Source: Candidatus Woesearchaeota archaeon
Lineage (GTDB): Archaea; Nanobdellota; Nanobdellia; Woesearchaeales; GW2011-AR4
NCBI GenBank assembly: GCA_016187465.1
Contig: JACPJQ010000002.1
Span: forward strand, 62,001-126,000
DNA length: 64,000 nucleotides
Reading direction: 5' to 3'
Below the pieces are notes generated by a model. It searched no databases. It had not been told where the DNA came from and saw only the letters and a list, made by a program, of their open reading frames with translations. Positions within the stretch are counted from its first letter, which is position 1, and every line of letters starts with the position of its first letter. The position numbers were made by a program, and so were the translations under genes. This document shows positions 1 to 64,000 of this stretch, piece after piece.

Positions 1-494
1 GTACAATGTTTATGCTGAATGACTTTTTTATCCTCTTTATTTTGTCGCCTATCCCCTCAACCAAAGCCGCCCCTTCTCCCATAAAGAAAGGCACATCAGA
101 GCCTATTTGGGCAGCCAAATCGATTAACTGCTTTTCTTTTAATTTGAGACCCCATAACTTGTTTAGGTTAAGCAAAGTTGTTGCCGCATCACTTGAGCCG
201 CCGCCTAATCCAGCTTCAATTGGTATGTTCTTCTCTATGTAAATCCTGGCGCCTTGCCTTACCTTGTATTTGCTTTTCAGCAATAAAGCCGCCTTATATG
301 CAAGATTCTTCTCGTTTTCCAGCTCCTTGTTTGTGCATTCAACTATGATTTTGTCTTCAGCAATAGGCTCAATGGTCATGCTGTCATTCAGCTCTATCTT
401 CTGCATTACTGATTGGATATTATGGTAGCCCGAGCTTAGCTTCCTGCCTATCTTCAGGTAAAGGTTGATTTTAGCGTATGAATTAATCGCCATG
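1..494 (-). CDS. ispE: 4-diphosphocytidyl-2-C-methyl-D-erythritol kinase (GHMP kinase), C-terminus cut by window edge
   Basis: Minus-strand translation MAINSYAKINLYLKIGRKLSSGYHNIQSVMQKIEL...IPIEAGLGGGSSDAATTLLNLNKLW...; GHMP kinase motif GLGGGSSDAA; next to other MEP genes. Confidence 0.9.
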
Positions 495-567
495 ACAGAA
501 CTGGTAACACTAATGATATATTAATATTGCTGATTTTAAGGGTAAATTTTATGTTTTGAAGAACATA

Positions 568-1227
568 TTAATTACTTTTATTAATTTTCTCAATTTTTCC
601 ACCTTTAAAAGAGTATAAGACTACCCTTCCTATAGGATGCCCATAAGCGTTTATATCAAATAAACCTGGTTTTTTTTGAATAATGCATTCTCTAATAACT
701 CTTACTTCATCTAAAGCTGTAGCTTCCATAACACTCAAACCGTCTGGAAAACAGGCGTCTGATTCAATGAAACCACCCACAGCATTAATAAATTTGATGC
801 TATTATTTTTAAGATGGTAGCTTGGTACAAAAATTCCATAAATGCTTTTTTGTTCAAAATATTGAATTGTTAAATCTAAAGGGACCCCCATATTTGGAAA
901 TGTGGGTACTTCGTAATCTGCGTTTATACCAAATTTATCGCTTAGTGCAGGTTCATTTACGCTACCAAAAATAGGCAACATATCTCTAAAATGTAGTATT
1001 TTTATTCCCTTTTCTTTGCAAAATTGAAAGTAATCCCGTGTGTTTTTTAAATAAGAATTCTTTGCCTCGACTGATAATTGAGAATACCCTAAATCAAATG
1101 CAGGATGAACTGCCATTGTTATCTCTTCTGATCCTTCATCCGCTATTCTTTGTATTGCACTCTTAAAAGATAAATGCCCGTATTGCCTTAATATTTCGTC
1201 TAGATTTATCTGATTTGTCTTATTCAT
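568..1227 (-). CDS. Conserved-looking protein of unknown function, translationally coupled to the upstream FabD-like gene (TAA immediately followed by ATG)
   Basis: 219 aa ORF; its start codon abuts the stop of 1228..2280. Confidence 0.6.
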   Translation of the reverse strand: MNKTNQINLDEILRQYGHLSFKSAIQRIADEGSEEITMAVHPAFDLGYSQLSVEAKNSYLKNTRDYFQFCKEKGIKILHFRDMLPIFGSVNEPALSDKFGINADYEVPTFPNMGVPLDLTIQYFEQKSIYGIFVPSYHLKNNSIKFINAVGGFIESDACFPDGLSVMEATALDEVRVIRECIIQKKPGLFDINAYGHPIGRVVLYSFKGGKIEKINKSN

Positions 1228-2280
1228 TTAAACCATTAATCCCTTCACAGTATTTTCAAGCGATTCTGGATCCTGCACGTTTAACATCGTCATATTTGGA
1301 CTAATGTCGCGGATCAATCCGTTTAGGACTTTTTTAGGCCCAATCTCTATAAACAAGTCAGATCCGAATTTAACTGCTTTTTCGACAGAACCTTCCCAGT
1401 TAACCCTTTTATAAATCTGGTGATAAAGCTCATCCCTTACATGAACTGGGTCAACTATTGCCTCTGCTGTCACATTTGCAATTACAGGTATTCTGGCCAG
1501 TTGAATAGGATAAACGTAATTATCACCCTCCTTTTTAGCCATTTCCTCTCTGATATTCTCTGCTGCTTTCTGCATCAAAGGTGTATGAAATGGCCCTTCT
1601 AATTCCATTAATGTTGCCACAGTTCTATCTTCTCCCAGTTCTTTAGCTAGTTTACTTAATCCGCGTTTATTCCCCCCGACTACAACTTGCTTTTGGCTAT
1701 TGATTAAAGACCAGAAAACATCGTGTTTTCTGCATAATTCATCTATCTTATCATGATTTAACCCTGCCCTGTTATTGAGTAGCATAAGTTTAGCGTCTGG
1801 ATAGTGATTTCCGACTTCTGCCATATAGTTAGCTCTTTTTTGCACTAACCTTAAAGATGTTTCGAAATCCATAGCACCCGCAACTGTTAATGCAGTATAC
1901 TCGCCTAAACTATGACCTGCAACTAGAAATGGTTTCAAACCTATTCCGGTTTCGTTGCACCTTTCTTCTAATGCTTTGTAGCAGGCACAACTTGTGGTTA
2001 GCACGGCAGGTTGTGTGTAAATGGTCTTATCAAGTGGTGCCCTAATGTTGAAATGTCGCTTAATTCCTAAGCGATTTTCAAGCTCTCTGTTTAATTTTTC
2101 AACAAGTTTTTTTAGTTTATGCTCCTTAAAACAAATATCTGCAATATTATAGTGTAGTATATCGCCGGCTTGTTCATAAACATCCCTAACTACTTTAGAT
2201 TTATCATACAATCCTTTTCCCATCCCTTCATAGTGGGAACCTTGCCCGGGAAAAACAAGGGCTATTTTGCTGTATCCCAT
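1228..2280 (-). CDS. Malonyl-CoA:ACP transacylase-like (FabD family) acyltransferase
   Basis: LVFPGQGSHYEGMG, nucleophile elbow AGHSLGEYTAL, RLVQKRANYM, GPFHTPLM, FIEIGPKKVL. Confidence 0.85.
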   Translation of the reverse strand: MGYSKIALVFPGQGSHYEGMGKGLYDKSKVVRDVYEQAGDILHYNIADICFKEHKLKKLVEKLNRELENRLGIKRHFNIRAPLDKTIYTQPAVLTTSCACYKALEERCNETGIGLKPFLVAGHSLGEYTALTVAGAMDFETSLRLVQKRANYMAEVGNHYPDAKLMLLNNRAGLNHDKIDELCRKHDVFWSLINSQKQVVVGGNKRGLSKLAKELGEDRTVATLMELEGPFHTPLMQKAAENIREEMAKKEGDNYVYPIQLARIPVIANVTAEAIVDPVHVRDELYHQIYKRVNWEGSVEKAVKFGSDLFIEIGPKKVLNGLIRDISPNMTMLNVQDPESLENTVKGLMV

Positions 2281-2316
2281 ATCGAATAGAAAAGGGGCAG
2301 GGCTTTTTAAATTTTA

Positions 2317-3477
2317 CTATTTGATAGTTACAACAACAAAGCATTGCATGCCATTGCCCTGTCCGAAGGAAGTCAATTTTTCTCCTGAAGTGTAGGCAAT
2401 CCCAATTCTTTGTATGTTTATTTTTAATATTTTTGACAATGAACTTTTAATATTGTCTGTATGCTTTTCCAGTCTTGGCTTGGCTGCCTCTATCATTACG
2501 CTTACATTGTTTATTTCCGTGTTTTTTTCTTTTAACTTATTTAAAATAATGTTCAAATACTCTTTGCTGTCAGTTATACCTTTCTTGTACATTGCATCAG
2601 CATAAAATCCAAGCGACCTTTCGCCTATAGCAGAGCTTATTGCGTTAAACAATGCGTGCAAAATAACATCTCCGTCAGAATCAGCCTCTAACCCTATTTC
2701 ATTAAGCTTATGCCCGCCCAAGACAAGCTTTTTGTTTTTATTTGAGGAAAATCTATGGCTGTCCTGCCCAAACCCGATTCTGAAGCCTGCATTGTTTTTC
2801 TTCATCAGGATTGCTTCGGCTATTCTTAGATCATCTTTTGTTGTTACCTTTATGTTTTCATAGGAGCAGGGCACAATCCTTACTTTCATTCCCAAGGCTT
2901 CGACCAGAGAAACATCGTCAGTGACTTTCAAGCCCTTTTCCTTGGCATTCTTAAAAGCCTTCACAAACAGCCCGTATTTTACAGCCTGCGGGGTTTGAAC
3001 TTGGTGGATATTGGTTCTATCAATTGTCTTTTCAACAAAATTGTCTTTTATTATTTTGATGGTGTCTTTTAATTTGAATCCGGCAACTGCAGCGCCGTAT
3101 TTTCTTGCTGCATTTATGCATTCAACAATTTCATTTTCCCTTACCAGAGAGTTGCTTCCGTTATGGACAATAACTATATCATCGTCTTTCGCGTTTTTCA
3201 GAGATATTAAGCCGTTATAAACAGAATCCTGCCTTTCTTTCCCGCCTTCAATTATTTTTTTTATTTTATTGAGATTGTATTTTGCCTTTATATCATTTAT
3301 TTTTTTAATGTATTTTTTCTGCGTTACAACAATTATTTCATCAATTAATCTGCAGTCCTGGAAATTTTTAATTGCATAATATATCATCGGCTTGCTTAAG
3401 AGCGGCAGAAATATCTTATTTGCATTTGCTTTCATCCTTTTGCCCTTGCCGGCAGCGACGATAATTGCAAAATTCAT
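2317..3477 (-). CDS. ispDF: Bifunctional IspD (MEP cytidylyltransferase) / IspF (MECDP synthase)
   Basis: N-terminal MNFAIIVAAGKGKRMKANANKIFLPL (IspD) and C-terminal FRIGFGQDSHRF...LVLGGHKL...DSDGDVILHALFNAISSAIGERSLG (IspF) in one ORF. Confidence 0.92.
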   Translation of the reverse strand: MNFAIIVAAGKGKRMKANANKIFLPLLSKPMIYYAIKNFQDCRLIDEIIVVTQKKYIKKINDIKAKYNLNKIKKIIEGGKERQDSVYNGLISLKNAKDDDIVIVHNGSNSLVRENEIVECINAARKYGAAVAGFKLKDTIKIIKDNFVEKTIDRTNIHQVQTPQAVKYGLFVKAFKNAKEKGLKVTDDVSLVEALGMKVRIVPCSYENIKVTTKDDLRIAEAILMKKNNAGFRIGFGQDSHRFSSNKNKKLVLGGHKLNEIGLEADSDGDVILHALFNAISSAIGERSLGFYADAMYKKGITDSKEYLNIILNKLKEKNTEINNVSVMIEAAKPRLEKHTDNIKSSLSKILKINIQRIGIAYTSGEKLTSFGQGNGMQCFVVVTIK

Positions 3478-3599
3478 TTTTAGAATGTTTCCCAATATTA
3501 GTTTTATTCAATGTTATTTTTAATGTGAAATAAATGTTTTAATTGATTGCCTTGCATTTTTCACAGCGCATTAAAATTTTTAATTCAAAAAACATAAAA

Positions 3600-4760
3600 T
3601 TAATTTTCAATGGCTATTTCCCTTTCAATTATATTCTTAGTTTCTTCCTTTACTTTTCTGTCAATTTCAAGAATTTCTTTTAATGTAGGGTTTTGAATTA
3701 ATTTATGCCCGTCCATAACCCTTCTTATCAATATTTGTATGTCCAAAAACCTTATTTTATTGCTCAAAAAAGCGTAAACTGCAGTTTCATTTGCAGCGTT
3801 CATTGCTGCGGGCAGAGTTCCGCCGGCATTTCCGGCTTCATAAGCGTATTTCAGGCAGGGGAACATCTCAAAATCCGGCTCCTTAAACTCAAGAGCTTTT
3901 ATTTTTGCCAAATCCAGGTGTGTTGCGTTATTTGTAAATCTTTTCGGATAAGACAAAGCGTACTGTATCGGAATTTTCATGTCAGGCAGCCCAAGCTGCG
4001 CTATGACAGATTTATCAACAAACTCCACCAAAGAATGAACAATGCTCTGTGGATGTATGACCACTTTTATTTTTTCGTAATCAATTCCGTAAAGCCAGTG
4101 CGCTTCTATAACTTCAAAGCCCTTGTTCATCAAGGTTGCGCTGTCAATTGTTATCTTATTTCCCATATCCCATGTCGGATGATTTAAGGCATCCTGCACA
4201 TTGACATTTTCCAACCTCTGCCTTGTATAATCCTTAAAAGGACCGCCCGAGCATGTAATTGTTATTTTGCTTACCTCATCTATATTTTCTCCATTAAGGC
4301 ATTGGAAAATAGCGCTATGCTCAGAATCAATCGGCATAAGATTTACTTTGCTTTTCTTTGCTTCTTCCATGATGACAGAGCCTGCTGCAACTAGAGTTTC
4401 CTTGTTTGCCAGTGCAATGTTTTTTTTGTTTTTTATTGCATTGTAAGTCGGCTCTATGCCAATCGAACCTACAAGAGCATTTACAACAGTGTCAGCTTCA
4501 TTTAATGCTGCAATCTTGTTCAGGCCTTCAATCCCTGAATAAACCTGGCATGAAGAGAAATTCAGCAAGTCATCAACCTTGCTTTTGTTCATTACAGCGA
4601 CTGCTTTTGGCTTGAATTCCTTGATTTGCTTAAGCAGCAATTCAGAGTTGTTCTTTACTGTTAATCCCACTACCTTGAATTCATTAGGAAACTGCCTGAC
4701 TATTTCCAAAGTCTGAGTGCCGATGCTTCCCGTTGAGCCTAAGATTGAGAGATGTTTCAT
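3600..4760 (-). CDS. dxr: 1-deoxy-D-xylulose-5-phosphate reductoisomerase
   Basis: MKHLSILGSTGSIGTQTLEIVRQFP, ALANKETLVAAG, PIDSEHSAIFQCL. Confidence 0.95.
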   Translation of the reverse strand: MKHLSILGSTGSIGTQTLEIVRQFPNEFKVVGLTVKNNSELLLKQIKEFKPKAVAVMNKSKVDDLLNFSSCQVYSGIEGLNKIAALNEADTVVNALVGSIGIEPTYNAIKNKKNIALANKETLVAAGSVIMEEAKKSKVNLMPIDSEHSAIFQCLNGENIDEVSKITITCSGGPFKDYTRQRLENVNVQDALNHPTWDMGNKITIDSATLMNKGFEVIEAHWLYGIDYEKIKVVIHPQSIVHSLVEFVDKSVIAQLGLPDMKIPIQYALSYPKRFTNNATHLDLAKIKALEFKEPDFEMFPCLKYAYEAGNAGGTLPAAMNAANETAVYAFLSNKIRFLDIQILIRRVMDGHKLIQNPTLKEILEIDRKVKEETKNIIEREIAIEN

Positions 4761-4777
4761 TTTTTGAATTTAGGTGG

Positions 4778-5734
4778 CTACTTTTTCTTTGCTTTGTAGT
4801 CACCCAGCTTTTTCTTTAATTTGCTGTATTCTTTCATATAAAGATTTACTGTTGGCTTTAAATCATGAGCCTTTTCATATGCCTGCAATGATGTGTAGTA
4901 TTCTACTCTATTTTTTAAATCTATATTAATTGGAGGCAGGCTGTGCTTAATCAGGATATTATTCAGCAAAATTCTGCCCACCCTGCCATTTCCGTCTCTA
5001 AACGGGTGAATATTCTCAAATTGGTTATGTACAACTGCCCCAAGAACTAATCCGGGGTATTTGCTTTTATTATTTTCGTACCAGACTGTTAATTCCCGCA
5101 AAAGGTGGCTTATTCTTGCCTGCGGAGCGCCTTCATGGACGATGTTTCTTTTGGCATCCATCACAACAACCTCTTCGCCTTTTTTCCTTAATTTTCCTGC
5201 AAACGGCTTTGAATTCTTGAACACAATTTTATGTATTTTTTTTATCAATTCCGATGACAGGTGCTCTTTTGTATTTCGTATGTATGCGATGGCCTCGTCA
5301 ACGCCTAATGCTTCGGCAATGTCTTCTTTGGACTTATTGGGCCATTTGTCTTTCTCAAGAAGGTCTTTTACCTCTTCTTCGGTTAATTTGCTCCCTTCTA
5401 TTGCGTTGGTGTTGTATGTGAATATTTTTGAGAATTTTTTCCATTGGCTTTCTGACAAATGGCTTATTTTTAATGGTATTTTGGCTTCAAGCTTCCTTAT
5501 TGCAGCTATTTCTTCTTCTGTGAGCCGCACTTGGAGCGGGTCTTTTATGATTTTGTACCTGTGAATTTCCTCAAGAATCAGTTTTTCTGCTATTTTTTCC
5601 CTTTCTTCCAATAAATTTTGCTTTATGTCCTGCCCAAGGTATCTCCTGAATTTGTGGACTTTTCGGCCTTCCCTGTATGAATGCGAAAGAAAATACTTAA
5701 TCCTCTTTCCAGCCTTTCGTTTTTCAATGTGCAT
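4778..5734 (-). CDS. Fic-domain protein (putative AMPylase) with N-terminal inhibitory-helix-like motif
   Basis: HPFRDGNGRVGR Fic motif; upstream TNAIEG fits (S/T)xxxE(G/N). Confidence 0.9.
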   Translation of the reverse strand: MHIEKRKAGKRIKYFLSHSYREGRKVHKFRRYLGQDIKQNLLEEREKIAEKLILEEIHRYKIIKDPLQVRLTEEEIAAIRKLEAKIPLKISHLSESQWKKFSKIFTYNTNAIEGSKLTEEEVKDLLEKDKWPNKSKEDIAEALGVDEAIAYIRNTKEHLSSELIKKIHKIVFKNSKPFAGKLRKKGEEVVVMDAKRNIVHEGAPQARISHLLRELTVWYENNKSKYPGLVLGAVVHNQFENIHPFRDGNGRVGRILLNNILIKHSLPPINIDLKNRVEYYTSLQAYEKAHDLKPTVNLYMKEYSKLKKKLGDYKAKKK

Positions 5735-6160
5735 GACTATAATGTGGGTGACTACATATTTAAATGTTTTGGTATAAGGTGACTACATTTTGGATATTCT
5801 GTGGTCACCCATTGACAATCATCTTTTAGTATTACCCACCTCATTTATGATCGTTATCAACCTTTTTAAAAGCTTTTTCATCAATGTTTAAATATTCCAG
5901 TGCAAGAAAATTGGCAATGCAAAACTCTACAAGTTAAATACTTCAAGCCCTTTTGTAAGAAAAATGGTAGATTTGTTTGACACGCTTGTTATAGAGCCGC
6001 TGAATAAAAAGAAAAAGGTTTTTGTGAGATATTAAAATTTTTTTGATTATTCTTATTTTTTTTGAAATATCTATCAAATAACCATTTCTCAATTATTAAT
6101 AAAATAATCCTAGTTATAATCTGAGTAAAAAATTCACTATAAAACTTATAATAATTGATG

Positions 6161-7216
6161 TCATTTAGTAGCCATCTGATTTATCTCGCTCAAAAGAACT
6201 TCATAAATCTCATTGTCATTTACTCTTTTTACAATCTTGCCTTCCTTGTAAAGCAAATGGTTTCCGGGCGCTCCGACAATTCCGATATCTGCCTTTCTGC
6301 TTTCACCGGGACCGTTTACAGCGCACCCCATCACTGCAACTTTGATTGGCTTTTTTATTTTTTCAGTCGCATTTTCCAGCTGCGCCACCAGCTTTATGAC
6401 ATCGACTTCTGTCCTCGCGCAAGTGGGGCAGCTTGTAACCTGCACTCCTTCATTTCTTAAGCCTAAAGCCCTCAAAATCAATCTGCCAACTTTCACTTCT
6501 TCTTTCGGATCTTCAGAAAGGGATATTCTTATAGTGTCTCCTATGCCTTCGGAAAGTAGCATGCCAATGCCCATGGCAGATTTTACAGTTCCGGGAATCT
6601 TGCTTCCTGCTTCTGTAACACCAAGATGCAGCGGATAATCTGTTTTTCGCGCAAACAATCTGTAAGCTTGCGCCATCCTTGGAACATCAGAAGCCTTCAG
6701 CGAAACAATCGTGTCATAAAAATTCAAGTCTTCAAGAATTTTTAGATGACGCATTGCACTTTCGACCATTGCTTCAGGCGCATAGCCGTACTTATCAAAC
6801 AAATCCTTTTCAAGAGAGCCGAGATTAACTCCAATCCTCATCGGAACTCCGTAATTCTTGCATGCATTGACCACTTGCTGAACTTTGTCAGTGTTGCCTA
6901 TATTCCCGGGATTAATCCTCAGCTTGTCAACATATTTGACAGCTTCCAATGCAATCCTGTAGTCAAAATGAATATCAACAACCAAAGGTATGTGCATGTT
7001 TTCTTTTATTTCTTTCAGAGCTTTTGCCGCTTCCATTGTCGGAGCGCTTACTCTTATAATGTCGCATCCAGCATCTTCCAATCCGTGAATCTGCTCGACA
7101 GTTGCCTTTACATCAGTTGTGTCTGTTGTTGTCATTGACTGGACAGTTATTGGTGCATCTCCTCCAATAAACAACTTTCCGACTTTTATTTTTCGTGACT
7201 TTCTTCTTTCAGTCAT
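6161..7216 (-). CDS. ispG: 4-hydroxy-3-methylbut-2-en-1-yl diphosphate synthase (GcpE)
   Basis: RKIKVGKLFIGGDAPITVQSMTTTDT..., GVNLGSLEKDLFDKYG, SCPTCARTEVD, VMGCAVNGPGE. Confidence 0.95.
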   Translation of the reverse strand: MTERRKSRKIKVGKLFIGGDAPITVQSMTTTDTTDVKATVEQIHGLEDAGCDIIRVSAPTMEAAKALKEIKENMHIPLVVDIHFDYRIALEAVKYVDKLRINPGNIGNTDKVQQVVNACKNYGVPMRIGVNLGSLEKDLFDKYGYAPEAMVESAMRHLKILEDLNFYDTIVSLKASDVPRMAQAYRLFARKTDYPLHLGVTEAGSKIPGTVKSAMGIGMLLSEGIGDTIRISLSEDPKEEVKVGRLILRALGLRNEGVQVTSCPTCARTEVDVIKLVAQLENATEKIKKPIKVAVMGCAVNGPGESRKADIGIVGAPGNHLLYKEGKIVKRVNDNEIYEVLLSEINQMATK

Positions 7217-7265
7217 TTTATAAAAAAGAAAGGTTTAAATTTAGGGATTGGATTTGTATACTAAA

Positions 7266-7571
7266 ATGAAAGTGTTGTTTATCTGCAATCAAAACGAGAA
7301 TAGGAGCAAAACAGCTGAAGACGTATTCAAAAGCAGATTTAAAACTAAATCTGCTGGACTCTACAACACCAAACCTGTCACTGAAAAACAACTCTCTTGG
7401 GCTGATGTAATAGTGGTTATGGAAGAAACTCAAAGAACTGAAATAGCTAGACGTTTTCCTAATCAATACATGCAAAAACGCATTGTTTCCATTGATATTC
7501 CTGATATTTACCATTATAACCAGCCTGAATTAATTGAAGCTTTAAAGTCAAGAGTTGATAACTTATTTTAG
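7266..7571 (+). CDS. Low-molecular-weight protein tyrosine phosphatase-like protein
   Basis: MKVLFICNQNENRSKTAEDVF resembles the LMW-PTP P-loop region; VIVVMEETQRTEIARRFP. Confidence 0.7.
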   Translation: MKVLFICNQNENRSKTAEDVFKSRFKTKSAGLYNTKPVTEKQLSWADVIVVMEETQRTEIARRFPNQYMQKRIVSIDIPDIYHYNQPELIEALKSRVDNLF

Positions 7572-7790
7572 CCACTCATCAAATTGCTTCTTTGCTTTCT
7601 TTTTGCTTTTGAATAATTTAGTTTCAGCAACTGATAATTCTGACATGCGCCTTGTAACCTTAAATTTTTTGCCTGAGTAATTTTGGAATTCCATTACTGA
7701 TATTTCCCATCTTTTTATTGGGTGTTTTTCAGTCTTTGCCATTGGCAATTTTCTGGCTTTTACTTTGCGTGATTTTATTCGCTGAATCAT
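7563..7790 (-). CDS. Small basic hypothetical protein
   Basis: 75 aa uninterrupted ORF in intergenic position. Confidence 0.45.
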   Translation of the reverse strand: MIQRIKSRKVKARKLPMAKTEKHPIKRWEISVMEFQNYSGKKFKVTRRMSELSVAETKLFKSKKKAKKQFDEWLK

Positions 7791-7850
7791 TTTAACTTTG
7801 AAAAATTAATTTATTTTTATTTATAAGTTATCGTTTATTATTGTATTAAA

Positions 7851-8564
7851 TCAATAAGCTTGACCTTTACTGCCAACTAATCTCCAATAACCATTTTCAA
7901 AGGTAACTTTCGCCAACTGCTTTATGTCTCTAATTGGGTAGTCGAAAGTAGAAAAACTGCAATACATTCCTAGACCATCGCCAGGTCCCACATTGTATGC
8001 TGGAGATACATAACTATCTTTACCTTTACTAAGTATGTAGATGGTTTCACTGCTAATCCATTCCCCACTAATATCGTCTCTACCTTTGAAAGTTTGAAAT
8101 CGATAACCAATGTCCTCAACTTTTTTTTTGAATGTATCACGAGAATGCTTCTTCCAAAGAGATATCAATTTATCTTTTTCATCCCCAGTTATTTGGCCTT
8201 CAACATGTCTCCTATTTTGCAAAACTTTCGTTCCTTCATCTACTGCTTGGGTTATTTTTTCAGACAAATATTCTAAATCAGAGGTAACTTTTTGTACCCA
8301 CTCTTCACTTGATTTATATTTGCTAAAATGATGAAGCAATTTTATCAAATCATCTGTGCGGGCACGATACTCAGCTGAATGTCTCTTTAAAGTTGGTATT
8401 ACTTCTAAAAGTTTAATGACTTTAGGTTCTAAGGCTTCAATACGTGCTTCTAATTCTCCCAATTCTTTTCTATCTTCCCAAAGATTGGATAAATCCCTTT
8501 TAGCCTTTGGTTTTAGTTTATACCATAATTCTAGTATTTTTTGTTTTTCTTCTTCTATTGTCAT
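7851..8564 (-). CDS. Hypothetical protein, predicted coiled-coil N-terminus
   Basis: 237 aa ORF with heptad-like N-terminal half. Confidence 0.6.
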   Translation of the reverse strand: MTIEEEKQKILELWYKLKPKAKRDLSNLWEDRKELGELEARIEALEPKVIKLLEVIPTLKRHSAEYRARTDDLIKLLHHFSKYKSSEEWVQKVTSDLEYLSEKITQAVDEGTKVLQNRRHVEGQITGDEKDKLISLWKKHSRDTFKKKVEDIGYRFQTFKGRDDISGEWISSETIYILSKGKDSYVSPAYNVGPGDGLGMYCSFSTFDYPIRDIKQLAKVTFENGYWRLVGSKGQAY

Positions 8565-8570
8565 TTTTAT

Positions 8571-8843
8571 CTATTCCAAATAAGCATTGCACTTGTAGCA
8601 CCAGATAAAATCATAATCACAATGAATTGTTTTTATTATTGGATGTCCTGTATTCTTGAAATGCTCTGTGTCATGGGCGTTGTGGGATTCGCAGCAAAAG
8701 ACTTTGCCGCATGAAGTGCATATCCTCAAATGCTCCTTGTCACGGCATACTTCGCATTCTTTCTTGCTTGATTTTGTAACTTTAATCTCTTTTGAATGCG
8801 GGCATTCCGCTTTTTTCATTTTAGGATGAAGCTGCATTGGCAT
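8571..8843 (-). CDS. UBP-type zinc finger protein
   Basis: C-P-H...CEVCRDKEHLRICTSCGKVFCCESHNAHDTEHFKNTGHPII...WCYKC, typical ZnF-UBP spacing. Confidence 0.8.
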   Translation of the reverse strand: MPMQLHPKMKKAECPHSKEIKVTKSSKKECEVCRDKEHLRICTSCGKVFCCESHNAHDTEHFKNTGHPIIKTIHCDYDFIWCYKCNAYLE

Positions 8844-8844
8844 T

Positions 8845-10815
8845 TTATTTCTTATTTAGCATTTCTTCAATTGTTCTTTTTATGCTCTCCTTGTCAATCC
8901 CTGCAAGTTTTTTCTGTATGTCGGGCTTGCCATGCTCTATGAACTTGTCAGGAATCCCTATCCTTCTTACATTGGCGTTTACACCATTGTCTTCCAACAG
9001 CTCAATAACTGCAGTTCCAAACCCGCCATTGATTGTTCCCTCTTCCAGTGTGATGATGTTTTTTATTTTTCTTGTGTATTTCAATATCAGTTTGTCGTCA
9101 AGCGGTTTGGCAAATCTTGCGTTAATGACAGATGCATTGCATTTGAGCTCTTCTGCTGCATTGATTGCGTCATATAGAATAGGTCCAACTCCCAAAATCA
9201 GCAAGTCCTTGCCTTCTTTGATCAATTCCCCCTCGCCTATTCTAATCTCTTTAAATTTAGGATCAAGACCTACTCCGATTACAGAACCTCTTGGGTATCT
9301 CAAGGCGCACGGCCCGTCCATCAAAGTTGCGGTGTAAAGCATGTGCTGCAGCTCATTTTCATTCTTAGGAACCATTATTGTCATGTTGGGAATCGACCTT
9401 AAGTAAGCAATGTCCAAAGTGCCATTGTGAGTAGGTCCGTCATCTCCAACTAACCCCGCCCTGTCCAATGCAAAAATAACTCCCAGGTTTTGCAAGCACA
9501 CATCATGAACAATCTGATCATAAGCCCTCTGTAGGAAAGTTGAGTAGATTGCGCATACTGGCTTCATTCCAGAAACAGCCAAGCCTGCTGCAAATGTTAC
9601 GGCGTGCTGCTCAGCAATGCCGACATCAAATGTTCTGTCGGGAAAATGCTTTTCAAATTTATTTAAGCCAGTGCCGGATTTCATTGCTGCTGTTATCGCT
9701 ACAATCCTCCTGTCTTCTTCTGCAATCCTTATCAGGGCATTTGCGAATGCGTCTGTGTAGCTAATCTTGGTTGTTGTCACGTATTTTTGGCCGTTGATTG
9801 GGTCAAAAGGCGACATTCCGTGGAGCTTGTCGATGTCCTGCTCGGCAAACTGGTACCCCTTTCCTTTCTCTGTCTTAACATGCAGCAACACAGGCCCTTT
9901 CAAATTCTTAACATTCTGCAAAGCTGGAATAAGCTCGTCAAAATTATGCCCGTCTATTGGCCCATAATACTGAAATCCCAATGCTTCAAAAAACAATCCT
10001 TGGGTGGCTATAGTCCTCAGCCTTTCTTCCACCATGCCGAGCCTTGTAACCTTTTCTTCGCTAAGTCCCGGAATCTTTCTAAGAAAATCTCCAACTTTCT
10101 TTCTAAGGGCAAAGTAACCGGGGTACAAGACAATCTTATTAAGATGGTTTGAAATTGCCCCTACATTTGGAGAAATGCTCATCCTGTTATCATTTAAAAT
10201 GACCAAGATGTTTGTTTTAGAAGAACCTGTGTTATTCAACCCTTCAAAAGCCAATCCTGCTGTTATTGCACCGTCTCCAACTATGCAGACAACCTTGTGA
10301 TTTTCTTTTTTGAAGTCCCTTGCTTTGGCAAATCCCAATGCCGCTGATATAGCAGTTGAAGCGTGCCCTGCGCCAAATACATCATATTCCGATTCATTAA
10401 TGTTGCAGAAGCCGCAAACGCCGTTATATTGCCTTAAAGTGTGAAAGTTGTCCCTTCTTCCTGTTACAAGCTTGTGCGGATAACTCTGATGGCCCGTGTC
10501 AAGGATTACCTTGTCTGCAGGAGCATCATAAACATGATGCACGGCAAGCGTCAATTCAACTGCTCCAAGAGGTCCGCCAAGATGTCCGCCGTTTTTGGAC
10601 ACAACTTCGAGAATCTTCTGCCGTATTTCTTCGGAAAGTGTATTTAGCTGCTTTCTGCTTAAACACTTAAGGTCTTTAGGAGAGTTAACTATATTGAGTA
10701 TGCCTGCCTTTTTTTCTTTTTTAATTTGCTTCTCCTTGCTTACCTGCTGCCCGAGGATTAATGTTTGGGATTTCTTCGAAGCTAGGAGTTTATTTAGAGC
10801 TTTTTTCTTATTCAC
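8845..10815 (-). CDS. dxs: 1-deoxy-D-xylulose-5-phosphate synthase
   Basis: GGHLGGPLGAVELTLAVHHVYDAP, GDGAITAGLAFEGLNN, DGPTHNGTLDIAYLRSIPNM. Confidence 0.95.
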   Translation of the reverse strand: MNKKKALNKLLASKKSQTLILGQQVSKEKQIKKEKKAGILNIVNSPKDLKCLSRKQLNTLSEEIRQKILEVVSKNGGHLGGPLGAVELTLAVHHVYDAPADKVILDTGHQSYPHKLVTGRRDNFHTLRQYNGVCGFCNINESEYDVFGAGHASTAISAALGFAKARDFKKENHKVVCIVGDGAITAGLAFEGLNNTGSSKTNILVILNDNRMSISPNVGAISNHLNKIVLYPGYFALRKKVGDFLRKIPGLSEEKVTRLGMVEERLRTIATQGLFFEALGFQYYGPIDGHNFDELIPALQNVKNLKGPVLLHVKTEKGKGYQFAEQDIDKLHGMSPFDPINGQKYVTTTKISYTDAFANALIRIAEEDRRIVAITAAMKSGTGLNKFEKHFPDRTFDVGIAEQHAVTFAAGLAVSGMKPVCAIYSTFLQRAYDQIVHDVCLQNLGVIFALDRAGLVGDDGPTHNGTLDIAYLRSIPNMTIMVPKNENELQHMLYTATLMDGPCALRYPRGSVIGVGLDPKFKEIRIGEGELIKEGKDLLILGVGPILYDAINAAEELKCNASVINARFAKPLDDKLILKYTRKIKNIITLEEGTINGGFGTAVIELLEDNGVNANVRRIGIPDKFIEHGKPDIQKKLAGIDKESIKRTIEEMLNKK

Positions 10816-10927
10816 TACGCACCCCTTAAGAAAGGTTAGGTTGGCTAATATTTATAAAACTTTTCAATTAACCTTGTTTTAGTAAAGGACTTAATACATC
10901 AAGAAATAAATAAAAGAGGTAAAACGG

Positions 10928-11296
10928 ATGAAAAACGCAATTAACTGGTTTGAGCTACCGACAAAGGATTTTGAAAGGGCGATGAAGTTTTACAACACAA
11001 TTTTCGGGATTAAAATACAGGTTCAGGATTTTCAGGGCATGAAGATGGCTTTCTTTCCATGCGACAAGGGAGCTGTTGGAGGAGCAATAATCCACCACGA
11101 ATGGTACACTCCCAGTGACAAAGGAACGATTGTTTACCTGAACGCAGAGCCCGACCTTTCTAAAGTCCTCTCAAAAGTTGAGAAAGCCGGCGGCAAAATT
11201 GTTATACAAGAAAAATTAATAACTGAAGAGATTGGCTATATTGGGGTGTTTGATGATACCGAAGGCAATCAGGCGGCATTGCATTCGATGAAATAG
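10928..11296 (+). CDS. VOC (glyoxalase/bleomycin resistance) superfamily protein
   Basis: INWFELPTKDFERAMKFYNTIFG...FDDTEGNQAALHS. Confidence 0.85.
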   Translation: MKNAINWFELPTKDFERAMKFYNTIFGIKIQVQDFQGMKMAFFPCDKGAVGGAIIHHEWYTPSDKGTIVYLNAEPDLSKVLSKVEKAGGKIVIQEKLITEEIGYIGVFDDTEGNQAALHSMK

Positions 11297-11370
11297 TTAT
11301 TGTGCAAAGCCAAATAAAAAGATACATTTTTAAATCGATATAGATTCCATACCTGATTACCCGTTACACT

Positions 11371-11459
11371 GTTTCGACAGGAGGGTGAGCGAATGCGAAG
11401 CCCTCTGTGTTTTTTTGATCAAGCTTTTTGCGCCGAGCAAAAAGGTTGGAGGGCTTTAA
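11371..11459 (+). promoter_or_regulatory. Structured 5' leader of rpl1 (candidate autoregulatory RNA)
   Basis: Hairpin ACA(G)GAGGG...CCCTCTGT, a second hairpin CTTTTTGC-GCCGA-GCAAAAAG, and alternative pairing AAGCCCTC with GAGGGCTT at the Shine-Dalgarno. Confidence 0.55.
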
Positions 11460-12140
11460 ATGGACAAAGAGCAGATACAATCAGCATTGGCAAAGGCAAA
11501 GGATAATTCTAAGCAAAGAAAATTCAAGCAAACCTATGACTTAATCATAAACCTAAAAGGACTTGACCCGAAAAAGCAGGAGCATCAGATTGACCTGTTT
11601 GTTGCATTGCCACATTCAAGGGGCAGGAAGGTAAAAGTATGCGCCTTAGTGGGGGCAGAGCTTGAAGAGCAGGCCAAGAATGTATGTGATTCCGTAATAA
11701 TGTCGGATGGCTTTGACAGGCACAAGGACAAGAAAGACGTAAAGAAGATCGCAAACAGCTATGACTTCTTCATTGCGCAGGCAAACATAATGCCAAAAGT
11801 TGCGACCGCTTTTGGAAGGGTATTCGGCCCAAGAGGAAAGATGCCCAATCCCAAATCTGGATGTGTAGTGCCTCCAAATGCAAACCTAAGACCATTATAT
11901 GAAAAGCTTCAGCGTACTATAAGGGCAAATGTGAAGAGCGCTCCATTAATACAATGCGCCATAGGCTCAGAGGACATGAATTCCGATGAGATAGCCGAAA
12001 ATGCATTAACCGTCTACAGTTCATTATTGCAAGCTCTGCCTAATGAAAAGCACAACATAAAAGACATTTATGTCAAGCTGACAATGGGCAAGCCTGTAAA
12101 AGTGGGAGAAAAATTGGAAGTGACTAAGGAAGTTAGATAG
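11460..12140 (+). CDS. rpl1: Large subunit ribosomal protein uL1
   Basis: FVALPHSRGRKVKVCALVG...GRVFGPRGKMPNPKSGCVVPP. Confidence 0.95.
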   Translation: MDKEQIQSALAKAKDNSKQRKFKQTYDLIINLKGLDPKKQEHQIDLFVALPHSRGRKVKVCALVGAELEEQAKNVCDSVIMSDGFDRHKDKKDVKKIANSYDFFIAQANIMPKVATAFGRVFGPRGKMPNPKSGCVVPPNANLRPLYEKLQRTIRANVKSAPLIQCAIGSEDMNSDEIAENALTVYSSLLQALPNEKHNIKDIYVKLTMGKPVKVGEKLEVTKEVR

Positions 12141-12309
12141 ATAGGCGCTGAGGAGGAGTGCAGAATAAAGTTGCATATAAAATCCGAATGCCGACGCGCA
12201 CAATCTAATGTCGCGAAGCGACGGATTGAAAAAAACACACAATAAAAAAATTCGACTCAACAACGATTGAACACTAGCAAAAATCAATTAAAAAACAATT
12301 CAAAATAAA

Positions 12310-13377
12310 ATGCCTGAAGCAATACAAACCCATGTAGCGGAGTACAAGAAGGAGATTGTAAAAGAATTGGTAAGCCTGATTAATGATTATCCTATAATTG
12401 GAGTTGTAAACATGGAGAACCTTCCAGCGCCCCAGCTCCAGTCCATGAGAGCCCAGTTGAGGGGAAAGTTTTTCCTTACGATGACAAAGAGAAGGCTGAT
12501 AAAGCTTGCTTTCGAAAAAACAAAGGACAAGAAAAAGGGCATTGAGCTGCTTGAAGCGCACTTGGGCGGAATGCCTGCATTGATATTCACAAAGGAAAAT
12601 CCGTTCAGGCTGAGCAAGACACTGCAGAAAAACAAAAGCCCTGCTCCGGCAAAGGCGGGCCAGACAGCTCCGAGAGACATAATAGTCAACAAAGGATCAA
12701 CATCGTTTGCCCCAGGCCCAATTATAGGAGAGTTGGCTGTAGCTGGCATCAAAGCTGGAGTTGAAGGCGGGAAAGTTGCCATAAAAGAGGACACTGTTGT
12801 TGTGAAGGCTGGCGAGAAAATAAAGCCAAAGGTGGCTGAAGTTTTAACAAGACTGGGCGTGCAGCCAATGGAAGTCGGCCTGGATTTGGTGGCTGTCCTT
12901 GAAAACGGGTTAATTTACAAAAGAGATGTGCTTTCAATTGATGAAAGCGAGTATAAAAACAGGCTGGCAAACGCGTCAAGATGGGCGTTTAACCTTGCAA
13001 ATTATGCAGGCTACCCGACAAAAGAGACTATAAGGCTGCTTATTGGAAAAGCATACAATGATTCAAAAGTTCTTGGGCTCTCACAAAATATATTTAACAA
13101 AGAGATTATAGACTTGTTGTTGGGAAAGGCAGAGCAGCAAATGCTCAGCCTGAAGACAACCGCAAACATACAGGTTGTTGAGCATGATAAAAATGAAGAA
13201 GTGCATGCAGAGCCAAAAATAGAAAAGGATGCGTCATCTGAGATAAGAGCCCCTACAAGAGAGGAACTTGAGGCCAACATAAAAATGAGGGAAAAGCAGA
13301 AAGAGGTAAAAGAAGTCGAGAAAATATATCATGATATCCATAAAAAAGCTATCGAAGAGCAGGATAAAAAAGAATAA
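12310..13377 (+). CDS. rpl10: Large subunit ribosomal protein uL10 (P0)
   Basis: [23 protein letters not shown]...[17 protein letters not shown]; lies between uL1 and P1. Confidence 0.95.
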
Positions 13378-13391
13378 GATGGAGGTATAAA

Positions 13392-13703
13392 ATGGAGTAT
13401 ATATACGCAGCTATGTTGCTTCACAAAGCAGGCCAGAAAATAGAAGAAGCATCAATAAAGAAGGTGCTTGAGGCGGCCCATGTGAAGGTAGACGAGTCAA
13501 GGGCTAAGGCGCTTGTAGCAGCTCTGGAAGGGGTCAACATAGACGAGGCTATTGAGAAAGCAGCAATGCCAGTAGCAGTAGCGGCCCCGGCAGCATCCGG
13601 AGAGCAGAAGCATGAAGCCAAGGCTGACCATGGAAAGAAAGCAGCCGAGGAGAAGAAATCAGAGGAGCAGGCTGCGGCCGGACTCGGAGCGCTCTTCGGG
13701 TAG
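13392..13703 (+). CDS. rpl12: Large subunit ribosomal protein P1 (L12)
   Basis: [29 protein letters not shown]...GLGALFG. Confidence 0.95.
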
Positions 13704-13823
13704 ACACTTTATTTTTTTATATTTTTTAGTTTTGAGTGTCTCTAACAATACAAATGGGTCATCAAATCCTTTTAAATCTATGAGGTTTTTGTAGTCTTTG
13801 CTCCAAATTTTCAATGTAAATTC

Positions 13824-14714
13824 ATGACATCACAGCCAAATGCGAAGCAGCTAGTTGAAGAGCTAAACAAAAGCAGGGTAGAGGTATCTAAATTAAGAAC
13901 GCTGCTAAATGATCTTGATAAGGAAAAAGAGTCATGGTTCAGAAAAAAAGAAGATTGCTCGAAAAAGGTAAGGGAGTCCATACAAAAAATAAAAGAAGCT
14001 AAGACAAAAAGAGACTTGACAACTAAAGAAATCAGGGAGCTGAAACTAAAAAGGGACAGCCTGAATAGGGGTACAAGCGAGCAATCAAAAAAATTCGGCG
14101 ATCTTAAGAAAGGACGGGTATCAATTGCAAAGTCATTAAAAATCAAAGAATCTCCTTCCAGGATAATGCAGGATATTGAAAAGCTTGAATTCAAGATAGA
14201 GACAGAGCCCATGTCTTTTGACAAAGAGCAAGCTATTATGAAGAAGATAAAGGAATTGAAGAAGAGGTATGGCAATGCAAGCATCCTATTCCAAATCAAC
14301 AAAAAGCTTGACGATTCCTCCGATGAAATCAGAGAAATGAAAATGGAAGCCAATGATGCCCATAGATCAGTACAGGAAAAAGCAAGGCAAAGCCAGTCAA
14401 TGCATGAGCAGGTACTGAAGCTTTCTGCGGAAATTGACAAGATGAAAATTGAAGAGCAAGCATCATTCAGTAAATTCTCTGAATTGAAGGCGAAGTTTAA
14501 TGAAGCAAATGCCCAACTGAAGGAAAAGCTCAAAGTTATGAACGGCCTTAAAGAGCAGTTGGACAGGATCGACTCAGACAGAAGGGAAAGAAAGAAGCAG
14601 GAAGTTGAAACATTCCTGAAATCAAAAGAAGAGGAGGTCAATGAAAAAATCAGAAAAAGGCAGAAGCTGACAACAGAAGATTTATTGGTTTTTCAGAAAT
14701 TTGGAAAGGAATGA
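13824..14714 (+). CDS. Archaeal long coiled-coil protein (COG1340-like)
   Basis: 296 aa, almost entirely heptad-rich. Confidence 0.7.
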   Translation: MTSQPNAKQLVEELNKSRVEVSKLRTLLNDLDKEKESWFRKKEDCSKKVRESIQKIKEAKTKRDLTTKEIRELKLKRDSLNRGTSEQSKKFGDLKKGRVSIAKSLKIKESPSRIMQDIEKLEFKIETEPMSFDKEQAIMKKIKELKKRYGNASILFQINKKLDDSSDEIREMKMEANDAHRSVQEKARQSQSMHEQVLKLSAEIDKMKIEEQASFSKFSELKAKFNEANAQLKEKLKVMNGLKEQLDRIDSDRRERKKQEVETFLKSKEEEVNEKIRKRQKLTTEDLLVFQKFGKE

Positions 14715-14744
14715 TTTAAATATTAGTTCTAATGTAATTTTATT

Positions 14745-15137
14745 ATGTTTGAAAGTCACCCTAGTCTAAAAGAATTGGAAGAGATAGCTGTTGAATTTCT
14801 TGAAGTCATGTCCAAAATTAGAGAAGGCGGTTATAGAAGGGTGCCACTGGAGTCATTTAATCCAAATAATCTCAAAATAAATAAAAAAGGCTTTGAAATA
14901 ATTCAACAACATCCGTTGAAGTCAAGTTATGCAAGTCCTCTAACCACTATACATCCTATAACACTTCGTGCCTTAAGCGAGATGAAAGCATTACTTGTAT
15001 CAAAGGGGTGGACATTCATACAGAGTTCTACAAGCTGGATAATTGGAATTACAAGTACTGATTATTTCATGAATGAAAAAGATGGACAGAAAGTTTGGAT
15101 ATTTGTAAAATATAACTACAATTTTGGATATAGATAA
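14745..15137 (+). CDS. Hypothetical protein
   Basis: 130 aa ORF with an upstream AT-rich promoter-like stretch. Confidence 0.5.
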   Translation: MFESHPSLKELEEIAVEFLEVMSKIREGGYRRVPLESFNPNNLKINKKGFEIIQQHPLKSSYASPLTTIHPITLRALSEMKALLVSKGWTFIQSSTSWIIGITSTDYFMNEKDGQKVWIFVKYNYNFGYR

Positions 15138-15144
15138 AAGTTAA

Positions 15145-15324
15145 TTACTGTTTTAAGAATTCAGTGTATTTGCAAGAGCCGCATGCCCATCTGCTTGCAT
15201 GCTTTGCCATAAATGTTCCGGAGCCGCATTTGGGGCATGACCTGTTCTTTCTCTCCAGTTTGTCGCCGGATTTTTGATACAAATTCCATATCCCTTTCAA
15301 TTTTTTCTTCTGTTCCTTCGCCAT
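15145..15324 (-). CDS. rps27ae: Small subunit ribosomal protein eS31 (S27ae); absent from supplied ORF track
   Basis: MAKEQKKKLKGIWNLYQKSGDKLERKNRSCPKCGSGTFMAKHASRWACGSCKYTEFLKQ, 59 aa, read directly from minus strand. Confidence 0.92.
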   Translation of the reverse strand: MAKEQKKKLKGIWNLYQKSGDKLERKNRSCPKCGSGTFMAKHASRWACGSCKYTEFLKQ

Positions 15325-15388
15325 TTTAATTTTTGTTATTTTTTATTTTTAATTGTATTTATTTTATGGATTTTTATAGTGTGTGGTA

Positions 15389-15682
15389 TTACTTTTTCTC
15401 TTCTTTTGCCTTCTTTTCCTTTAATTTCGGCTCTATAAGCTGCTTCTTTGCCTCGTCGTTATAAACATAAGCAGTCACTTCAGCTTTTTTGTTTCCAAAT
15501 GAAGTGTAAATGTGCCTTATTGCTATCAGTTTTTCATCAGCTTTTAAATCGGAAGCTAGCGATGCAACAACCTCTTTGTATGATGGCGTTGATTTTTCAA
15601 ATTCCAAAGTGGCTTTCAGCATTGTCCTTGAAAGCAGCGGCTCTTGTTTTTTATTGGTTATGGTTAGCTGCACAGAGCTCAC
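15389..15682 (-). CDS. rps24e: Small subunit ribosomal protein eS24
   Basis: NKKQEPLLSRTMLKATLEFEKSTPSYKEV...IRHIYTSFGNKKAEVTAYVY. Confidence 0.93.
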   Translation of the reverse strand: MSSVQLTITNKKQEPLLSRTMLKATLEFEKSTPSYKEVVASLASDLKADEKLIAIRHIYTSFGNKKAEVTAYVYNDEAKKQLIEPKLKEKKAKEEKK

Positions 15683-15864
15683 CTTACCTTGATGGCATAC
15701 TCGCCTTTGGATTTTAAGCCAATTTTTTCAGCTATTACTGATTTGCCTGCATCCACAATGTAGAGCCTGCCCTGCCAGCTTGTTGAGAACTGGCTTGTCT
15801 TGCAGACAGGGCACTCGTTGCCTTCCACAAACATCTTGCATCTTTTGCAAACTTTTTTTTTCAT
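15679..15864 (-). CDS. spt4: Spt4 / RpoE2 transcription elongation factor
   Basis: KKVCKRCKMFVEGNECPVCKTSQFSTSWQGRLYIVD. Confidence 0.92.
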   Translation of the reverse strand: MKKKVCKRCKMFVEGNECPVCKTSQFSTSWQGRLYIVDAGKSVIAEKIGLKSKGEYAIKVR

Positions 15865-15883
15865 TTAAAGTCACCTTGATTAG

Positions 15884-16492
15884 TTATTTCTTATGCTCTT
15901 TCTTTTCTTTGCCCTCTTTGGGCTTCTGCTCCTTCTCTTCCTTCTTTGGAGTTTTTTCTTCAGCCTCTTCCTTTGCCCAGTCCAGCCTGCCCAAGCCTTG
16001 CTGCCTCATCGTCAGCCCGAGCTTTGGGTTTAAGACATCCTTGAATGAAACAGCTATTATTCTTGCCCTGCAGAGGTCATTAACCTTCAGGACTCGTTTT
16101 GTCTCCTTGCCTGTCAATGCCTTGTCCTTGCTGAAGCTTACAAAATCATCCATTGTCTGGCTTATGTGAATCATGCCGTCAATAGGGCCTATGCTGATAA
16201 ACGCCCCAAACTCAGCAATGTCCTTTATTCTGCCTATGACAACTTCCTGCATCTCGGGCTTGAATGTCAAAAGCTCAAAAGACACGTCATAATATGATGC
16301 CCCGTCTCCTGGGATTATGATTCCCTCGCCTATAGTTTTTACCCCAGACACGTCTATAACAATCCCCAGGTCTTTTGATATAAAGCCGCTGTATTTTGTC
16401 CTTATTCTTTTTGTTACAGCCTCATCCAACCCTAAATCAAACATGTTAGGAGGCACCCTGATGTGATCTTTTAATTCTGTTTTATAGAACAT
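15884..16492 (-). CDS. rpoE1: DNA-directed RNA polymerase subunit Rpo7 (E')
   Basis: MFYKTELKDHIRVPPNMFDLGLDEAVTKRIRTKYSG...S1-like VVIGRIKDIAEFGAFISIGPIDGMIHISQ. Confidence 0.95.
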   Translation of the reverse strand: MFYKTELKDHIRVPPNMFDLGLDEAVTKRIRTKYSGFISKDLGIVIDVSGVKTIGEGIIIPGDGASYYDVSFELLTFKPEMQEVVIGRIKDIAEFGAFISIGPIDGMIHISQTMDDFVSFSKDKALTGKETKRVLKVNDLCRARIIAVSFKDVLNPKLGLTMRQQGLGRLDWAKEEAEEKTPKKEEKEQKPKEGKEKKEHKK

Positions 16493-16628
16493 TTTAAACC
16501 TTTATTAGTGACATGTGAGCGAGTTCGTGTAGCTGAGCGAGCGAGAGGCGAACTCTCGCATTCGACTGAACGATACTCACCCGCATTCATCTGACTTCAA
16601 CTAGTCAATGACGTATAGGAGAGTTGTT

Positions 16629-17027
16629 TCATTTATAAAGCTTTCTTTCAATCATTTCAAGATATTTTTTCTGCCTCAATATAATGACTGAAGTGCCTTT
16701 TTTTAGCAGTTCTCTTTTAAGCGCAGCATCTTGTGTAGCTATTATTGTGTCATCATTCAAATTTTCGAGTATCAGCGAGTCAACATCTGTATTGCCTGAT
16801 TTAAGCATACTAACTCCCTTCAATCCTATAAGCTTGAGCGCAAATTGGGCTGCTTTTTTTTCCCTGCCTGCCTGCTTTTCTATTATCCTTCTTAGCTCAT
16901 GGATTGTCCTTTCAAAAACAATGAGCTTGTAGTTGAAATCACATATCCTGTTGAATTCTGAAAAGATGTCCACCCTGTATTTATAGGGTATCATCAGAAA
17001 ATTTGTGTCGATTATTATCTTCTTCAT
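16629..17027 (-). CDS. PIN-domain protein (Fcf1/UPF0129-like)
   Basis: MKKIIIDTNFLMIPYKYRVDIFSE...DDTIIATQDAALKRELLKKGTSVIILRQ. Confidence 0.85.
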   Translation of the reverse strand: MKKIIIDTNFLMIPYKYRVDIFSEFNRICDFNYKLIVFERTIHELRRIIEKQAGREKKAAQFALKLIGLKGVSMLKSGNTDVDSLILENLNDDTIIATQDAALKRELLKKGTSVIILRQKKYLEMIERKLYK

Positions 17028-17129
17028 TGCCGTAAGAGACCAAACTGCCGATATAAACATTTCTGTTTCACTCAGATTTCCCCGAAGTAAAAACAAAAGT
17101 TATATAAACCGCCAGTAATAGATAAATAA

Positions 17130-17220
17130 AGCGTGGGGTTCAGTTCCCACGCTGTCGATACCATGAAACCGGATATCGACAAAATGAGGAATGACTTCTT
17201 ATCTTTAAGAAAAGTCTTTT
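17130..17220 (+). ncRNA. Candidate small RNA of three adjacent hairpins with its own TATA box
   Basis: AGCGTGGG/CCCACGCT, GTCGATA/TATCGAC and GACTT-CTT/AAG-AAGTC hairpins ending in TTTT; AAAGTTATATAAACC about 25-30 nt upstream. Confidence 0.5.
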
Positions 17221-17521
17221 GGTAGGACATCACAACATAAAGTACACTTGGATGCAGCTAATGCTTATGATCATCGGTTGTGTTAGGAGCCTTGAGAGCT
17301 TTGAAGAAGGGGCAAAGAGCCCTTCAGCCCAGACATTGCGTGATCGGCTCAATCTCAAGGGAATATGGCTTGAGAGTTTCCACACAAGCGTTTGGATTAT
17401 TGCCAAATTTCTCCTGAAGAAGTATGGCCGATTCCGTTGGTGGATTACTTTTTCACCCTCCATAGAGTTCTGCAAAGCCCATTTCTTCTCTAATCTAGTT
17501 GGCAATCCCTCATTGGTGTAA
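17219..17521 (+). pseudogene. Degraded transposase-like fragment
   Basis: SLESFEEGAKSPSAQTLRDRLNLKGIWLESFHTSVWIIAKFLLKKYGRFRWWITF resembles the N-terminal part of archaeal IS transposases; no catalytic DDE region follows. Confidence 0.45.
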
Positions 17522-17647
17522 TTTTTGCGTTGAATTCTGATGCAAGTCAACGCTTCTTGCAGCAAAAAATAAATGACAAGCAGTGGGGTTACTTCTGGGA
17601 AATCTGCTAGACATATATTTAAATATTCAATAGTATTCAAATTTAAT

Positions 17648-18433
17648 ATGAAAATAACAGATACTTTGGTGGTATACACTATCCCAAGATCGAAAGAACA
17701 GAAATCGAACTTGGAATTGGTCAAAAATAGTTTGATGAAGCATAAAATAGATTACAAACTGGCGAATAGGGACAGATTAAGAAAAGCTTATTTTCAGAAT
17801 AAGGATTTAATAATAGCTGTTGGCGGCGACGGAACTTTTCTAAGGGCGGCCCATTTTGCAGGTAAGCAGTTGCTTCTAGGTGTGAATTCCGACACAAAAA
17901 ACAAGGAAGGTTTTTTTATGAAAGCCGACAAAAATAATTTTGAGAAGAAATTGAAAAGCATTATAAAAAATAAATTCGTGATTAAAAAATTGCAAAGGCT
18001 GGAAGCTTGTATTAATAATAAAAAGGTGGATGTATGTGCCTTGAACGAGTTCTTCGTAGGCGCGAGAAAATCCTACCATGCGGCAAAATACATCATCTGG
18101 GTAGGCAATGAAAAAGAAAGGCAGAAAAGCAGCGGAGTTTTAATAGCAACTCCGAGCGGAAGCCGTGCATGGGCAAAATCGTGCTGCAGCAGGACTTTGC
18201 CGCTAAGTTCAAATAAATTTCAATTTGTCGTTAGGGAGCCGTATGAAGGCAAAGTTTTCAAGGATTACAGGTTGAAGTACGGAATCCTGGATGAAAAACA
18301 GGAAATTAGTTTAGTCTCAGAAATGCTTGAAGGTGTTATTGTAGCTGATTCAGTGAGCAGGGAATATAAGTTTAAAGCTGGAAGCAAGGCTATTATAAAA
18401 TTGTCAAGAAATTATCTTAATGCAATATGGTAG
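17648..18433 (+). CDS. nadK: NAD kinase (ATP-NAD kinase family)
   Basis: LIIAVGGDGTFLRAAHF, LLGVNSD, SSGVLIATPSGSRAWAKS. Confidence 0.85.
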   Translation: MKITDTLVVYTIPRSKEQKSNLELVKNSLMKHKIDYKLANRDRLRKAYFQNKDLIIAVGGDGTFLRAAHFAGKQLLLGVNSDTKNKEGFFMKADKNNFEKKLKSIIKNKFVIKKLQRLEACINNKKVDVCALNEFFVGARKSYHAAKYIIWVGNEKERQKSSGVLIATPSGSRAWAKSCCSRTLPLSSNKFQFVVREPYEGKVFKDYRLKYGILDEKQEISLVSEMLEGVIVADSVSREYKFKAGSKAIIKLSRNYLNAIW

Positions 18434-19329
18434 CTGAAACAAAATTTGTCTGGATGGAAGGGAAATTTGTAAAATGGCATGATGCAAATGTCCATATTTT
18501 AACGCATGCTTTGCATTATGGAAGCTCTGTTTTTGAAGGTGTGCATTCCTATAAAGCTGATGCTGGCACTGCGCTTTTCAGGCTAAATGAGCATATTGAC
18601 AGGTTTTTCCATTCTGCAAATGCGCTGAGCATGAAGATTAAGTTCACAAAGAATGAATTAGTCAATGCAATCAAGGAGTTGGCTAAAAAAAATAGATTAG
18701 AAGATGGCTATGTAAGGCCATTGGCTTACTATGGATACGGGCCTGTAGGCATTTTTCCGAGGGATATTAAGACTAACGTTGCTTTGATAACAGTTCCATG
18801 GGAGGATTATTATTCAAAGGATTTAAGGATTATGACTTCCAAGTACATAAGGCACTCTGCAAAATCAACTGTTCTTGGTGCAAAAATAGGCGGCAATTAT
18901 GCAAATTCTATTCTTGCAATGCACGAAGCGAGGAAAAAAGGATATGACGAAGCGTTGATGCTTGATGAAGAAGGCTGTGTATCAGAAGGTCCTGCTGAAA
19001 ACATATTCATCGTTAAGAAAGGCGTATTGAGGACCCCTGACAGCAAAAGCGCGCTGCACGGCATAACAAGAAACTCCATATTGAAAATAAGCAGGGATTT
19101 TGGCATAAAAGCATATGAAGCAAAAATTTCATTAAGCAATGTCAAAAATGCTGACGAAGTTTTCTTCAGCGGCACAGCTACTGAAATAGCGCCCGTCATT
19201 GAAGTTGACGGAAAAAGAATTCGAGACGGCAAGCCTGGAAAAATCACTTCAAGGCTGAAAGCAAAGTTTTACGAGATTGTAAGGGGCAAGGATAAAAAAT
19301 ACAAAAGCTGGCTGACTTATATTTGTTAG
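18427..19329 (+). CDS. ilvE: Branched-chain amino acid aminotransferase (class IV PLP)
   Basis: HVLTHALHYGSSVFEGVHSY, EGPAENIFIVKKGVL, ITRNSILKISRDFG. Confidence 0.9.
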   Translation: MVAETKFVWMEGKFVKWHDANVHILTHALHYGSSVFEGVHSYKADAGTALFRLNEHIDRFFHSANALSMKIKFTKNELVNAIKELAKKNRLEDGYVRPLAYYGYGPVGIFPRDIKTNVALITVPWEDYYSKDLRIMTSKYIRHSAKSTVLGAKIGGNYANSILAMHEARKKGYDEALMLDEEGCVSEGPAENIFIVKKGVLRTPDSKSALHGITRNSILKISRDFGIKAYEAKISLSNVKNADEVFFSGTATEIAPVIEVDGKRIRDGKPGKITSRLKAKFYEIVRGKDKKYKSWLTYIC

Positions 19330-19332
19330 GAA

Positions 19333-20292
19333 ATGAAAATAAAAGACATTGGGGGTGAGGCTGGGTTAATTGATAGGATAAAGACTAAGGTAAAATTATA
19401 TTCAAAAAACGTTTTTGCCGGGATCGGGGATGATGCTGCTGTTTTGAAATATAATAAAAAACATTATTTTCTGTTTACAACAGACTCGCTTGTTGAAAAT
19501 GTTCATTTTTCTTTGAAATATTTCAAGCCGGAGCAGATTGGAACGAAGGCCGTCGAGCAGAATGTAAGCGACATAGCAGCAATGGGCGGCGTCCCAAAAT
19601 ACGCTCTTTTGTCATTTTATTTTCCAAAAAATATTGAAATAGGACTGGTGGACGGAATTATGAACGGGATTAACAAAAAATGCAGGGAATACAAAATAAG
19701 CGTTATTGGAGGCAATGTATCAAGCTCAAAACAGATAATAATCAGCATAGCCATGATTGGATTTGCAGAAAAAAAGTATTTGGCATTGAGAAGCGGCGCA
19801 AAGATTAATGATTTGATTTTTTGCACAGGAAATGTTGGCCCTTCTGCCCTTGGACTTGAATTGCTGAAGAAGAAAGTTAAAGGCAACTCCATAAAAAAGC
19901 ATCTTGATCCGAAATCAATGTTGAATTTGGCCAGAAAAATAGTAAAAATTGGAGTAAACTCGATGATTGATGTAAGTGACGGAGTTGCGTCTGAAATCAG
20001 GAATATCTGCAGTGAATCCAATGTCGGTGCGTTGATTTACGCTGATAAAATCCCAATTTCAAAAAGCGCAATAAAAGATGCGGAAAAAATAAAAAAAAAT
20101 CCATTGGACTTTGCTCTTTACGGCGGAGAGGATTTTGAATTGATATTCACGGCATCTAAAAATAAATTAAAAAAACTGAAAAAATATAGTGTCACGGTAA
20201 TTGGGAAAATTGTTGATAAAAAATATGGGATTAGATTAATAAAAAATAATAAAAGGCTAAAATTAAGAGATGGATTTGACCATTTCAGATAA
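19333..20292 (+). CDS. thiL: Thiamine-monophosphate kinase
   Basis: GIGDDAAVLKYNKKHYFLFTTDSLVENVHF, DIAAMGGVPKYALLSF, MIDVSDGVASEI, YGGEDFELIFTA. Confidence 0.92.
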   Translation: MKIKDIGGEAGLIDRIKTKVKLYSKNVFAGIGDDAAVLKYNKKHYFLFTTDSLVENVHFSLKYFKPEQIGTKAVEQNVSDIAAMGGVPKYALLSFYFPKNIEIGLVDGIMNGINKKCREYKISVIGGNVSSSKQIIISIAMIGFAEKKYLALRSGAKINDLIFCTGNVGPSALGLELLKKKVKGNSIKKHLDPKSMLNLARKIVKIGVNSMIDVSDGVASEIRNICSESNVGALIYADKIPISKSAIKDAEKIKKNPLDFALYGGEDFELIFTASKNKLKKLKKYSVTVIGKIVDKKYGIRLIKNNKRLKLRDGFDHFR

Positions 20293-20352
20293 ATGGACTA
20301 TTTCCATCTTCCCTATCATAGCAAATATTATAAATCAGTCAAGAATTCTATA

Positions 20353-20810
20353 ATGCATATGGCAGATTTACCAAGTTCAGTATCGGACAATTCAATGTAT
20401 TTAATTCGATATCAGTTTAGGTCTTAATCGGACCAGGTAGATTTAGGTCTATTAATAGGAGTTTAATTTATGACAGGCAAAATAAAGTTGGATGCGACCT
20501 AAGTGGTATCGTAACTCATAACTCCTTTAATTTTAACTCTGAGGCTTTTTCGATAATTTCTGAATATCAAATAAAAAGAATTGAAGAATATTTAAATGGT
20601 GATAGAATACCTCAAGGTGATATACCAATCACTGAGTCACTTACTTGTGATAAATCTTTTTCTGCGATAGAACTTCCTCAAGAAATTGTTCAAGAGATAC
20701 GTCCGAAATTGTTAGATGCCAAGAATGCTAAAACTGCCTATGATAATTCAATTAAATCTTTATCGGATGTAGTTCTAAAGTATCAAAATAGATTCCTTAC
20801 CCAAGATTGA
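20353..20810 (+). pseudogene. Hypothetical ORF disrupted by a 26-bp insertion/duplication between 9-bp direct repeats
   Basis: Removing 26 bp between TTTAGGTCT copies (20416-20424, 20442-20450) restores a continuous ~143-codon ORF MHMADLPSSVSDNSMYLIRYQFRSINRSLIYDRQNK...QNRFLTQD. Confidence 0.65.
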
Positions 20811-20936
20811 TAAATCAGGACACATATAAGTTCCATTTTATTAAATTGAGATTATTTTTAATATTTCTTGTATTGGAATGGTTTATTGTAAGTAGTTAAA
20901 ATTTAATAAGATAAATGAGAGGACGCGCTCAGAAAT

Positions 20937-21208
20937 GAGCAAAAGCAATTGCAGATAGCTACCTTGCCAATAGCTCCACTCTGTTACCTATAAGCACCCA
21001 TGCCTAAGATTACCGCTGCCTTAAGCACACTTTTGGTGTGTTTCTTTCCAGACCTTACGGATTTTCAAAAGCATAAGTCCTACGGGGCAGAGCTTCTACG
21101 CCACAAGCAAGACTAAAAGCAATAGCCAAAGCCGCTTTCCAAGCTTCACCGCGCCTATCGCACATCTGCGCTGACAGGAGAGTGCTGACCTCCCGGCAAA
21201 GTCCTCCC
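20937..21208 (-). ncRNA. ffs: Archaeal 7S signal recognition particle RNA
   Basis: GGGAGGUCAGCACUCUCCUGUCAGCGCAGAUGUGCGAUAGGCGCGGUGAAGC matches the SRP 5' domain (helices 3/4); AGGUCUGGAAAGAAACA resembles helix 8 GGAA motif; ends GGGAGGAC/GUCCUCUC pair as helix 1; TATA-like AAACTTTAAAATG upstream. Confidence 0.85.
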
Positions 21209-21264
21209 GTACAGCAGAATAGCATTTACATTTTAAAGTTTATCTATTGGGGAAGTGAGTTAAT

Positions 21265-22182
21265 TTATCCAAGCAGCCATATGACCATATATCCAACAAA
21301 ACACCCCAAACTCAAAACAGGCATTGCGGGATAAAATTTATTTTTTTGACCCTTAAGCAGCAGCATCAGCAGAGCAAAGCTGACAAAAACCGGTATTATC
21401 AATGTTTTCAAAAACCCCGCCAGTATTGTTTCCTTAAGCATGAGCCCTTTCATGACAACTCCTGCAAAAATTAATGTGAACCCTATATCGCCGCCGCCAA
21501 GAACTGCAACTGAGCTTTTGGGTGTGTTTTTAGGCATATTTCCTGTTTGTGGTTTTGGCATGGCGGTGACTGGGATTTTATCTCTTTGGTAAGGAACAAG
21601 CAAACCTGCAAAGACCTTTGACTTTGATTGGAACTCAGCAAGCTTAATCATATGCTTTGTCTTGAAAACTGCTATAAAATCATAAATTGAGATGACAATC
21701 AAAAGCATAAAGGCTGCGAATAAATTAAAGATGTTAACCACAAACGATGCCAATCCGCCGTAAATGAATATTTCAGAAATGTTTTGGATTATTAAGTTAG
21801 GCCTGTACAGCCTTAAAACTGAGACAATCAATGCCAAAACTGCCGCTGCAATAGGATTGATAAACGCTGCAAGCGCAATCGATAAAGTGCTCCAGACCGC
21901 TGCGAAAAATACATATTTCCAAACAAATTGCTTTTCAAATTTTACAAGCATCAGCACCAAAAAAGTCCCTGTAAGGACTGCGAGGGTTATATAGATAAAA
22001 GATGTAGACTGATTTTTTATTTCTGGCCTTTCAAAGCCGTAAGGCAGCGGCTTAAACACAACTTCCTTTGATTCAATGGTCTTTTTATGGTCTATATACT
22101 GGTTTATGACCAGCAGCCCGACAAACTGCGCCATGAAGAAAAAAAATACCAGAAGTATAGTGACCTTAACGGTATGCTTCAT
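21265..22182 (-). CDS. Presenilin/signal-peptide-peptidase family intramembrane aspartyl protease (A22)
   Basis: Multi-TM; SIYDFIAVFKTKHM (YD motif) and VAVLGGGDIGFTLIF (GxGD motif). Confidence 0.88.
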   Translation of the reverse strand: MKHTVKVTILLVFFFFMAQFVGLLVINQYIDHKKTIESKEVVFKPLPYGFERPEIKNQSTSFIYITLAVLTGTFLVLMLVKFEKQFVWKYVFFAAVWSTLSIALAAFINPIAAAVLALIVSVLRLYRPNLIIQNISEIFIYGGLASFVVNIFNLFAAFMLLIVISIYDFIAVFKTKHMIKLAEFQSKSKVFAGLLVPYQRDKIPVTAMPKPQTGNMPKNTPKSSVAVLGGGDIGFTLIFAGVVMKGLMLKETILAGFLKTLIIPVFVSFALLMLLLKGQKNKFYPAMPVLSLGCFVGYMVIWLLG

Positions 22183-22247
22183 ATTTTTATGTGAACTTGT
22201 TAATGTTTAATAAATTATGTTTTTATAATTTTGTTGGATGTGGACGA

Positions 22248-22469
22248 CTATCTTAGAGAATCTTCAATTGGTTTTGATTTTTTTGTCTGCTGGGACTCTT
22301 TCTGAAGGTCTACTCCCAAACCCTGCAGGTTCTTGACGTGCATCTGCATCAGCTGCTCGACGATTGAGAGTATTTTTAGCATTTCCTCTCTCTCCTTGGC
22401 AAGCGTTGTCAAAGCTCCCTTGTGGAACCCTATCTGCTCGTCCTTGCTTATGTCTTTTCCCATTGGCAA
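22248..22469 (-). CDS. Small helical hypothetical protein
   Basis: 73 aa ORF, amphipathic helical composition. Confidence 0.55.
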   Translation of the reverse strand: MPMGKDISKDEQIGFHKGALTTLAKEREEMLKILSIVEQLMQMHVKNLQGLGVDLQKESQQTKKSKPIEDSLR

Positions 22470-22516
22470 TAAGAAAAAAGCTTACTATTTAAGTTTTTCT
22501 AAAAAAACAACGGTTT

Positions 22517-23464
22517 TTGAAAAAATTTTTAAAAAAGCCCTTTTCCTATTGGATTATGACGCAGATATTGGGCATTGTAAAGGAAGGAATGCTTATTCCG
22601 GAAGAGCTATGGGTAAAGTTTGTGAATGGAATGCATAACAGCTTTGACAATCTTGAAACCAACAACCAGAGAGCTAAAAGAGAGCTTGCTGAAGCAGTAG
22701 TTAATGCTGTTAAAAAGAGAATTGTTCCAAAGTTCGGCATCCTGTTTTCTGGCGGTGTGGACAGCTCATTGATCGCCTTTGTATGCAAACAGCTCAAGTG
22801 CAATTTTACATGCTATACTGTTGGAATTGAGGGCTCTGACGATATTGCGTGGGCGCAAAAAGCCGCAAATGAATATGGATTTAATCTTAAATATAAAGTC
22901 TTAAGCTTGGATGAGTTTGAAATTGTTCTGAAGAATGCTGTCAAACTGCTGAATGACGCTGATATTGTCAAAACGAGTGTTGGCTCTGTTTTATATTCAG
23001 CAGGAAAACTGGCTTTGGCTGATGGAAACAATATACTTTTTGGCGGTCTTGGAAGCGAGGAAATATTTGCAGGCTACCAAAGGCATGAAGAAGCTTTGCA
23101 AAAAGATAATTTCGGGGCATTGCATGCAGAATGCTGGAGCGGCCTGAAAAATATGTGGAAAAGGGACTTGATAAGGGACTTTACGATTGCAAAAAATCTT
23201 GGTTTGGATTTGAGAACCCCATTTCTGGATAAGGATGTTGTAAAGGTGGCAATGAACATACATCCAATGTTCAAGCTTGACAAAGACAACAAGAAGATAA
23301 TCCTGAGGGAGGCTGCCGAATTTATCGGCTTGAAGAAAGAGTTTGCATGGCGAAAGAAGCAGGCAGCGCAATACGGCAGCAACTTTGTTAATGGAATTGA
23401 GAAATTAGCTAAAAAGAATGGATTCAAGCTGAAAAAAGACTATCTGCAGAGTATATTGAAGTGA
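22517..23464 (+). CDS. Asparagine synthase C-terminal (amidoligase) domain protein
   Basis: FGILFSGGVDSSLIAFVCKQL, LFGGLGSEEIFAGYQRH, LDLRTPFLDKDVVKVAM; no N-terminal glutaminase domain. Confidence 0.88.
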   Translation: MKKFLKKPFSYWIMTQILGIVKEGMLIPEELWVKFVNGMHNSFDNLETNNQRAKRELAEAVVNAVKKRIVPKFGILFSGGVDSSLIAFVCKQLKCNFTCYTVGIEGSDDIAWAQKAANEYGFNLKYKVLSLDEFEIVLKNAVKLLNDADIVKTSVGSVLYSAGKLALADGNNILFGGLGSEEIFAGYQRHEEALQKDNFGALHAECWSGLKNMWKRDLIRDFTIAKNLGLDLRTPFLDKDVVKVAMNIHPMFKLDKDNKKIILREAAEFIGLKKEFAWRKKQAAQYGSNFVNGIEKLAKKNGFKLKKDYLQSILK

Positions 23465-23496
23465 TTTTAGTTGTTTTTTGATTTAATTTTTGCTAT

Positions 23497-23587
23497 AGAG
23501 AATTTTGAAAAACATCAAATTAGTCAAAATTCTCTAAGAGAACTTTGAATGTAAAGTGACAAAAGAGTAGGTTATTCAAAGTTCTCT
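23497..23587. repeat. Two tandem long hairpins with related arms
   Basis: AGAGAATTTTGA(23497-23508)/TCAAAATTCTCT(23524-23535) and AGAGAACTTTGAAT(23537-23550)/ATTCAAAGTTCTCT(23574-23587). Confidence 0.9.
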
Positions 23588-23693
23588 ATAATTAATGCTT
23601 TGGGAAAGAAAAAATACAATTAACTGATGCATCAAATTCACATCTATAATAAAGAAATTAAACAAAGGATTATTGAAATATAAAATTAATGAA

Positions 23694-24119
23694 ATGTTTT
23701 ACAAATTCAGCGCATACGGGCATCCGAACATTCTGGGAACCCATAAAACAACATTGGAATTCACAAAAGACGAGGAATTAACGCTAGAAGGGGATTGTAT
23801 TGTTGGCGTTAAATCTGATTTTGAGCTGGACGAACTGAAAGATTTTATTAAAAAGTCCAACAATAAAAAAATAACAATAACAATAGGAGAGATATCAAAT
23901 AAAAGTCGCAAAAAAATCAAAGAAACAATATGCGCTGAGATTAATCAAAGCTTTAATAATAATAAGGAATTCGTAATCAGAAAAACGGATTTCGTCTCTG
24001 AAAGAACTTTTGCAATAAGCTCAAATAAGGCTGCTATTGACTTAAATAGAGATTTAATTAACTTCTTAAAGGAGAAAAATAATAAAATAAGCGTTATTAT
24101 TGAAAATAAGAAAGAATAA
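23694..24119 (+). CDS. DUF371 family protein
   Basis: YKFSAYGHPNILGTHKTTLEFTKDEELTLEGDCIVGVKSDF. Confidence 0.8.
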   Translation: MFYKFSAYGHPNILGTHKTTLEFTKDEELTLEGDCIVGVKSDFELDELKDFIKKSNNKKITITIGEISNKSRKKIKETICAEINQSFNNNKEFVIRKTDFVSERTFAISSNKAAIDLNRDLINFLKEKNNKISVIIENKKE

Positions 24120-24300
24120 GTCTTAGTATAACAAAAGAAAACTTTTTCTGTATATTTTATATAATATTTTAACTAAAAAAATAGATAAATTTTTAAAGTA
24201 TAAAGATATCATAGGCTTCTAGTTGGGGCGCTAATTAGGTTCTGGGAAGAAAAAGAGGAAAATAAATAGAAGACTGCGAGGTTGGAGAAAAATAATTAAA

Positions 24301-25956
24301 ATGGTTAAAAAGGAGGACATAAACAAGCTTATAGGAATAGCTTCGGGATTCATAACATTAAGTAGAATGTTTGACACACAAAAACCAAGATATATTAAAC
24401 CGCCAATTGAAGAGGCACCAAAACCAAGATATCAAGCTACAATTTCTCCTGAAGGCAGATTTGTTCTTACTATTGATGATTTGTTAATTGATGAGTGGCT
24501 TCACTCCCAACTTAATAAAAATGGCAATTACGCGGAAAGTCTAAAAGACCGCTTGTTTTTTGGGAGTTTTTTGGACTCACCTTATTTCAAAAAGAGCGAA
24601 GACAGATATGGCAAATGGCTGACAGATCCACAGAAAGAAATTCTATCCAGATTTGAGGAAGATGTACAGCAAGATTTTAAATTACTTAAGCAGAGAAGGA
24701 ATAGCGGATTGCCTGCAATCTCTCACGTTTATAGTGATAAAATAGAAGTGCTTAAGATTGCTTTAAGAGCGGGTGTGCCGCCAGATTATATAATTGCAAT
24801 TGGAAGTTTAGGACACGATTTAATAGAAGAGGATGACGAAATCAAAGATTTGGAGGATAAACGGTTAGAAGCCCTTCTTAAAGATAGTCAAGATGACATG
24901 TTGAGATATTCCACACTATTAACTAAGGCTAGAAAGGAAAAATCTACAGAAGTTGAAAGGAGATTAAATGGCTATATCCCAATCGGTGTAAGGGGGGACG
25001 AGCGCGACGACTATAGAACTTCTCATTCTAAAGCTGTAAGAATTATATTGGACACTACAAGATTCACAGAAAGAAATCCTTATGCCTACTCACTTGAGCA
25101 CAGCTTTTCTATAGACGGTAGCGAGGGGCTAGATCAAACTTTTAGGAGGTTCGTTGTAAAAGGTTCTGATTTGATAAGCAATAGTGGAGAAACAGACCCT
25201 ATTCCAGAAGAAGTGATGAAGCAGTTAAGAACGGCTTCAATGGACGAAGGAACAGTGAGAGGTAATTTTGATGGCCATGAAATTTCTTATGTTATTCGCG
25301 ATGAGTTTCAAAGAAGATTTGGAAGCCTGAAAGAAAATGGAGAACCAATGAGCTCAGCACTGCGAGTAGCAAACTCTGTAAATGGAGTTCCTGCGCTGCA
25401 ATATGCGAATGAGACATTAAATAATAAGGCTGAAGACGTTTCTTCAGGCATAATAAACGGCACTACACCTCAACTAATGAGGCTTGCCATTTACACAATG
25501 AACGAAGTTGCAAATGCTAAACTAAGCTTGGCTTATTCTGCAATAAAACGGTATGAACAGTATCCAGAGGTTATGGCAGCTAAGCCTCAAATTGATGCTA
25601 AGATTGAAAGACTAAAGAAAACTTCACATTATGACACGATAACCTTTAAGGACGGTATTGTTGGGCACTGGCTTGAGCTGGATGAGGAAGGAAGAGAGAG
25701 AATAGACAAGCTTGATCAAGATCCCAACGAAAGGGTAGAAAGCTACGAAGCTGCAAGGCACTTAGAAGTACTACTCCCAAGATTTACTATGGTATATAAT
25801 AAACCGAACAATCAGTCTCGCCAACTTGTCTCATTGGAAGATCTCAGTCACTATAATCCACATAAACACGAGTTTTTCACTCTTAAGAATTTTGATCTGG
25901 TGAAGAGGTCGTTGGCGAATCATGAACAGAGGGTTAAGGATTATACAGGATTATAG
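24301..25956 (+). CDS. HD-domain protein resembling the RelA/SpoT hydrolase domain
   Basis: SHVYSDKIEVLKIALRAGVPPDYIIAIGSLGHDLIEEDD ... VKGSDLISN; adjacent to a RelA/SpoT synthetase-like gene. Confidence 0.65.
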   Translation: MVKKEDINKLIGIASGFITLSRMFDTQKPRYIKPPIEEAPKPRYQATISPEGRFVLTIDDLLIDEWLHSQLNKNGNYAESLKDRLFFGSFLDSPYFKKSEDRYGKWLTDPQKEILSRFEEDVQQDFKLLKQRRNSGLPAISHVYSDKIEVLKIALRAGVPPDYIIAIGSLGHDLIEEDDEIKDLEDKRLEALLKDSQDDMLRYSTLLTKARKEKSTEVERRLNGYIPIGVRGDERDDYRTSHSKAVRIILDTTRFTERNPYAYSLEHSFSIDGSEGLDQTFRRFVVKGSDLISNSGETDPIPEEVMKQLRTASMDEGTVRGNFDGHEISYVIRDEFQRRFGSLKENGEPMSSALRVANSVNGVPALQYANETLNNKAEDVSSGIINGTTPQLMRLAIYTMNEVANAKLSLAYSAIKRYEQYPEVMAAKPQIDAKIERLKKTSHYDTITFKDGIVGHWLELDEEGRERIDKLDQDPNERVESYEAARHLEVLLPRFTMVYNKPNNQSRQLVSLEDLSHYNPHKHEFFTLKNFDLVKRSLANHEQRVKDYTGL

Positions 25957-26075
25957 AGAAGTCAAGGACTTATAAACGGTAGTTTGCTCTCACTAAATGT
26001 TATGTTAATAATTTATATTTTATAAAATCCAAACATATAAAAAAGCACAGCTATTTCTTTATACTTGGTTTTAAG

Positions 26076-27419
26076 ATGAAAGAATATTTCACGCCAGAAG
26101 ATTATGAAAGGGCTTTTGGTAGTGGCAGCTATCGCAATAAAGAAATTTTCATTGATACTTTTGGCGGGATATTCCGTGGAAATCCTCCCAGAAAACTCGC
26201 TAAAATGCCACAGAATAAGCTAGAGAGACTTATTGCAAAAATTGCCCGTAGCGATAATGTTATGAGGTTACGAAAGACTCTTGCTGAAGAAGTAGTTGGT
26301 GGCGAAAACTATCTTATAAATCTTATAAGCGTCATGCTGGGACAACTTCAGAAGCTTCACATAATGCCTTCTGATAAAGATAAGATCTATCCAAAAATGT
26401 ATCAAGACGTTTGGGCTTATTGCGCGAAAGAAATGGAAGAAAAAAGGAAGTCAAAGCAATTTGATGAGCCAGCTGTTCCAGTTGGTAAGGGGCTTTTTGA
26501 GATGGAATTGCCCTTGGAAAAAATATTTTTTAGACCCGAGAACACATTTTACTCCGATATACCGACACTTTACAAAAATGACGCTTTAGAATGCAGGCAC
26601 GGACCAGAAGATGTTGTTTTGAGAAGATCAGGAAAGCTGTATGTATGGAGCGACCGTGCAACTGATAAGGAGCTGGAAAATAGGGTGAAGACGGTGATCG
26701 GAAATACTGCCAATAGAGTTTATAGGAACATTCCAAGTTATGAGAAGAGGCTGATTCAGGCCGAGCAAGATATTGTTGATGAATTGCATGAAACATTTGA
26801 ATCGTTGAAAACAGGCAGTTACATAAATTATCGTAAAGTTTACAAAGTCTTTAATTGGATAGCCAGGGAAAACTTTGACATAAGCCATCTAATAGAAGGC
26901 TCAGAATTAAGAAAAGTTTTGAGAGTAGAAATTGACAGGAAAAGTCCTAATGGTGAGAGGATTATACCGCTCCCGTACACAGCCATTCGAACTAGGGTAA
27001 AAGAATCTTATAGTGAATTTCTGAAAGTTTTAATGACCTTATATGACATAAGAAATGAGGAGGACGAAAATAAGCCAAGAACATATCAAGATAGGAATGG
27101 ATTGAGAGTTGTCTTGCCAACTGTTCAGAATGTAATGGATTTGGTATGTTCGTTTAAACAGATTCCGACAATCGAAGTAAAAGACGAAAAAAACAGACTT
27201 GGTAATCCAAAAAAAAGCGGCTACAGATCATACGACCTAAAATTTAAGATGGGGGACACCCATTACGAATCTCAATTTAGAACTCACAATATGGATAGAA
27301 ACGCAGAAACTGACATAAAACAAGCGCATGAGGGTAATTACCTAAAGGAAAAAATAGAAGCGCTAAGGGTTGTTCCTGACCGAGTTAAATTAGTTATTGC
27401 GACTATTTATGGAATTTAG
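26076..27419 (+). CDS. RelA/SpoT synthetase-domain-like protein
   Basis: YQDRNGLRVVLPTVQNVMDLV...NPKKSGYRSYDLKFKMGDTHYESQFRTHNMDRNAET parallels DxxGxR ... PKxNGYRSxH ... EIQIRTxxMxxxAE. Confidence 0.7.
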   Translation: MKEYFTPEDYERAFGSGSYRNKEIFIDTFGGIFRGNPPRKLAKMPQNKLERLIAKIARSDNVMRLRKTLAEEVVGGENYLINLISVMLGQLQKLHIMPSDKDKIYPKMYQDVWAYCAKEMEEKRKSKQFDEPAVPVGKGLFEMELPLEKIFFRPENTFYSDIPTLYKNDALECRHGPEDVVLRRSGKLYVWSDRATDKELENRVKTVIGNTANRVYRNIPSYEKRLIQAEQDIVDELHETFESLKTGSYINYRKVYKVFNWIARENFDISHLIEGSELRKVLRVEIDRKSPNGERIIPLPYTAIRTRVKESYSEFLKVLMTLYDIRNEEDENKPRTYQDRNGLRVVLPTVQNVMDLVCSFKQIPTIEVKDEKNRLGNPKKSGYRSYDLKFKMGDTHYESQFRTHNMDRNAETDIKQAHEGNYLKEKIEALRVVPDRVKLVIATIYGI

Positions 27420-27458
27420 TCAAGCTGTAACAATAAAATTTTTAAATACAGAAAAGGA

Positions 27459-28037
27459 TTGTATAGCATGGAATCAAAGGTTGAGCCATTTTATTATAAA
27501 CCTGCATTAGAAGTTAGGGCATTCGCTGTTAAAGAAAAATTTTACAGACTTCTTGAAGAAGGTTTGGTAGATGAAAGCAACCTAAGGGGCAGAGTATTGG
27601 ATATTGGAGTAGGTTATGGCGGAAGTTATACAGTATTACGTCAGTTTAGTGATGATGTTACTGGAATAGAACCGCAGGGAGAATTTGCTGAAGGTTTAAT
27701 CTGCAATGGAATTGTTCCAGCAGACAAGCTGTCTAGGAAAAGCCCATTGGGCTATTTAGAGTCTCAGCACGATGGTACGTTTGACTTTATATCTGGTCTT
27801 TTGCTTTCTAAAGAGCATTATATGCAATTACAAAAATTGTATAAAGCATCTTTGAGTAAGCTGAAAGTTGGAGGACAGCTGTTGTTTACTTTTGATAGAA
27901 GCGTCATGCCCAAAAATTATGTTATTTCACTTACAGAAATTTTAAATGAAGGAGACGACAAGGTTTTGCCATCATTATTAGAATTGAAAGGTTTTGGTCA
28001 AGATGATATTGCTTTGATGGCAACTAAATCACATTAA
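27459..28037 (+). CDS. Class I SAM-dependent methyltransferase-like protein
   Basis: GRVLDIGVGYGGSYTVLRQFSDDVTGIEPQGEFAEG. Confidence 0.75.
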   Translation: MYSMESKVEPFYYKPALEVRAFAVKEKFYRLLEEGLVDESNLRGRVLDIGVGYGGSYTVLRQFSDDVTGIEPQGEFAEGLICNGIVPADKLSRKSPLGYLESQHDGTFDFISGLLLSKEHYMQLQKLYKASLSKLKVGGQLLFTFDRSVMPKNYVISLTEILNEGDDKVLPSLLELKGFGQDDIALMATKSH

Positions 28038-28479
28038 CCCTTCTCGTCTTCCCAACGTAATTTAAAATCTTCCCGTTGGAGTATTTCCCGGCTCCGAGAA
28101 AATCATTTTTATGTTTTATTATGACAAATCCGCTGCAGTCTTTGCATTCCTTTTCAATATCTTCCCCTTTGAACCATTTCTTTGTCTCTTCTTCATTTAA
28201 TTCGACAACGTTTTTAGCCGCTTTTGGGCCTATTATCTGGCTGCCTTCTATGCTCAGCCTTATTCCTTTCGCATCAAGCTCGCAGAAATACATGCCTGCA
28301 GAGTTCAGCCTCAGCTTTGAAGTGTCTATTCTTGCAATATCCTTGGTGACGACAAAAATCCTGTCTTTCGGATTTTTCAAAAATCCATAATCTAACTTCA
28401 GCTTGGCTCCCCATTGCTTCGCTATCAATTTAAGGATTTCCTTGATTTCCTTGCTGTTAAGAATTTTTAATTCCGGCAT
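28024..28479 (-). CDS. PUA-domain RNA-binding protein (NIP7/archaeal-type)
   Basis: GMYFCELDAKGIRLSIEGSQIIGPKAAKNVVELNEEETKKWFKGEDIE...GFVIIKHKNDFLGAGKYSNGKILNYVGKTRR. Confidence 0.8.
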   Translation of the reverse strand: MPELKILNSKEIKEILKLIAKQWGAKLKLDYGFLKNPKDRIFVVTKDIARIDTSKLRLNSAGMYFCELDAKGIRLSIEGSQIIGPKAAKNVVELNEEETKKWFKGEDIEKECKDCSGFVIIKHKNDFLGAGKYSNGKILNYVGKTRRVNVI

Positions 28480-28628
28480 GATTTTTATTTTGATTTTTCT
28501 TTTTATTGACGGAGATTGAATATAATGAATTGTTTATTGAGTCTTTTACTTATTATTTATTTTTATTAGTTTTGAGATTGAATTTCCATTATTGGATTTT
28601 ATTAATGGGTTTTCCCGTTATTGAATTA

Positions 28629-30389
28629 TCAAATCCCCCACATTGGATTCTGCTTTCTCATTATCTCAGCTATCTCTTTCAAAATGGTTATTTCGTCATG
28701 AGTCAGATTTTTTTTAAATTCTTTGAATTTTCTGAACTGCTCTTCAGGTATTGCAGAATACAATACATCTTCCTCATGAATCTGCCTTCCTATTGTTACA
28801 TTGGGAAATGAAACTGCAATTCTCTTGCCCTTTCCGGCTTTTTCTATGCTTTCCTGCTCCTCCTGCATGCTTTTTGCCTCTGTTATTGCTATTCCGTCTT
28901 CTTTCATCAGCGGCACTCCGACCTTCAGTGTTCCTGCCAGTACCTCCACTCCGGCAACAGCAGGATTGTTTTGCCTGAAAATGTAGCCTTTAAGCAGCTT
29001 GATTTTGCACGGGCTGGACAGGAATTCCATCTCTTTTCCTTCAAGCCTTTTTCTTTCATCCTGCTGCCATTTCTCAAAATCTTCAATGAGTTTGTAGATG
29101 ATATTGTTAGCCAAAACCTTCACATTCCTGGGAGCCACTTCCTGCATTAATTCAACATTGAAGCCGAGCACTACGCTTAGCAGAGGGTTATTTTCACGGT
29201 TTATCTCAGCATCTGAAATGTCTTTTTTTGATATGTTGCCTATGCTTGCGTTCTTTATATCTATGTTTTTTTCCTTGAGTATTTTTATCAGGGCTTCCAA
29301 GCTGCCCAGAGAATCTGCTTTTATGACAATGCCCTGCTTGTCAGTCTCCATTATGACTTCCCCAATCTCATTTTTGAGCTCTTCCTTTACTTTTTCAATA
29401 TCATTAGGCTCGCAGCTTCTTAACGGCATGCCAGCCACTGCTTTGTCAAGCTCAGGAGCAGAAATCTTGACGCCAGTTGCCGCTGTCACCTCCTTAACAG
29501 ATGCAAACTTGGCTTTCTTGTCGCGCATCTCTGCCAAAGGCTTTGGCTCGAACAATGCCTTGACTTTGGTTACTATAGGCTCTGCCACGGAGCCAATAAC
29601 CATTATGTCATTTTGCTTCAAAGAGCCGTCGTAAATTATTACGTCAATTGTTGTGCCAAGACCCTTTTCCTCCTTGACCTCCAAAATGGTGCCTTTTGCA
29701 CTGCCTTTAATATCAATCTTCAGGCTTTCCTCAAGAAATTTCTGCGACAAGCCTGTCATGACCATAAGCAGTTCAGGCAAACCCTCCCCTGTTTTTGCTG
29801 ATGTCGGAATCAAAGCAATCTGCTTCGTATAGTCCTCCACCCTGTCAAACCTTTCTGAATTAAAGCCCAGCTCGCTCAACCTGCCAACAATCTCGTAAAG
29901 CTTTTTCTCAAGGAGCAGCATTGTATTTTCATTCTGTTTTTGTATATTCTCCAGCAGATTACCATGGGGATTTGATTTCCAGCCCTGCAGCAGGTCGATT
30001 TTGTTCAAGGCAACGACAAAAGGTGTTTTATACTGCTTTAAGATGTCTATACATTCAACAGTCTGTGGCTTTATTCCTTCGTTTATGTCCACAACTAAGA
30101 CTGCTATATCTGCAAGGTTGCCGCCCCTTTTTCTGAGGTTTGTGAATGCTGCATGGCCCGGAGTGTCGATTATGACAAACCCGGGTATCTTTATCTCAAG
30201 CTTGTTTTTTTGAAGCAGACTGCCTGAAATTTTTTTAATAGTGTCTATGTTTATTATTGAGCAGCCTATGCTCTGGGTTATTTTGCCAGGCTCGGACTCG
30301 ACAATAGAGGTATTTCTGATGGTATCAAGCAGTTGTGTTTTTCCGGCGTCTACATTCCCCATAACAGTGATGATTAATTGCCTAAGCAT
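28629..30389 (-). CDS. infB: Translation initiation factor aIF5B
   Basis: MLRQLIITVMGNVDAGKTQLLDTIRNT...IPGFVIIDTPGHAAFTNLRKRGGNLADIAVLVVDINEG...NKID. Confidence 0.93.
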   Translation of the reverse strand: MLRQLIITVMGNVDAGKTQLLDTIRNTSIVESEPGKITQSIGCSIINIDTIKKISGSLLQKNKLEIKIPGFVIIDTPGHAAFTNLRKRGGNLADIAVLVVDINEGIKPQTVECIDILKQYKTPFVVALNKIDLLQGWKSNPHGNLLENIQKQNENTMLLLEKKLYEIVGRLSELGFNSERFDRVEDYTKQIALIPTSAKTGEGLPELLMVMTGLSQKFLEESLKIDIKGSAKGTILEVKEEKGLGTTIDVIIYDGSLKQNDIMVIGSVAEPIVTKVKALFEPKPLAEMRDKKAKFASVKEVTAATGVKISAPELDKAVAGMPLRSCEPNDIEKVKEELKNEIGEVIMETDKQGIVIKADSLGSLEALIKILKEKNIDIKNASIGNISKKDISDAEINRENNPLLSVVLGFNVELMQEVAPRNVKVLANNIIYKLIEDFEKWQQDERKRLEGKEMEFLSSPCKIKLLKGYIFRQNNPAVAGVEVLAGTLKVGVPLMKEDGIAITEAKSMQEEQESIEKAGKGKRIAVSFPNVTIGRQIHEEDVLYSAIPEEQFRKFKEFKKNLTHDEITILKEIAEIMRKQNPMWGI

Positions 30390-30468
30390 AGCATAAAAGT
30401 AAAGCTGCCATATTTTTAAACGTTGTGTAACAAGAAGCTTTTTATTGAAAACGTGGTTTTTTATTGGT

Positions 30469-31545
30469 ATGCACAAGATTATCGAGGAATGCTCAATCAA
30501 ATTAAGAGTGCCCAAAGCGGAAAAAATATCAAAAGCTATGGGAGTTTTCTATAACCCGGCAATGAGCATTAATAGAGACATCAGTGTCTTGTTATTGAAT
30601 TCTATAAACAAAGACATGCTGCAGATTGCAGACCCGCTGGCAGCAACCGGAGTCAGGAGCATCAGATTTTTGAAAGAGATGGACAAAAACAAAATAAAAA
30701 ATATTTGCATTAATGACTATGACAAAGATTCCATAGAACTGATTAAACAAAATTTGGCATTAAATAAGGTACAATACAAGAATAACAAAAAAATATCAAT
30801 AAAAAATGAAGATGCAAACCTGTTCTTGCTAAACTCTGCTGGTTTTGATTATATTGATATCGACCCTTTCGGCACCCCAAATCCTTTTCTTGATGCTGCG
30901 TGCAAAAGAATTTCAAGAGGCGGGGTCTTGGCTGTAACTGCCACAGATACTTCAGCGCTTTGCGGCACTTTTCCAAATGCCTGCATAAGAAAATACTGGG
31001 CCCTGCCTAAAAAAGACGCCATAATGCATGAGACAGGCTTGCGGATTTTAATCAGAAAGGCGCAATTGGTGGCTGCACAGTATGACAAGGCCCTTATTCC
31101 GATATTTTCATATTCCAAAGAGCATTACATGAGGATTTTTCTTAGGGCTGAAAAGGGCAAGAGCAAGGTTGATGATGTTTTAAGCCTGCATCGCTATTTT
31201 AATGACGCGGGTCCGATGTGGACAGGGGCTTTATGGGACAAGAATTTAGTTAATAAAATTTGCATAAATGCCAGAAGAGACAAAATCTTCAATAAAAACA
31301 AAGAATTGATTAAATTTTTAAAGATTATCAAGGACGAATCAGAAATAAATTCCGTTGGATTTTACGATTTGCACGATATTTGCGAAAAAAACAAAATAAA
31401 AAATATGCAAAAAAAAGACGCCATAATTGAGAAAATAAAAAAATCAGGCTATAAGGCAAGCGAAACGCATTTCAGCGGACACGGGTTAAGGAGCGATATT
31501 CCTCTTAAGATACTATACTCACTGACAAAAATAATTATACAATAG
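30469..31545 (+). CDS. trm1: tRNA (guanine26-N2/N2)-dimethyltransferase
   Basis: AKAEKISKAMGVFYNPAMSINRDISVLLL, ADPLAATGVRSIRFLKE, YIDIDPFGTPNPFLDAA. Confidence 0.93.
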   Translation: MHKIIEECSIKLRVPKAEKISKAMGVFYNPAMSINRDISVLLLNSINKDMLQIADPLAATGVRSIRFLKEMDKNKIKNICINDYDKDSIELIKQNLALNKVQYKNNKKISIKNEDANLFLLNSAGFDYIDIDPFGTPNPFLDAACKRISRGGVLAVTATDTSALCGTFPNACIRKYWALPKKDAIMHETGLRILIRKAQLVAAQYDKALIPIFSYSKEHYMRIFLRAEKGKSKVDDVLSLHRYFNDAGPMWTGALWDKNLVNKICINARRDKIFNKNKELIKFLKIIKDESEINSVGFYDLHDICEKNKIKNMQKKDAIIEKIKKSGYKASETHFSGHGLRSDIPLKILYSLTKIIIQ

Positions 31546-31561
31546 TTGTCCGTTCGTAATA
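31514..31561. repeat. 48-bp dispersed direct repeat, copy A (overlaps 3' end of trm1)
   Basis: TATACTCACTGACAAAAATAATTATACAATAGTTGTCCGTTCGTAATA; 47/48 identical to 45249-45296. Confidence 0.95.
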
Positions 31562-31603
31562 AGTAAAGGACATATTTATGTCTAAAAACTTGTGTCCTTT
31601 ACT
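31562..31603. terminator. Long hairpin downstream of trm1
   Basis: AGTAAAGGACA (31562-31572) / TGTCCTTTACT (31593-31603), perfect 11 bp. Confidence 0.6.
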
Positions 31604-31690
31604 ATAATTAAAATATTAAGATAGCTACTGAGCGAGCCAAAAATTCTCGAAGCGTATTTTGATTGTCCAATATGCAGAATATAGAAATGC

Positions 31691-31969
31691 TTAACCGATC
31701 GCCCTTCTTACATCAGTAACTTCGACAGACTCGACGCCATCAATCTGGCTGATTTTGCCCTCCAATTTTTCCGTGCTGCCTTTGCTTTCTTCCATTACAA
31801 AAATTATGTTTAAAGACTTTAAGCCAAACGCCACAGGCTCAACTTGTGTTTTGAATTCCTTTGAGGAGCAGAAATCAATGATTTCCTTCTTTGCCTTCGC
31901 CTCGACTTCAGAAAGATTTATGCTTGGATTCTGAGGCATAATTCTAAGCGTGACAACTACGCTGGCCAT
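31691..31969 (-). CDS. Elongation factor aEF1B (beta)
   Basis: MASVVVTLRIMPQNPSINLSEVEAKAKKEI...VEPVAFGLKSLNIIFVMEESKGSTEKLEGKI. Confidence 0.92.
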   Translation of the reverse strand: MASVVVTLRIMPQNPSINLSEVEAKAKKEIIDFCSSKEFKTQVEPVAFGLKSLNIIFVMEESKGSTEKLEGKISQIDGVESVEVTDVRRAIG

Positions 31970-31970
31970 C

Positions 31971-32147
31971 TTAGTCAGGTCCTTCAAAATTGCAGGAACT
32001 GCATTTGTATTTTGCAGCTATCTGCCTGCAGTGATGGCATCTTATAATCTCAACTTTTCCGCATCTCGGGCACATGAATCTTGTGGAGCCGATTGTGTTT
32101 GTAATCCTTTTCTTGCATGCGCTGCAAACTGCTGATTTTTCAGACAT
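31971..32147 (-). CDS. Zinc-ribbon RNA-binding protein (COG2888-like); absent from supplied ORF track
   Basis: MSEKSAVCSACKKRITNTIGSTRFMCPRCGKVEIIRCHHCRQIAAKYKCSSCNFEGPD, four CxxC motifs; abuts aEF1B. Confidence 0.9.
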   Translation of the reverse strand: MSEKSAVCSACKKRITNTIGSTRFMCPRCGKVEIIRCHHCRQIAAKYKCSSCNFEGPD

Positions 32148-32190
32148 GTATTTTGGGATAAGAAGTCAATTTAAAAATGTTATTATTCTG

Positions 32191-33285
32191 TTAAGTAGAG
32201 ATTATTTTTTGTTCCTCATTCAGCTTAAATGCGCTTCCTAAAAACTGTCCTATTGTATAGATGTTGGTCCTGCAATGGCTTGTTATTTCAGATGTTTTTA
32301 TTTTAGAGTCCGGGATTAACGCCATAAACGGCAGTATTTGATCAGCCAAATGCTTGTCAGCAGGCGCTTTGCTTTCGATTTCCTTCATTAGAATGTAGGC
32401 AGCTTCCTCTCCTACAATTTCTGCTTTTTTTCCCTGTTCGCCAAGCGCATCAGAGCCCAGCCTTATGGGGTTGTTTTCATCAATGTCATTTTTATTCTTT
32501 GAAAAGGTAGCCCAAAGGGTAATTCCTGAGCCTATTGACATTGTATCCTGGTACTCAGAACTTATCTTTATTGGGACATTGAATTTTTTGCCTAGAATCG
32601 CCTGTGCTGCATGAGCTTGCCTTTCAGCGACTCTTGCACCTTCCAGATTTCTTGAAGCATGGGATATTCCATTGATTTTAATCAAATTATATTGCTCAAT
32701 TAAATTATATTTTTGCACATTCTGGCTTAGATTATTGTTAAATTCTTCAAAACTTGAAAAATCATTTAATTTGAGCTTAGGATTTATCTTTATTTCGGCT
32801 TTGCCGTTGCCTTTTGGATAATATCCTCGCTTTAATAACCTTGCTTCAATCTTTGCAAATCTCTGCAGTTGCGGCAAAAAAACATTATTAAAGTAATCAA
32901 ATGACGAACTCCACTTAACATCTGTGCCACCGGTTATCGCCAAGGTTATCGGTTTGCTCGCAAACATTGCAGGCAGCAATAAAGCCTGCAGCAGCAATGT
33001 AACGGAGCCTGCAGTTTCTATATCAATATTCAGATTTTTTGCAATAAGTTTTTTTGGATAATATTTTAATGCCAAAGAGCCCAATTCATCGCCTTCTACA
33101 GCAGCATTGCATAATTCCTGCAGGGATTTGACGCAATACAAGTGCTGATTTTTCAGTCCGGAGTCTTTCCTGCCTTTCCTTATGTCATAAACTTCAAAAG
33201 GCTTTTGGGTTATTGTTGACAATGCCAATGCCACGCGGACAATGGCGCCGCCGCCTTCCAAGTAAGAGCCGTCTATCTTAATCAT
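32191..33285 (-). CDS. rtcA: RNA 3'-terminal phosphate cyclase
   Basis: IDGSYLEGGGAIVRVALALSTITQKPFEVYDIRKGRKDSGLKNQHL...ETAGSVTLLLQALLLPAMF. Confidence 0.93.
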   Translation of the reverse strand: MIKIDGSYLEGGGAIVRVALALSTITQKPFEVYDIRKGRKDSGLKNQHLYCVKSLQELCNAAVEGDELGSLALKYYPKKLIAKNLNIDIETAGSVTLLLQALLLPAMFASKPITLAITGGTDVKWSSSFDYFNNVFLPQLQRFAKIEARLLKRGYYPKGNGKAEIKINPKLKLNDFSSFEEFNNNLSQNVQKYNLIEQYNLIKINGISHASRNLEGARVAERQAHAAQAILGKKFNVPIKISSEYQDTMSIGSGITLWATFSKNKNDIDENNPIRLGSDALGEQGKKAEIVGEEAAYILMKEIESKAPADKHLADQILPFMALIPDSKIKTSEITSHCRTNIYTIGQFLGSAFKLNEEQKIIST

Positions 33286-33321
33286 AAAAATAAAAGAATT
33301 AGCATTCCAATTTAAACTTTC

Positions 33322-33555
33322 TCAAATATTCTCAACATCGCTCAATCCCGAGTCCAAATCGCCTAAGTCATTAGTGCTCAAGTCTTTCTCAACGCTGTCG
33401 ACATTATTTATGTCTGTGCCGACAGCATCAACTGCAGCATCGCTTGTGGCTGCAGGCTTTTGCATAACATCTGCAGGAACCTGAGTTGCTGGCTTGCAGG
33501 CAATCATCAAGACTGCTAAAATAGCGATGGAAATTAAAAATATTTTTTTCATCAA
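33322..33555 (-). CDS. Small predicted lipoprotein
   Basis: Signal peptide with lipobox-like LMIAC; acidic mature part. Confidence 0.65.
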   Translation of the reverse strand: MMKKIFLISIAILAVLMIACKPATQVPADVMQKPAATSDAAVDAVGTDINNVDSVEKDLSTNDLGDLDSGLSDVENI

Positions 33556-33619
33556 ACTCGCCCTTCTTACTGCTTATTTCCAATTATATTTAAACTTTTC
33601 CAAAATAACAAAAATAAAA

Positions 33620-35131
33620 TCAAGTTGAAGTGATGGCTGCTGTATTTGACTCAGCTACCATTGAAGTTTCTTCATCTTCCTCCTCTACTTCAACTTCAAC
33701 TTCAACTTCCTCGGACAAGTCAGCTTCCGGGTTTGCTTCCTTAATCTTGTTTATTATATCCTTGAGTATGTCGTGCGCATCCTTGATGGCCTGCCTCGCC
33801 TCTTTCAGCAAAGCATTTGCCTCGTCAGCAGCTTTCCTTATCTCTTCTGAGGTTGCGTTGCCTGCCTTCAACCCCATGACTGCAGCCAATTTTGCCTGAG
33901 CTTGCTTGTGCTTGTCCTTTGCAGTGGCTATCTTCTCGCTGAAAGCGCTGATTTCTGCGCTGACATCGACTTCAATGCCCTTTTCCTTAGCTTCTGCAAG
34001 TATGTGATCAAGCTTCTTTTCAAGCACTACGCCCCTGTTTACAATGCCTTCAACCCTTGCTGATATAATCCTTTCAGTATGCAGCTTTATGACATGTTTG
34101 AGTCTGTTCCACTTTGCTCGGAGTTTTTTGGCAGCCTCTTTTATCTGCTCCTTTGTTGTGGCTGCCTCAACCTCTGCCTTTATTGAGTTTATTTCAGCAA
34201 TCTGCGCGTCAATCTCAGCAACCATCTTCGCTTCAAGCTCTGCATCTATGTTTTCGCTTTCCTGCACCTTGGCTTTAAGCTTCTCAAGGTGGCTTATCAA
34301 GACGTCTGCAGTGTGTAGCAGATAGTCCTTTGCATGCTCCAAGGTTGCATTTTCATCCCTCTTCTGTTTTGCGTCTTTCAGTGCTTCCCTTGCTTCTTTT
34401 AGCTCGTCTTTTGCATCATCAAATTCCTGCTTTGCCTTTTCAAACTTGTCTTTAACCTGCCTAAGCATTGCTTCAGAAATGTCCCTTCTGTCCAAATTTT
34501 CCGCATTTTTAACCCTAACTATGCTGATGGCTTTAAGCTCTGCCTTGAGCCTTTTCTCGTCAAGCTTAGCAAGCTCCTTCAGCCTTGCCCTGTTTAATGT
34601 TGAGAATTTTTCAAGTTCTGCTGCGCTTAAATCAGAGACTTTTTCAAGCTTGTCTTCCTCAAGCTCAGTTAATCTTTCGATCTGCGTTTTGTCAATCTCG
34701 GCAATTTTTTGCAGCCTTTCTATACTTAGATTAGAAATCTTGTCAAGCTTTTCAGAGTCTAAAGACTCAATTTTTATTCTGTGCTCTTCTCTCAGAACTT
34801 TTAACCTTTCTAAATTACCTTTCCTTCTCTCTTCGGCTTTAGCCCTTATCTCTGTTCTTGTCGCCAATACTCCATCTTTGATCTCTTCCCGAACCTTTAA
34901 CCTAGTCTCTGTTTTAGCATCATCATCGCTATCCTTTGTTTCGTCATCTATTCTTAGCTCAGTTCTCACCCTTGGTTCACCAGAGCCGTTTCCTGAGCCG
35001 CTAGAATCTGACTTAATCTCTGTGTCTGTTGTTGATTCTGCATTTGAACTGCCTTCTTCCGCAAAAACAGGCACCAAGCTCAAAACAAACATAACAATCA
35101 ATGCTAATGAAACTATTTTTTTCATTTTCAT
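33620..35131 (-). CDS. Secreted coiled-coil protein with seven hendecad repeats
   Basis: Sec signal MKMKKIVSLALIVMFVLSLVPVFAEE; Ser/Gly linker; long charged helical region with 11-aa periodicity. Confidence 0.8.
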   Translation of the reverse strand: MKMKKIVSLALIVMFVLSLVPVFAEEGSSNAESTTDTEIKSDSSGSGNGSGEPRVRTELRIDDETKDSDDDAKTETRLKVREEIKDGVLATRTEIRAKAEERRKGNLERLKVLREEHRIKIESLDSEKLDKISNLSIERLQKIAEIDKTQIERLTELEEDKLEKVSDLSAAELEKFSTLNRARLKELAKLDEKRLKAELKAISIVRVKNAENLDRRDISEAMLRQVKDKFEKAKQEFDDAKDELKEAREALKDAKQKRDENATLEHAKDYLLHTADVLISHLEKLKAKVQESENIDAELEAKMVAEIDAQIAEINSIKAEVEAATTKEQIKEAAKKLRAKWNRLKHVIKLHTERIISARVEGIVNRGVVLEKKLDHILAEAKEKGIEVDVSAEISAFSEKIATAKDKHKQAQAKLAAVMGLKAGNATSEEIRKAADEANALLKEARQAIKDAHDILKDIINKIKEANPEADLSEEVEVEVEVEEEDEETSMVAESNTAAITST

Positions 35132-35389
35132 GCCTCCATTTTGTTTTTAATTTTGATGCTCATCTTAATTTTATCAAAATCTTTTGCATGGTGCAGATTA
35201 TTTTATTTATAAACAAACTTTTTTATGCAAGAAATTAAAGGTTTTTTAGGAATTTTAAAGCTTTATAAAACTTTATTTCTGTCCTTTTTGCTTTAATAAA
35301 GCCATTTTAGGCTCATTTTTGTTCTAAAGGCATTAAAATAATTTATCAATTTCAAAATATTTTTATAGGGATAATATTAACCATATCTT

Positions 35390-36103
35390 ATGGGGGCTTT
35401 CAGGATATCAAGCTTTATACTGCTAATGCTGGCTTTTGCCAATATTGTAAATGCAGCAACAATACACGGCACTATTTATGATTTAAGCCTTAGAAAAGCA
35501 GCCAATGCGAGAGTTGAGATAAACACATTGCCAAAGCAGGTGATGGTTGCCCAAAACGGCTCTTACTCATTTAATGTGCCTAGCGGCTTTTACACAATAA
35601 AAGCGCAGGTTGTGCAGAAAAATACAATACTCGCATCAGTGCAGGAGAATATTACTATAAAACAAGACGGGAATTATGTTCTTGACTTGATTCTTTTCCC
35701 TGATGTCGAGGAAGGCATTGAAGAAATTGATATTGATGTCAGTGAGGATTTTATTGGGAATGCGAGTGGCAATGCCAACTATTTGGTTTTGGCTGCTTTT
35801 GTCTTGATTGCGATGTCAATTGCAGCAGTTTATTACATCAGGAAAATCAAACCAATGAAAAAATATCCTGAAAAAATAACAGAGCAAAAAAAAGAAGCAG
35901 AAGAGCCTAAAGACGGTGACTTGAGTCAACTTGTGAAAATAATCAAAAATGAAGGCGGCAGAACTACCCAAAAAGACATAAGAAAGCAGATTCCTTTGTC
36001 AGAAGCAAAGATAAGCCTTATGATTGCCGAGCTGGAGCACAGGGGAGTAATTGAGAAAATCAAAAAAGGCAGGGGCAATATCATCATATTGAGGAATAAA
36101 TGA
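35390..36103 (+). CDS. Membrane protein: extracytoplasmic carboxypeptidase-regulatory-like domain, one TM, cytoplasmic winged-helix domain
   Basis: ATIHGTIYDLSLRKAANARVEINTLPKQVMVAQNGSYSFNVPSGFYTIKA; TM LVLAAFVLIAMSIAAVYYI; QLVKIIKNEGGRTTQKDIRKQIPLSEAKISLMIAELEHRGVIEKIKKGRGNIIIL. Confidence 0.8.
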   Translation: MGAFRISSFILLMLAFANIVNAATIHGTIYDLSLRKAANARVEINTLPKQVMVAQNGSYSFNVPSGFYTIKAQVVQKNTILASVQENITIKQDGNYVLDLILFPDVEEGIEEIDIDVSEDFIGNASGNANYLVLAAFVLIAMSIAAVYYIRKIKPMKKYPEKITEQKKEAEEPKDGDLSQLVKIIKNEGGRTTQKDIRKQIPLSEAKISLMIAELEHRGVIEKIKKGRGNIIILRNK

Positions 36104-36519
36104 TATTCAAAAAATCAGACAAAACCTATTTCATCAGGCTGGAAAGGGGAGAAAAAATAATTGAAACTCTTAAGAATTTCTGCTCTAAAAACAGGATAAA
36201 GTGCGGCTATCTGTCTGGGATTGGCGCTCTGGATGAAGTTGAATTGGCGCATTATGTTGTTGAGAACAGGAGATATACTTCAAAAACGCTGAAACAGCCT
36301 TTGGAAATCACGAACATGAGCGGCAATATAACAACAATGAATAAAGAGGTGTATTTGCACTGCCATATAACTTTAAGCGACGAGAAAATGAAAGCGATAG
36401 CCGGCCATTTAAAAGAAGGCATTGTATCTGCAACCTGTGAAATTGCTTTGATAACGCTGAAGGGCAGCTTGGAAAGGAGATATGACAGTTTGACTGGATT
36501 AAACCTTATGTGCATTTGA
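36100..36519 (+). CDS. PPC/DUF296 domain protein
   Basis: YFIRLERGEKIIETLKNFCSKNRIKCGYLSGIGALDEVELAHY...LHCHITLSDEKMKAIAGHLKEG. Confidence 0.85.
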   Translation: MIFKKSDKTYFIRLERGEKIIETLKNFCSKNRIKCGYLSGIGALDEVELAHYVVENRRYTSKTLKQPLEITNMSGNITTMNKEVYLHCHITLSDEKMKAIAGHLKEGIVSATCEIALITLKGSLERRYDSLTGLNLMCI

Positions 36520-36743
36520 AAATCCCGAATGTTTGCTTCTAGTTGGCAATTATTGTAAAATACGTTAATCTCTATAGGAATATTATTTAAAAGAGAGGAA
36601 CGGGAATAAAATTTTGCTTTAACCTATTAAACCGCAATTAAAACTATGTTCAATAGTTGTTATGCTCAATTTTTTGGGGCAAAATAGAAGAAAGGTAAAT
36701 CATTTACCACTATTAAGTCAATATGTTACAAAAGATTTATTAA

Positions 36744-37112
36744 GTGGTGTTTATTTCAATAAGTAAAATGACCATTAAGTTAATTTTTGATACAAATGCA
36801 AACGTAACACTAAACAGGTTAAAAGAATTACAGGAGAAAGGGATTACTCTTGAAGATAGAATGAATAATCCAAAGGAGAAACTCTCAATAAAACCTAGTT
36901 GGACAAGAATCTATGATGATGGTTATGAAACTAGTTTGCGAGATTTAGGACACACAGGCATATTAAGTTCCACTGGTGATTTTAGTGTGGATTCAGTAAA
37001 AACTAATGTTAATATGGTTCTTTATTCTGCATCACATCAGAAATATTATTATTTTAATAGAACTGTTGAATTTACTCAAGGTAATGAATCAATAGAAGGT
37101 CATTTTAAGTAA
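36744..37112 (+). CDS. Hypothetical protein
   Basis: 122 aa ORF; likely start at MTIKLIFDTNANVTLNR. Confidence 0.5.
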   Translation: MVFISISKMTIKLIFDTNANVTLNRLKELQEKGITLEDRMNNPKEKLSIKPSWTRIYDDGYETSLRDLGHTGILSSTGDFSVDSVKTNVNMVLYSASHQKYYYFNRTVEFTQGNESIEGHFK

Positions 37113-37251
37113 AAAAATAAAACACTTACTTTTTGCCCTTTCTTCCTTTACTTTATTGAACTTCGTTCTTGATATAATCTTGCCCAAAAAAACTTTCCGG
37201 AATGAAATCCATCAGAACTTCGTAACTTATGGAGAGCATAAAAGGCATTTT

Positions 37252-37323
37252 ACGGAAAAATCTGTCGCTAAAGCTAATTTTCCAAGCAATTTCCCGACTT
37301 TTCCCAAATTTGATTTCATCTCT
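37252..37323. repeat. Structured intergenic repeat, copy 1 (degenerate)
   Basis: ACGGAAAAATC..GCTAA.GCTAA..TCCAAGCA..TTTCC..CATCTCT aligns with 50917-50998. Confidence 0.6.
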
Positions 37324-37420
37324 GATTAAACTTAAATACACCGACTGCAAACAAAAATTTCGATTAAAAACAAAAACCTTATAAATGATAAGAGATGCGA
37401 CTATCATAAGGGGGTGGGTT

Positions 37421-38227
37421 ATGAGCGCTGAAAAAGAGATAGTGAATTATTGGTACAACAAAAAGGGTCTTTTTACAATCAACAATATAAAGACGAGGAG
37501 CAACAGGGATGCCGGACTTCTGGCTTTAAAGTTTGATAAAGACAGTGTTGATGAGGTTTTTCATATCGATGTAAGCTGTTCCATAACCAACAATGTGGGG
37601 GAAACGACAAACCTTGGCAAATCAATAAGCAGGATTGTTGATGAAAAATTCGAAGATAATGGGATTGCAAATACCATAAATACCTATCTCAACCAGTTCT
37701 CGGTTCAAAAGCAGAAAATAAAAAGAATACTTGTGCTTGGCGCTGTTCCAAAATCAAGAAGAAATGAAATAATAAATAAATTCGGTGAAAAAGAAGTTGA
37801 GGTTATTGAGTTTGAAAATATCCTTTATGACGTTTTTGAGCAGCTGGATACACAGTACTATAAAAATGACATAATAAGGACACTGCAATTGACAAAATTT
37901 TTGTTTTTAAGCGAGCCTGCAAAACTGGCAAAGATTCTTGTCAATGACAATTTCAGCTCCAATTCAAGAAAGGAATTTCTGTCCAGTATACTGGATAATG
38001 ATGGGATAGTAAAAGAGTTTAGAAAGACAAATGTGGAAAGGCTGGCGGCAATCCTGAAAAGCTCAGGCCTAAAGCCAAATGAGCTGGCTCATATGCTTGA
38101 GCATAATATATTGAATAAAAGGACAAGAAAGCCGTTTTTTGACTCTCTGACAGAGCAGGAGAAGATAAGGAAGGTGGTCCATAAAATTATTAAGAAGAAA
38201 GAGACGGAACTGCAGAAATTTTTTTAA
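37421..38227 (+). CDS. Conserved hypothetical protein, possibly PD-(D/E)XK-nuclease-like
   Basis: MSAEKEIVNYWYNKKGLFTINNIKTRSNRDAGLLALKFD...FHIDVSCSI has a nuclease-fold-like layout; weak. Confidence 0.55.
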   Translation: MSAEKEIVNYWYNKKGLFTINNIKTRSNRDAGLLALKFDKDSVDEVFHIDVSCSITNNVGETTNLGKSISRIVDEKFEDNGIANTINTYLNQFSVQKQKIKRILVLGAVPKSRRNEIINKFGEKEVEVIEFENILYDVFEQLDTQYYKNDIIRTLQLTKFLFLSEPAKLAKILVNDNFSSNSRKEFLSSILDNDGIVKEFRKTNVERLAAILKSSGLKPNELAHMLEHNILNKRTRKPFFDSLTEQEKIRKVVHKIIKKKETELQKFF

Positions 38228-39488
<1,261 letters not shown>

Positions 39489-39561
39489 GGATTGAGTGGT
39501 TCAGATTTGCTTATAAAGCTTATGGCAAGTTTTTTAAATTCGCAAGCCATACTAAAACCTA

Positions 39562-40737
39562 ATGAACGACAAAAAGCTGCTCATTGTAGGTGTTGACCCA
39601 GGCATAACTACAGGCTATGCAGTTCTTGATATCGAAGGCAGCTTAATCCATTTAGATTCTTCAAAGCAGCTGGACTTAAGCCTTTTGATTTCCAAAACGA
39701 TTGGATTTGGCAAGGTTGTTTTAGTCGGCACGGATAAAGCAAAAGTGCCAAGCTTGGTTGAATCTTTTGCAACAAAATTAGGCGCAAGGACTGCAAGCCC
39801 TGAAGAAGACCTCAAAATCGAGGAAAAAAGGGCTATGATAAATAATTTCAGTTTCAACGATGAGCATCAGGGAGATGCACTTGCATCGGCGTTATTTGCC
39901 TACAAAGCAACCAGGCAGCTGCTTGACAAGATAGATTTTTTTGTGGAAAGGAACAAAAGGGAAGATATAAGGGACAGAATAAAGGAAGTTGTTATAATAA
40001 AGAGGGTGAGTATAAAAAATGCTGTCAGCATAATAGACAAAAAAGACGAGGAATCACAGATAATAGAAAAAGTCATAGCTGACAAAAAGCTGAACGAGGC
40101 TGATTTCTTAAGAATTTACAACAAATTAAAGAGATACGAAGCTGAAATAAAGCTTATAAAAGCGCACAACCACAGCCTGAGAAGGGACATAAGCAGTCTG
40201 CAAAAATATGTTATTAAGAAAAAAGAAGTCAAAAGCTACGGCAAAAAAGCAGCTGATTTCAGGGAAGGCAGAATCAGATTCATGGGCAATTTGATTGGAC
40301 TGAAGGAAAATGAGATTGAACAATTAAAAGCGTCAATTAAAAAAATGAACGATGTGATGTCTAACATCAATAATTTTTATATATTGAAAAGGCTTGGCAC
40401 ATTAGGCGCTAATGAATTCAACTTTAAAAATAAGATTCTTAACATACAAAAAAATGATATGCTTCTTGTTGACAACCTAGATATAGCAAGCGACATCGTA
40501 GTCAAGATGTTAAAGGACAAAGTCTTTGTCATTGTCCATAAGAGTCCGGTCAGCAAAAAAATTGGAAACATGCTGCCTTTCGTGCTTATGGGCGCTGAAA
40601 ATCTCAAAATTTACGAGAATGATTATTTCGGTTTTATAGAAAAAAAGCATTTTGAAACTGAAAAAGGCAAGATTGACTGGGCCAGGAAGATTGTTGATGA
40701 TTACAAAAGAGAAAAAGAAGATTTAATCTCTTGGTAA
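39562..40737 (+). CDS. DUF460 family (RNase H-fold/coiled-coil) protein
   Basis: LLIVGVDPGITTGYAVLDIEGSLIHLDSSKQ; central coiled coil; short relative to typical family members. Confidence 0.75.
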   Translation: MNDKKLLIVGVDPGITTGYAVLDIEGSLIHLDSSKQLDLSLLISKTIGFGKVVLVGTDKAKVPSLVESFATKLGARTASPEEDLKIEEKRAMINNFSFNDEHQGDALASALFAYKATRQLLDKIDFFVERNKREDIRDRIKEVVIIKRVSIKNAVSIIDKKDEESQIIEKVIADKKLNEADFLRIYNKLKRYEAEIKLIKAHNHSLRRDISSLQKYVIKKKEVKSYGKKAADFREGRIRFMGNLIGLKENEIEQLKASIKKMNDVMSNINNFYILKRLGTLGANEFNFKNKILNIQKNDMLLVDNLDIASDIVVKMLKDKVFVIVHKSPVSKKIGNMLPFVLMGAENLKIYENDYFGFIEKKHFETEKGKIDWARKIVDDYKREKEDLISW

Positions 40738-41157
40738 GTCGCTTCTTCTTATTGTTACCTTTTTTCCGGTCTTCAGGTCTCTTCCAAATATTTTCTTGCC
40801 TATATGCAGCAGCTTGACTTCATCGCCCCTTACATCCACAATGCCCCCTATTCTGTATCTTGAAGGCCTGAAAAGCGCATTAATTCTGTAAAGGTCTTTT
40901 CCCTCCCTGTTCCTTGTGTGAAGCTTTGAGCTTATTTTTAATTCGCCTCCAAAGATTTCCCTCAGCTTTTTGCCCAATATCCTTATAAATTTCTGCGACG
41001 TTAGGTAAAGGTCGATGCCATTTGAATATTTCACGGTTCTTGTTACTGCCACCTCGCCTCTTTTTTGGATTTGGGCGTAAACGAAAGTGAGTACTTCATC
41101 ATCAACATCCCTTAGCTGCAGTATTCCCTGGTAGTAATTAGGTCTTGCTAACTTCAT
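40723..41157 (-). CDS. NMD3-like central domain protein without N-terminal zinc fingers
   Basis: KYSNGIDLYLTSQKFIRILGKKLREIFGGELKISSKLHTRNREGKDLYRINALFR. Confidence 0.7.
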   Translation of the reverse strand: MKLARPNYYQGILQLRDVDDEVLTFVYAQIQKRGEVAVTRTVKYSNGIDLYLTSQKFIRILGKKLREIFGGELKISSKLHTRNREGKDLYRINALFRPSRYRIGGIVDVRGDEVKLLHIGKKIFGRDLKTGKKVTIRRSDLPRD

Positions 41158-41210
41158 TTTGCATGAGAAAATCAAAACCTTTTTATTCTTTTTGCCAAGA
41201 TTGCGGATTT

Positions 41211-41831
41211 ATGGGCAGCTTCAGGAAAAGATGGAAGAAGGTATGGCACTTTATATGGGAGGACAACAGCATTTGGAGCTGGATTGTTAATATAATACTG
41301 GCTTTTGTGCTTATCAAGTTCATTGTTTACCCAGGATTGGGGTTCCTGCTTAAAACATCCCACCCCGTTGTTGCTGTTGTGAGTGAGAGTATGGAACATA
41401 ATGGCAATTTTGATGGTTGGTGGCAGAACTCAGCCAAATGGTACACTGAAAGCGGAATAAGCAAAGAAAAATTTGAAGCTTTTCCGCTAAAGAACGGCTT
41501 TAATAAAGGAGATATAATGGTTCTGAAAGGCAAAAATCCAGAAGACATCAAGATAGGCGATGTAATAGTATTCTGGAGCGCCAAGAGAGACCCAATAATA
41601 CACAGAGTTGTAAAAAAGTGGCATAATGACACTTATTACTTCCAAACAAAAGGGGATAATTATATGACAAATAAAGAGTCGATAAAGAGCGCTTTTCTGG
41701 ATGAAACAAAAATAAGACAAGAGCAAGTAGTTGGGAATGCTGTTTTCAGGATTCCTTTGCTTGGCTATATTAAGATAATGTTTGTTGAGCTGCTTAATAT
41801 ATTCAAAGCCGTTCTTGTTCAAAAAGGTTAA
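41211..41831 (+). CDS. Signal peptidase I (S26B, archaeal/ER type)
   Basis: VVAVVSESMEHNG, GDIMVLKGKNPEDIKIGDVIVFWSAKRDPIIHRVV, FQTKGDNYMTNKES. Confidence 0.9.
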   Translation: MGSFRKRWKKVWHFIWEDNSIWSWIVNIILAFVLIKFIVYPGLGFLLKTSHPVVAVVSESMEHNGNFDGWWQNSAKWYTESGISKEKFEAFPLKNGFNKGDIMVLKGKNPEDIKIGDVIVFWSAKRDPIIHRVVKKWHNDTYYFQTKGDNYMTNKESIKSAFLDETKIRQEQVVGNAVFRIPLLGYIKIMFVELLNIFKAVLVQKG

Positions 41832-41867
41832 ATTTATATAGAATTTGTTTAAGTTTTTAGATTTAAT

Positions 41868-42185
41868 ATGTTTTGCCCTAAGTGCGGCTCGATACTCGTG
41901 CCAAGAAAGGAGGACAGCAAGAAAATGCTGGTTTGCACATGCGGCTATAAGACAACCCATGTAGCCGGTGCCATAGTCAAAGAAACTGTTGTAAAGACTA
42001 ACAAGGATGTAGAGGTTGTGGACAAAGGCGAGCTTCAAACACTGCCGAAAACAACAGCAGAATGCCCCAAATGCGGCCATAAGACAGCTTACTTCTGGCT
42101 TGTGCAGACAAGAGCTGGAGACGAGCCTGAAACAAAGTTCTTAAGATGCGAGAAATGCGAGCACACATGGAGAGATTATGATTGA
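41868..42185 (+). CDS. tfs: Transcription factor S (TFIIS-like)
   Basis: MFCPKCGSILVPR...CPKCGHKTAYFWLVQTRAGDEPETKFLRCEKCEHTWRDYD. Confidence 0.95.
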   Translation: MFCPKCGSILVPRKEDSKKMLVCTCGYKTTHVAGAIVKETVVKTNKDVEVVDKGELQTLPKTTAECPKCGHKTAYFWLVQTRAGDEPETKFLRCEKCEHTWRDYD

Positions 42186-42386
42186 GCCCTAAAATTCTTA
42201 GCACTTCTTTTGTTTTGCTTATAAGAACTCCAGGGGCATAAGGTTTAAGGACTACACCAAATATAGAGTAATCTTTTTTATCAACTTTTTATTTTTATCA
42301 TTATAAAGTGCTAAATAAATGTTAAGCCGATAAACAACAAAATATTTAAAACTGAATAAAAACATTAATGAAAAAGAGGTAATTAA

Positions 42387-43217
42387 ATGCTATTTTTTAA
42401 ACCTAAGCCCAAGAGTGATGAACTTCTTCCCCCGCCCCCTCCGCCTACAGATACCGAGCTTGAGAAAGAGTTTAATGATAAAAATGAGTTTTTTGATGAA
42501 GTTATAGAGGGAGAGCCGAGCCCGGGAACTTTTCCAGAAGAAGAGGAATTTATAGATGTAGTGGAGAAATTTGATAAAAAGGCTATGCAAAAAAAGGCAA
42601 AAGGCAAATTGCCGGCAAAAAAACAAAAGACCGTTAAAAAAGAGGCGAAAAATCAGGTCAAAATCACAAATACCAAAGTTATAGAAGTAAAAGCCTCCAA
42701 AATTAAGCCAGTTAAAAGCCAAAAAGTTAAGCCAGATTCTCAAGAAAATTCTAACAATATAGAAGGATTCGGCTTTGATTTGCAGAAGGAACTTACAACA
42801 GATGGAGGTAAAATTGAGCTTCCGGATACATTGGAAGAATTTGATTCTCAGCATGGGCAAGAAACTGAAAATCCTGATGAAATTTTGGAAGCCAGGCAGG
42901 AAATAAGAAGTGCCATTGACAGGATAAAAGAGCTGGAAAAGCCGTCTATTCTTAGAAGGCTGTTTGGAAAGAAGAAAACTGCTAAAGAACAGACTTCGCC
43001 AGAGCCTCAAAATGCTGGTGAACCCCTTACAATACAGGACGGCATAAACAAGACAAGGCTGGCCCTAATGAAGTTTGATTTGGATGCTGCAAAGAAGAGC
43101 TATATGGAAGTAATGAAGATTTACAATAATTTAAAGCCCGAGGAGCAAGCAAAGGTTTACCAAGACATAAAAGAGATATATTTTGAAAGAAAAAGCGCTG
43201 AGAAGCTGAAGGTTTAG
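42387..43217 (+). CDS. Hypothetical protein, charged linker with C-terminal helical domain
   Basis: 276 aa; low-complexity Pro/Lys-rich N-terminus. Confidence 0.65.
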   Translation: MLFFKPKPKSDELLPPPPPPTDTELEKEFNDKNEFFDEVIEGEPSPGTFPEEEEFIDVVEKFDKKAMQKKAKGKLPAKKQKTVKKEAKNQVKITNTKVIEVKASKIKPVKSQKVKPDSQENSNNIEGFGFDLQKELTTDGGKIELPDTLEEFDSQHGQETENPDEILEARQEIRSAIDRIKELEKPSILRRLFGKKKTAKEQTSPEPQNAGEPLTIQDGINKTRLALMKFDLDAAKKSYMEVMKIYNNLKPEEQAKVYQDIKEIYFERKSAEKLKV

Positions 43218-43378
43218 CTTATTCTTTTTATGCCGGGTTAAATAATCTGTTTTTACAGAGATTACTAAAGCGTATTGCAAATTTTGGCCGGCGTTGGCTG
43301 TTTTGGCAATTTAATATCTTTATTGAAAGTTTTTCGATTTTCACAAATTTAATAAACAAACAAAGAATCTCAAAATCC

Positions 43379-44014
43379 ATGAAACAGGGCTTGTTTATTG
43401 TCATTGACGGGATTGATGGCAGCGGAAAAACCGAGATTGTTAAGATGCTTCACAATTATTTGTTCACCAAGAATAAGAAATACCGCATTCTCGCTACAAG
43501 AGAGCCTACAAATGGTTCATACGGAAAAAAAATAAGGGAAATGCTTAGGAAAGAAAATGATCCGATAAGCAACAGCGAAAAACTGACGGAGCTATTTATG
43601 AAGGACAGAGAGGAGCATTTAAGTAACACAATAGAGCCTTTTTTGAATCGTTCAAGTAAGCATGAGCTGAATATTGTCATCTGCGATAGGTATTATTATT
43701 CGACGATTGCTTTCCAGGGAGCGCAAGGACTAAACGCAAAAGGGTTGATTAAAAAAAACATGGCTTTCAGAAAGCCGGATATGGCTTTCATTCTTGATGT
43801 TGAGCCATCTCTTGCGCTTAAAAGGATAGAGTACAGGAGGAGGGAAAAGTTCGAGCAGCTAGAGTTCATGAAAAAAATAAGAAAAAACTTTTTGTTATTG
43901 CCGAAACTATTGGAAGACAATATAAAAATAATAAATGCTTCAAAGCCTTTAAATGACGTTTTTGCAGCAATAAAGAAAGAGATTGAGAATATACTTGCCC
44001 ACAAAACTTATTAA
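43379..44014 (+). CDS. tmk: Thymidylate kinase
   Basis: GLFIVIDGIDGSGKTEIVKML, LATREPTNGSYGKKIREML, VICDRYYYSTIAFQGAQG. Confidence 0.93.
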   Translation: MKQGLFIVIDGIDGSGKTEIVKMLHNYLFTKNKKYRILATREPTNGSYGKKIREMLRKENDPISNSEKLTELFMKDREEHLSNTIEPFLNRSSKHELNIVICDRYYYSTIAFQGAQGLNAKGLIKKNMAFRKPDMAFILDVEPSLALKRIEYRRREKFEQLEFMKKIRKNFLLLPKLLEDNIKIINASKPLNDVFAAIKKEIENILAHKTY

Positions 44015-44092
44015 GCTTTGCTGCGGGTTTGTAATAGCAACAACAAATCATCAATAAACACAATTACTTTGTTGGCTGACTATATTTTTAAA

Positions 44093-44494
44093 TTAAGGTG
44101 TTTTCACATTATTGCTGCTTTTGTAGTAAGGCTCAGCAATCTCTTCCGCTTCATGCGGCTCTTCAACAGCGGTTTTTGCATAAGTTTCTTTAACTTCTTC
44201 CATAATTTCTTTATGCTTTATCTTATCCCAATTGAATATTATTGCTGTTATAACTATTGCAAGGCCGATTACAACAGCTGGCCAGAATAGACTGTACTGC
44301 ACAACAGTTTTCTGTATTGTGGGATATGTATGGCATGAGAAGTCAGAGCCGCAATAGGATTCCGAGCCGCAATCCTTGTTAGTTCTGCACTCTCTTTGGC
44401 TTACATTGACAAGCCATCCAAAGAAGAACACTATGACTATTATTATTATTAGAGCGATAAGCCCTGCCTCTGATTTTTTGTATAATGGCTTCAT
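44093..44494 (-). CDS. Hypothetical protein with two TM segments and Cys-rich loop
   Basis: LIALIIIIVIVFFFGWLVNVSQRECRTNKDCGSESYCGSDFSCHTYP...FWPAVVIGLAIVITAIIF. Confidence 0.7.
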   Translation of the reverse strand: MKPLYKKSEAGLIALIIIIVIVFFFGWLVNVSQRECRTNKDCGSESYCGSDFSCHTYPTIQKTVVQYSLFWPAVVIGLAIVITAIIFNWDKIKHKEIMEEVKETYAKTAVEEPHEAEEIAEPYYKSSNNVKTP

Positions 44495-44695
44495 GACAAT
44501 AGGTATATTTATTTATTTTTAAATCTTTTTATTATAACTACTTAAAAGTAAATATACAAGAATTAGTCTAACTGCTGCTTTTGCTCTTCAGAATCAATAG
44601 TTTCTTCAGGAACAAATTCGCCCAATTTTTTGTTCTTTTGAACTGTCTTAAAGCTTATTGGTTTGCTAGTGTCCTTTCCCAAAATCCCACCTCTT

Positions 44696-45127
44696 TTAAT
44701 CCAAGCCCGTGCTTCCGAACCCGCCTTCGTTTCTTGTTGTTTCGTCCAGCTCATCAGCTTCCTCAAAAACAGCTTCCTCAACCTTTGCAAAAACCATCTG
44801 AGCAATTTTCTTTCCTTTTTCTATTTTATAAGGCTTGTCGCCGAAATTAATCAACGGCACTTTAATTTCGCCCCTGTAGCCTGCGTCTATAGTGCCTACG
44901 CTGTTTACAGCGCCTATCCCGTGCTCTATCGCCAAGCCGCTTTTAGGCCTTACCTGAGCTTCATAGCCATAAGGAACAGCTATTTTAATGCCAGTGGCTA
45001 CGAGTTTTCTTTCCATTGGCTTTAACGTGTAATCTTCAGCGGCATAGAGATCAACTCCAGAATCCCCCTTATGGGCATAAAAGGGAGTTTTTACATCTGC
45101 CATTTTTTTGATTTTCACCTTTAGCAT
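44696..45127 (-). CDS. dut: dUTP diphosphatase (trimeric dUTPase)
   Basis: HKGDSGVDLYAAED, VRPKSGLAIEHGI, GTIDAGYRGEIKVPLINFG, ETTRNEGGFGSTGLD. Confidence 0.95.
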   Translation of the reverse strand: MLKVKIKKMADVKTPFYAHKGDSGVDLYAAEDYTLKPMERKLVATGIKIAVPYGYEAQVRPKSGLAIEHGIGAVNSVGTIDAGYRGEIKVPLINFGDKPYKIEKGKKIAQMVFAKVEEAVFEEADELDETTRNEGGFGSTGLD

Positions 45128-45248
45128 TTTAATCGCAAAGAAAACCTGATTTTTAGCAATAAGCTTATATTTAAATAATTCGTAATTAAAAACTATAGTT
45201 TTAGTAAGCTATGTCAAAAACCATTAATCACAAACTATAGGAATCACT

Positions 45249-45296
45249 TATACTCACGGACAAAAATAATTATACAATAGTTGTCCGTTCGTAATA
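45249..45296. repeat. 48-bp dispersed direct repeat, copy B
   Basis: TATACTCACGGACAAAAATAATTATACAATAGTTGTCCGTTCGTAATA; perfect 8-bp internal hairpin ACGGACAA/TTGTCCGT. Confidence 0.95.
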
Positions 45297-45354
45297 CAAA
45301 GAAAACCTATGGTTTTCGAGTGCTCAAAAATCTTCGATTTCCGACATATTGCAA

Positions 45355-45858
45355 CTATTCTTTTCTAAAAGAAAATATTGAAGCGAGATTGTGCTCAAGA
45401 ACTTTGCCGTTTGATGCGTCTATCTTCATGTTCAACGTATTAAAGGCTTCCGTCACATATGTGATGTTCCATACATTGCCAAGTTTTGATACATTCTGGA
45501 GGATTGCAATTGTTTTTACGCTTTTGTCATTTGGAAAATTTTCCTTTTGGAAGTTGTCTGATTTTGCAATCACATTGTCAAATGTGAGCTTTACCTTGCT
45601 TAAGTTTACTTCATTGACTTTTGTTTCTTCTTTTTTGAAAATATCTTCCTCCGGCTTAATTGTGACAGCATCTCCGTCTATTATAAAAGTTGTTATTTTA
45701 TCCTTTTTGCTGTCGTAAAAGCCTATCTGCCATTCTTCTGGGTTCATTTCCTGAAGTATTTTAAAGGCGTATGAAAAATAAGTGCCCTTGTGCTTTTGCT
45801 TCCACGACTTGAAGTTTGGGCTTTCCTCCAGTTTTTTTAATGCCTGTTTTATGTCCAT
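45355..45858 (-). CDS. Hypothetical protein
   Basis: 167 aa ORF. Confidence 0.65.
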   Translation of the reverse strand: MDIKQALKKLEESPNFKSWKQKHKGTYFSYAFKILQEMNPEEWQIGFYDSKKDKITTFIIDGDAVTIKPEEDIFKKEETKVNEVNLSKVKLTFDNVIAKSDNFQKENFPNDKSVKTIAILQNVSKLGNVWNITYVTEAFNTLNMKIDASNGKVLEHNLASIFSFRKE

Positions 45859-45910
45859 AACTTAGCTAAAAAGGTTAATATTTATATACATTTGTATCTT
45901 AACTAAATGA

Positions 45911-46861
45911 ATGCTCACAGCCGATGTAAAGCTAATATTGAGAAAGCAGCAGTATGAAGTAGTAGGCAATCATTCGCGAGTAAAGACTTGCCACTGGACT
46001 AAAAGCGACTTGAGAGGGGAAGGCGGCTGCTATAAAAGCAAATTTTACGGCATCAACAGCCATCAATGCGTTCAGATGACCCCCACATTCACATGCAACA
46101 ATGCCTGTGTTTTCTGCTGGAGGGATTTGAGGTACCATACAGAGCCTGCAATGGAGGGAGGGATAGACAACCCAGAAGATATAGTTGAAGGTACAATAGA
46201 AGCCCAAAGGAAACTGCTTTCCGGCTTTGGTGGCAATGAAAAAACAAGCAGAGAAAAGTTTGACGAGGCTATGCAGCCGCAGCATGTTGCCATATCGCTT
46301 GACGGCGAGCCTACTTTATACCCCAGATTAACAGAACTGATAAAGGAGTACAAAAAAAGAAATTTTTCGACATTTGTTGTAAGCAACGGCCTGCTGCCTG
46401 AAAGGATTGAAAAATTGCTTGAAGAGCCTCCGACACAGCTTTACATTTCAGTTGATGCTCCGAATGAAGAACTGTTTAATACCATTGACAGGCCGATTGT
46501 CAAAAATGCGTGGTATGGACTAATGAAAACACTAAGTTTGCTCCCAAGCATAAGAGAAAAATCAAGGACTGTGCTTAGGTTTACCCTAATCAAAGGCTTG
46601 AATATGGTACATCCTGAAGAATGGGCAGAAATAATGAAAATAAGCAATCCAATGTTTGTAGAGGTAAAGGCATACATGTGGGTGGGCATGTCGCGAGAGA
46701 GGCTTGAGCAGTCAAACATGCCAACTCATGAAGAAGTAAAGGATTTTGCTGAAGAAATTGCAAAACATGCGAATTACATGATAATAGACGAGCATGAGCC
46801 TTCAAGGGTTGTTCTGCTGATGAAGGAAGATTTTGACGGAAGGGTTATGAAGTTTGAGTGA
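45911..46861 (+). CDS. taw1: tRNA 4-demethylwyosine synthase (radical SAM)
   Basis: MTPTFTCNNACVFCWRDLRYHTE (CxxxCxxC), AISLDGEPTLYPRLTELIKEYKKRNFSTFVVSNG, MWVGMSRERL. Confidence 0.93.
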   Translation: MLTADVKLILRKQQYEVVGNHSRVKTCHWTKSDLRGEGGCYKSKFYGINSHQCVQMTPTFTCNNACVFCWRDLRYHTEPAMEGGIDNPEDIVEGTIEAQRKLLSGFGGNEKTSREKFDEAMQPQHVAISLDGEPTLYPRLTELIKEYKKRNFSTFVVSNGLLPERIEKLLEEPPTQLYISVDAPNEELFNTIDRPIVKNAWYGLMKTLSLLPSIREKSRTVLRFTLIKGLNMVHPEEWAEIMKISNPMFVEVKAYMWVGMSRERLEQSNMPTHEEVKDFAEEIAKHANYMIIDEHEPSRVVLLMKEDFDGRVMKFE

Positions 46862-46973
46862 AGTTTCGTATAACACAGTTTTTCACTCACAAACTTCGCA
46901 AAAAACGTGTTATATTCACTTTTTTAGACACCTATAGAGAGACACACGCCGTAAATCTTAATTGAGAGGCACT
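46861..46973. repeat. Left composite inverted-repeat arm of restriction-modification cassette
   Basis: AAGTTTCGTATAAC ... GTGTTATATTC ... ACTTTTTTAGACACC(+18)GTAAATCT(+5)GAGAGGCACT; same block order, inverted, at 50828-51079. Confidence 0.8.
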
Positions 46974-47067
46974 TTCGCTTAATATTAGTGCATTAAACGT
47001 ACAGAACAGGTTCTAAGTTTTTGTCTAAGAAGGCAATATTAATAAAGAGTTTAGTTACCCATTAATT

Positions 47068-47946
47068 ATGCTCAAAGAGTTTAGCCTTTCAGATAAAATT
47101 AAACTAGTATATGGTAATAATTCCAGTACATTACAAGAATTTATAGACAATTTAAATCAAGATTCTGAATTGTATTTATCAACTTATTCCGTCGCGAATG
47201 ATAAAGAAGACGCCACATTAAAAAAAGTGCTTGATGTGGCAAAAAAAAGAAAAGTCCACCTCTTAATATCGAAATTTCTTTTCGGAGAAAAAAAAGAAAA
47301 AAGACAGGAAAAAATAGAACTCTTTGCAGAATTATTTTTAAAAAACAGAAATATATCTGTATATTCTCTTCCAAGGTTGCATTCAAAAGTTTATTTGCAA
47401 AAACACATCTGCTATATAGGGTCTGAGAATTTTAATGACTGGGGAAAAAATATTGAGGTAGGTGTTATAATCAAAAATGAGGATAATATTAAAAAAATTA
47501 AAAGCCTATTTTTTGACTCTTTGTTAAAAGATGCTGTCAGAATAGAATTTGATAAAAATTATATGGTCAAATCTTTAAAAGTCCTGATAAATGACTTACA
47601 AGAGCTTCTTGGAACAGAATATGCTGATGGAAGTATCTCTACACCGGCATTTTATGACGAAGATTCATTCCTCAGCATTGAAAAATGCTCTAACAGACTA
47701 GAAATTTTGTATGCAACTGCAGGTTATTTTAAAATGGATGAAGAAGATATTGAAGAAGCTTTTAGTAGCATAGATAATCTCCTTTTTGACTTTAGAGATC
47801 CTTATGGACCTTTCTTTTTTCATAGAAGAGAGCCTCACATCGATCACTATAGTGATAAAGATGACTTTGATGCTATCTGGGTTAGAATTGATGAAATAAA
47901 GGATTGTGTTATTAGATTCTTAGGGAAAAATAAGATTACTTTGTGA
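47068..47946 (+). CDS. Single-HKD phospholipase D-like protein
   Basis: LHSKVYLQKHICYIGSENFNDWGKNIEVGVIIKNED. Confidence 0.7.
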   Translation: MLKEFSLSDKIKLVYGNNSSTLQEFIDNLNQDSELYLSTYSVANDKEDATLKKVLDVAKKRKVHLLISKFLFGEKKEKRQEKIELFAELFLKNRNISVYSLPRLHSKVYLQKHICYIGSENFNDWGKNIEVGVIIKNEDNIKKIKSLFFDSLLKDAVRIEFDKNYMVKSLKVLINDLQELLGTEYADGSISTPAFYDEDSFLSIEKCSNRLEILYATAGYFKMDEEDIEEAFSSIDNLLFDFRDPYGPFFFHRREPHIDHYSDKDDFDAIWVRIDEIKDCVIRFLGKNKITL

Positions 47947-48028
47947 CCCACGGGACATGTAGACGTAAGATTTAAATATTCATACACATATTATTTTAAA
48001 GAGGTTTTATTTATGAAAAAGGGTTAAA

Positions 48029-49039
48029 ATGGCACATGGAATAAATAAAACAACCAATGATTTTAGCTCTCCAGCATTTATTGACCTATTCGCAGGAATA
48101 GGGGGCATCAGAATTGGATTTGAAAGGGCAGGATTTAATTGTGTATATAGTTCAGAAAATAACGATGAATGTAGAAAGACATACTATAGGAATTTTGGAG
48201 AATGGCCTGATGGAGACATCACTAAAGTTGATGAGAGATATGTTCCCAATCATAGCATATTAACAGCGGGATTTCCATGCCAACCCTTTAGCGCTGCAGG
48301 TAGGAAAAAGGGGTTTGATGATACAAGGGGTACATTGTTTTTTGATATATTGAGAATCTTAAAGGAAAAGAAGCCAGAAGTCGTTTTTTTAGAGAATGTA
48401 AAAAACTTAAAATATCATGATAAACGTAGAACACTTAGTATAATGCTGAAACATCTTGAAGAATTAGGATATCTAATAAGTTGGAGGATACTGAACGGAA
48501 AAGATTTTGGTTGCCCCACAAATAGGGAAAGGACAGTTATAATTGGATCGAAAACAAAAAAATTCGATTTTACAAGATTAAAACGACTTCCCCCAGTTCA
48601 TTTAAAGGATATTCTAGAAAATGAAGGACAGTTTTATTATTTAAAATCCCCCCAGTATACCTTAATCTCCCAAGAGTTAATTAAGGAACAAGATTCTGGG
48701 TTGGTATTTGTAGGATATAGAAATAAGCCAATTAGAACAAATGGGGTTAGACCAAATACAGAACATTTATCTAGAGTTCATCGTCAGTGTAATCGTATTT
48801 ATTCTTCAGATGGGACACATCCAACAATTGCGTCACAAGAGCCGACTGGTAGATACCATATTTATCATAATGGAAAGGTCAGACGACTTACCATAAATGA
48901 ATGCTTCAGTATTATGGGTTTTCCAAAATCATTTAAGAAAGTAAGTACGAATGGTGATTTGTATAAACAGATTGGAAATTCTGTATGTGTGCCTATGGTT
49001 GAACAAGTAGCAAAAGAGATTAGGCGCCAGCTATTTTAA
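48029..49039 (+). CDS. dcm: DNA (cytosine-5) methyltransferase
   Basis: FIDLFAGIGGIRIGFERAGF, AGFPCQPFSAAGRKKGFDDTRGTLFFDILRIL, VVFLENVKNL, FSIMGFPKSF...YKQIGNSVCVPMV. Confidence 0.95.
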   Translation: MAHGINKTTNDFSSPAFIDLFAGIGGIRIGFERAGFNCVYSSENNDECRKTYYRNFGEWPDGDITKVDERYVPNHSILTAGFPCQPFSAAGRKKGFDDTRGTLFFDILRILKEKKPEVVFLENVKNLKYHDKRRTLSIMLKHLEELGYLISWRILNGKDFGCPTNRERTVIIGSKTKKFDFTRLKRLPPVHLKDILENEGQFYYLKSPQYTLISQELIKEQDSGLVFVGYRNKPIRTNGVRPNTEHLSRVHRQCNRIYSSDGTHPTIASQEPTGRYHIYHNGKVRRLTINECFSIMGFPKSFKKVSTNGDLYKQIGNSVCVPMVEQVAKEIRRQLF

Positions 49040-50112
49040 ATAAACTTGTACTTTTTTAGCTCTTTGTCAATATCTCCACTCTTCATATGCGATAGCAGAT
49101 AAGATAATACCAATTTCTTTTCATTGTATTTTTGATTTTTTATAAAAGGAATAATATGGTATATTTTTTTGCCAGTATTTTTGTCGTAGCTATATATGTC
49201 TTTTTGAAGACTATTGCAATATTTACAAATTGAAGTAATATTTCCCTTGGAGGTATCCCCTCCTGCTGATAAATGTCCTAATAAATGCCCCTTTTCAAAC
49301 TTAGTTTTTTGCCCAATTTTATTTGTTTCTCCTTCGAATAGTCCACATTCATAACATCTCAGTTGTTTTGGGTCCTTATTGAGAATAGAAACTAACTCTG
49401 ACCAATCTTCCTTGCTTAAACTAATATTTGCGCTTCTTCGTTCGTTTCTTTCAAATATTGGAAAAGGGTATAAGCACTTGCAAAAACCGTCAGGAATATT
49501 TTTATTTTGTTCACTGGTCAAAAATGGATAGCCCAACATATACCTAAACTCCCTGGGGCGTTCGCCTTCTATTCCTCTTCCAGACATTGCTAAACCAGAT
49601 TTTCTCATTTCTTCCCTAATATCGTCATACTTCCACAATTTACCACAATTTTCTTTTCTACTGAAGAAAAGTATGAGTTTTTGATGCTCACCATAGGAAT
49701 CCTTATTAGAATTAACATTTAATGTAAAATTCAGATCTTTTATTGTCTTTCTATGGTCTTGCTTTAATATAGTGCCAAGAACATCCCAAATAGTATAAAC
49801 AATATTTTTATTGTCTATTAAATCAACTGATATATCCAAATTTTTATACTTACCTCTAAATTCCCATTTTATACCATTAGATTCTTCCTGCAATTTTCCA
49901 GATGGAAGGATTTTTGTTATTGTCCCAAAAATTTTAGAATTTTCATTTACGTCAACAAAATATATTCTTATTGCGAATGCTGAAGATGCTTCTTTTAGCG
50001 AGCTTTTTCTTTGTTTAAAGTAATTTTCAGATTTACTTAATGCTTCTGAATAATTATTTGACTGTTCAAATAATTTTAATACTCCATTTTGATACATTAA
50101 TACAGCTTTCAT
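49036..50112 (-). CDS. HNH-type putative restriction endonuclease
   Basis: CYECGLFEGETNKIGQKTKFEKGHLLGHLSAGGDTSKGNITSICKYCNSLQKD (zinc-coordinated HNH); convergent with dcm. Confidence 0.8.
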   Translation of the reverse strand: MKAVLMYQNGVLKLFEQSNNYSEALSKSENYFKQRKSSLKEASSAFAIRIYFVDVNENSKIFGTITKILPSGKLQEESNGIKWEFRGKYKNLDISVDLIDNKNIVYTIWDVLGTILKQDHRKTIKDLNFTLNVNSNKDSYGEHQKLILFFSRKENCGKLWKYDDIREEMRKSGLAMSGRGIEGERPREFRYMLGYPFLTSEQNKNIPDGFCKCLYPFPIFERNERRSANISLSKEDWSELVSILNKDPKQLRCYECGLFEGETNKIGQKTKFEKGHLLGHLSAGGDTSKGNITSICKYCNSLQKDIYSYDKNTGKKIYHIIPFIKNQKYNEKKLVLSYLLSHMKSGDIDKELKKYKFI

Positions 50113-50504
50113 TCTATTATCACTCTCACTTTAGCTTCACATTTTTGAAGATTCGAGTATATCTGATGTTCCCGAATTCTAATAACTTTCCAGCCATTAG
50201 ATCTAAGCTTTCTTGTGATTTTTTTATCTCTTTGAGCATTGTTGTCGATTTTTGGTCTCCAATATTTTGTATTAGATTTTGGCTTGCGAAAGCATTTTGG
50301 ACATTTATGCCAAAAACAACCATCAACAAAAATTGCAATTTTTTTATTTATTAGTCCAAAGTCAGGTTTTCCAAAAATTTTGGGTTGATACCTCAAAAAA
50401 GTCCCCTCGATAGATTTTCTTAGTAGCTTCTCTGCATTGGTATTATTAGACCTAATGCGGGACATCACATAACTTCTTTTGTCCTTTGATATTTTATCAG
50501 CCAT
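50109..50504 (-). CDS. vsr: Very-short-patch repair endonuclease
   Basis: DKRSYVMSRIRSNNTNAEKLLRKSI...FGKPDFGLINKKIAIFVDGCFWHKCPKC...RKLRSNGWKVIRIREHQI. Confidence 0.95.
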   Translation of the reverse strand: MADKISKDKRSYVMSRIRSNNTNAEKLLRKSIEGTFLRYQPKIFGKPDFGLINKKIAIFVDGCFWHKCPKCFRKPKSNTKYWRPKIDNNAQRDKKITRKLRSNGWKVIRIREHQIYSNLQKCEAKVRVIIE

Positions 50505-50506
50505 TA

Positions 50507-50752
50507 TTATAAAAATTTCATTGCTTGTTTTCCTTTTTCTGATATTCTATAACTAACAGTCCTACTACCAGCAGAGATAGAATCAATTAATTTTTTCTCT
50601 TTCATTTGTTTTAATATTCTACTTATAGATGCTCTATTCAAATCCAATTCTTTAGCTAATTCGCTAGGGAGAAAAGTCTTGCTTTTTAGCAACTTCAGTA
50701 CCTTAACTCTATACTTGCCATCTTTCAGCCAAGTCAATATATGGACATCCAT
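50507..50752 (-). CDS. Winged-helix transcriptional regulator of the cassette
   Basis: YRVKVLKLLKSKTFLPSELAKELDLNRASISRILKQMKEKKLIDSI. Confidence 0.8.
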   Translation of the reverse strand: MDVHILTWLKDGKYRVKVLKLLKSKTFLPSELAKELDLNRASISRILKQMKEKKLIDSISAGSRTVSYRISEKGKQAMKFL

Positions 50753-50787
50753 TTTATCTAGGAGATTAACACATTATTTAAACATGA

Positions 50788-50809
50788 TTAACATTTAGTT
50801 AACATTTAG
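50788..50809. promoter_or_regulatory. Tandem 11-bp iterons upstream of winged-helix regulator
   Basis: TTAACATTTAG x2 exactly adjacent; TATA-like TTTAAATAA (minus strand) between them and the start codon. Confidence 0.65.
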
Positions 50810-50827
50810 AAATATGCCAAAAACTAC

Positions 50828-51079
50828 AGTGCCTCTCAGATTTACGGTGTCTAAAAAAGTCTGCGGACGCAGTTTTCCCACACTTCGTAGCGGGAAAAGA
50901 ATATAACACATATTTCACGGAAAAATCGAACGCTTACGCTAAAATGCCAAGCATTTTTCGATTTTTCCTAAGTTTTTTCCATCTCTCAAAATTTTCCAGC
51001 TCTGTGTGCGGGTTGCCTCACACGAGGGCAAATTTTGGAGGGCAAAAACATCGTGAAATATTGTACGTTATACGAACTT
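50828..51079. repeat. Right composite inverted-repeat arm, containing a 12-bp-stem hairpin (structured repeat copy 2)
   Basis: AGTGCCTCTCAGATTTACGGTGTCTAAAAAAGT (50828-50860), GAATATAACAC (50899-50909), GTTATACGAACTT (51067-51079); hairpin GGAAAAATCGAA/TTCGATTTTTCC. Confidence 0.8.
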
Positions 51080-51083
51080 CCAA

Positions 51084-51686
51084 TTAAACCTCAATAATCT
51101 TCCCAAAAGGCCCGGGGTTAATAATTTTAGTTTTGTTTATTTTATCTCCTTTCCCAAAATTCTCATGAAGATGACCGCAAATCATTAAATCAACCTTGGT
51201 CTTCTCAACGAAATTCCTGAAGGACTTGTTGCCGCAATGCCCCTGCATAATCTTGTCTAATTTTGTTTTGTAAGGGGGGGCGTGCGTCAAAAAAACAATT
51301 TTTTTGTCTAGATTGTTTTTGATTAAATCTTTGAATCTTGCTGAAAACCTTTCAAATTCCCTGTCAACAAGAGCGAATCCTCCTCCACCATAGCCAAGAA
51401 ACAGGACATTCTGCTCGAGAAAATGTTTCTTATGAACAAAGATTATATTTTTGAATGATTTTGAATATTTTGCAAATAATGAGTCATCCTCGTGATTGCC
51501 GTGAATAATAATAGTCTTTTTGTTGAATTTGTTCAGCTTTCTCAGAATGTTGACTAAGCCGCGCTCAAATAAGGAGATATCACCTGCGCAGACCAGCAAA
51601 TCGGGATTTTGGAATTTTACTTTCTGCCTTATCCTCTTCAATGCAGATAACGAGCCGTGAATGTCTGTAAAAGCGAGTATTTTCAT
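51084..51686 (-). CDS. Calcineurin-like metallophosphoesterase
   Basis: MKILAFTDIHGSLSALKRI, LVCAGDISLF, IIHGNHED, FLTHAPPY, MICGHLHE. Confidence 0.92.
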   Translation of the reverse strand: MKILAFTDIHGSLSALKRIRQKVKFQNPDLLVCAGDISLFERGLVNILRKLNKFNKKTIIIHGNHEDDSLFAKYSKSFKNIIFVHKKHFLEQNVLFLGYGGGGFALVDREFERFSARFKDLIKNNLDKKIVFLTHAPPYKTKLDKIMQGHCGNKSFRNFVEKTKVDLMICGHLHENFGKGDKINKTKIINPGPFGKIIEV

Positions 51687-51788
51687 TAACATGGGTAATT
51701 AAGCACTATATTTAAAAGTAATTGTTACTACTTACAGATTAATAAAAATAGAAAGATTTAAAAAGGGTTTGAAATATAAGTTATCTTA

Positions 51789-52208
51789 ATGTACACAAAA
51801 CAAGTTGGAATAAAGAACGGATTTCTAGGTATACCACTAGAAGCAAAATCCCTATATAGTCCGAATGGTAATTATATTTTAAAGCGAGAAGAATTAGGTG
51901 GGAATTCAATTACAATATTACCAGAACACGGAATTAGAGATTTTTTATATGATGAGTTTGAAGATGAATTCAAAGTCAATGAATTTCTATCAAAATCTGT
52001 TAACCTGGAAGCAAGAGTTGAGAACAATGGAGTTCATTCCATAAGGCTGCCAGAGGATTATTTGTCGCATTTACGTTTAGAAAAAAACTCTGTAGCTGTA
52101 ATTCTGATGTTTGATTATTTAAGGTTATGGAATCCGGGAGAGTTTAGAAGATCTAGAGAAAATGCTGAAATGAGAGTATTGGATATAGGCACGGAACTTG
52201 GTTTATAA
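51789..52208 (+). CDS. MraZ/AbrB-like double-domain protein (tentative)
   Basis: VHSIRLPEDYLSHLRLEKNSVAVILMFDYLRLWNPGEFRR resembles the MraZ C-terminal repeat. Confidence 0.5.
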   Translation: MYTKQVGIKNGFLGIPLEAKSLYSPNGNYILKREELGGNSITILPEHGIRDFLYDEFEDEFKVNEFLSKSVNLEARVENNGVHSIRLPEDYLSHLRLEKNSVAVILMFDYLRLWNPGEFRRSRENAEMRVLDIGTELGL

Positions 52209-52210
52209 TA

Positions 52211-53397
52211 TCAACCAACACTATAATAATCCTCCAGCACAATCTTATCTACGTTTTCCAGGTTCCTTACAACATACAGGCGGCCATCTCCGATTTTAAC
52301 TATCTTCTCTGCTAATTTTTTCCCTTTCTCGTCCAAGTTGATTCCAATCACGGAAATTGTAATGCCTTTGCTTCTGGCAATTGAAGTTTCTTCAAGAGTT
52401 AATTTTTCAGGCTCGTCGCCTTTTGTCGGCAGAGCGTCAGTCATCAGCACCAAGTGCTTTGTTATGTGCTCGCTGGGAAACAGCTCGATCGCTTTCTTTA
52501 AGGTTGAAACTATGTCAGTCTCTTTTGAAGCCCTAATCCTTGTTATCTCTTTAAGTAATCTTGTAAAATCCAATGTCGGCTCAATCACCTCTTTGACTTC
52601 AGAGCCGAATACAATCAATCCAACTTTGTCTTTCTCAGTTATAGCCTTATAAGCAAGCGCTATGCCCGCTTTCTTGCATGCCTCTATTTTCTTGCCCTTC
52701 ATAGAGCCGGACGCATCAAGCGCATAGACAATGTAAGTCTGCCCTTTGCTTTGCTTCTCATAAACCTGCAAGTCCTTGCCGCCAAAATCTCCATGGCCCC
52801 TCCTTATTGCAAGCTTAATGGATTTTCTCAAAGCGATATCCCTGTACCTATCGCCTTTTTTGTACACTCTTGAGTCTTCCTTCTCGCCATAAATATGGGT
52901 TTTTTTGCTGGCTTTCTCACCTATAACGCCTTTTGGAACTATTTTATCAAGTTCCTCAAAATATAAAACCAAAGAAGCAAGCTCTACCCCTTTCTCTGAC
53001 AAAGTGTCGTCTTTCAGCAGGAACCCTTCCTCCTTCAGCTCCAAAATCTTTTGCTGTATTTTTTCCTTTAGCTCCTTTTGGAATTCCGGAATGCCAATAT
53101 TTTTTTTAATGTAATCCGGCTCATACCCGGAAACCAGCCTTATGATTGACTCACCATAGATTTGCTTGGCTGTAAGGTAGCTCTTAACAAGCTGCTCAAA
53201 CATTAAATCAGGGCTGAATGATGACATTCCCTGATTTATGGCGTCACTTATTAGCTTGCCGCTGTCAATGACTTTTTTGTCATTTTCAAGAACAGAGTGC
53301 ATGAACTTGTCTTCAAGCTGCTGAAAAGCCAGTTTCCCGCTTAATTCCTCCGCTTTGCTTAGCTCTTTTGTTGTAAGCTTTTCGCTACCGGTAATCA
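52211..53397 (-). CDS. VWA-domain protein (MoxR-associated); likely GTG start
   Basis: QTYIVYALDASGSMKGKKIEACKKAGIALAYKAITEKDKVGLIVFGSEV; supplied ORF starts upstream, overlapping moxR. Confidence 0.85.
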
Positions 53398-54428
53398 CGA
53401 GCTTGTTTCTCTTCCTCCAAAGAATTCTGCCACTTTGATACTTCCACATGCTTGTGGAATTGCTCCTTGATATAGTTTTCAATGTCCTCAAGATACCTTA
53501 CACTAGGCTTTAATCTAATCCTGTGTGACAAAACAGAAACCAGCACTTCCTTTACGTCTTCAAACTCCGTATTTTTTCTTCCGTTAAGCAAGGCGTTTGA
53601 TTGCGCTCTTTCATACAAACCGATTGACGCCCTTACGCTTGGCTTTTTTTCAAGCTTCTCATCTTCCCTCAGTAATCTTAGGAAGTATATTATTAATGTC
53701 AACAATTCATCGCTTACATTTGCCAGTTTCTTTCCTTTCATTACAACAATTTTCTTTTCTATTTCTATGTCCTCTGGGTAATCCATGTAAATAATATCAA
53801 ATCTATCCAACAAAACATCGCTTAGCCTCTCTGTAGATGTATCCTCTGGATTCATTGTGCTGATAAAAATAAAATTCACATCGAAATCAACATCATAAGA
53901 GCCGATTGTTGCTTTTCTCTCCTCAAGAACCTGCAATAGGGCATTTTGCAGCTTTTCAGGGCACCTGTTTAATTCATCAAAAAACAAAATGCCATTGTTG
54001 GCTTTGAATATTTTTCCGGGGGTGAATGCTTCCAAGCTCAAAGGCCCAAATTTCAATGCCTTGATTGGGTCTATGTCTCCCAAAAGGTCTTCCACAGTTA
54101 AATCAGGCGAGCCCTGGATTCTTATGAATCTTTTTGCGCCTTCAAGCTTTATTGTCTTGTGCTTTTTGCCTTGGATGCACGACGGGCATACTGGGTTTTT
54201 TGGAGCGCAGTGATAGCTGCAGCCTTCTACAACTTCTATATCCGGCAATAATTTTGCTATGTTTTTTGCCAAAGTTGTCTTTCCTATGCCGGGTGCGCCG
54301 ACTATTATAATGTGCCTGTTCATCAGCAAGGCTGATTTAATGCCCTGCTTTGCACCTTCCTGCCCAAGTATGTCCGCGAAAGGCTCTTTGTTTTTCAGGA
54401 ATATTTCTTTTAATTGTTCGCTTAGCAT
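53385..54428 (-). CDS. MoxR-family AAA+ ATPase
   Basis: IIIVGAPGIGKTTLAKNIAKLLP, KANNGILFFDELNRCPEKLQNALLQVLEER, FIFISTMNPED. Confidence 0.92.
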   Translation of the reverse strand: MLSEQLKEIFLKNKEPFADILGQEGAKQGIKSALLMNRHIIIVGAPGIGKTTLAKNIAKLLPDIEVVEGCSYHCAPKNPVCPSCIQGKKHKTIKLEGAKRFIRIQGSPDLTVEDLLGDIDPIKALKFGPLSLEAFTPGKIFKANNGILFFDELNRCPEKLQNALLQVLEERKATIGSYDVDFDVNFIFISTMNPEDTSTERLSDVLLDRFDIIYMDYPEDIEIEKKIVVMKGKKLANVSDELLTLIIYFLRLLREDEKLEKKPSVRASIGLYERAQSNALLNGRKNTEFEDVKEVLVSVLSHRIRLKPSVRYLEDIENYIKEQFHKHVEVSKWQNSLEEEKQARDYR

Positions 54429-54515
54429 TTTGAATTATATAAGCCCTGAAGAAAAGGGTATTTTGTTTATAAAAGTATTGCATTGCGGTGCTGTCTAATC
54501 TGCGAGAATTTTTAG

Positions 54516-54734
54516 TTACTTTCTGCTTTGCTTTCGCTTGCGGGACTTATTCATTGCATTAAGGAAAGCCTTTTCATGTTTTTTATCCCATCTTATATAA
54601 ACTATAAAACTAAATACAAACAATACCAAAATAACATCAAGCCAATAATTTTCAAACTTAAAAATATAAGTAACAATAAAAATTCCAGAAATCAAAAGTA
54701 AATATCCTAATATTATTTCCGTAATCTTCTTCAT
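54516..54734 (-). CDS. Small membrane protein
   Basis: 72 aa, two TM segments. Confidence 0.6.
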   Translation of the reverse strand: MKKITEIILGYLLLISGIFIVTYIFKFENYWLDVILVLFVFSFIVYIRWDKKHEKAFLNAMNKSRKRKQSRK

Positions 54735-54805
54735 TTGATTTATTCCTTATTCAATGCTTTCTTCAATAAAGGTTCATCTATTGTCTTTAACTCCAAACCA
54801 TTGCA

Positions 54806-55399
54806 TCACAACAGCCTAACTATCCAAACAGCCGCCCCTGCTATAAAAGGAACTGTCAAATTGTCATCAACCTGCTCGGTTCCAATTTTTATCTCAATTG
54901 CCTCAAAAACCATTGCTGCCAGCGAAGCGAAAAAAGCCTCGCGGAAAGGCAAAAACACAAAAGCTCCTATAAAACCAAAAATAAATCCGGCAAACGTGCC
55001 TTCCAAAAATTTTGTCTTTGATAATGGGTGCTTTATTTTGCCGTAATGCAGACCAAATAAATGTGAAATTGAATCCCCCAACGCAAGAACCATTATAGAT
55101 GCCATTGCTATATCTTTTGAAAAAATCAGCAAGGAAATATAGATGCCAATCAAATAAAATATCACTCCTTTGCCAGGGAATCTCTTTAACTCTTCTTTGC
55201 GCTCAAATTTTATAAGCAAATTATAAATTATTGGAATTCTGATTTTCTTGCTTAGATTCGATAAGATAAAACCAATAACAACAAACATCAAGATTATATT
55301 TTTGTCTATAAAATCGTACAACAACAAAAAAACAATCCCTATGCCAAAAAAGATATGGAAAAGCTGCCTGTTCCACTCAAGACTGCTTATTTTGCCCAT
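54806..55399 (-). CDS. Dolichol kinase / CTP-transferase-like polyprenol kinase
   Basis: LALGDSISHLFGLHYGKIKHPLSKTKFLEGTFAGFIFGFIGA...DDNLTVPFIAGAAVW. Confidence 0.85.
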   Translation of the reverse strand: MGKISSLEWNRQLFHIFFGIGIVFLLLYDFIDKNIILMFVVIGFILSNLSKKIRIPIIYNLLIKFERKEELKRFPGKGVIFYLIGIYISLLIFSKDIAMASIMVLALGDSISHLFGLHYGKIKHPLSKTKFLEGTFAGFIFGFIGAFVFLPFREAFFASLAAMVFEAIEIKIGTEQVDDNLTVPFIAGAAVWIVRLL

Positions 55400-55974
55400 A
55401 GTTTTCCTTTTTCATGCAATCCCAGCAGAAAATGCCCAATAAGGTAGCCTGCAATTGCGCCAAATACCACATCGCTCAAAAAGTGCACCCCGAAATATAT
55501 TCTGCTGAACCCGACCAAAAATGCAAAGACAACCCAGAAAATCTTTTGTTTCGGCAAGTGCCTTACAAGTGCAGGCAGCAAAGAAAAAGCTACCATAGAA
55601 TGTATGCTTGGAAACGAATAATCAGGCATGTTTGTGAATGGGAATGCTAGTGTTTCGAATGGCCTTGGTCTTGCCACAATCAATTTTAGTACAAAAGCAA
55701 GGACAAAAGATGCGAAAAACGCCAGCAAAAACAGGTAAATCAGTCTTTTGTCTTTTTTGTATGACATAAAAGAAGGAATGACGAGCATAACAAACAGGAC
55801 AATCCAGAAATTTGTTACTAGGCGCATGATGAAATCAAAAAAAACAAGACTTGTATTGCCAAAGAATATGTTTACTTGATCGTCAAATTTATACGAAACT
55901 AGAAAAAGTGCGGTTCCTATTGTCAATAATAAGGCATAGTTCAACTTTTTCATTTTATTGGACATCCCATTCAA
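55387..55974 (-). CDS. PAP2-family phosphatase
   Basis: KLIVARPRPFE, YSFPSIHSMVAFSLLPAL, GFSRIYFGVHFLSDVVFGAIAGYLIG. Confidence 0.92.
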   Translation of the reverse strand: MNGMSNKMKKLNYALLLTIGTALFLVSYKFDDQVNIFFGNTSLVFFDFIMRLVTNFWIVLFVMLVIPSFMSYKKDKRLIYLFLLAFFASFVLAFVLKLIVARPRPFETLAFPFTNMPDYSFPSIHSMVAFSLLPALVRHLPKQKIFWVVFAFLVGFSRIYFGVHFLSDVVFGAIAGYLIGHFLLGLHEKGKLWAK

Positions 55975-56932
55975 CGATTAAATCAGAGATTTTTTTACTT
56001 GGCCATATTTTGCAGCCTGGTTTTATAACGACATTTTTTGCCTTAACATTGTCTGCTATTACGGAATCTGATATTTTACCCTTAAAATAAACATTTTCCC
56101 CTATAATGGAGTCTTCAACTATAGAGTTTACATCAATAAATGTTTTGTCCATTACGATTGAATTTCTGACAATTCCTTTTATAATGCAGTTATTCCCGAC
56201 GCTTGAATTTTTCAAATTACGGTATACTTTTGTATTCTTGCCAATCATATTTTTATTCTTTCTTAACTTTTGGTCTGCTTTCAGCAAATCCAAGGCATAG
56301 ATTATTGGAGACCAGTTTTTACTCTTAATGCAGTATATTTTTTGTTTTCTTGAAAGCATCTTAATTGCATCAGGCATCTCAAACTCATTTCTTTTTGATT
56401 TCTTTATATGCTTGAGATAATCAAATATTTTCCTGTCAAGGCTATAAAATGCCGTGCTGGCTAAATCCGAGATGAATTTTTTCGGCTTTTCCACGAAATC
56501 GGTCAAAATGCTGTTTTTTTCAATAATAACCCCAAAATTCTTGGGATTTTTTACCCTTGTTGTCAGGATCGCATACCGATGTTTAATGCACTTCTTAACA
56601 TCTCCTTTTGAATAAATATCGTCGCCCATGAGCAGAATAAACCTATTTTTTATATAAGATTGTGCTATGGATAACGCATGTGCAGTCCCGAGCTGCTGCC
56701 TTTGCTCAACATATTTTATTTTGAGATTTTTGTATGTTTTTCCAATTTGCTTTTTTATCATATCCTTTTTATATCCCACAACTATAATGACTTCATCTGC
56801 GACATTGTTCAAATTTTCTAGATTATGCTCAAGCAATGATTTGTTGGCAACTTGGAGCAATGGCTTTGGTCTTGTAAGAGTTAAAGGGTAAGTTCTTGTT
56901 GATTTTCCTGCTGCCAGTATTACCGCTTGCAT
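55955..56932 (-). CDS. Sugar-1-phosphate nucleotidyltransferase with left-handed beta-helix C-terminus
   Basis: MQAVILAAGKSTRTYPLTLTRPKPLLQVANKSLLEHNLENL...hexapeptide-like tail. Confidence 0.88.
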   Translation of the reverse strand: MQAVILAAGKSTRTYPLTLTRPKPLLQVANKSLLEHNLENLNNVADEVIIVVGYKKDMIKKQIGKTYKNLKIKYVEQRQQLGTAHALSIAQSYIKNRFILLMGDDIYSKGDVKKCIKHRYAILTTRVKNPKNFGVIIEKNSILTDFVEKPKKFISDLASTAFYSLDRKIFDYLKHIKKSKRNEFEMPDAIKMLSRKQKIYCIKSKNWSPIIYALDLLKADQKLRKNKNMIGKNTKVYRNLKNSSVGNNCIIKGIVRNSIVMDKTFIDVNSIVEDSIIGENVYFKGKISDSVIADNVKAKNVVIKPGCKIWPSKKISDLIVEWDVQ

Positions 56933-56933
56933 T

Positions 56934-58202
56934 TTAAAGAATATTAAGGTTTATTGATTTGCACTTTTCTTTGATTGAATCATTTTTTATGGTGCTTTTT
57001 AATAAGTTTTCCGGAAGCAAAAATTTCCTCTGCTCCAGTGCATAGATTTTATTTGATTTTATCAGAGTTTTTCTGTGCATTTTCTTAAAATGCCCAACAT
57101 GGTGCTTCAGCTTAAGTGGCGGACCTTCAATTTCAATAATTTTCGGCAATGGATTTTTGTTGAATAAAAAATAAAAAATTGCGCTGCTTTTTTTGTCCCA
57201 TTCCCATGCGGTTTTTATTATTTTGAAGCCGTTTTTATCCAGATTATCCCTGATGAATTCGTAAATCTTCAGGAGCTTGCCTCCGACAACATCAGTTTTG
57301 CCTTCCAGCGGCTTGACTTCAACTTTTACCAGTTTCTTATTATTTTTTTCTTTCAGGAATATTGAATCTAATGTTTTGCTTAAAAAAAACTCTTTGGACG
57401 GGCGCATTAAAAATTCCCTGGCCGCATTTTTGAAAGCTTCAAATTTTTCAACGCTCAGAGCAGCTGCGGCATTCCTGTCTTTCTGGACTGGGTCTATGAC
57501 TATCAGCGGAGATACAAGCTTGGAAGTATTGATAAGCTTAAAAACATCCTTGCCTTTATAGTATTTCTCAGCGTCTATAATGACTTTATCGTTCCATTTT
57601 GCCGCTTTTTTTATTAGATTCAGAAAAGAGCCGTAATAAATTGTCAGTATCTCGCATACATATCCTGAAAGGCCCCTTATGTAGCTTTCTGCGCCGTAGA
57701 CATTCTGGGACTGGCAAAACTGCTTCGTCAGTTTGATTTCATTAATCAGTTTTTTGCGTTTTAAAACCCACTTTGAATGTAAAAGGCTTACGTCAGTTAT
57801 ATTCTTGGCTTGCTCTGCTTTTTGTATTTTTAAAATAGGGACAATTTCAAAAGTAAAGTTATTTTGCTTTATCTGGAAATAATCCCTTGAGCCATGCAAC
57901 CTAGAAACATTTTTGAATTTCTTTTTCATGACCTTTTCCAGGATGTCTGATAATTTGTCGCTTTTGCCCTTGAATTTTTTGTAGTCAAAAACAGCGAAGA
58001 TATCTGCGTCAAATGTCTTCAGCCACGTTCCTTTTGCCCCGGAGCCTCCCAGGATTGCCTTAATATTTTTTTGCCCCTGGTTGATTTTTTTAATAATGAT
58101 GCCTACCTTTTCAAATATTTCTTTCTCATAATTCTTGTCGGGCTGTATTTCTTTGAGCGCTTCATCTAATATTACTTTGATATTTTTCATAGAATAAAAC
58201 AA
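56934..58202 (-). CDS. cca: Archaeal class I CCA-adding enzyme
   Basis: AILGGSGAKGTWLKTFDADIFAVFDYKKF; YIRGLSGYVCEILTIYYGSF; VIDPVQKDRNAAAALS. Confidence 0.92.
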   Translation of the reverse strand: MFYSMKNIKVILDEALKEIQPDKNYEKEIFEKVGIIIKKINQGQKNIKAILGGSGAKGTWLKTFDADIFAVFDYKKFKGKSDKLSDILEKVMKKKFKNVSRLHGSRDYFQIKQNNFTFEIVPILKIQKAEQAKNITDVSLLHSKWVLKRKKLINEIKLTKQFCQSQNVYGAESYIRGLSGYVCEILTIYYGSFLNLIKKAAKWNDKVIIDAEKYYKGKDVFKLINTSKLVSPLIVIDPVQKDRNAAAALSVEKFEAFKNAAREFLMRPSKEFFLSKTLDSIFLKEKNNKKLVKVEVKPLEGKTDVVGGKLLKIYEFIRDNLDKNGFKIIKTAWEWDKKSSAIFYFLFNKNPLPKIIEIEGPPLKLKHHVGHFKKMHRKTLIKSNKIYALEQRKFLLPENLLKSTIKNDSIKEKCKSINLNIL

Positions 58203-58292
58203 AGCTGATATTTATAAAAAGGTTTGGGTTTGGTGTGGTGTATGCAAGAATCTTAGGGTTGAGCATAGCAAAACCCGTAATAGTTTATTAAA

Positions 58293-58655
58293 TCATTTAA
58301 AAGTCATTGCAGTAATGTACCCAGTTTGGCAAACTATACTGAAGTCGCCCTTCCCATCAATTTTTATCATACCTGGTTTTATACTTCCAGAGTGAAGCTC
58401 AAAACGTACAAGGGCATTACTGGTCTTAGAATTTATATCTAATGCCACAAATTGTTGTGCGAAATCTAACTCTAATTGGGGTTGTTCAATTAAAATATTT
58501 AAATTTGAAACTTTACCAACTAGTTGCAACCTAACTCTTTCTATCTTACATTTAAGAGTTGTGCGTTTTACAATTTTACCCTTGTTAAACATATCTACTA
58601 ACTCTGTAAATTTTTTAACAAAAACCGTATTAGGAAGGAATTGTGGACCAAACAT
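58293..58655 (-). CDS. Hypothetical protein
   Basis: 120 aa ORF. Confidence 0.5.
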   Translation of the reverse strand: MFGPQFLPNTVFVKKFTELVDMFNKGKIVKRTTLKCKIERVRLQLVGKVSNLNILIEQPQLELDFAQQFVALDINSKTSNALVRFELHSGSIKPGMIKIDGKGDFSIVCQTGYITAMTFK

Positions 58656-58716
58656 AAGACATTATCTTTATTACCCCTATATATTACTTTCGCTTAATTT
58701 TTTAAGAATTTACTAC

Positions 58717-61700
58717 TTAATCATTACTCTCTCTTGCCACCTTAACAGCGCTGACGATCTTGTCATTCTGCTCAAGCTTCATTATCCTTACTCCTTGCGT
58801 ACTTCTTCCGATGACAGAAATATCGCTTGCGGGCACTCTTATTATTATTCCATTCTTGCTTATGAAGATGATATCGTCGTTGTCTGTAACTGGGCAAATT
58901 GAGACGACATTGCCGTTTCTTTCGCTGCATTGCATGTTTATGACCCCGGAGCCGCCCCTGTTGATAAGCCTGTATTCCGAGATTTGCGTTCTTTTTCCAT
59001 AACCGTTTTCTGTCACGGTCAGCAAAGTCTTTTCATCAGAAGCAACAACCATTCCTATTACCTCGTCATTGTTTTTCAGGTTAATTCCCCTCACGCCTTG
59101 GGAAGACCTCCCAGTCGGCCTGACATTCCTTTCCTCAAACCGCACAGCAAGCCCCTTTTTGGTAGCCAGAATAATCTGCTGGTTGCCGTCTGTCAGCTCA
59201 ACATTAATCAGCGCATCCCCCTGCTCCAGAGTTATTGCTACAATTCCATGCCTTCTTGGATTGCTGTAAGCCATGAGCTCTGTTTTCTTTATAGTGCCTT
59301 TTTTAGTAGCCATAATAAGGTAATGCTGATTGTCAAAATTTCTTACAGGCACAAAGGCTGTAACAATCTCGTCATTTCCCAGCTCAAGCACATTCACAAT
59401 GGCCTTGCCTCTTGCCTGTCTGCTGGCTTCCGGGATATTGTAAACCTTAAGCCAATGCACCTTCCCCTTATTTGTAAAGAACAATATGTAAGAGTGTGTG
59501 CTTGCAACAAATATGTCCTTTACAATATCCTCGTCTTTTGTTGTTGTTGCTATTACTCCCTTTCCGCCGCGGTGCTGGATCTTGTATGTCTGCAATGGAA
59601 GTCTCTTAATATAGCCTGAGTTTGTTATTGTGATTGCCATTTCCTCATCTTTTATCAAGTCTTCTGTTTCGAGCCCGGCACTTTCCAGCTCAATAATTTG
59701 AGTTCTCCTTTTATCTTTGTATTTTTCTTTCAGATCTATAAGTTCTTTCTTGATAATCTCAAGTATTTTCTGAGGGTTTGAAAGAATTGATTTCAATTCC
59801 TCAATAAGCTTCAGCAATCCTGCATGCTCCTGCTTTATCTTTTCCTGCTCCAGGGATGTAAGCCTTTGCAGCCTCATTTCAAGTATTGCTGTGGCCTGCT
59901 CGTTCGTCAGGTTAAAATTAGCAGTTAGTTTCTCTCTGGCACTCTCGACTGATTTGCTTTCCTTGATTAACTTGATAACGTTGTTTATATTGCTTAAAGC
60001 AACTATCAGCCCTTCAAGAATGTGCGCTCTTGTCTGCGCTTTGTTTAAGTCAAATAAAGTCCTTTTCCTTACAACATCTTTCCTATGCTCTATGTAATAA
60101 TGCACCAGCTGCTTGAGGTTCAGGACTTTTGGCTCATTGTTTACAAGTGCAAGGATTATAATCCCAAATGTTGTCTGCATCCTCGTGTGCTGGAATAGCT
60201 GATTAAGAACTACGTTTCCGTCGGCATCCTTCTTCAGCTCAATTACAATTCTTATTCCGTGCCTGTCAGACTCGTCTCTTAAATCTGAAATTCCAATAAT
60301 CTTTTTATCACGGACTAAATCAGCCATCTCCTCCAAAAGCTCTGACTTGTTAACCATAAAGGGTATCTCATTTACTATGATGACGCTTCTATTCTTATCC
60401 TGCTCCATGCTTGTTTTGGCTCTTATTAGAATCTTGCCTCTTCCTGTTGAATATGCTTCCCTGATTCCGCTTCTGCCGCAGATCAATGCACCTGTTGGAA
60501 AATCTGGACCTTGGATTGTATGCATAATCTCTTCTACGCTTAAGTCAGGATGGTCTATCTGTTTTACTACTGCATCAATTACTTCCTGGATGTTATGAGG
60601 GGGAATGTTCGTTGCCATGCCAACTGCGATCCCTGAGCTTCCATTAATTAGCAGATTAGGCAGTCTTGAAGGCAGCACAATGGGCTCTGTTGCGCTGTTG
60701 TCAAAGTTTGGAACAAATCTTACTGTTTTTTTGTCAATATCCTCAAGCATTTCCTCTGCAAGTTTTGTCAAGCGGCATTCTGTATTGTGGCTGATAAATC
60801 CATTAGAAATAAAAGAGTGACAATTACTTTCCACTTTTATAGAATAGACTTTTTGAATGCCTGCCTCTTCTACTTGAATGACTTTATCAAAAAGATAATT
60901 GTAAGTTAAGAGGTATTCGAATAATGGTTTAAAATCAACTTCAGTTTCTTGAAGAAGTATGGAAGATATTTTTTCATAATTGTTTTCCATACTAGAGTAT
61001 CTATCAAAATTATGTTTAGCTATAAACTCGGAATTTGTGAAACTTCTTATATAATCCGAAATAAAAGGAACATGATCTAATAATGAGAAATCTTTTTTAT
61101 AGCTGAAAATTACAAATTCTAGTTTTTTGTTTTTGTAATCTGATAAAAATCCCAGTTCTTTATAGAATCTTAATACGTTTCTATAACCCCTTAGATATAA
61201 TTTCCACACTAGCCTATGCCTATCAAACCTTTTAAAAGCGTCTATGCCAAATCTAAGCAATAATATCTGCACTTCGTTGACAAGTTTCTCACTAGTTGAA
61301 CAACAACCTAATTCTATCATTTTTCCAGAATAAGTTATTGTTCCATCACCCTCAAAGTAACTCTTTAAGAAAGCTACAACAACTTCCTTTGGGGAATAAA
61401 GTATAGTTTTGGGCATTTGTCTTTTAGAAGATTTCAAAGAAGATAAACCAATATTCCTGAGAAACTCTAAAGTATATCTGCAATGGCACTCAAGCCTATA
61501 ATATTCTTTTTTGCCGTAAGAATTTGGTTTTCTTTTAAATTTATGGAGTTTGCTATCTGGGAAGATATTGTTCCATCTTTCAATCAAATTGTTTACCCAA
61601 GTTTCATCAGAATTACAGAACTCTATTTTAATATCATTTAAACTTCCTTCTGAAATAAATGAGCCTAAAATAAAAGCCAAGTCTTCATCTAAACATTTTG

Positions 61701-62472
61701 GTAAAATTCTTACATTAGTTGTTCTCTTTATTTTTGGATAATATTCGGATAAGTCTATTTTTTCCTTGGGCCATAAACTGTCAGAAGATCTGTCAATCAC
61801 GACAAAATCCTCTTTATTTATATTTTCTAATAACTTCCAAAGGAAGATAGGTTTTCCTGATTCATCTTTACTTAATGTCATAATTGGATGATTTTTAGAG
61901 CCAGTTATGGAATAGCCCTTATTTGTAGTTATTTTAAGTGTAGGATGAACTCCAGAGTCAAACCATTTAGATGCTTTATTTATTTTCTTGTCTTTTGACA
62001 AAACTTTTATATCTAAATCTTCTTTTTCTGATAATTCATCAATCCTAATCAAACCTTTTCCTGTTGCAATTAAACTTTCTCCAGTAACGCAGTATCTCAT
62101 GGCCGCAGCAGGATCCCCATCGATCGATCCCCAATTGCCTTGACCATCTATCAAAGGGTATCTTAGTGAAAAATCTTGGGCTAAGCGAGTCATAGTGTCA
62201 TAGACTGCTGCATCGCCATGGGGGTGATATGCCGAAAGTACACGCCCCACAACAAAGGCAGACTTCCTAAATGGTTTATCATGCATTAAACTAGATTCCC
62301 ACATAGCATATAGCACACGCCTGTGCACGGGCTTAAGACCGTCCCTTACATCTGGCAGTGCCCTCCCAACAATAACACTCATAGAATAATCCAAGTAGCT
62401 CTGTTTCATCTCCTCTTGAATAATTCTAGGTATTATTCTTGTGCCTAATTTTTGCCCTGTTTCTTCTGTCAT
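58717..62472 (-). CDS. gyrA: DNA gyrase subunit A precursor containing an intein
   Basis: N-extein [46 protein letters not shown]...[14 protein letters not shown]-extein [21 protein letters not shown]...; beta-pinwheel GyrA-box-like repeats. Confidence 0.97.
60784..62091 (-). mobile_element. GyrA intein (436 aa) with LAGLIDADG homing endonuclease
   Basis: Starts [13 protein letters not shown] after AAMRY, ends [12 protein letters not shown] before TECRL; dodecapeptide-like [11 protein letters not shown] and [11 protein letters not shown]. Confidence 0.95.
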
Positions 62473-62587
62473 TTTTTAGAGAATTGGATTAACACTTTAT
62501 CGTCTATAAATCGGTATGTTTTTCGCTTTATAAGAGTTATGTTTTTGGATTGTTTTCTATATTGAAATTTTCTATATGGAAAAGAAA

Positions 62588-62728
62588 CTAAATCTTTTTA
62601 ATTATTGCCATATTAACCATTATATGAAAGCCGCAGTAAACACATCTCTTTTTCTTTCCAGAAAGAAAACTATCCTTGCTTTGGTATTTCATCCTGTTCT
62701 TGCATTTCGGGCATTGTAAAAGGAGCAT
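62588..62728 (-). CDS. Small zinc-ribbon protein; absent from supplied ORF track
   Basis: MLLLQCPKCKNRMKYQSKDSFLSGKKKRCVYCGFHIMVNMAIIKKI. Confidence 0.7.
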   Translation of the reverse strand: MLLLQCPKCKNRMKYQSKDSFLSGKKKRCVYCGFHIMVNMAIIKKI

Positions 62729-62803
62729 TTTATATATAGTTTATTTTTGTTTAATTAATTTTATTATTGAATTTTCTTATTATGGTTGCAAATAATTCTT
62801 GCT

Positions 62804-63805
62804 TTATTCTTTCCTATTTTCTGGATGCAGCATTTCCTCAACCATTTGCTCTGCTTTAGCATCCATCTCTGGAGTTAACTTTATCCCTTTGATATTCTTT
62901 TGGCTTTTACGCTGTTTATGGTGTTTTTCCTGCGTGTTTTGTTGCTCTGCGGCGACAGGAACTTGCGTAGCGCCAGCCTTTTCCTGAATACTTGGCTGTG
63001 TAATTTCTTGGTGCTGCTCTTCTTGGCTTGTTATCGGCTCTGTGGCAACAACCTCAAGATCTCCTAGTTTTTCCTTTTCAGCAATTGGGTTTTTGGCATT
63101 TGGAGATGCCACTGAAATATTTCCTTCGGGATTTGTCTGGTAAGTTTCCAGCGGGATTTCAAACTCTTCCCCTTCTTTGTCCAACGCGTCAATTTCTTTT
63201 TTAATTCTATCATCTTCTTTTTTTAAGTCTTCTGCCCTTTTGCGCTGCTCATCTTTTATTCTAATGACTTCCTCCTCTTTTTCCTTTATCGCCTTGGCTA
63301 TACTGCCAAAATCCTTGAATTGGTCCTTGAGCTTTTCCTCAGTTAAATCAAAATATTTGAAAAATTTGTCAGTTAATTTTATGAGGTTTGTTCTGCTGTG
63401 CTTTTGCCTTGTTATATAGCCTGACTGCTCCAGCTCAACAAGATGCTCATAAGCCTTGTTTGTCCTCAGTTTTATCAGGTCAGACTGCAGAATCGGGTAT
63501 TTGAATGCTATAACGGCAAGTGTCTCAAGTATGCTTTTTGTCAGCTCTGTTTCTGTCACTATCTTCCTCACCATAGGAATAAAATGGTCTCTGACTGTAA
63601 ATTTCCAAAAATCCCCATCTTCAACAAGCATTAAGCTGGATTGTTTCTCGTCGTATTCCTTTCTCAGCTCCTGCAAAGCCGCAATCGAGCCTTCCCTGCT
63701 TGAGCGGCAGAGCTTGCTTATCTCATCCAGGCTTATTCTGTGCCCTGTTGAAAAAAGGACTGCCTCTACCTTGCTTTTCACGCTTGCTTTTTTGAGCTCT
63801 GTCAT
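62804..63805 (-). CDS. scpB: Segregation and condensation protein B
   Basis: KSKVEAVLFSTGHRISLDEISKLC...ETLAVIAFKYPILQSDLIKLRTNKAYEHLVELEQSGYITRQKHSRTNLIKLTDKFFKYFDL. Confidence 0.9.
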   Translation of the reverse strand: MTELKKASVKSKVEAVLFSTGHRISLDEISKLCRSSREGSIAALQELRKEYDEKQSSLMLVEDGDFWKFTVRDHFIPMVRKIVTETELTKSILETLAVIAFKYPILQSDLIKLRTNKAYEHLVELEQSGYITRQKHSRTNLIKLTDKFFKYFDLTEEKLKDQFKDFGSIAKAIKEKEEEVIRIKDEQRKRAEDLKKEDDRIKKEIDALDKEGEEFEIPLETYQTNPEGNISVASPNAKNPIAEKEKLGDLEVVATEPITSQEEQHQEITQPSIQEKAGATQVPVAAEQQNTQEKHHKQRKSQKNIKGIKLTPEMDAKAEQMVEEMLHPENRKE

Positions 63806-64000
63806 CCTGCCAAAAAATAGGTCTCGCCTTCTTTTTCAATCTTGTTTTCCTTCAGCAGCTTTTCAACAAAAATTTCCAGTTCTTTTTTGTGAACTCCTGT
63901 TATTTTAGAAAGCTGCTCCAGATCAAGTTTGCTTATCCTTAAAGCAATGATTATTGCGTTGTTGATTATTGCATTCATATTCTGCTTTATAAAATCGTTC
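63802..64000 (-). CDS. Partial ORF upstream of and overlapping scpB (ATGA coupling); small helical protein
   Basis: ...NDFIKQNMNAIINNAIIIALRISKLDLEQLSKITGVHKKELEIFVEKLLKENKIEKEGETYFLAG*. Confidence 0.6.
   Translation of the reverse strand, partial: NDFIKQNMNAIINNAIIIALRISKLDLEQLSKITGVHKKELEIFVEKLLKENKIEKEGETYFLAG

What the first reader, a model, noticed from the sequence alone, without database searches (positions are those of the whole stretch)
24301..28037. Split RelA/SpoT-like alarmone module in an archaeon
An HD-type protein (24301-25956) with hydrolase-like motifs is followed by a separate protein with a RelA/SpoT synthetase signature (26076-27419) and a small methyltransferase, all codirectional. 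Bacterial Rel/SpoT carries HD and synthetase domains in one chain, and (p)ppGpp systems are rarely reported in archaea. Both proteins are much longer than small alarmone synthetases and have large uncharacterised N-terminal regions. The trio could be a stringent-response system or a toxSAS-like toxin with HD antitoxin.
Basis: partly seen in the sequence, partly recalled or inferred. Interest (0 to 1): 0.8.

Follow-up and report, generated by a model that had tools for sequence, protein, structure and literature searches.

The report
Shuffling archaeal alarmone synthetase–hydrolase gene cassette
In a Woesearchaeota genome, a gene for an alarmone-synthetase-like enzyme sits beside a gene for a matching HD-type hydrolase at a chromosomal site where related archaea carry mixed-and-matched, fast-changing versions of the same pair or nothing at all, which fits a growth-arrest toxin with its antidote better than an ordinary starvation response.

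Summary
24301-25956 encodes a 551-aa protein with Rel/MESH1-type HD motifs. 26076-27419 encodes a 447-aa protein whose last ~150 residues are a RelA/SpoT synthetase domain (Pfam E=2.3e-10; Foldseek probability 1.00 to RelP/RelQ) that keeps the ATP-site and catalytic Asp/Glu residues. A methyltransferase gene follows. The surroundings are the surprise. The trio fills one chromosomal site between conserved genes (DUF371 and PUA-aIF5B). Across relatives this site holds an HD+synthetase pair (17 genomes, this one included), one member alone, unrelated genes, or nothing. Flanks are about 60-85% identical; most cassette proteins are 26-55% identical or unalignable. HD and synthetase families combine independently (3 of 18 same-synthetase genome pairs share an HD family; 3.8 expected). 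In one genome pair the HD gene was exchanged recently (dS 0.35 against 1.3-1.4 in flanks), with a breakpoint at the HD/synthetase boundary. A ~115-nt promoter-leader, once per genome, precedes otherwise unrelated HD genes. RelA/SpoT relatives lie beside PUA in other families of the order, sometimes alongside a canonical Rel. This favours a toxSAS-like conflict module with an enzymatic HD antidote over a split stringent response. Activity, substrate and toxicity are untested; the HD fold rests on motifs and profiles only.

The parts
24181..24300 (+). cassette-specific promoter (TATA-like TTTTTAAA) and ~75-nt 5' leader upstream of the HD gene
   Evidence: Conserved across HD genes of unrelated families; one copy per genome, only upstream of cassette HD genes; no RNA secondary structure
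24301..25956 (+). HD-domain protein, 551 aa, Rel/MESH1-type HD motifs H142, H172-D173, E176, D290, N294 (family HD-A)
   Evidence: AlphaFold model failed
26029..26060 (+). putative promoter of the synthetase gene (CATATAAAAAAGCACAGC), shared with the G004 cassette that has the same synthetase family
26076..27419 (+). RelA/SpoT synthetase-domain protein, 447 aa; catalytic domain about residues 300-447 (R307, K309, S313, K317, D339, E398, Q400 kept; G-loop Tyr is R374, His of GYxSxH is D387)
   Evidence: Pfam E=2.3e-10; PDB profile hits; Foldseek; alignment with Rel
27459..28037 (+). small SAM methyltransferase-like protein (start may be ATG 27468); variable third gene of the cassette
   Evidence: Methyltransf_23 E=2.6e-4; 50% identical homologue in G004; other third genes elsewhere
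22517..23464 (+). flank: asparagine-synthase-like gene, 74-84% identical in the genus
   Evidence: Pfam Asn_synthase
23673..24119 (+). flank: DUF371 gene marking the left border of the site
   Evidence: Pfam DUF371
28024..28479 (-). flank: PUA-domain protein marking the right border
   Evidence: Pfam Methyltranf_PUA
28629..30515 (-). flank: aIF5B-like translation initiation factor
   Evidence: Translation (IF2/IF5B-type GTPase by eye); syntenic in relatives

Best explanation
The cassette is a two-enzyme conflict module of the RelA/SpoT superfamily, working like a toxSAS with an enzymatic antidote. The synthetase moves pyrophosphate from ATP to a 3'-OH acceptor (a purine nucleotide or a tRNA CCA end), which stops growth or translation when triggered. 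The HD protein removes the pyrophosphate and so keeps the enzyme harmless, or lets the cell recover. Because such an antidote acts on the product and need not bind its partner, HD and synthetase genes can be exchanged independently, as seen. The third, variable gene is accessory. Shown: synthetase domain identity, retained catalytic residues, HD motifs, fixed site, independent combination, one recent HD exchange, shared leader. Inferred: enzymatic activity, acceptor, toxicity, antidote role, antiviral or rival-directed purpose.
For: Synthetase fold and ATP/catalytic residues are kept. Rel-type HD motifs occur at slot 1: an HDxxE/D motif in 20 of 20 first-slot proteins, and Pfam HD_4 above cut-off in more distant loci L115, L163 and L168. 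Pairing recurs in 17 genomes: 15 of the family and two of other families. Empty sites occur in G005, G011, G018 and G019. Flanks are about 60-85% identical while most cassette proteins are 26-55% identical or unalignable. HD and SYN families assort independently: 3 of 18, permutation mean 3.8. G003/G006 HD has dS 0.35 and dN/dS 0.25, against dS 1.27 and 1.45 in flanks, and DNA identity falls from ~90% to ~50% at the HD/SYN boundary. A private leader is shared by unrelated HD families. The locus coexists with a canonical Rel in several genomes. Precedent: FaRel is encoded beside the promiscuous hydrolase antitoxin ATfaRel (PMC11782079).
Against: No activity or toxicity data. Some loci have SYN without HD (G015, G074, f7 genomes) or HD without SYN (G017, G002), which a strict toxin-antidote pair should not allow unless the lone SYN is inactive. 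Several second-slot families (S3, S5, S7, S8) have little detectable RSH sequence. The window SYN lacks the G-loop Tyr (Arg instead) and the GYxSxH His (Asp instead), so it could be weak or inactive. Both proteins are much larger than known toxSAS and SAH proteins. Toxin-antitoxin genes usually wander, whereas this site is fixed over an order. No match in phage or plasmid collections.
Confidence: 0.5

Rival explanations
1. A split Rel: synthetase and hydrolase on two chains run an ordinary (p)ppGpp-type stringent response in a lineage that has lost the long Rel.
For: The window genome and its family show no canonical Rel in the sample; both halves and key catalytic residues are present.
Against: Empty sites in the same genus, independent assortment of the halves, extreme divergence against the flanks, coexistence of the locus with canonical Rel in other families, and substituted acceptor-side residues.
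Confidence: 0.2
2. A signal-based immune system: the SYN makes a nucleotide signal on infection that activates another protein (for example the variable third gene), and the HD protein erases the signal.
For: Variable third genes (methyltransferase, GNAT, small proteins) beside a nucleotide-making enzyme and a hydrolase.
Against: Third genes are not consistently effector-like and are missing at some loci; no sensor domain for such a signal was found.
Confidence: 0.1
3. Diverged RSH-fold proteins that no longer make or cleave alarmones and serve as RNA-binding or regulatory factors tied to the neighbouring translation genes.
For: Many second-slot families have eroded active sites; neighbours are PUA and aIF5B genes; one site carries a tyrosyl/tryptophanyl-tRNA synthetase-like gene instead.
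Against: The catalytic Asp is kept in nearly all aligned SYN proteins and HDxxE/D in all 20 slot-1 proteins; the HD gene is under purifying selection.
Confidence: 0.12

Closest known systems
FaRel/ATfaRel (toxSAS with small alarmone hydrolase antitoxin, Cellulomonas marina)
   Same: Synthetase gene beside a separate HD hydrolase gene; the hydrolase is known to neutralise toxSAS products promiscuously (PMC11782079)
   Different: Bacterial; compact proteins and a second, specific antitoxin; here 447 and 551 aa with large uncharacterised regions, HD gene first, fixed hypervariable site
Small alarmone synthetases RelP/RelQ (YwaC, YjbM)
   Same: Best solved-structure relatives of the SYN domain; SAS-like 'MDxxA' after the E-x-Q-x-R/K-T motif
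   Different: ~210-260 aa stand-alone enzymes; here a ~300-aa N-terminal region and changed acceptor residues
Long Rel/SpoT, including the Rel found in many genomes of this order
   Same: HD and SYN domains with the same motifs
   Different: Both domains plus C-terminal regulatory regions in one chain of ~640 aa (e.g. L031); here split, without those regions, and shuffled
CapRel (fused toxSAS defence protein)
   Same: SYN fold (7ztb, 9erv); antiphage precedent
   Different: Antitoxin domain fused to the synthetase; no HD partner
MESH1/SAH hydrolases
   Same: Stand-alone HD hydrolase motifs
   Different: ~180-200 aa (own knowledge); here 551 aa and too diverged for Pfam

Membership tests
RSH superfamily synthetase (RelA_SpoT domain) | significant match to the domain profile | tested here: met
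   Pfam PF04607 41.2 bits, cut-off 27
RSH superfamily synthetase (RelA_SpoT domain) | synthetase fold | tested here: met
   AlphaFold C-terminal domain, Foldseek probability 1.00 to RelP/RelQ
RSH superfamily synthetase (RelA_SpoT domain) | ATP-site RxKx3Sx3K, catalytic Asp and Glu | tested here: met
   R307, K309, S313, K317, D339, E398
RSH superfamily synthetase (RelA_SpoT domain) | acceptor-side G-loop Tyr and GYxSxH His | tested here: not met
   R374 and D387 instead; several relatives keep one or both
Long bifunctional Rel | HD and SYN in one chain with TGS/ACT | tested here: not met
   Two separate genes; no TGS or ACT hit
Rel/MESH1-type HD hydrolase | HD motif set H, HD, E, D...N | tested here: met
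   H142, H172-D173, E176, D290, N294
Rel/MESH1-type HD hydrolase | profile similarity to Rel HD | tested here: met
   HD-A HMM hits the Rel HD of G293 at 6.3e-5, but hhalign gives only 65% and there is no Pfam hit alone
Rel/MESH1-type HD hydrolase | HD fold | tested here: inconclusive
   Model pLDDT 34, not usable
toxSAS toxin-antitoxin module | SYN gene next to an antitoxin gene | tested here: inconclusive
   HD and SYN-slot genes together in 17 genomes, but SYN-only and HD-only loci exist
toxSAS toxin-antitoxin module | toxicity of SYN neutralised by the partner | not testable with these tools
   needs expression assay
toxSAS toxin-antitoxin module | (p)ppApp synthesis or tRNA CCA pyrophosphorylation | not testable with these tools
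   needs enzymology

The most novel reading that the evidence does not exclude
An order-wide archaeal 'allelic' conflict locus: one fixed site beside aIF5B where RelA/SpoT-fold synthetases and HD hydrolases from many families are recombined independently under a shared private leader, with the synthetases diversified towards different acceptors, making an archaeal alarmone- or tRNA-based immunity or kin-discrimination system of a type not described in bacteria.
Probability: 0.3. Interest if true: 0.85.

Novelty: new variant of a known kind. Interest (0 to 1): 0.66.

Why it matters
[quoted passage not shown] DPANN archaea are also reported to be poor in CRISPR and restriction systems (PMC12988326). 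A synthetase-hydrolase cassette that is dispensable, shuffled and fast-evolving at one fixed site would point to a large reservoir of uncharacterised conflict systems. It also offers natural variants for asking how one catalytic fold changes its pyrophosphate acceptor and how an enzymatic antidote can serve many toxins.

Tried and rejected
Structure of the HD protein (three-sequence alignment): pLDDT 34, discarded. PDB profile search with the HD family: only chance-level hits. Viral, phage and plasmid relatives: none. The leader as a structured RNA: no consensus structure, folding z-scores -1.4 to 0.5, no credible Rfam match, so it is treated as promoter/leader sequence. Foreign base composition or tRNA at the site: GC 33-40%, like the surroundings, and no tRNA in the window. 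The palindrome ACTACTTnnnAGTAGT seen near some relatives' promoters is absent from the window. A membrane anchor for HD-A: the N-terminal helix is clearly hydrophobic only in G003/G006, not pursued. A first regex search for the leader timed out and was replaced by nhmmer. Small third proteins of six loci as one family: alignment too weak to claim.

Full report
What is there. The three ORFs lie at the stated coordinates. SYN has a RelA_SpoT domain at residues 307-415. A five-sequence profile retrieves RSH synthetases of known structure with E down to 1.7e-16. The AlphaFold model is good over most of the C-terminal domain and poor in residues 98-194; Foldseek finds RelP/RelQ, Rel and CapRel. The global TM-scores are low (about 0.2 by query) because the unrelated N-terminal half is included. 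Against canonical Rel, SYN keeps R307, K309, S313, K317, D339, E398 and Q400, but has Arg where the nucleotide-stacking G-loop Tyr stands and Asp for the His of GYxSxH. The donor half of the active site therefore looks intact and the acceptor half changed.

The HD protein has no Pfam hit by itself. Its family alignment shows invariant H142, H172-D173, E176, K287 and N294, with D290 nearly so. In all 20 first-slot proteins examined an HDxxE or HDxxD motif is present, usually with a (K/R)xx(D/E)xxxN motif downstream; Rel proteins of the same order read RxSGEPYxxHP ... LLHDxxED ... KLADRLHN. Some of these 20 proteins were recognised by position and motif together, so the 20 of 20 is partly circular. 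Independent support: the family HMM hits the HD domain of a canonical 637-aa Rel at 6.3e-5; first-slot proteins of other families pass the Pfam HD_4 cut-off (L115; L163 and L168); hhalign against Rel gives 97% for family HD-E and 65% for the window's family HD-A. Structure prediction failed, so the HD fold of the window protein is probable, not shown.

Where it sits. In the family, the cassette lies between an asparagine-synthase-like gene with DUF371 on one side and PUA/aIF5B on the other. Same-genus flanks are about 60-85% identical. Inside, HD proteins range from 84% in one recently exchanged pair, through 54-67% and 26-33%, down to unalignable; SYN from 48% down to unalignable. Empty sites, with DUF371 directly next to PUA, occur in G005, G011, G018 and G019; G019 has an HD+SYN pair elsewhere in its genome. 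Seventeen loci have an HD-type gene followed by a second-slot gene: G000, G003, G004, G006, G008, G009, G010, G012, G016, G021, G022, G023, G024, G029, G030, and G147 and G098 from other families; in G021 a small gene lies between them. For G012, G023, G029, G016, G098, G008 and G147 the RSH nature of the second gene rests on shared motifs, subfamily links and position rather than on a strong domain hit. G017 and G002 have HD only, G015 SYN only. Other sites hold unrelated genes, including a class-I tRNA synthetase-like protein in G001.

Order-wide. PF04607 occurs in 135 of 288 sampled genomes of the order, mostly as a long Rel. Of 40 PUA loci fetched from other families (9 chosen because they already had a weak RSH hit, 31 by PUA similarity alone), RSH-type synthetase or HD proteins lie next to PUA in several of both sets, for example G231, G139, G259, G197, G075, G199, G142, G117, G076. 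Genomes G139, G197, G231, G259, G182 and G273 also have a canonical Rel, so the locus is not simply a substitute for Rel.

Shuffling. By BLAST families, 18 genomes with both genes show 18 genome pairs with the same SYN family, of which 3 share the HD family; 3.8 are expected if the two assort at random. Examples: window SYN relatives in G006 (HD about 27-30% identical) and G004 (HD unrelated); window HD relatives in G010 and G012 (54-55%) with different SYN families. Families are BLAST clusters, and the number is small. Direct evidence for exchange comes from G003 and G006: HD dS 0.35 and dN/dS 0.25, AsnS dS 1.27, PUA dS 1.45, SYN dN 0.62. Nucleotide identity stays near 90% over the HD block and falls to about 50% at the start of SYN. 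NG86 dS values above 1 are near saturation, so the contrast is qualitative. G006's SYN reading frame is interrupted; in a metagenome assembly this may be an error.

Leader. About 115 nt upstream of HD, with a TATA-like box and a purine-rich leader, are conserved between cassettes with unrelated HD genes (HD-A, B, C, D). A sequence model finds it once per genome, in 11 of 39 genomes and at the HD gene each time; G023 and G008 were not in the model. It is not found in the genomes with empty sites. It shows no RNA structure. It ties the different HD families into one regulated system.

Interpretation. Dispensability, independent exchange of parts, recent transfer of one part, fast divergence and coexistence with Rel point to a conflict module more than a housekeeping alarmone switch. 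The closest precedent is FaRel with its hydrolase antitoxin ATfaRel, which neutralises toxSAS products promiscuously (PMC11782079). Promiscuity of a product-directed antidote would explain free assortment. Toxicity, substrate and antiviral role are inference. Lone SYN and lone HD loci, eroded SYN families and the substituted acceptor residues are the main weaknesses.

Literature. RelA/SpoT in DPANN is reported (PMC8407392). A 2011 survey found archaeal RSHs few (PMC3153485). (p)ppGpp was not detected in two model archaea (PMC8646023). No paper found in the searched library describes this locus or an archaeal toxSAS pair; subscription papers are mostly missing from it, so absence is not proof.

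Noticed in passing
L097:6795-8969 (G001): At the same DUF371-PUA site, a 724-aa protein with a tyrosyl/tryptophanyl-tRNA synthetase domain (Pfam E=2.7e-53) replaces the HD/SYN pair.
   Followed up: partly
L031:1378-3291 and about 100 similar ORFs: Full-length Rel-type proteins (HD, SYN and C-terminal regulatory regions) are common in this archaeal order.
   Followed up: partly
L020:4188-4998 (G010): Two small ORFs that read like a PIN-type toxin and a short antitoxin lie between the cassette and PUA (by eye, no domain search).
   Followed up: no
L121:3448-5164 (G099): A window-like SYN stands alone at another locus, followed by a small helix-turn-helix-like protein.
   Followed up: no
L016, L018, L020, L023, L024 intergenic regions: A palindrome near ACTACTTnnnAGTAGT precedes TATA-like boxes of SYN or third genes in several relatives; absent from the window.
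   Followed up: partly
L103:564-1526 (G033): First-slot protein with an HD-like layout in which the HD dyad reads HS, perhaps a catalytically dead hydrolase.
   Followed up: no
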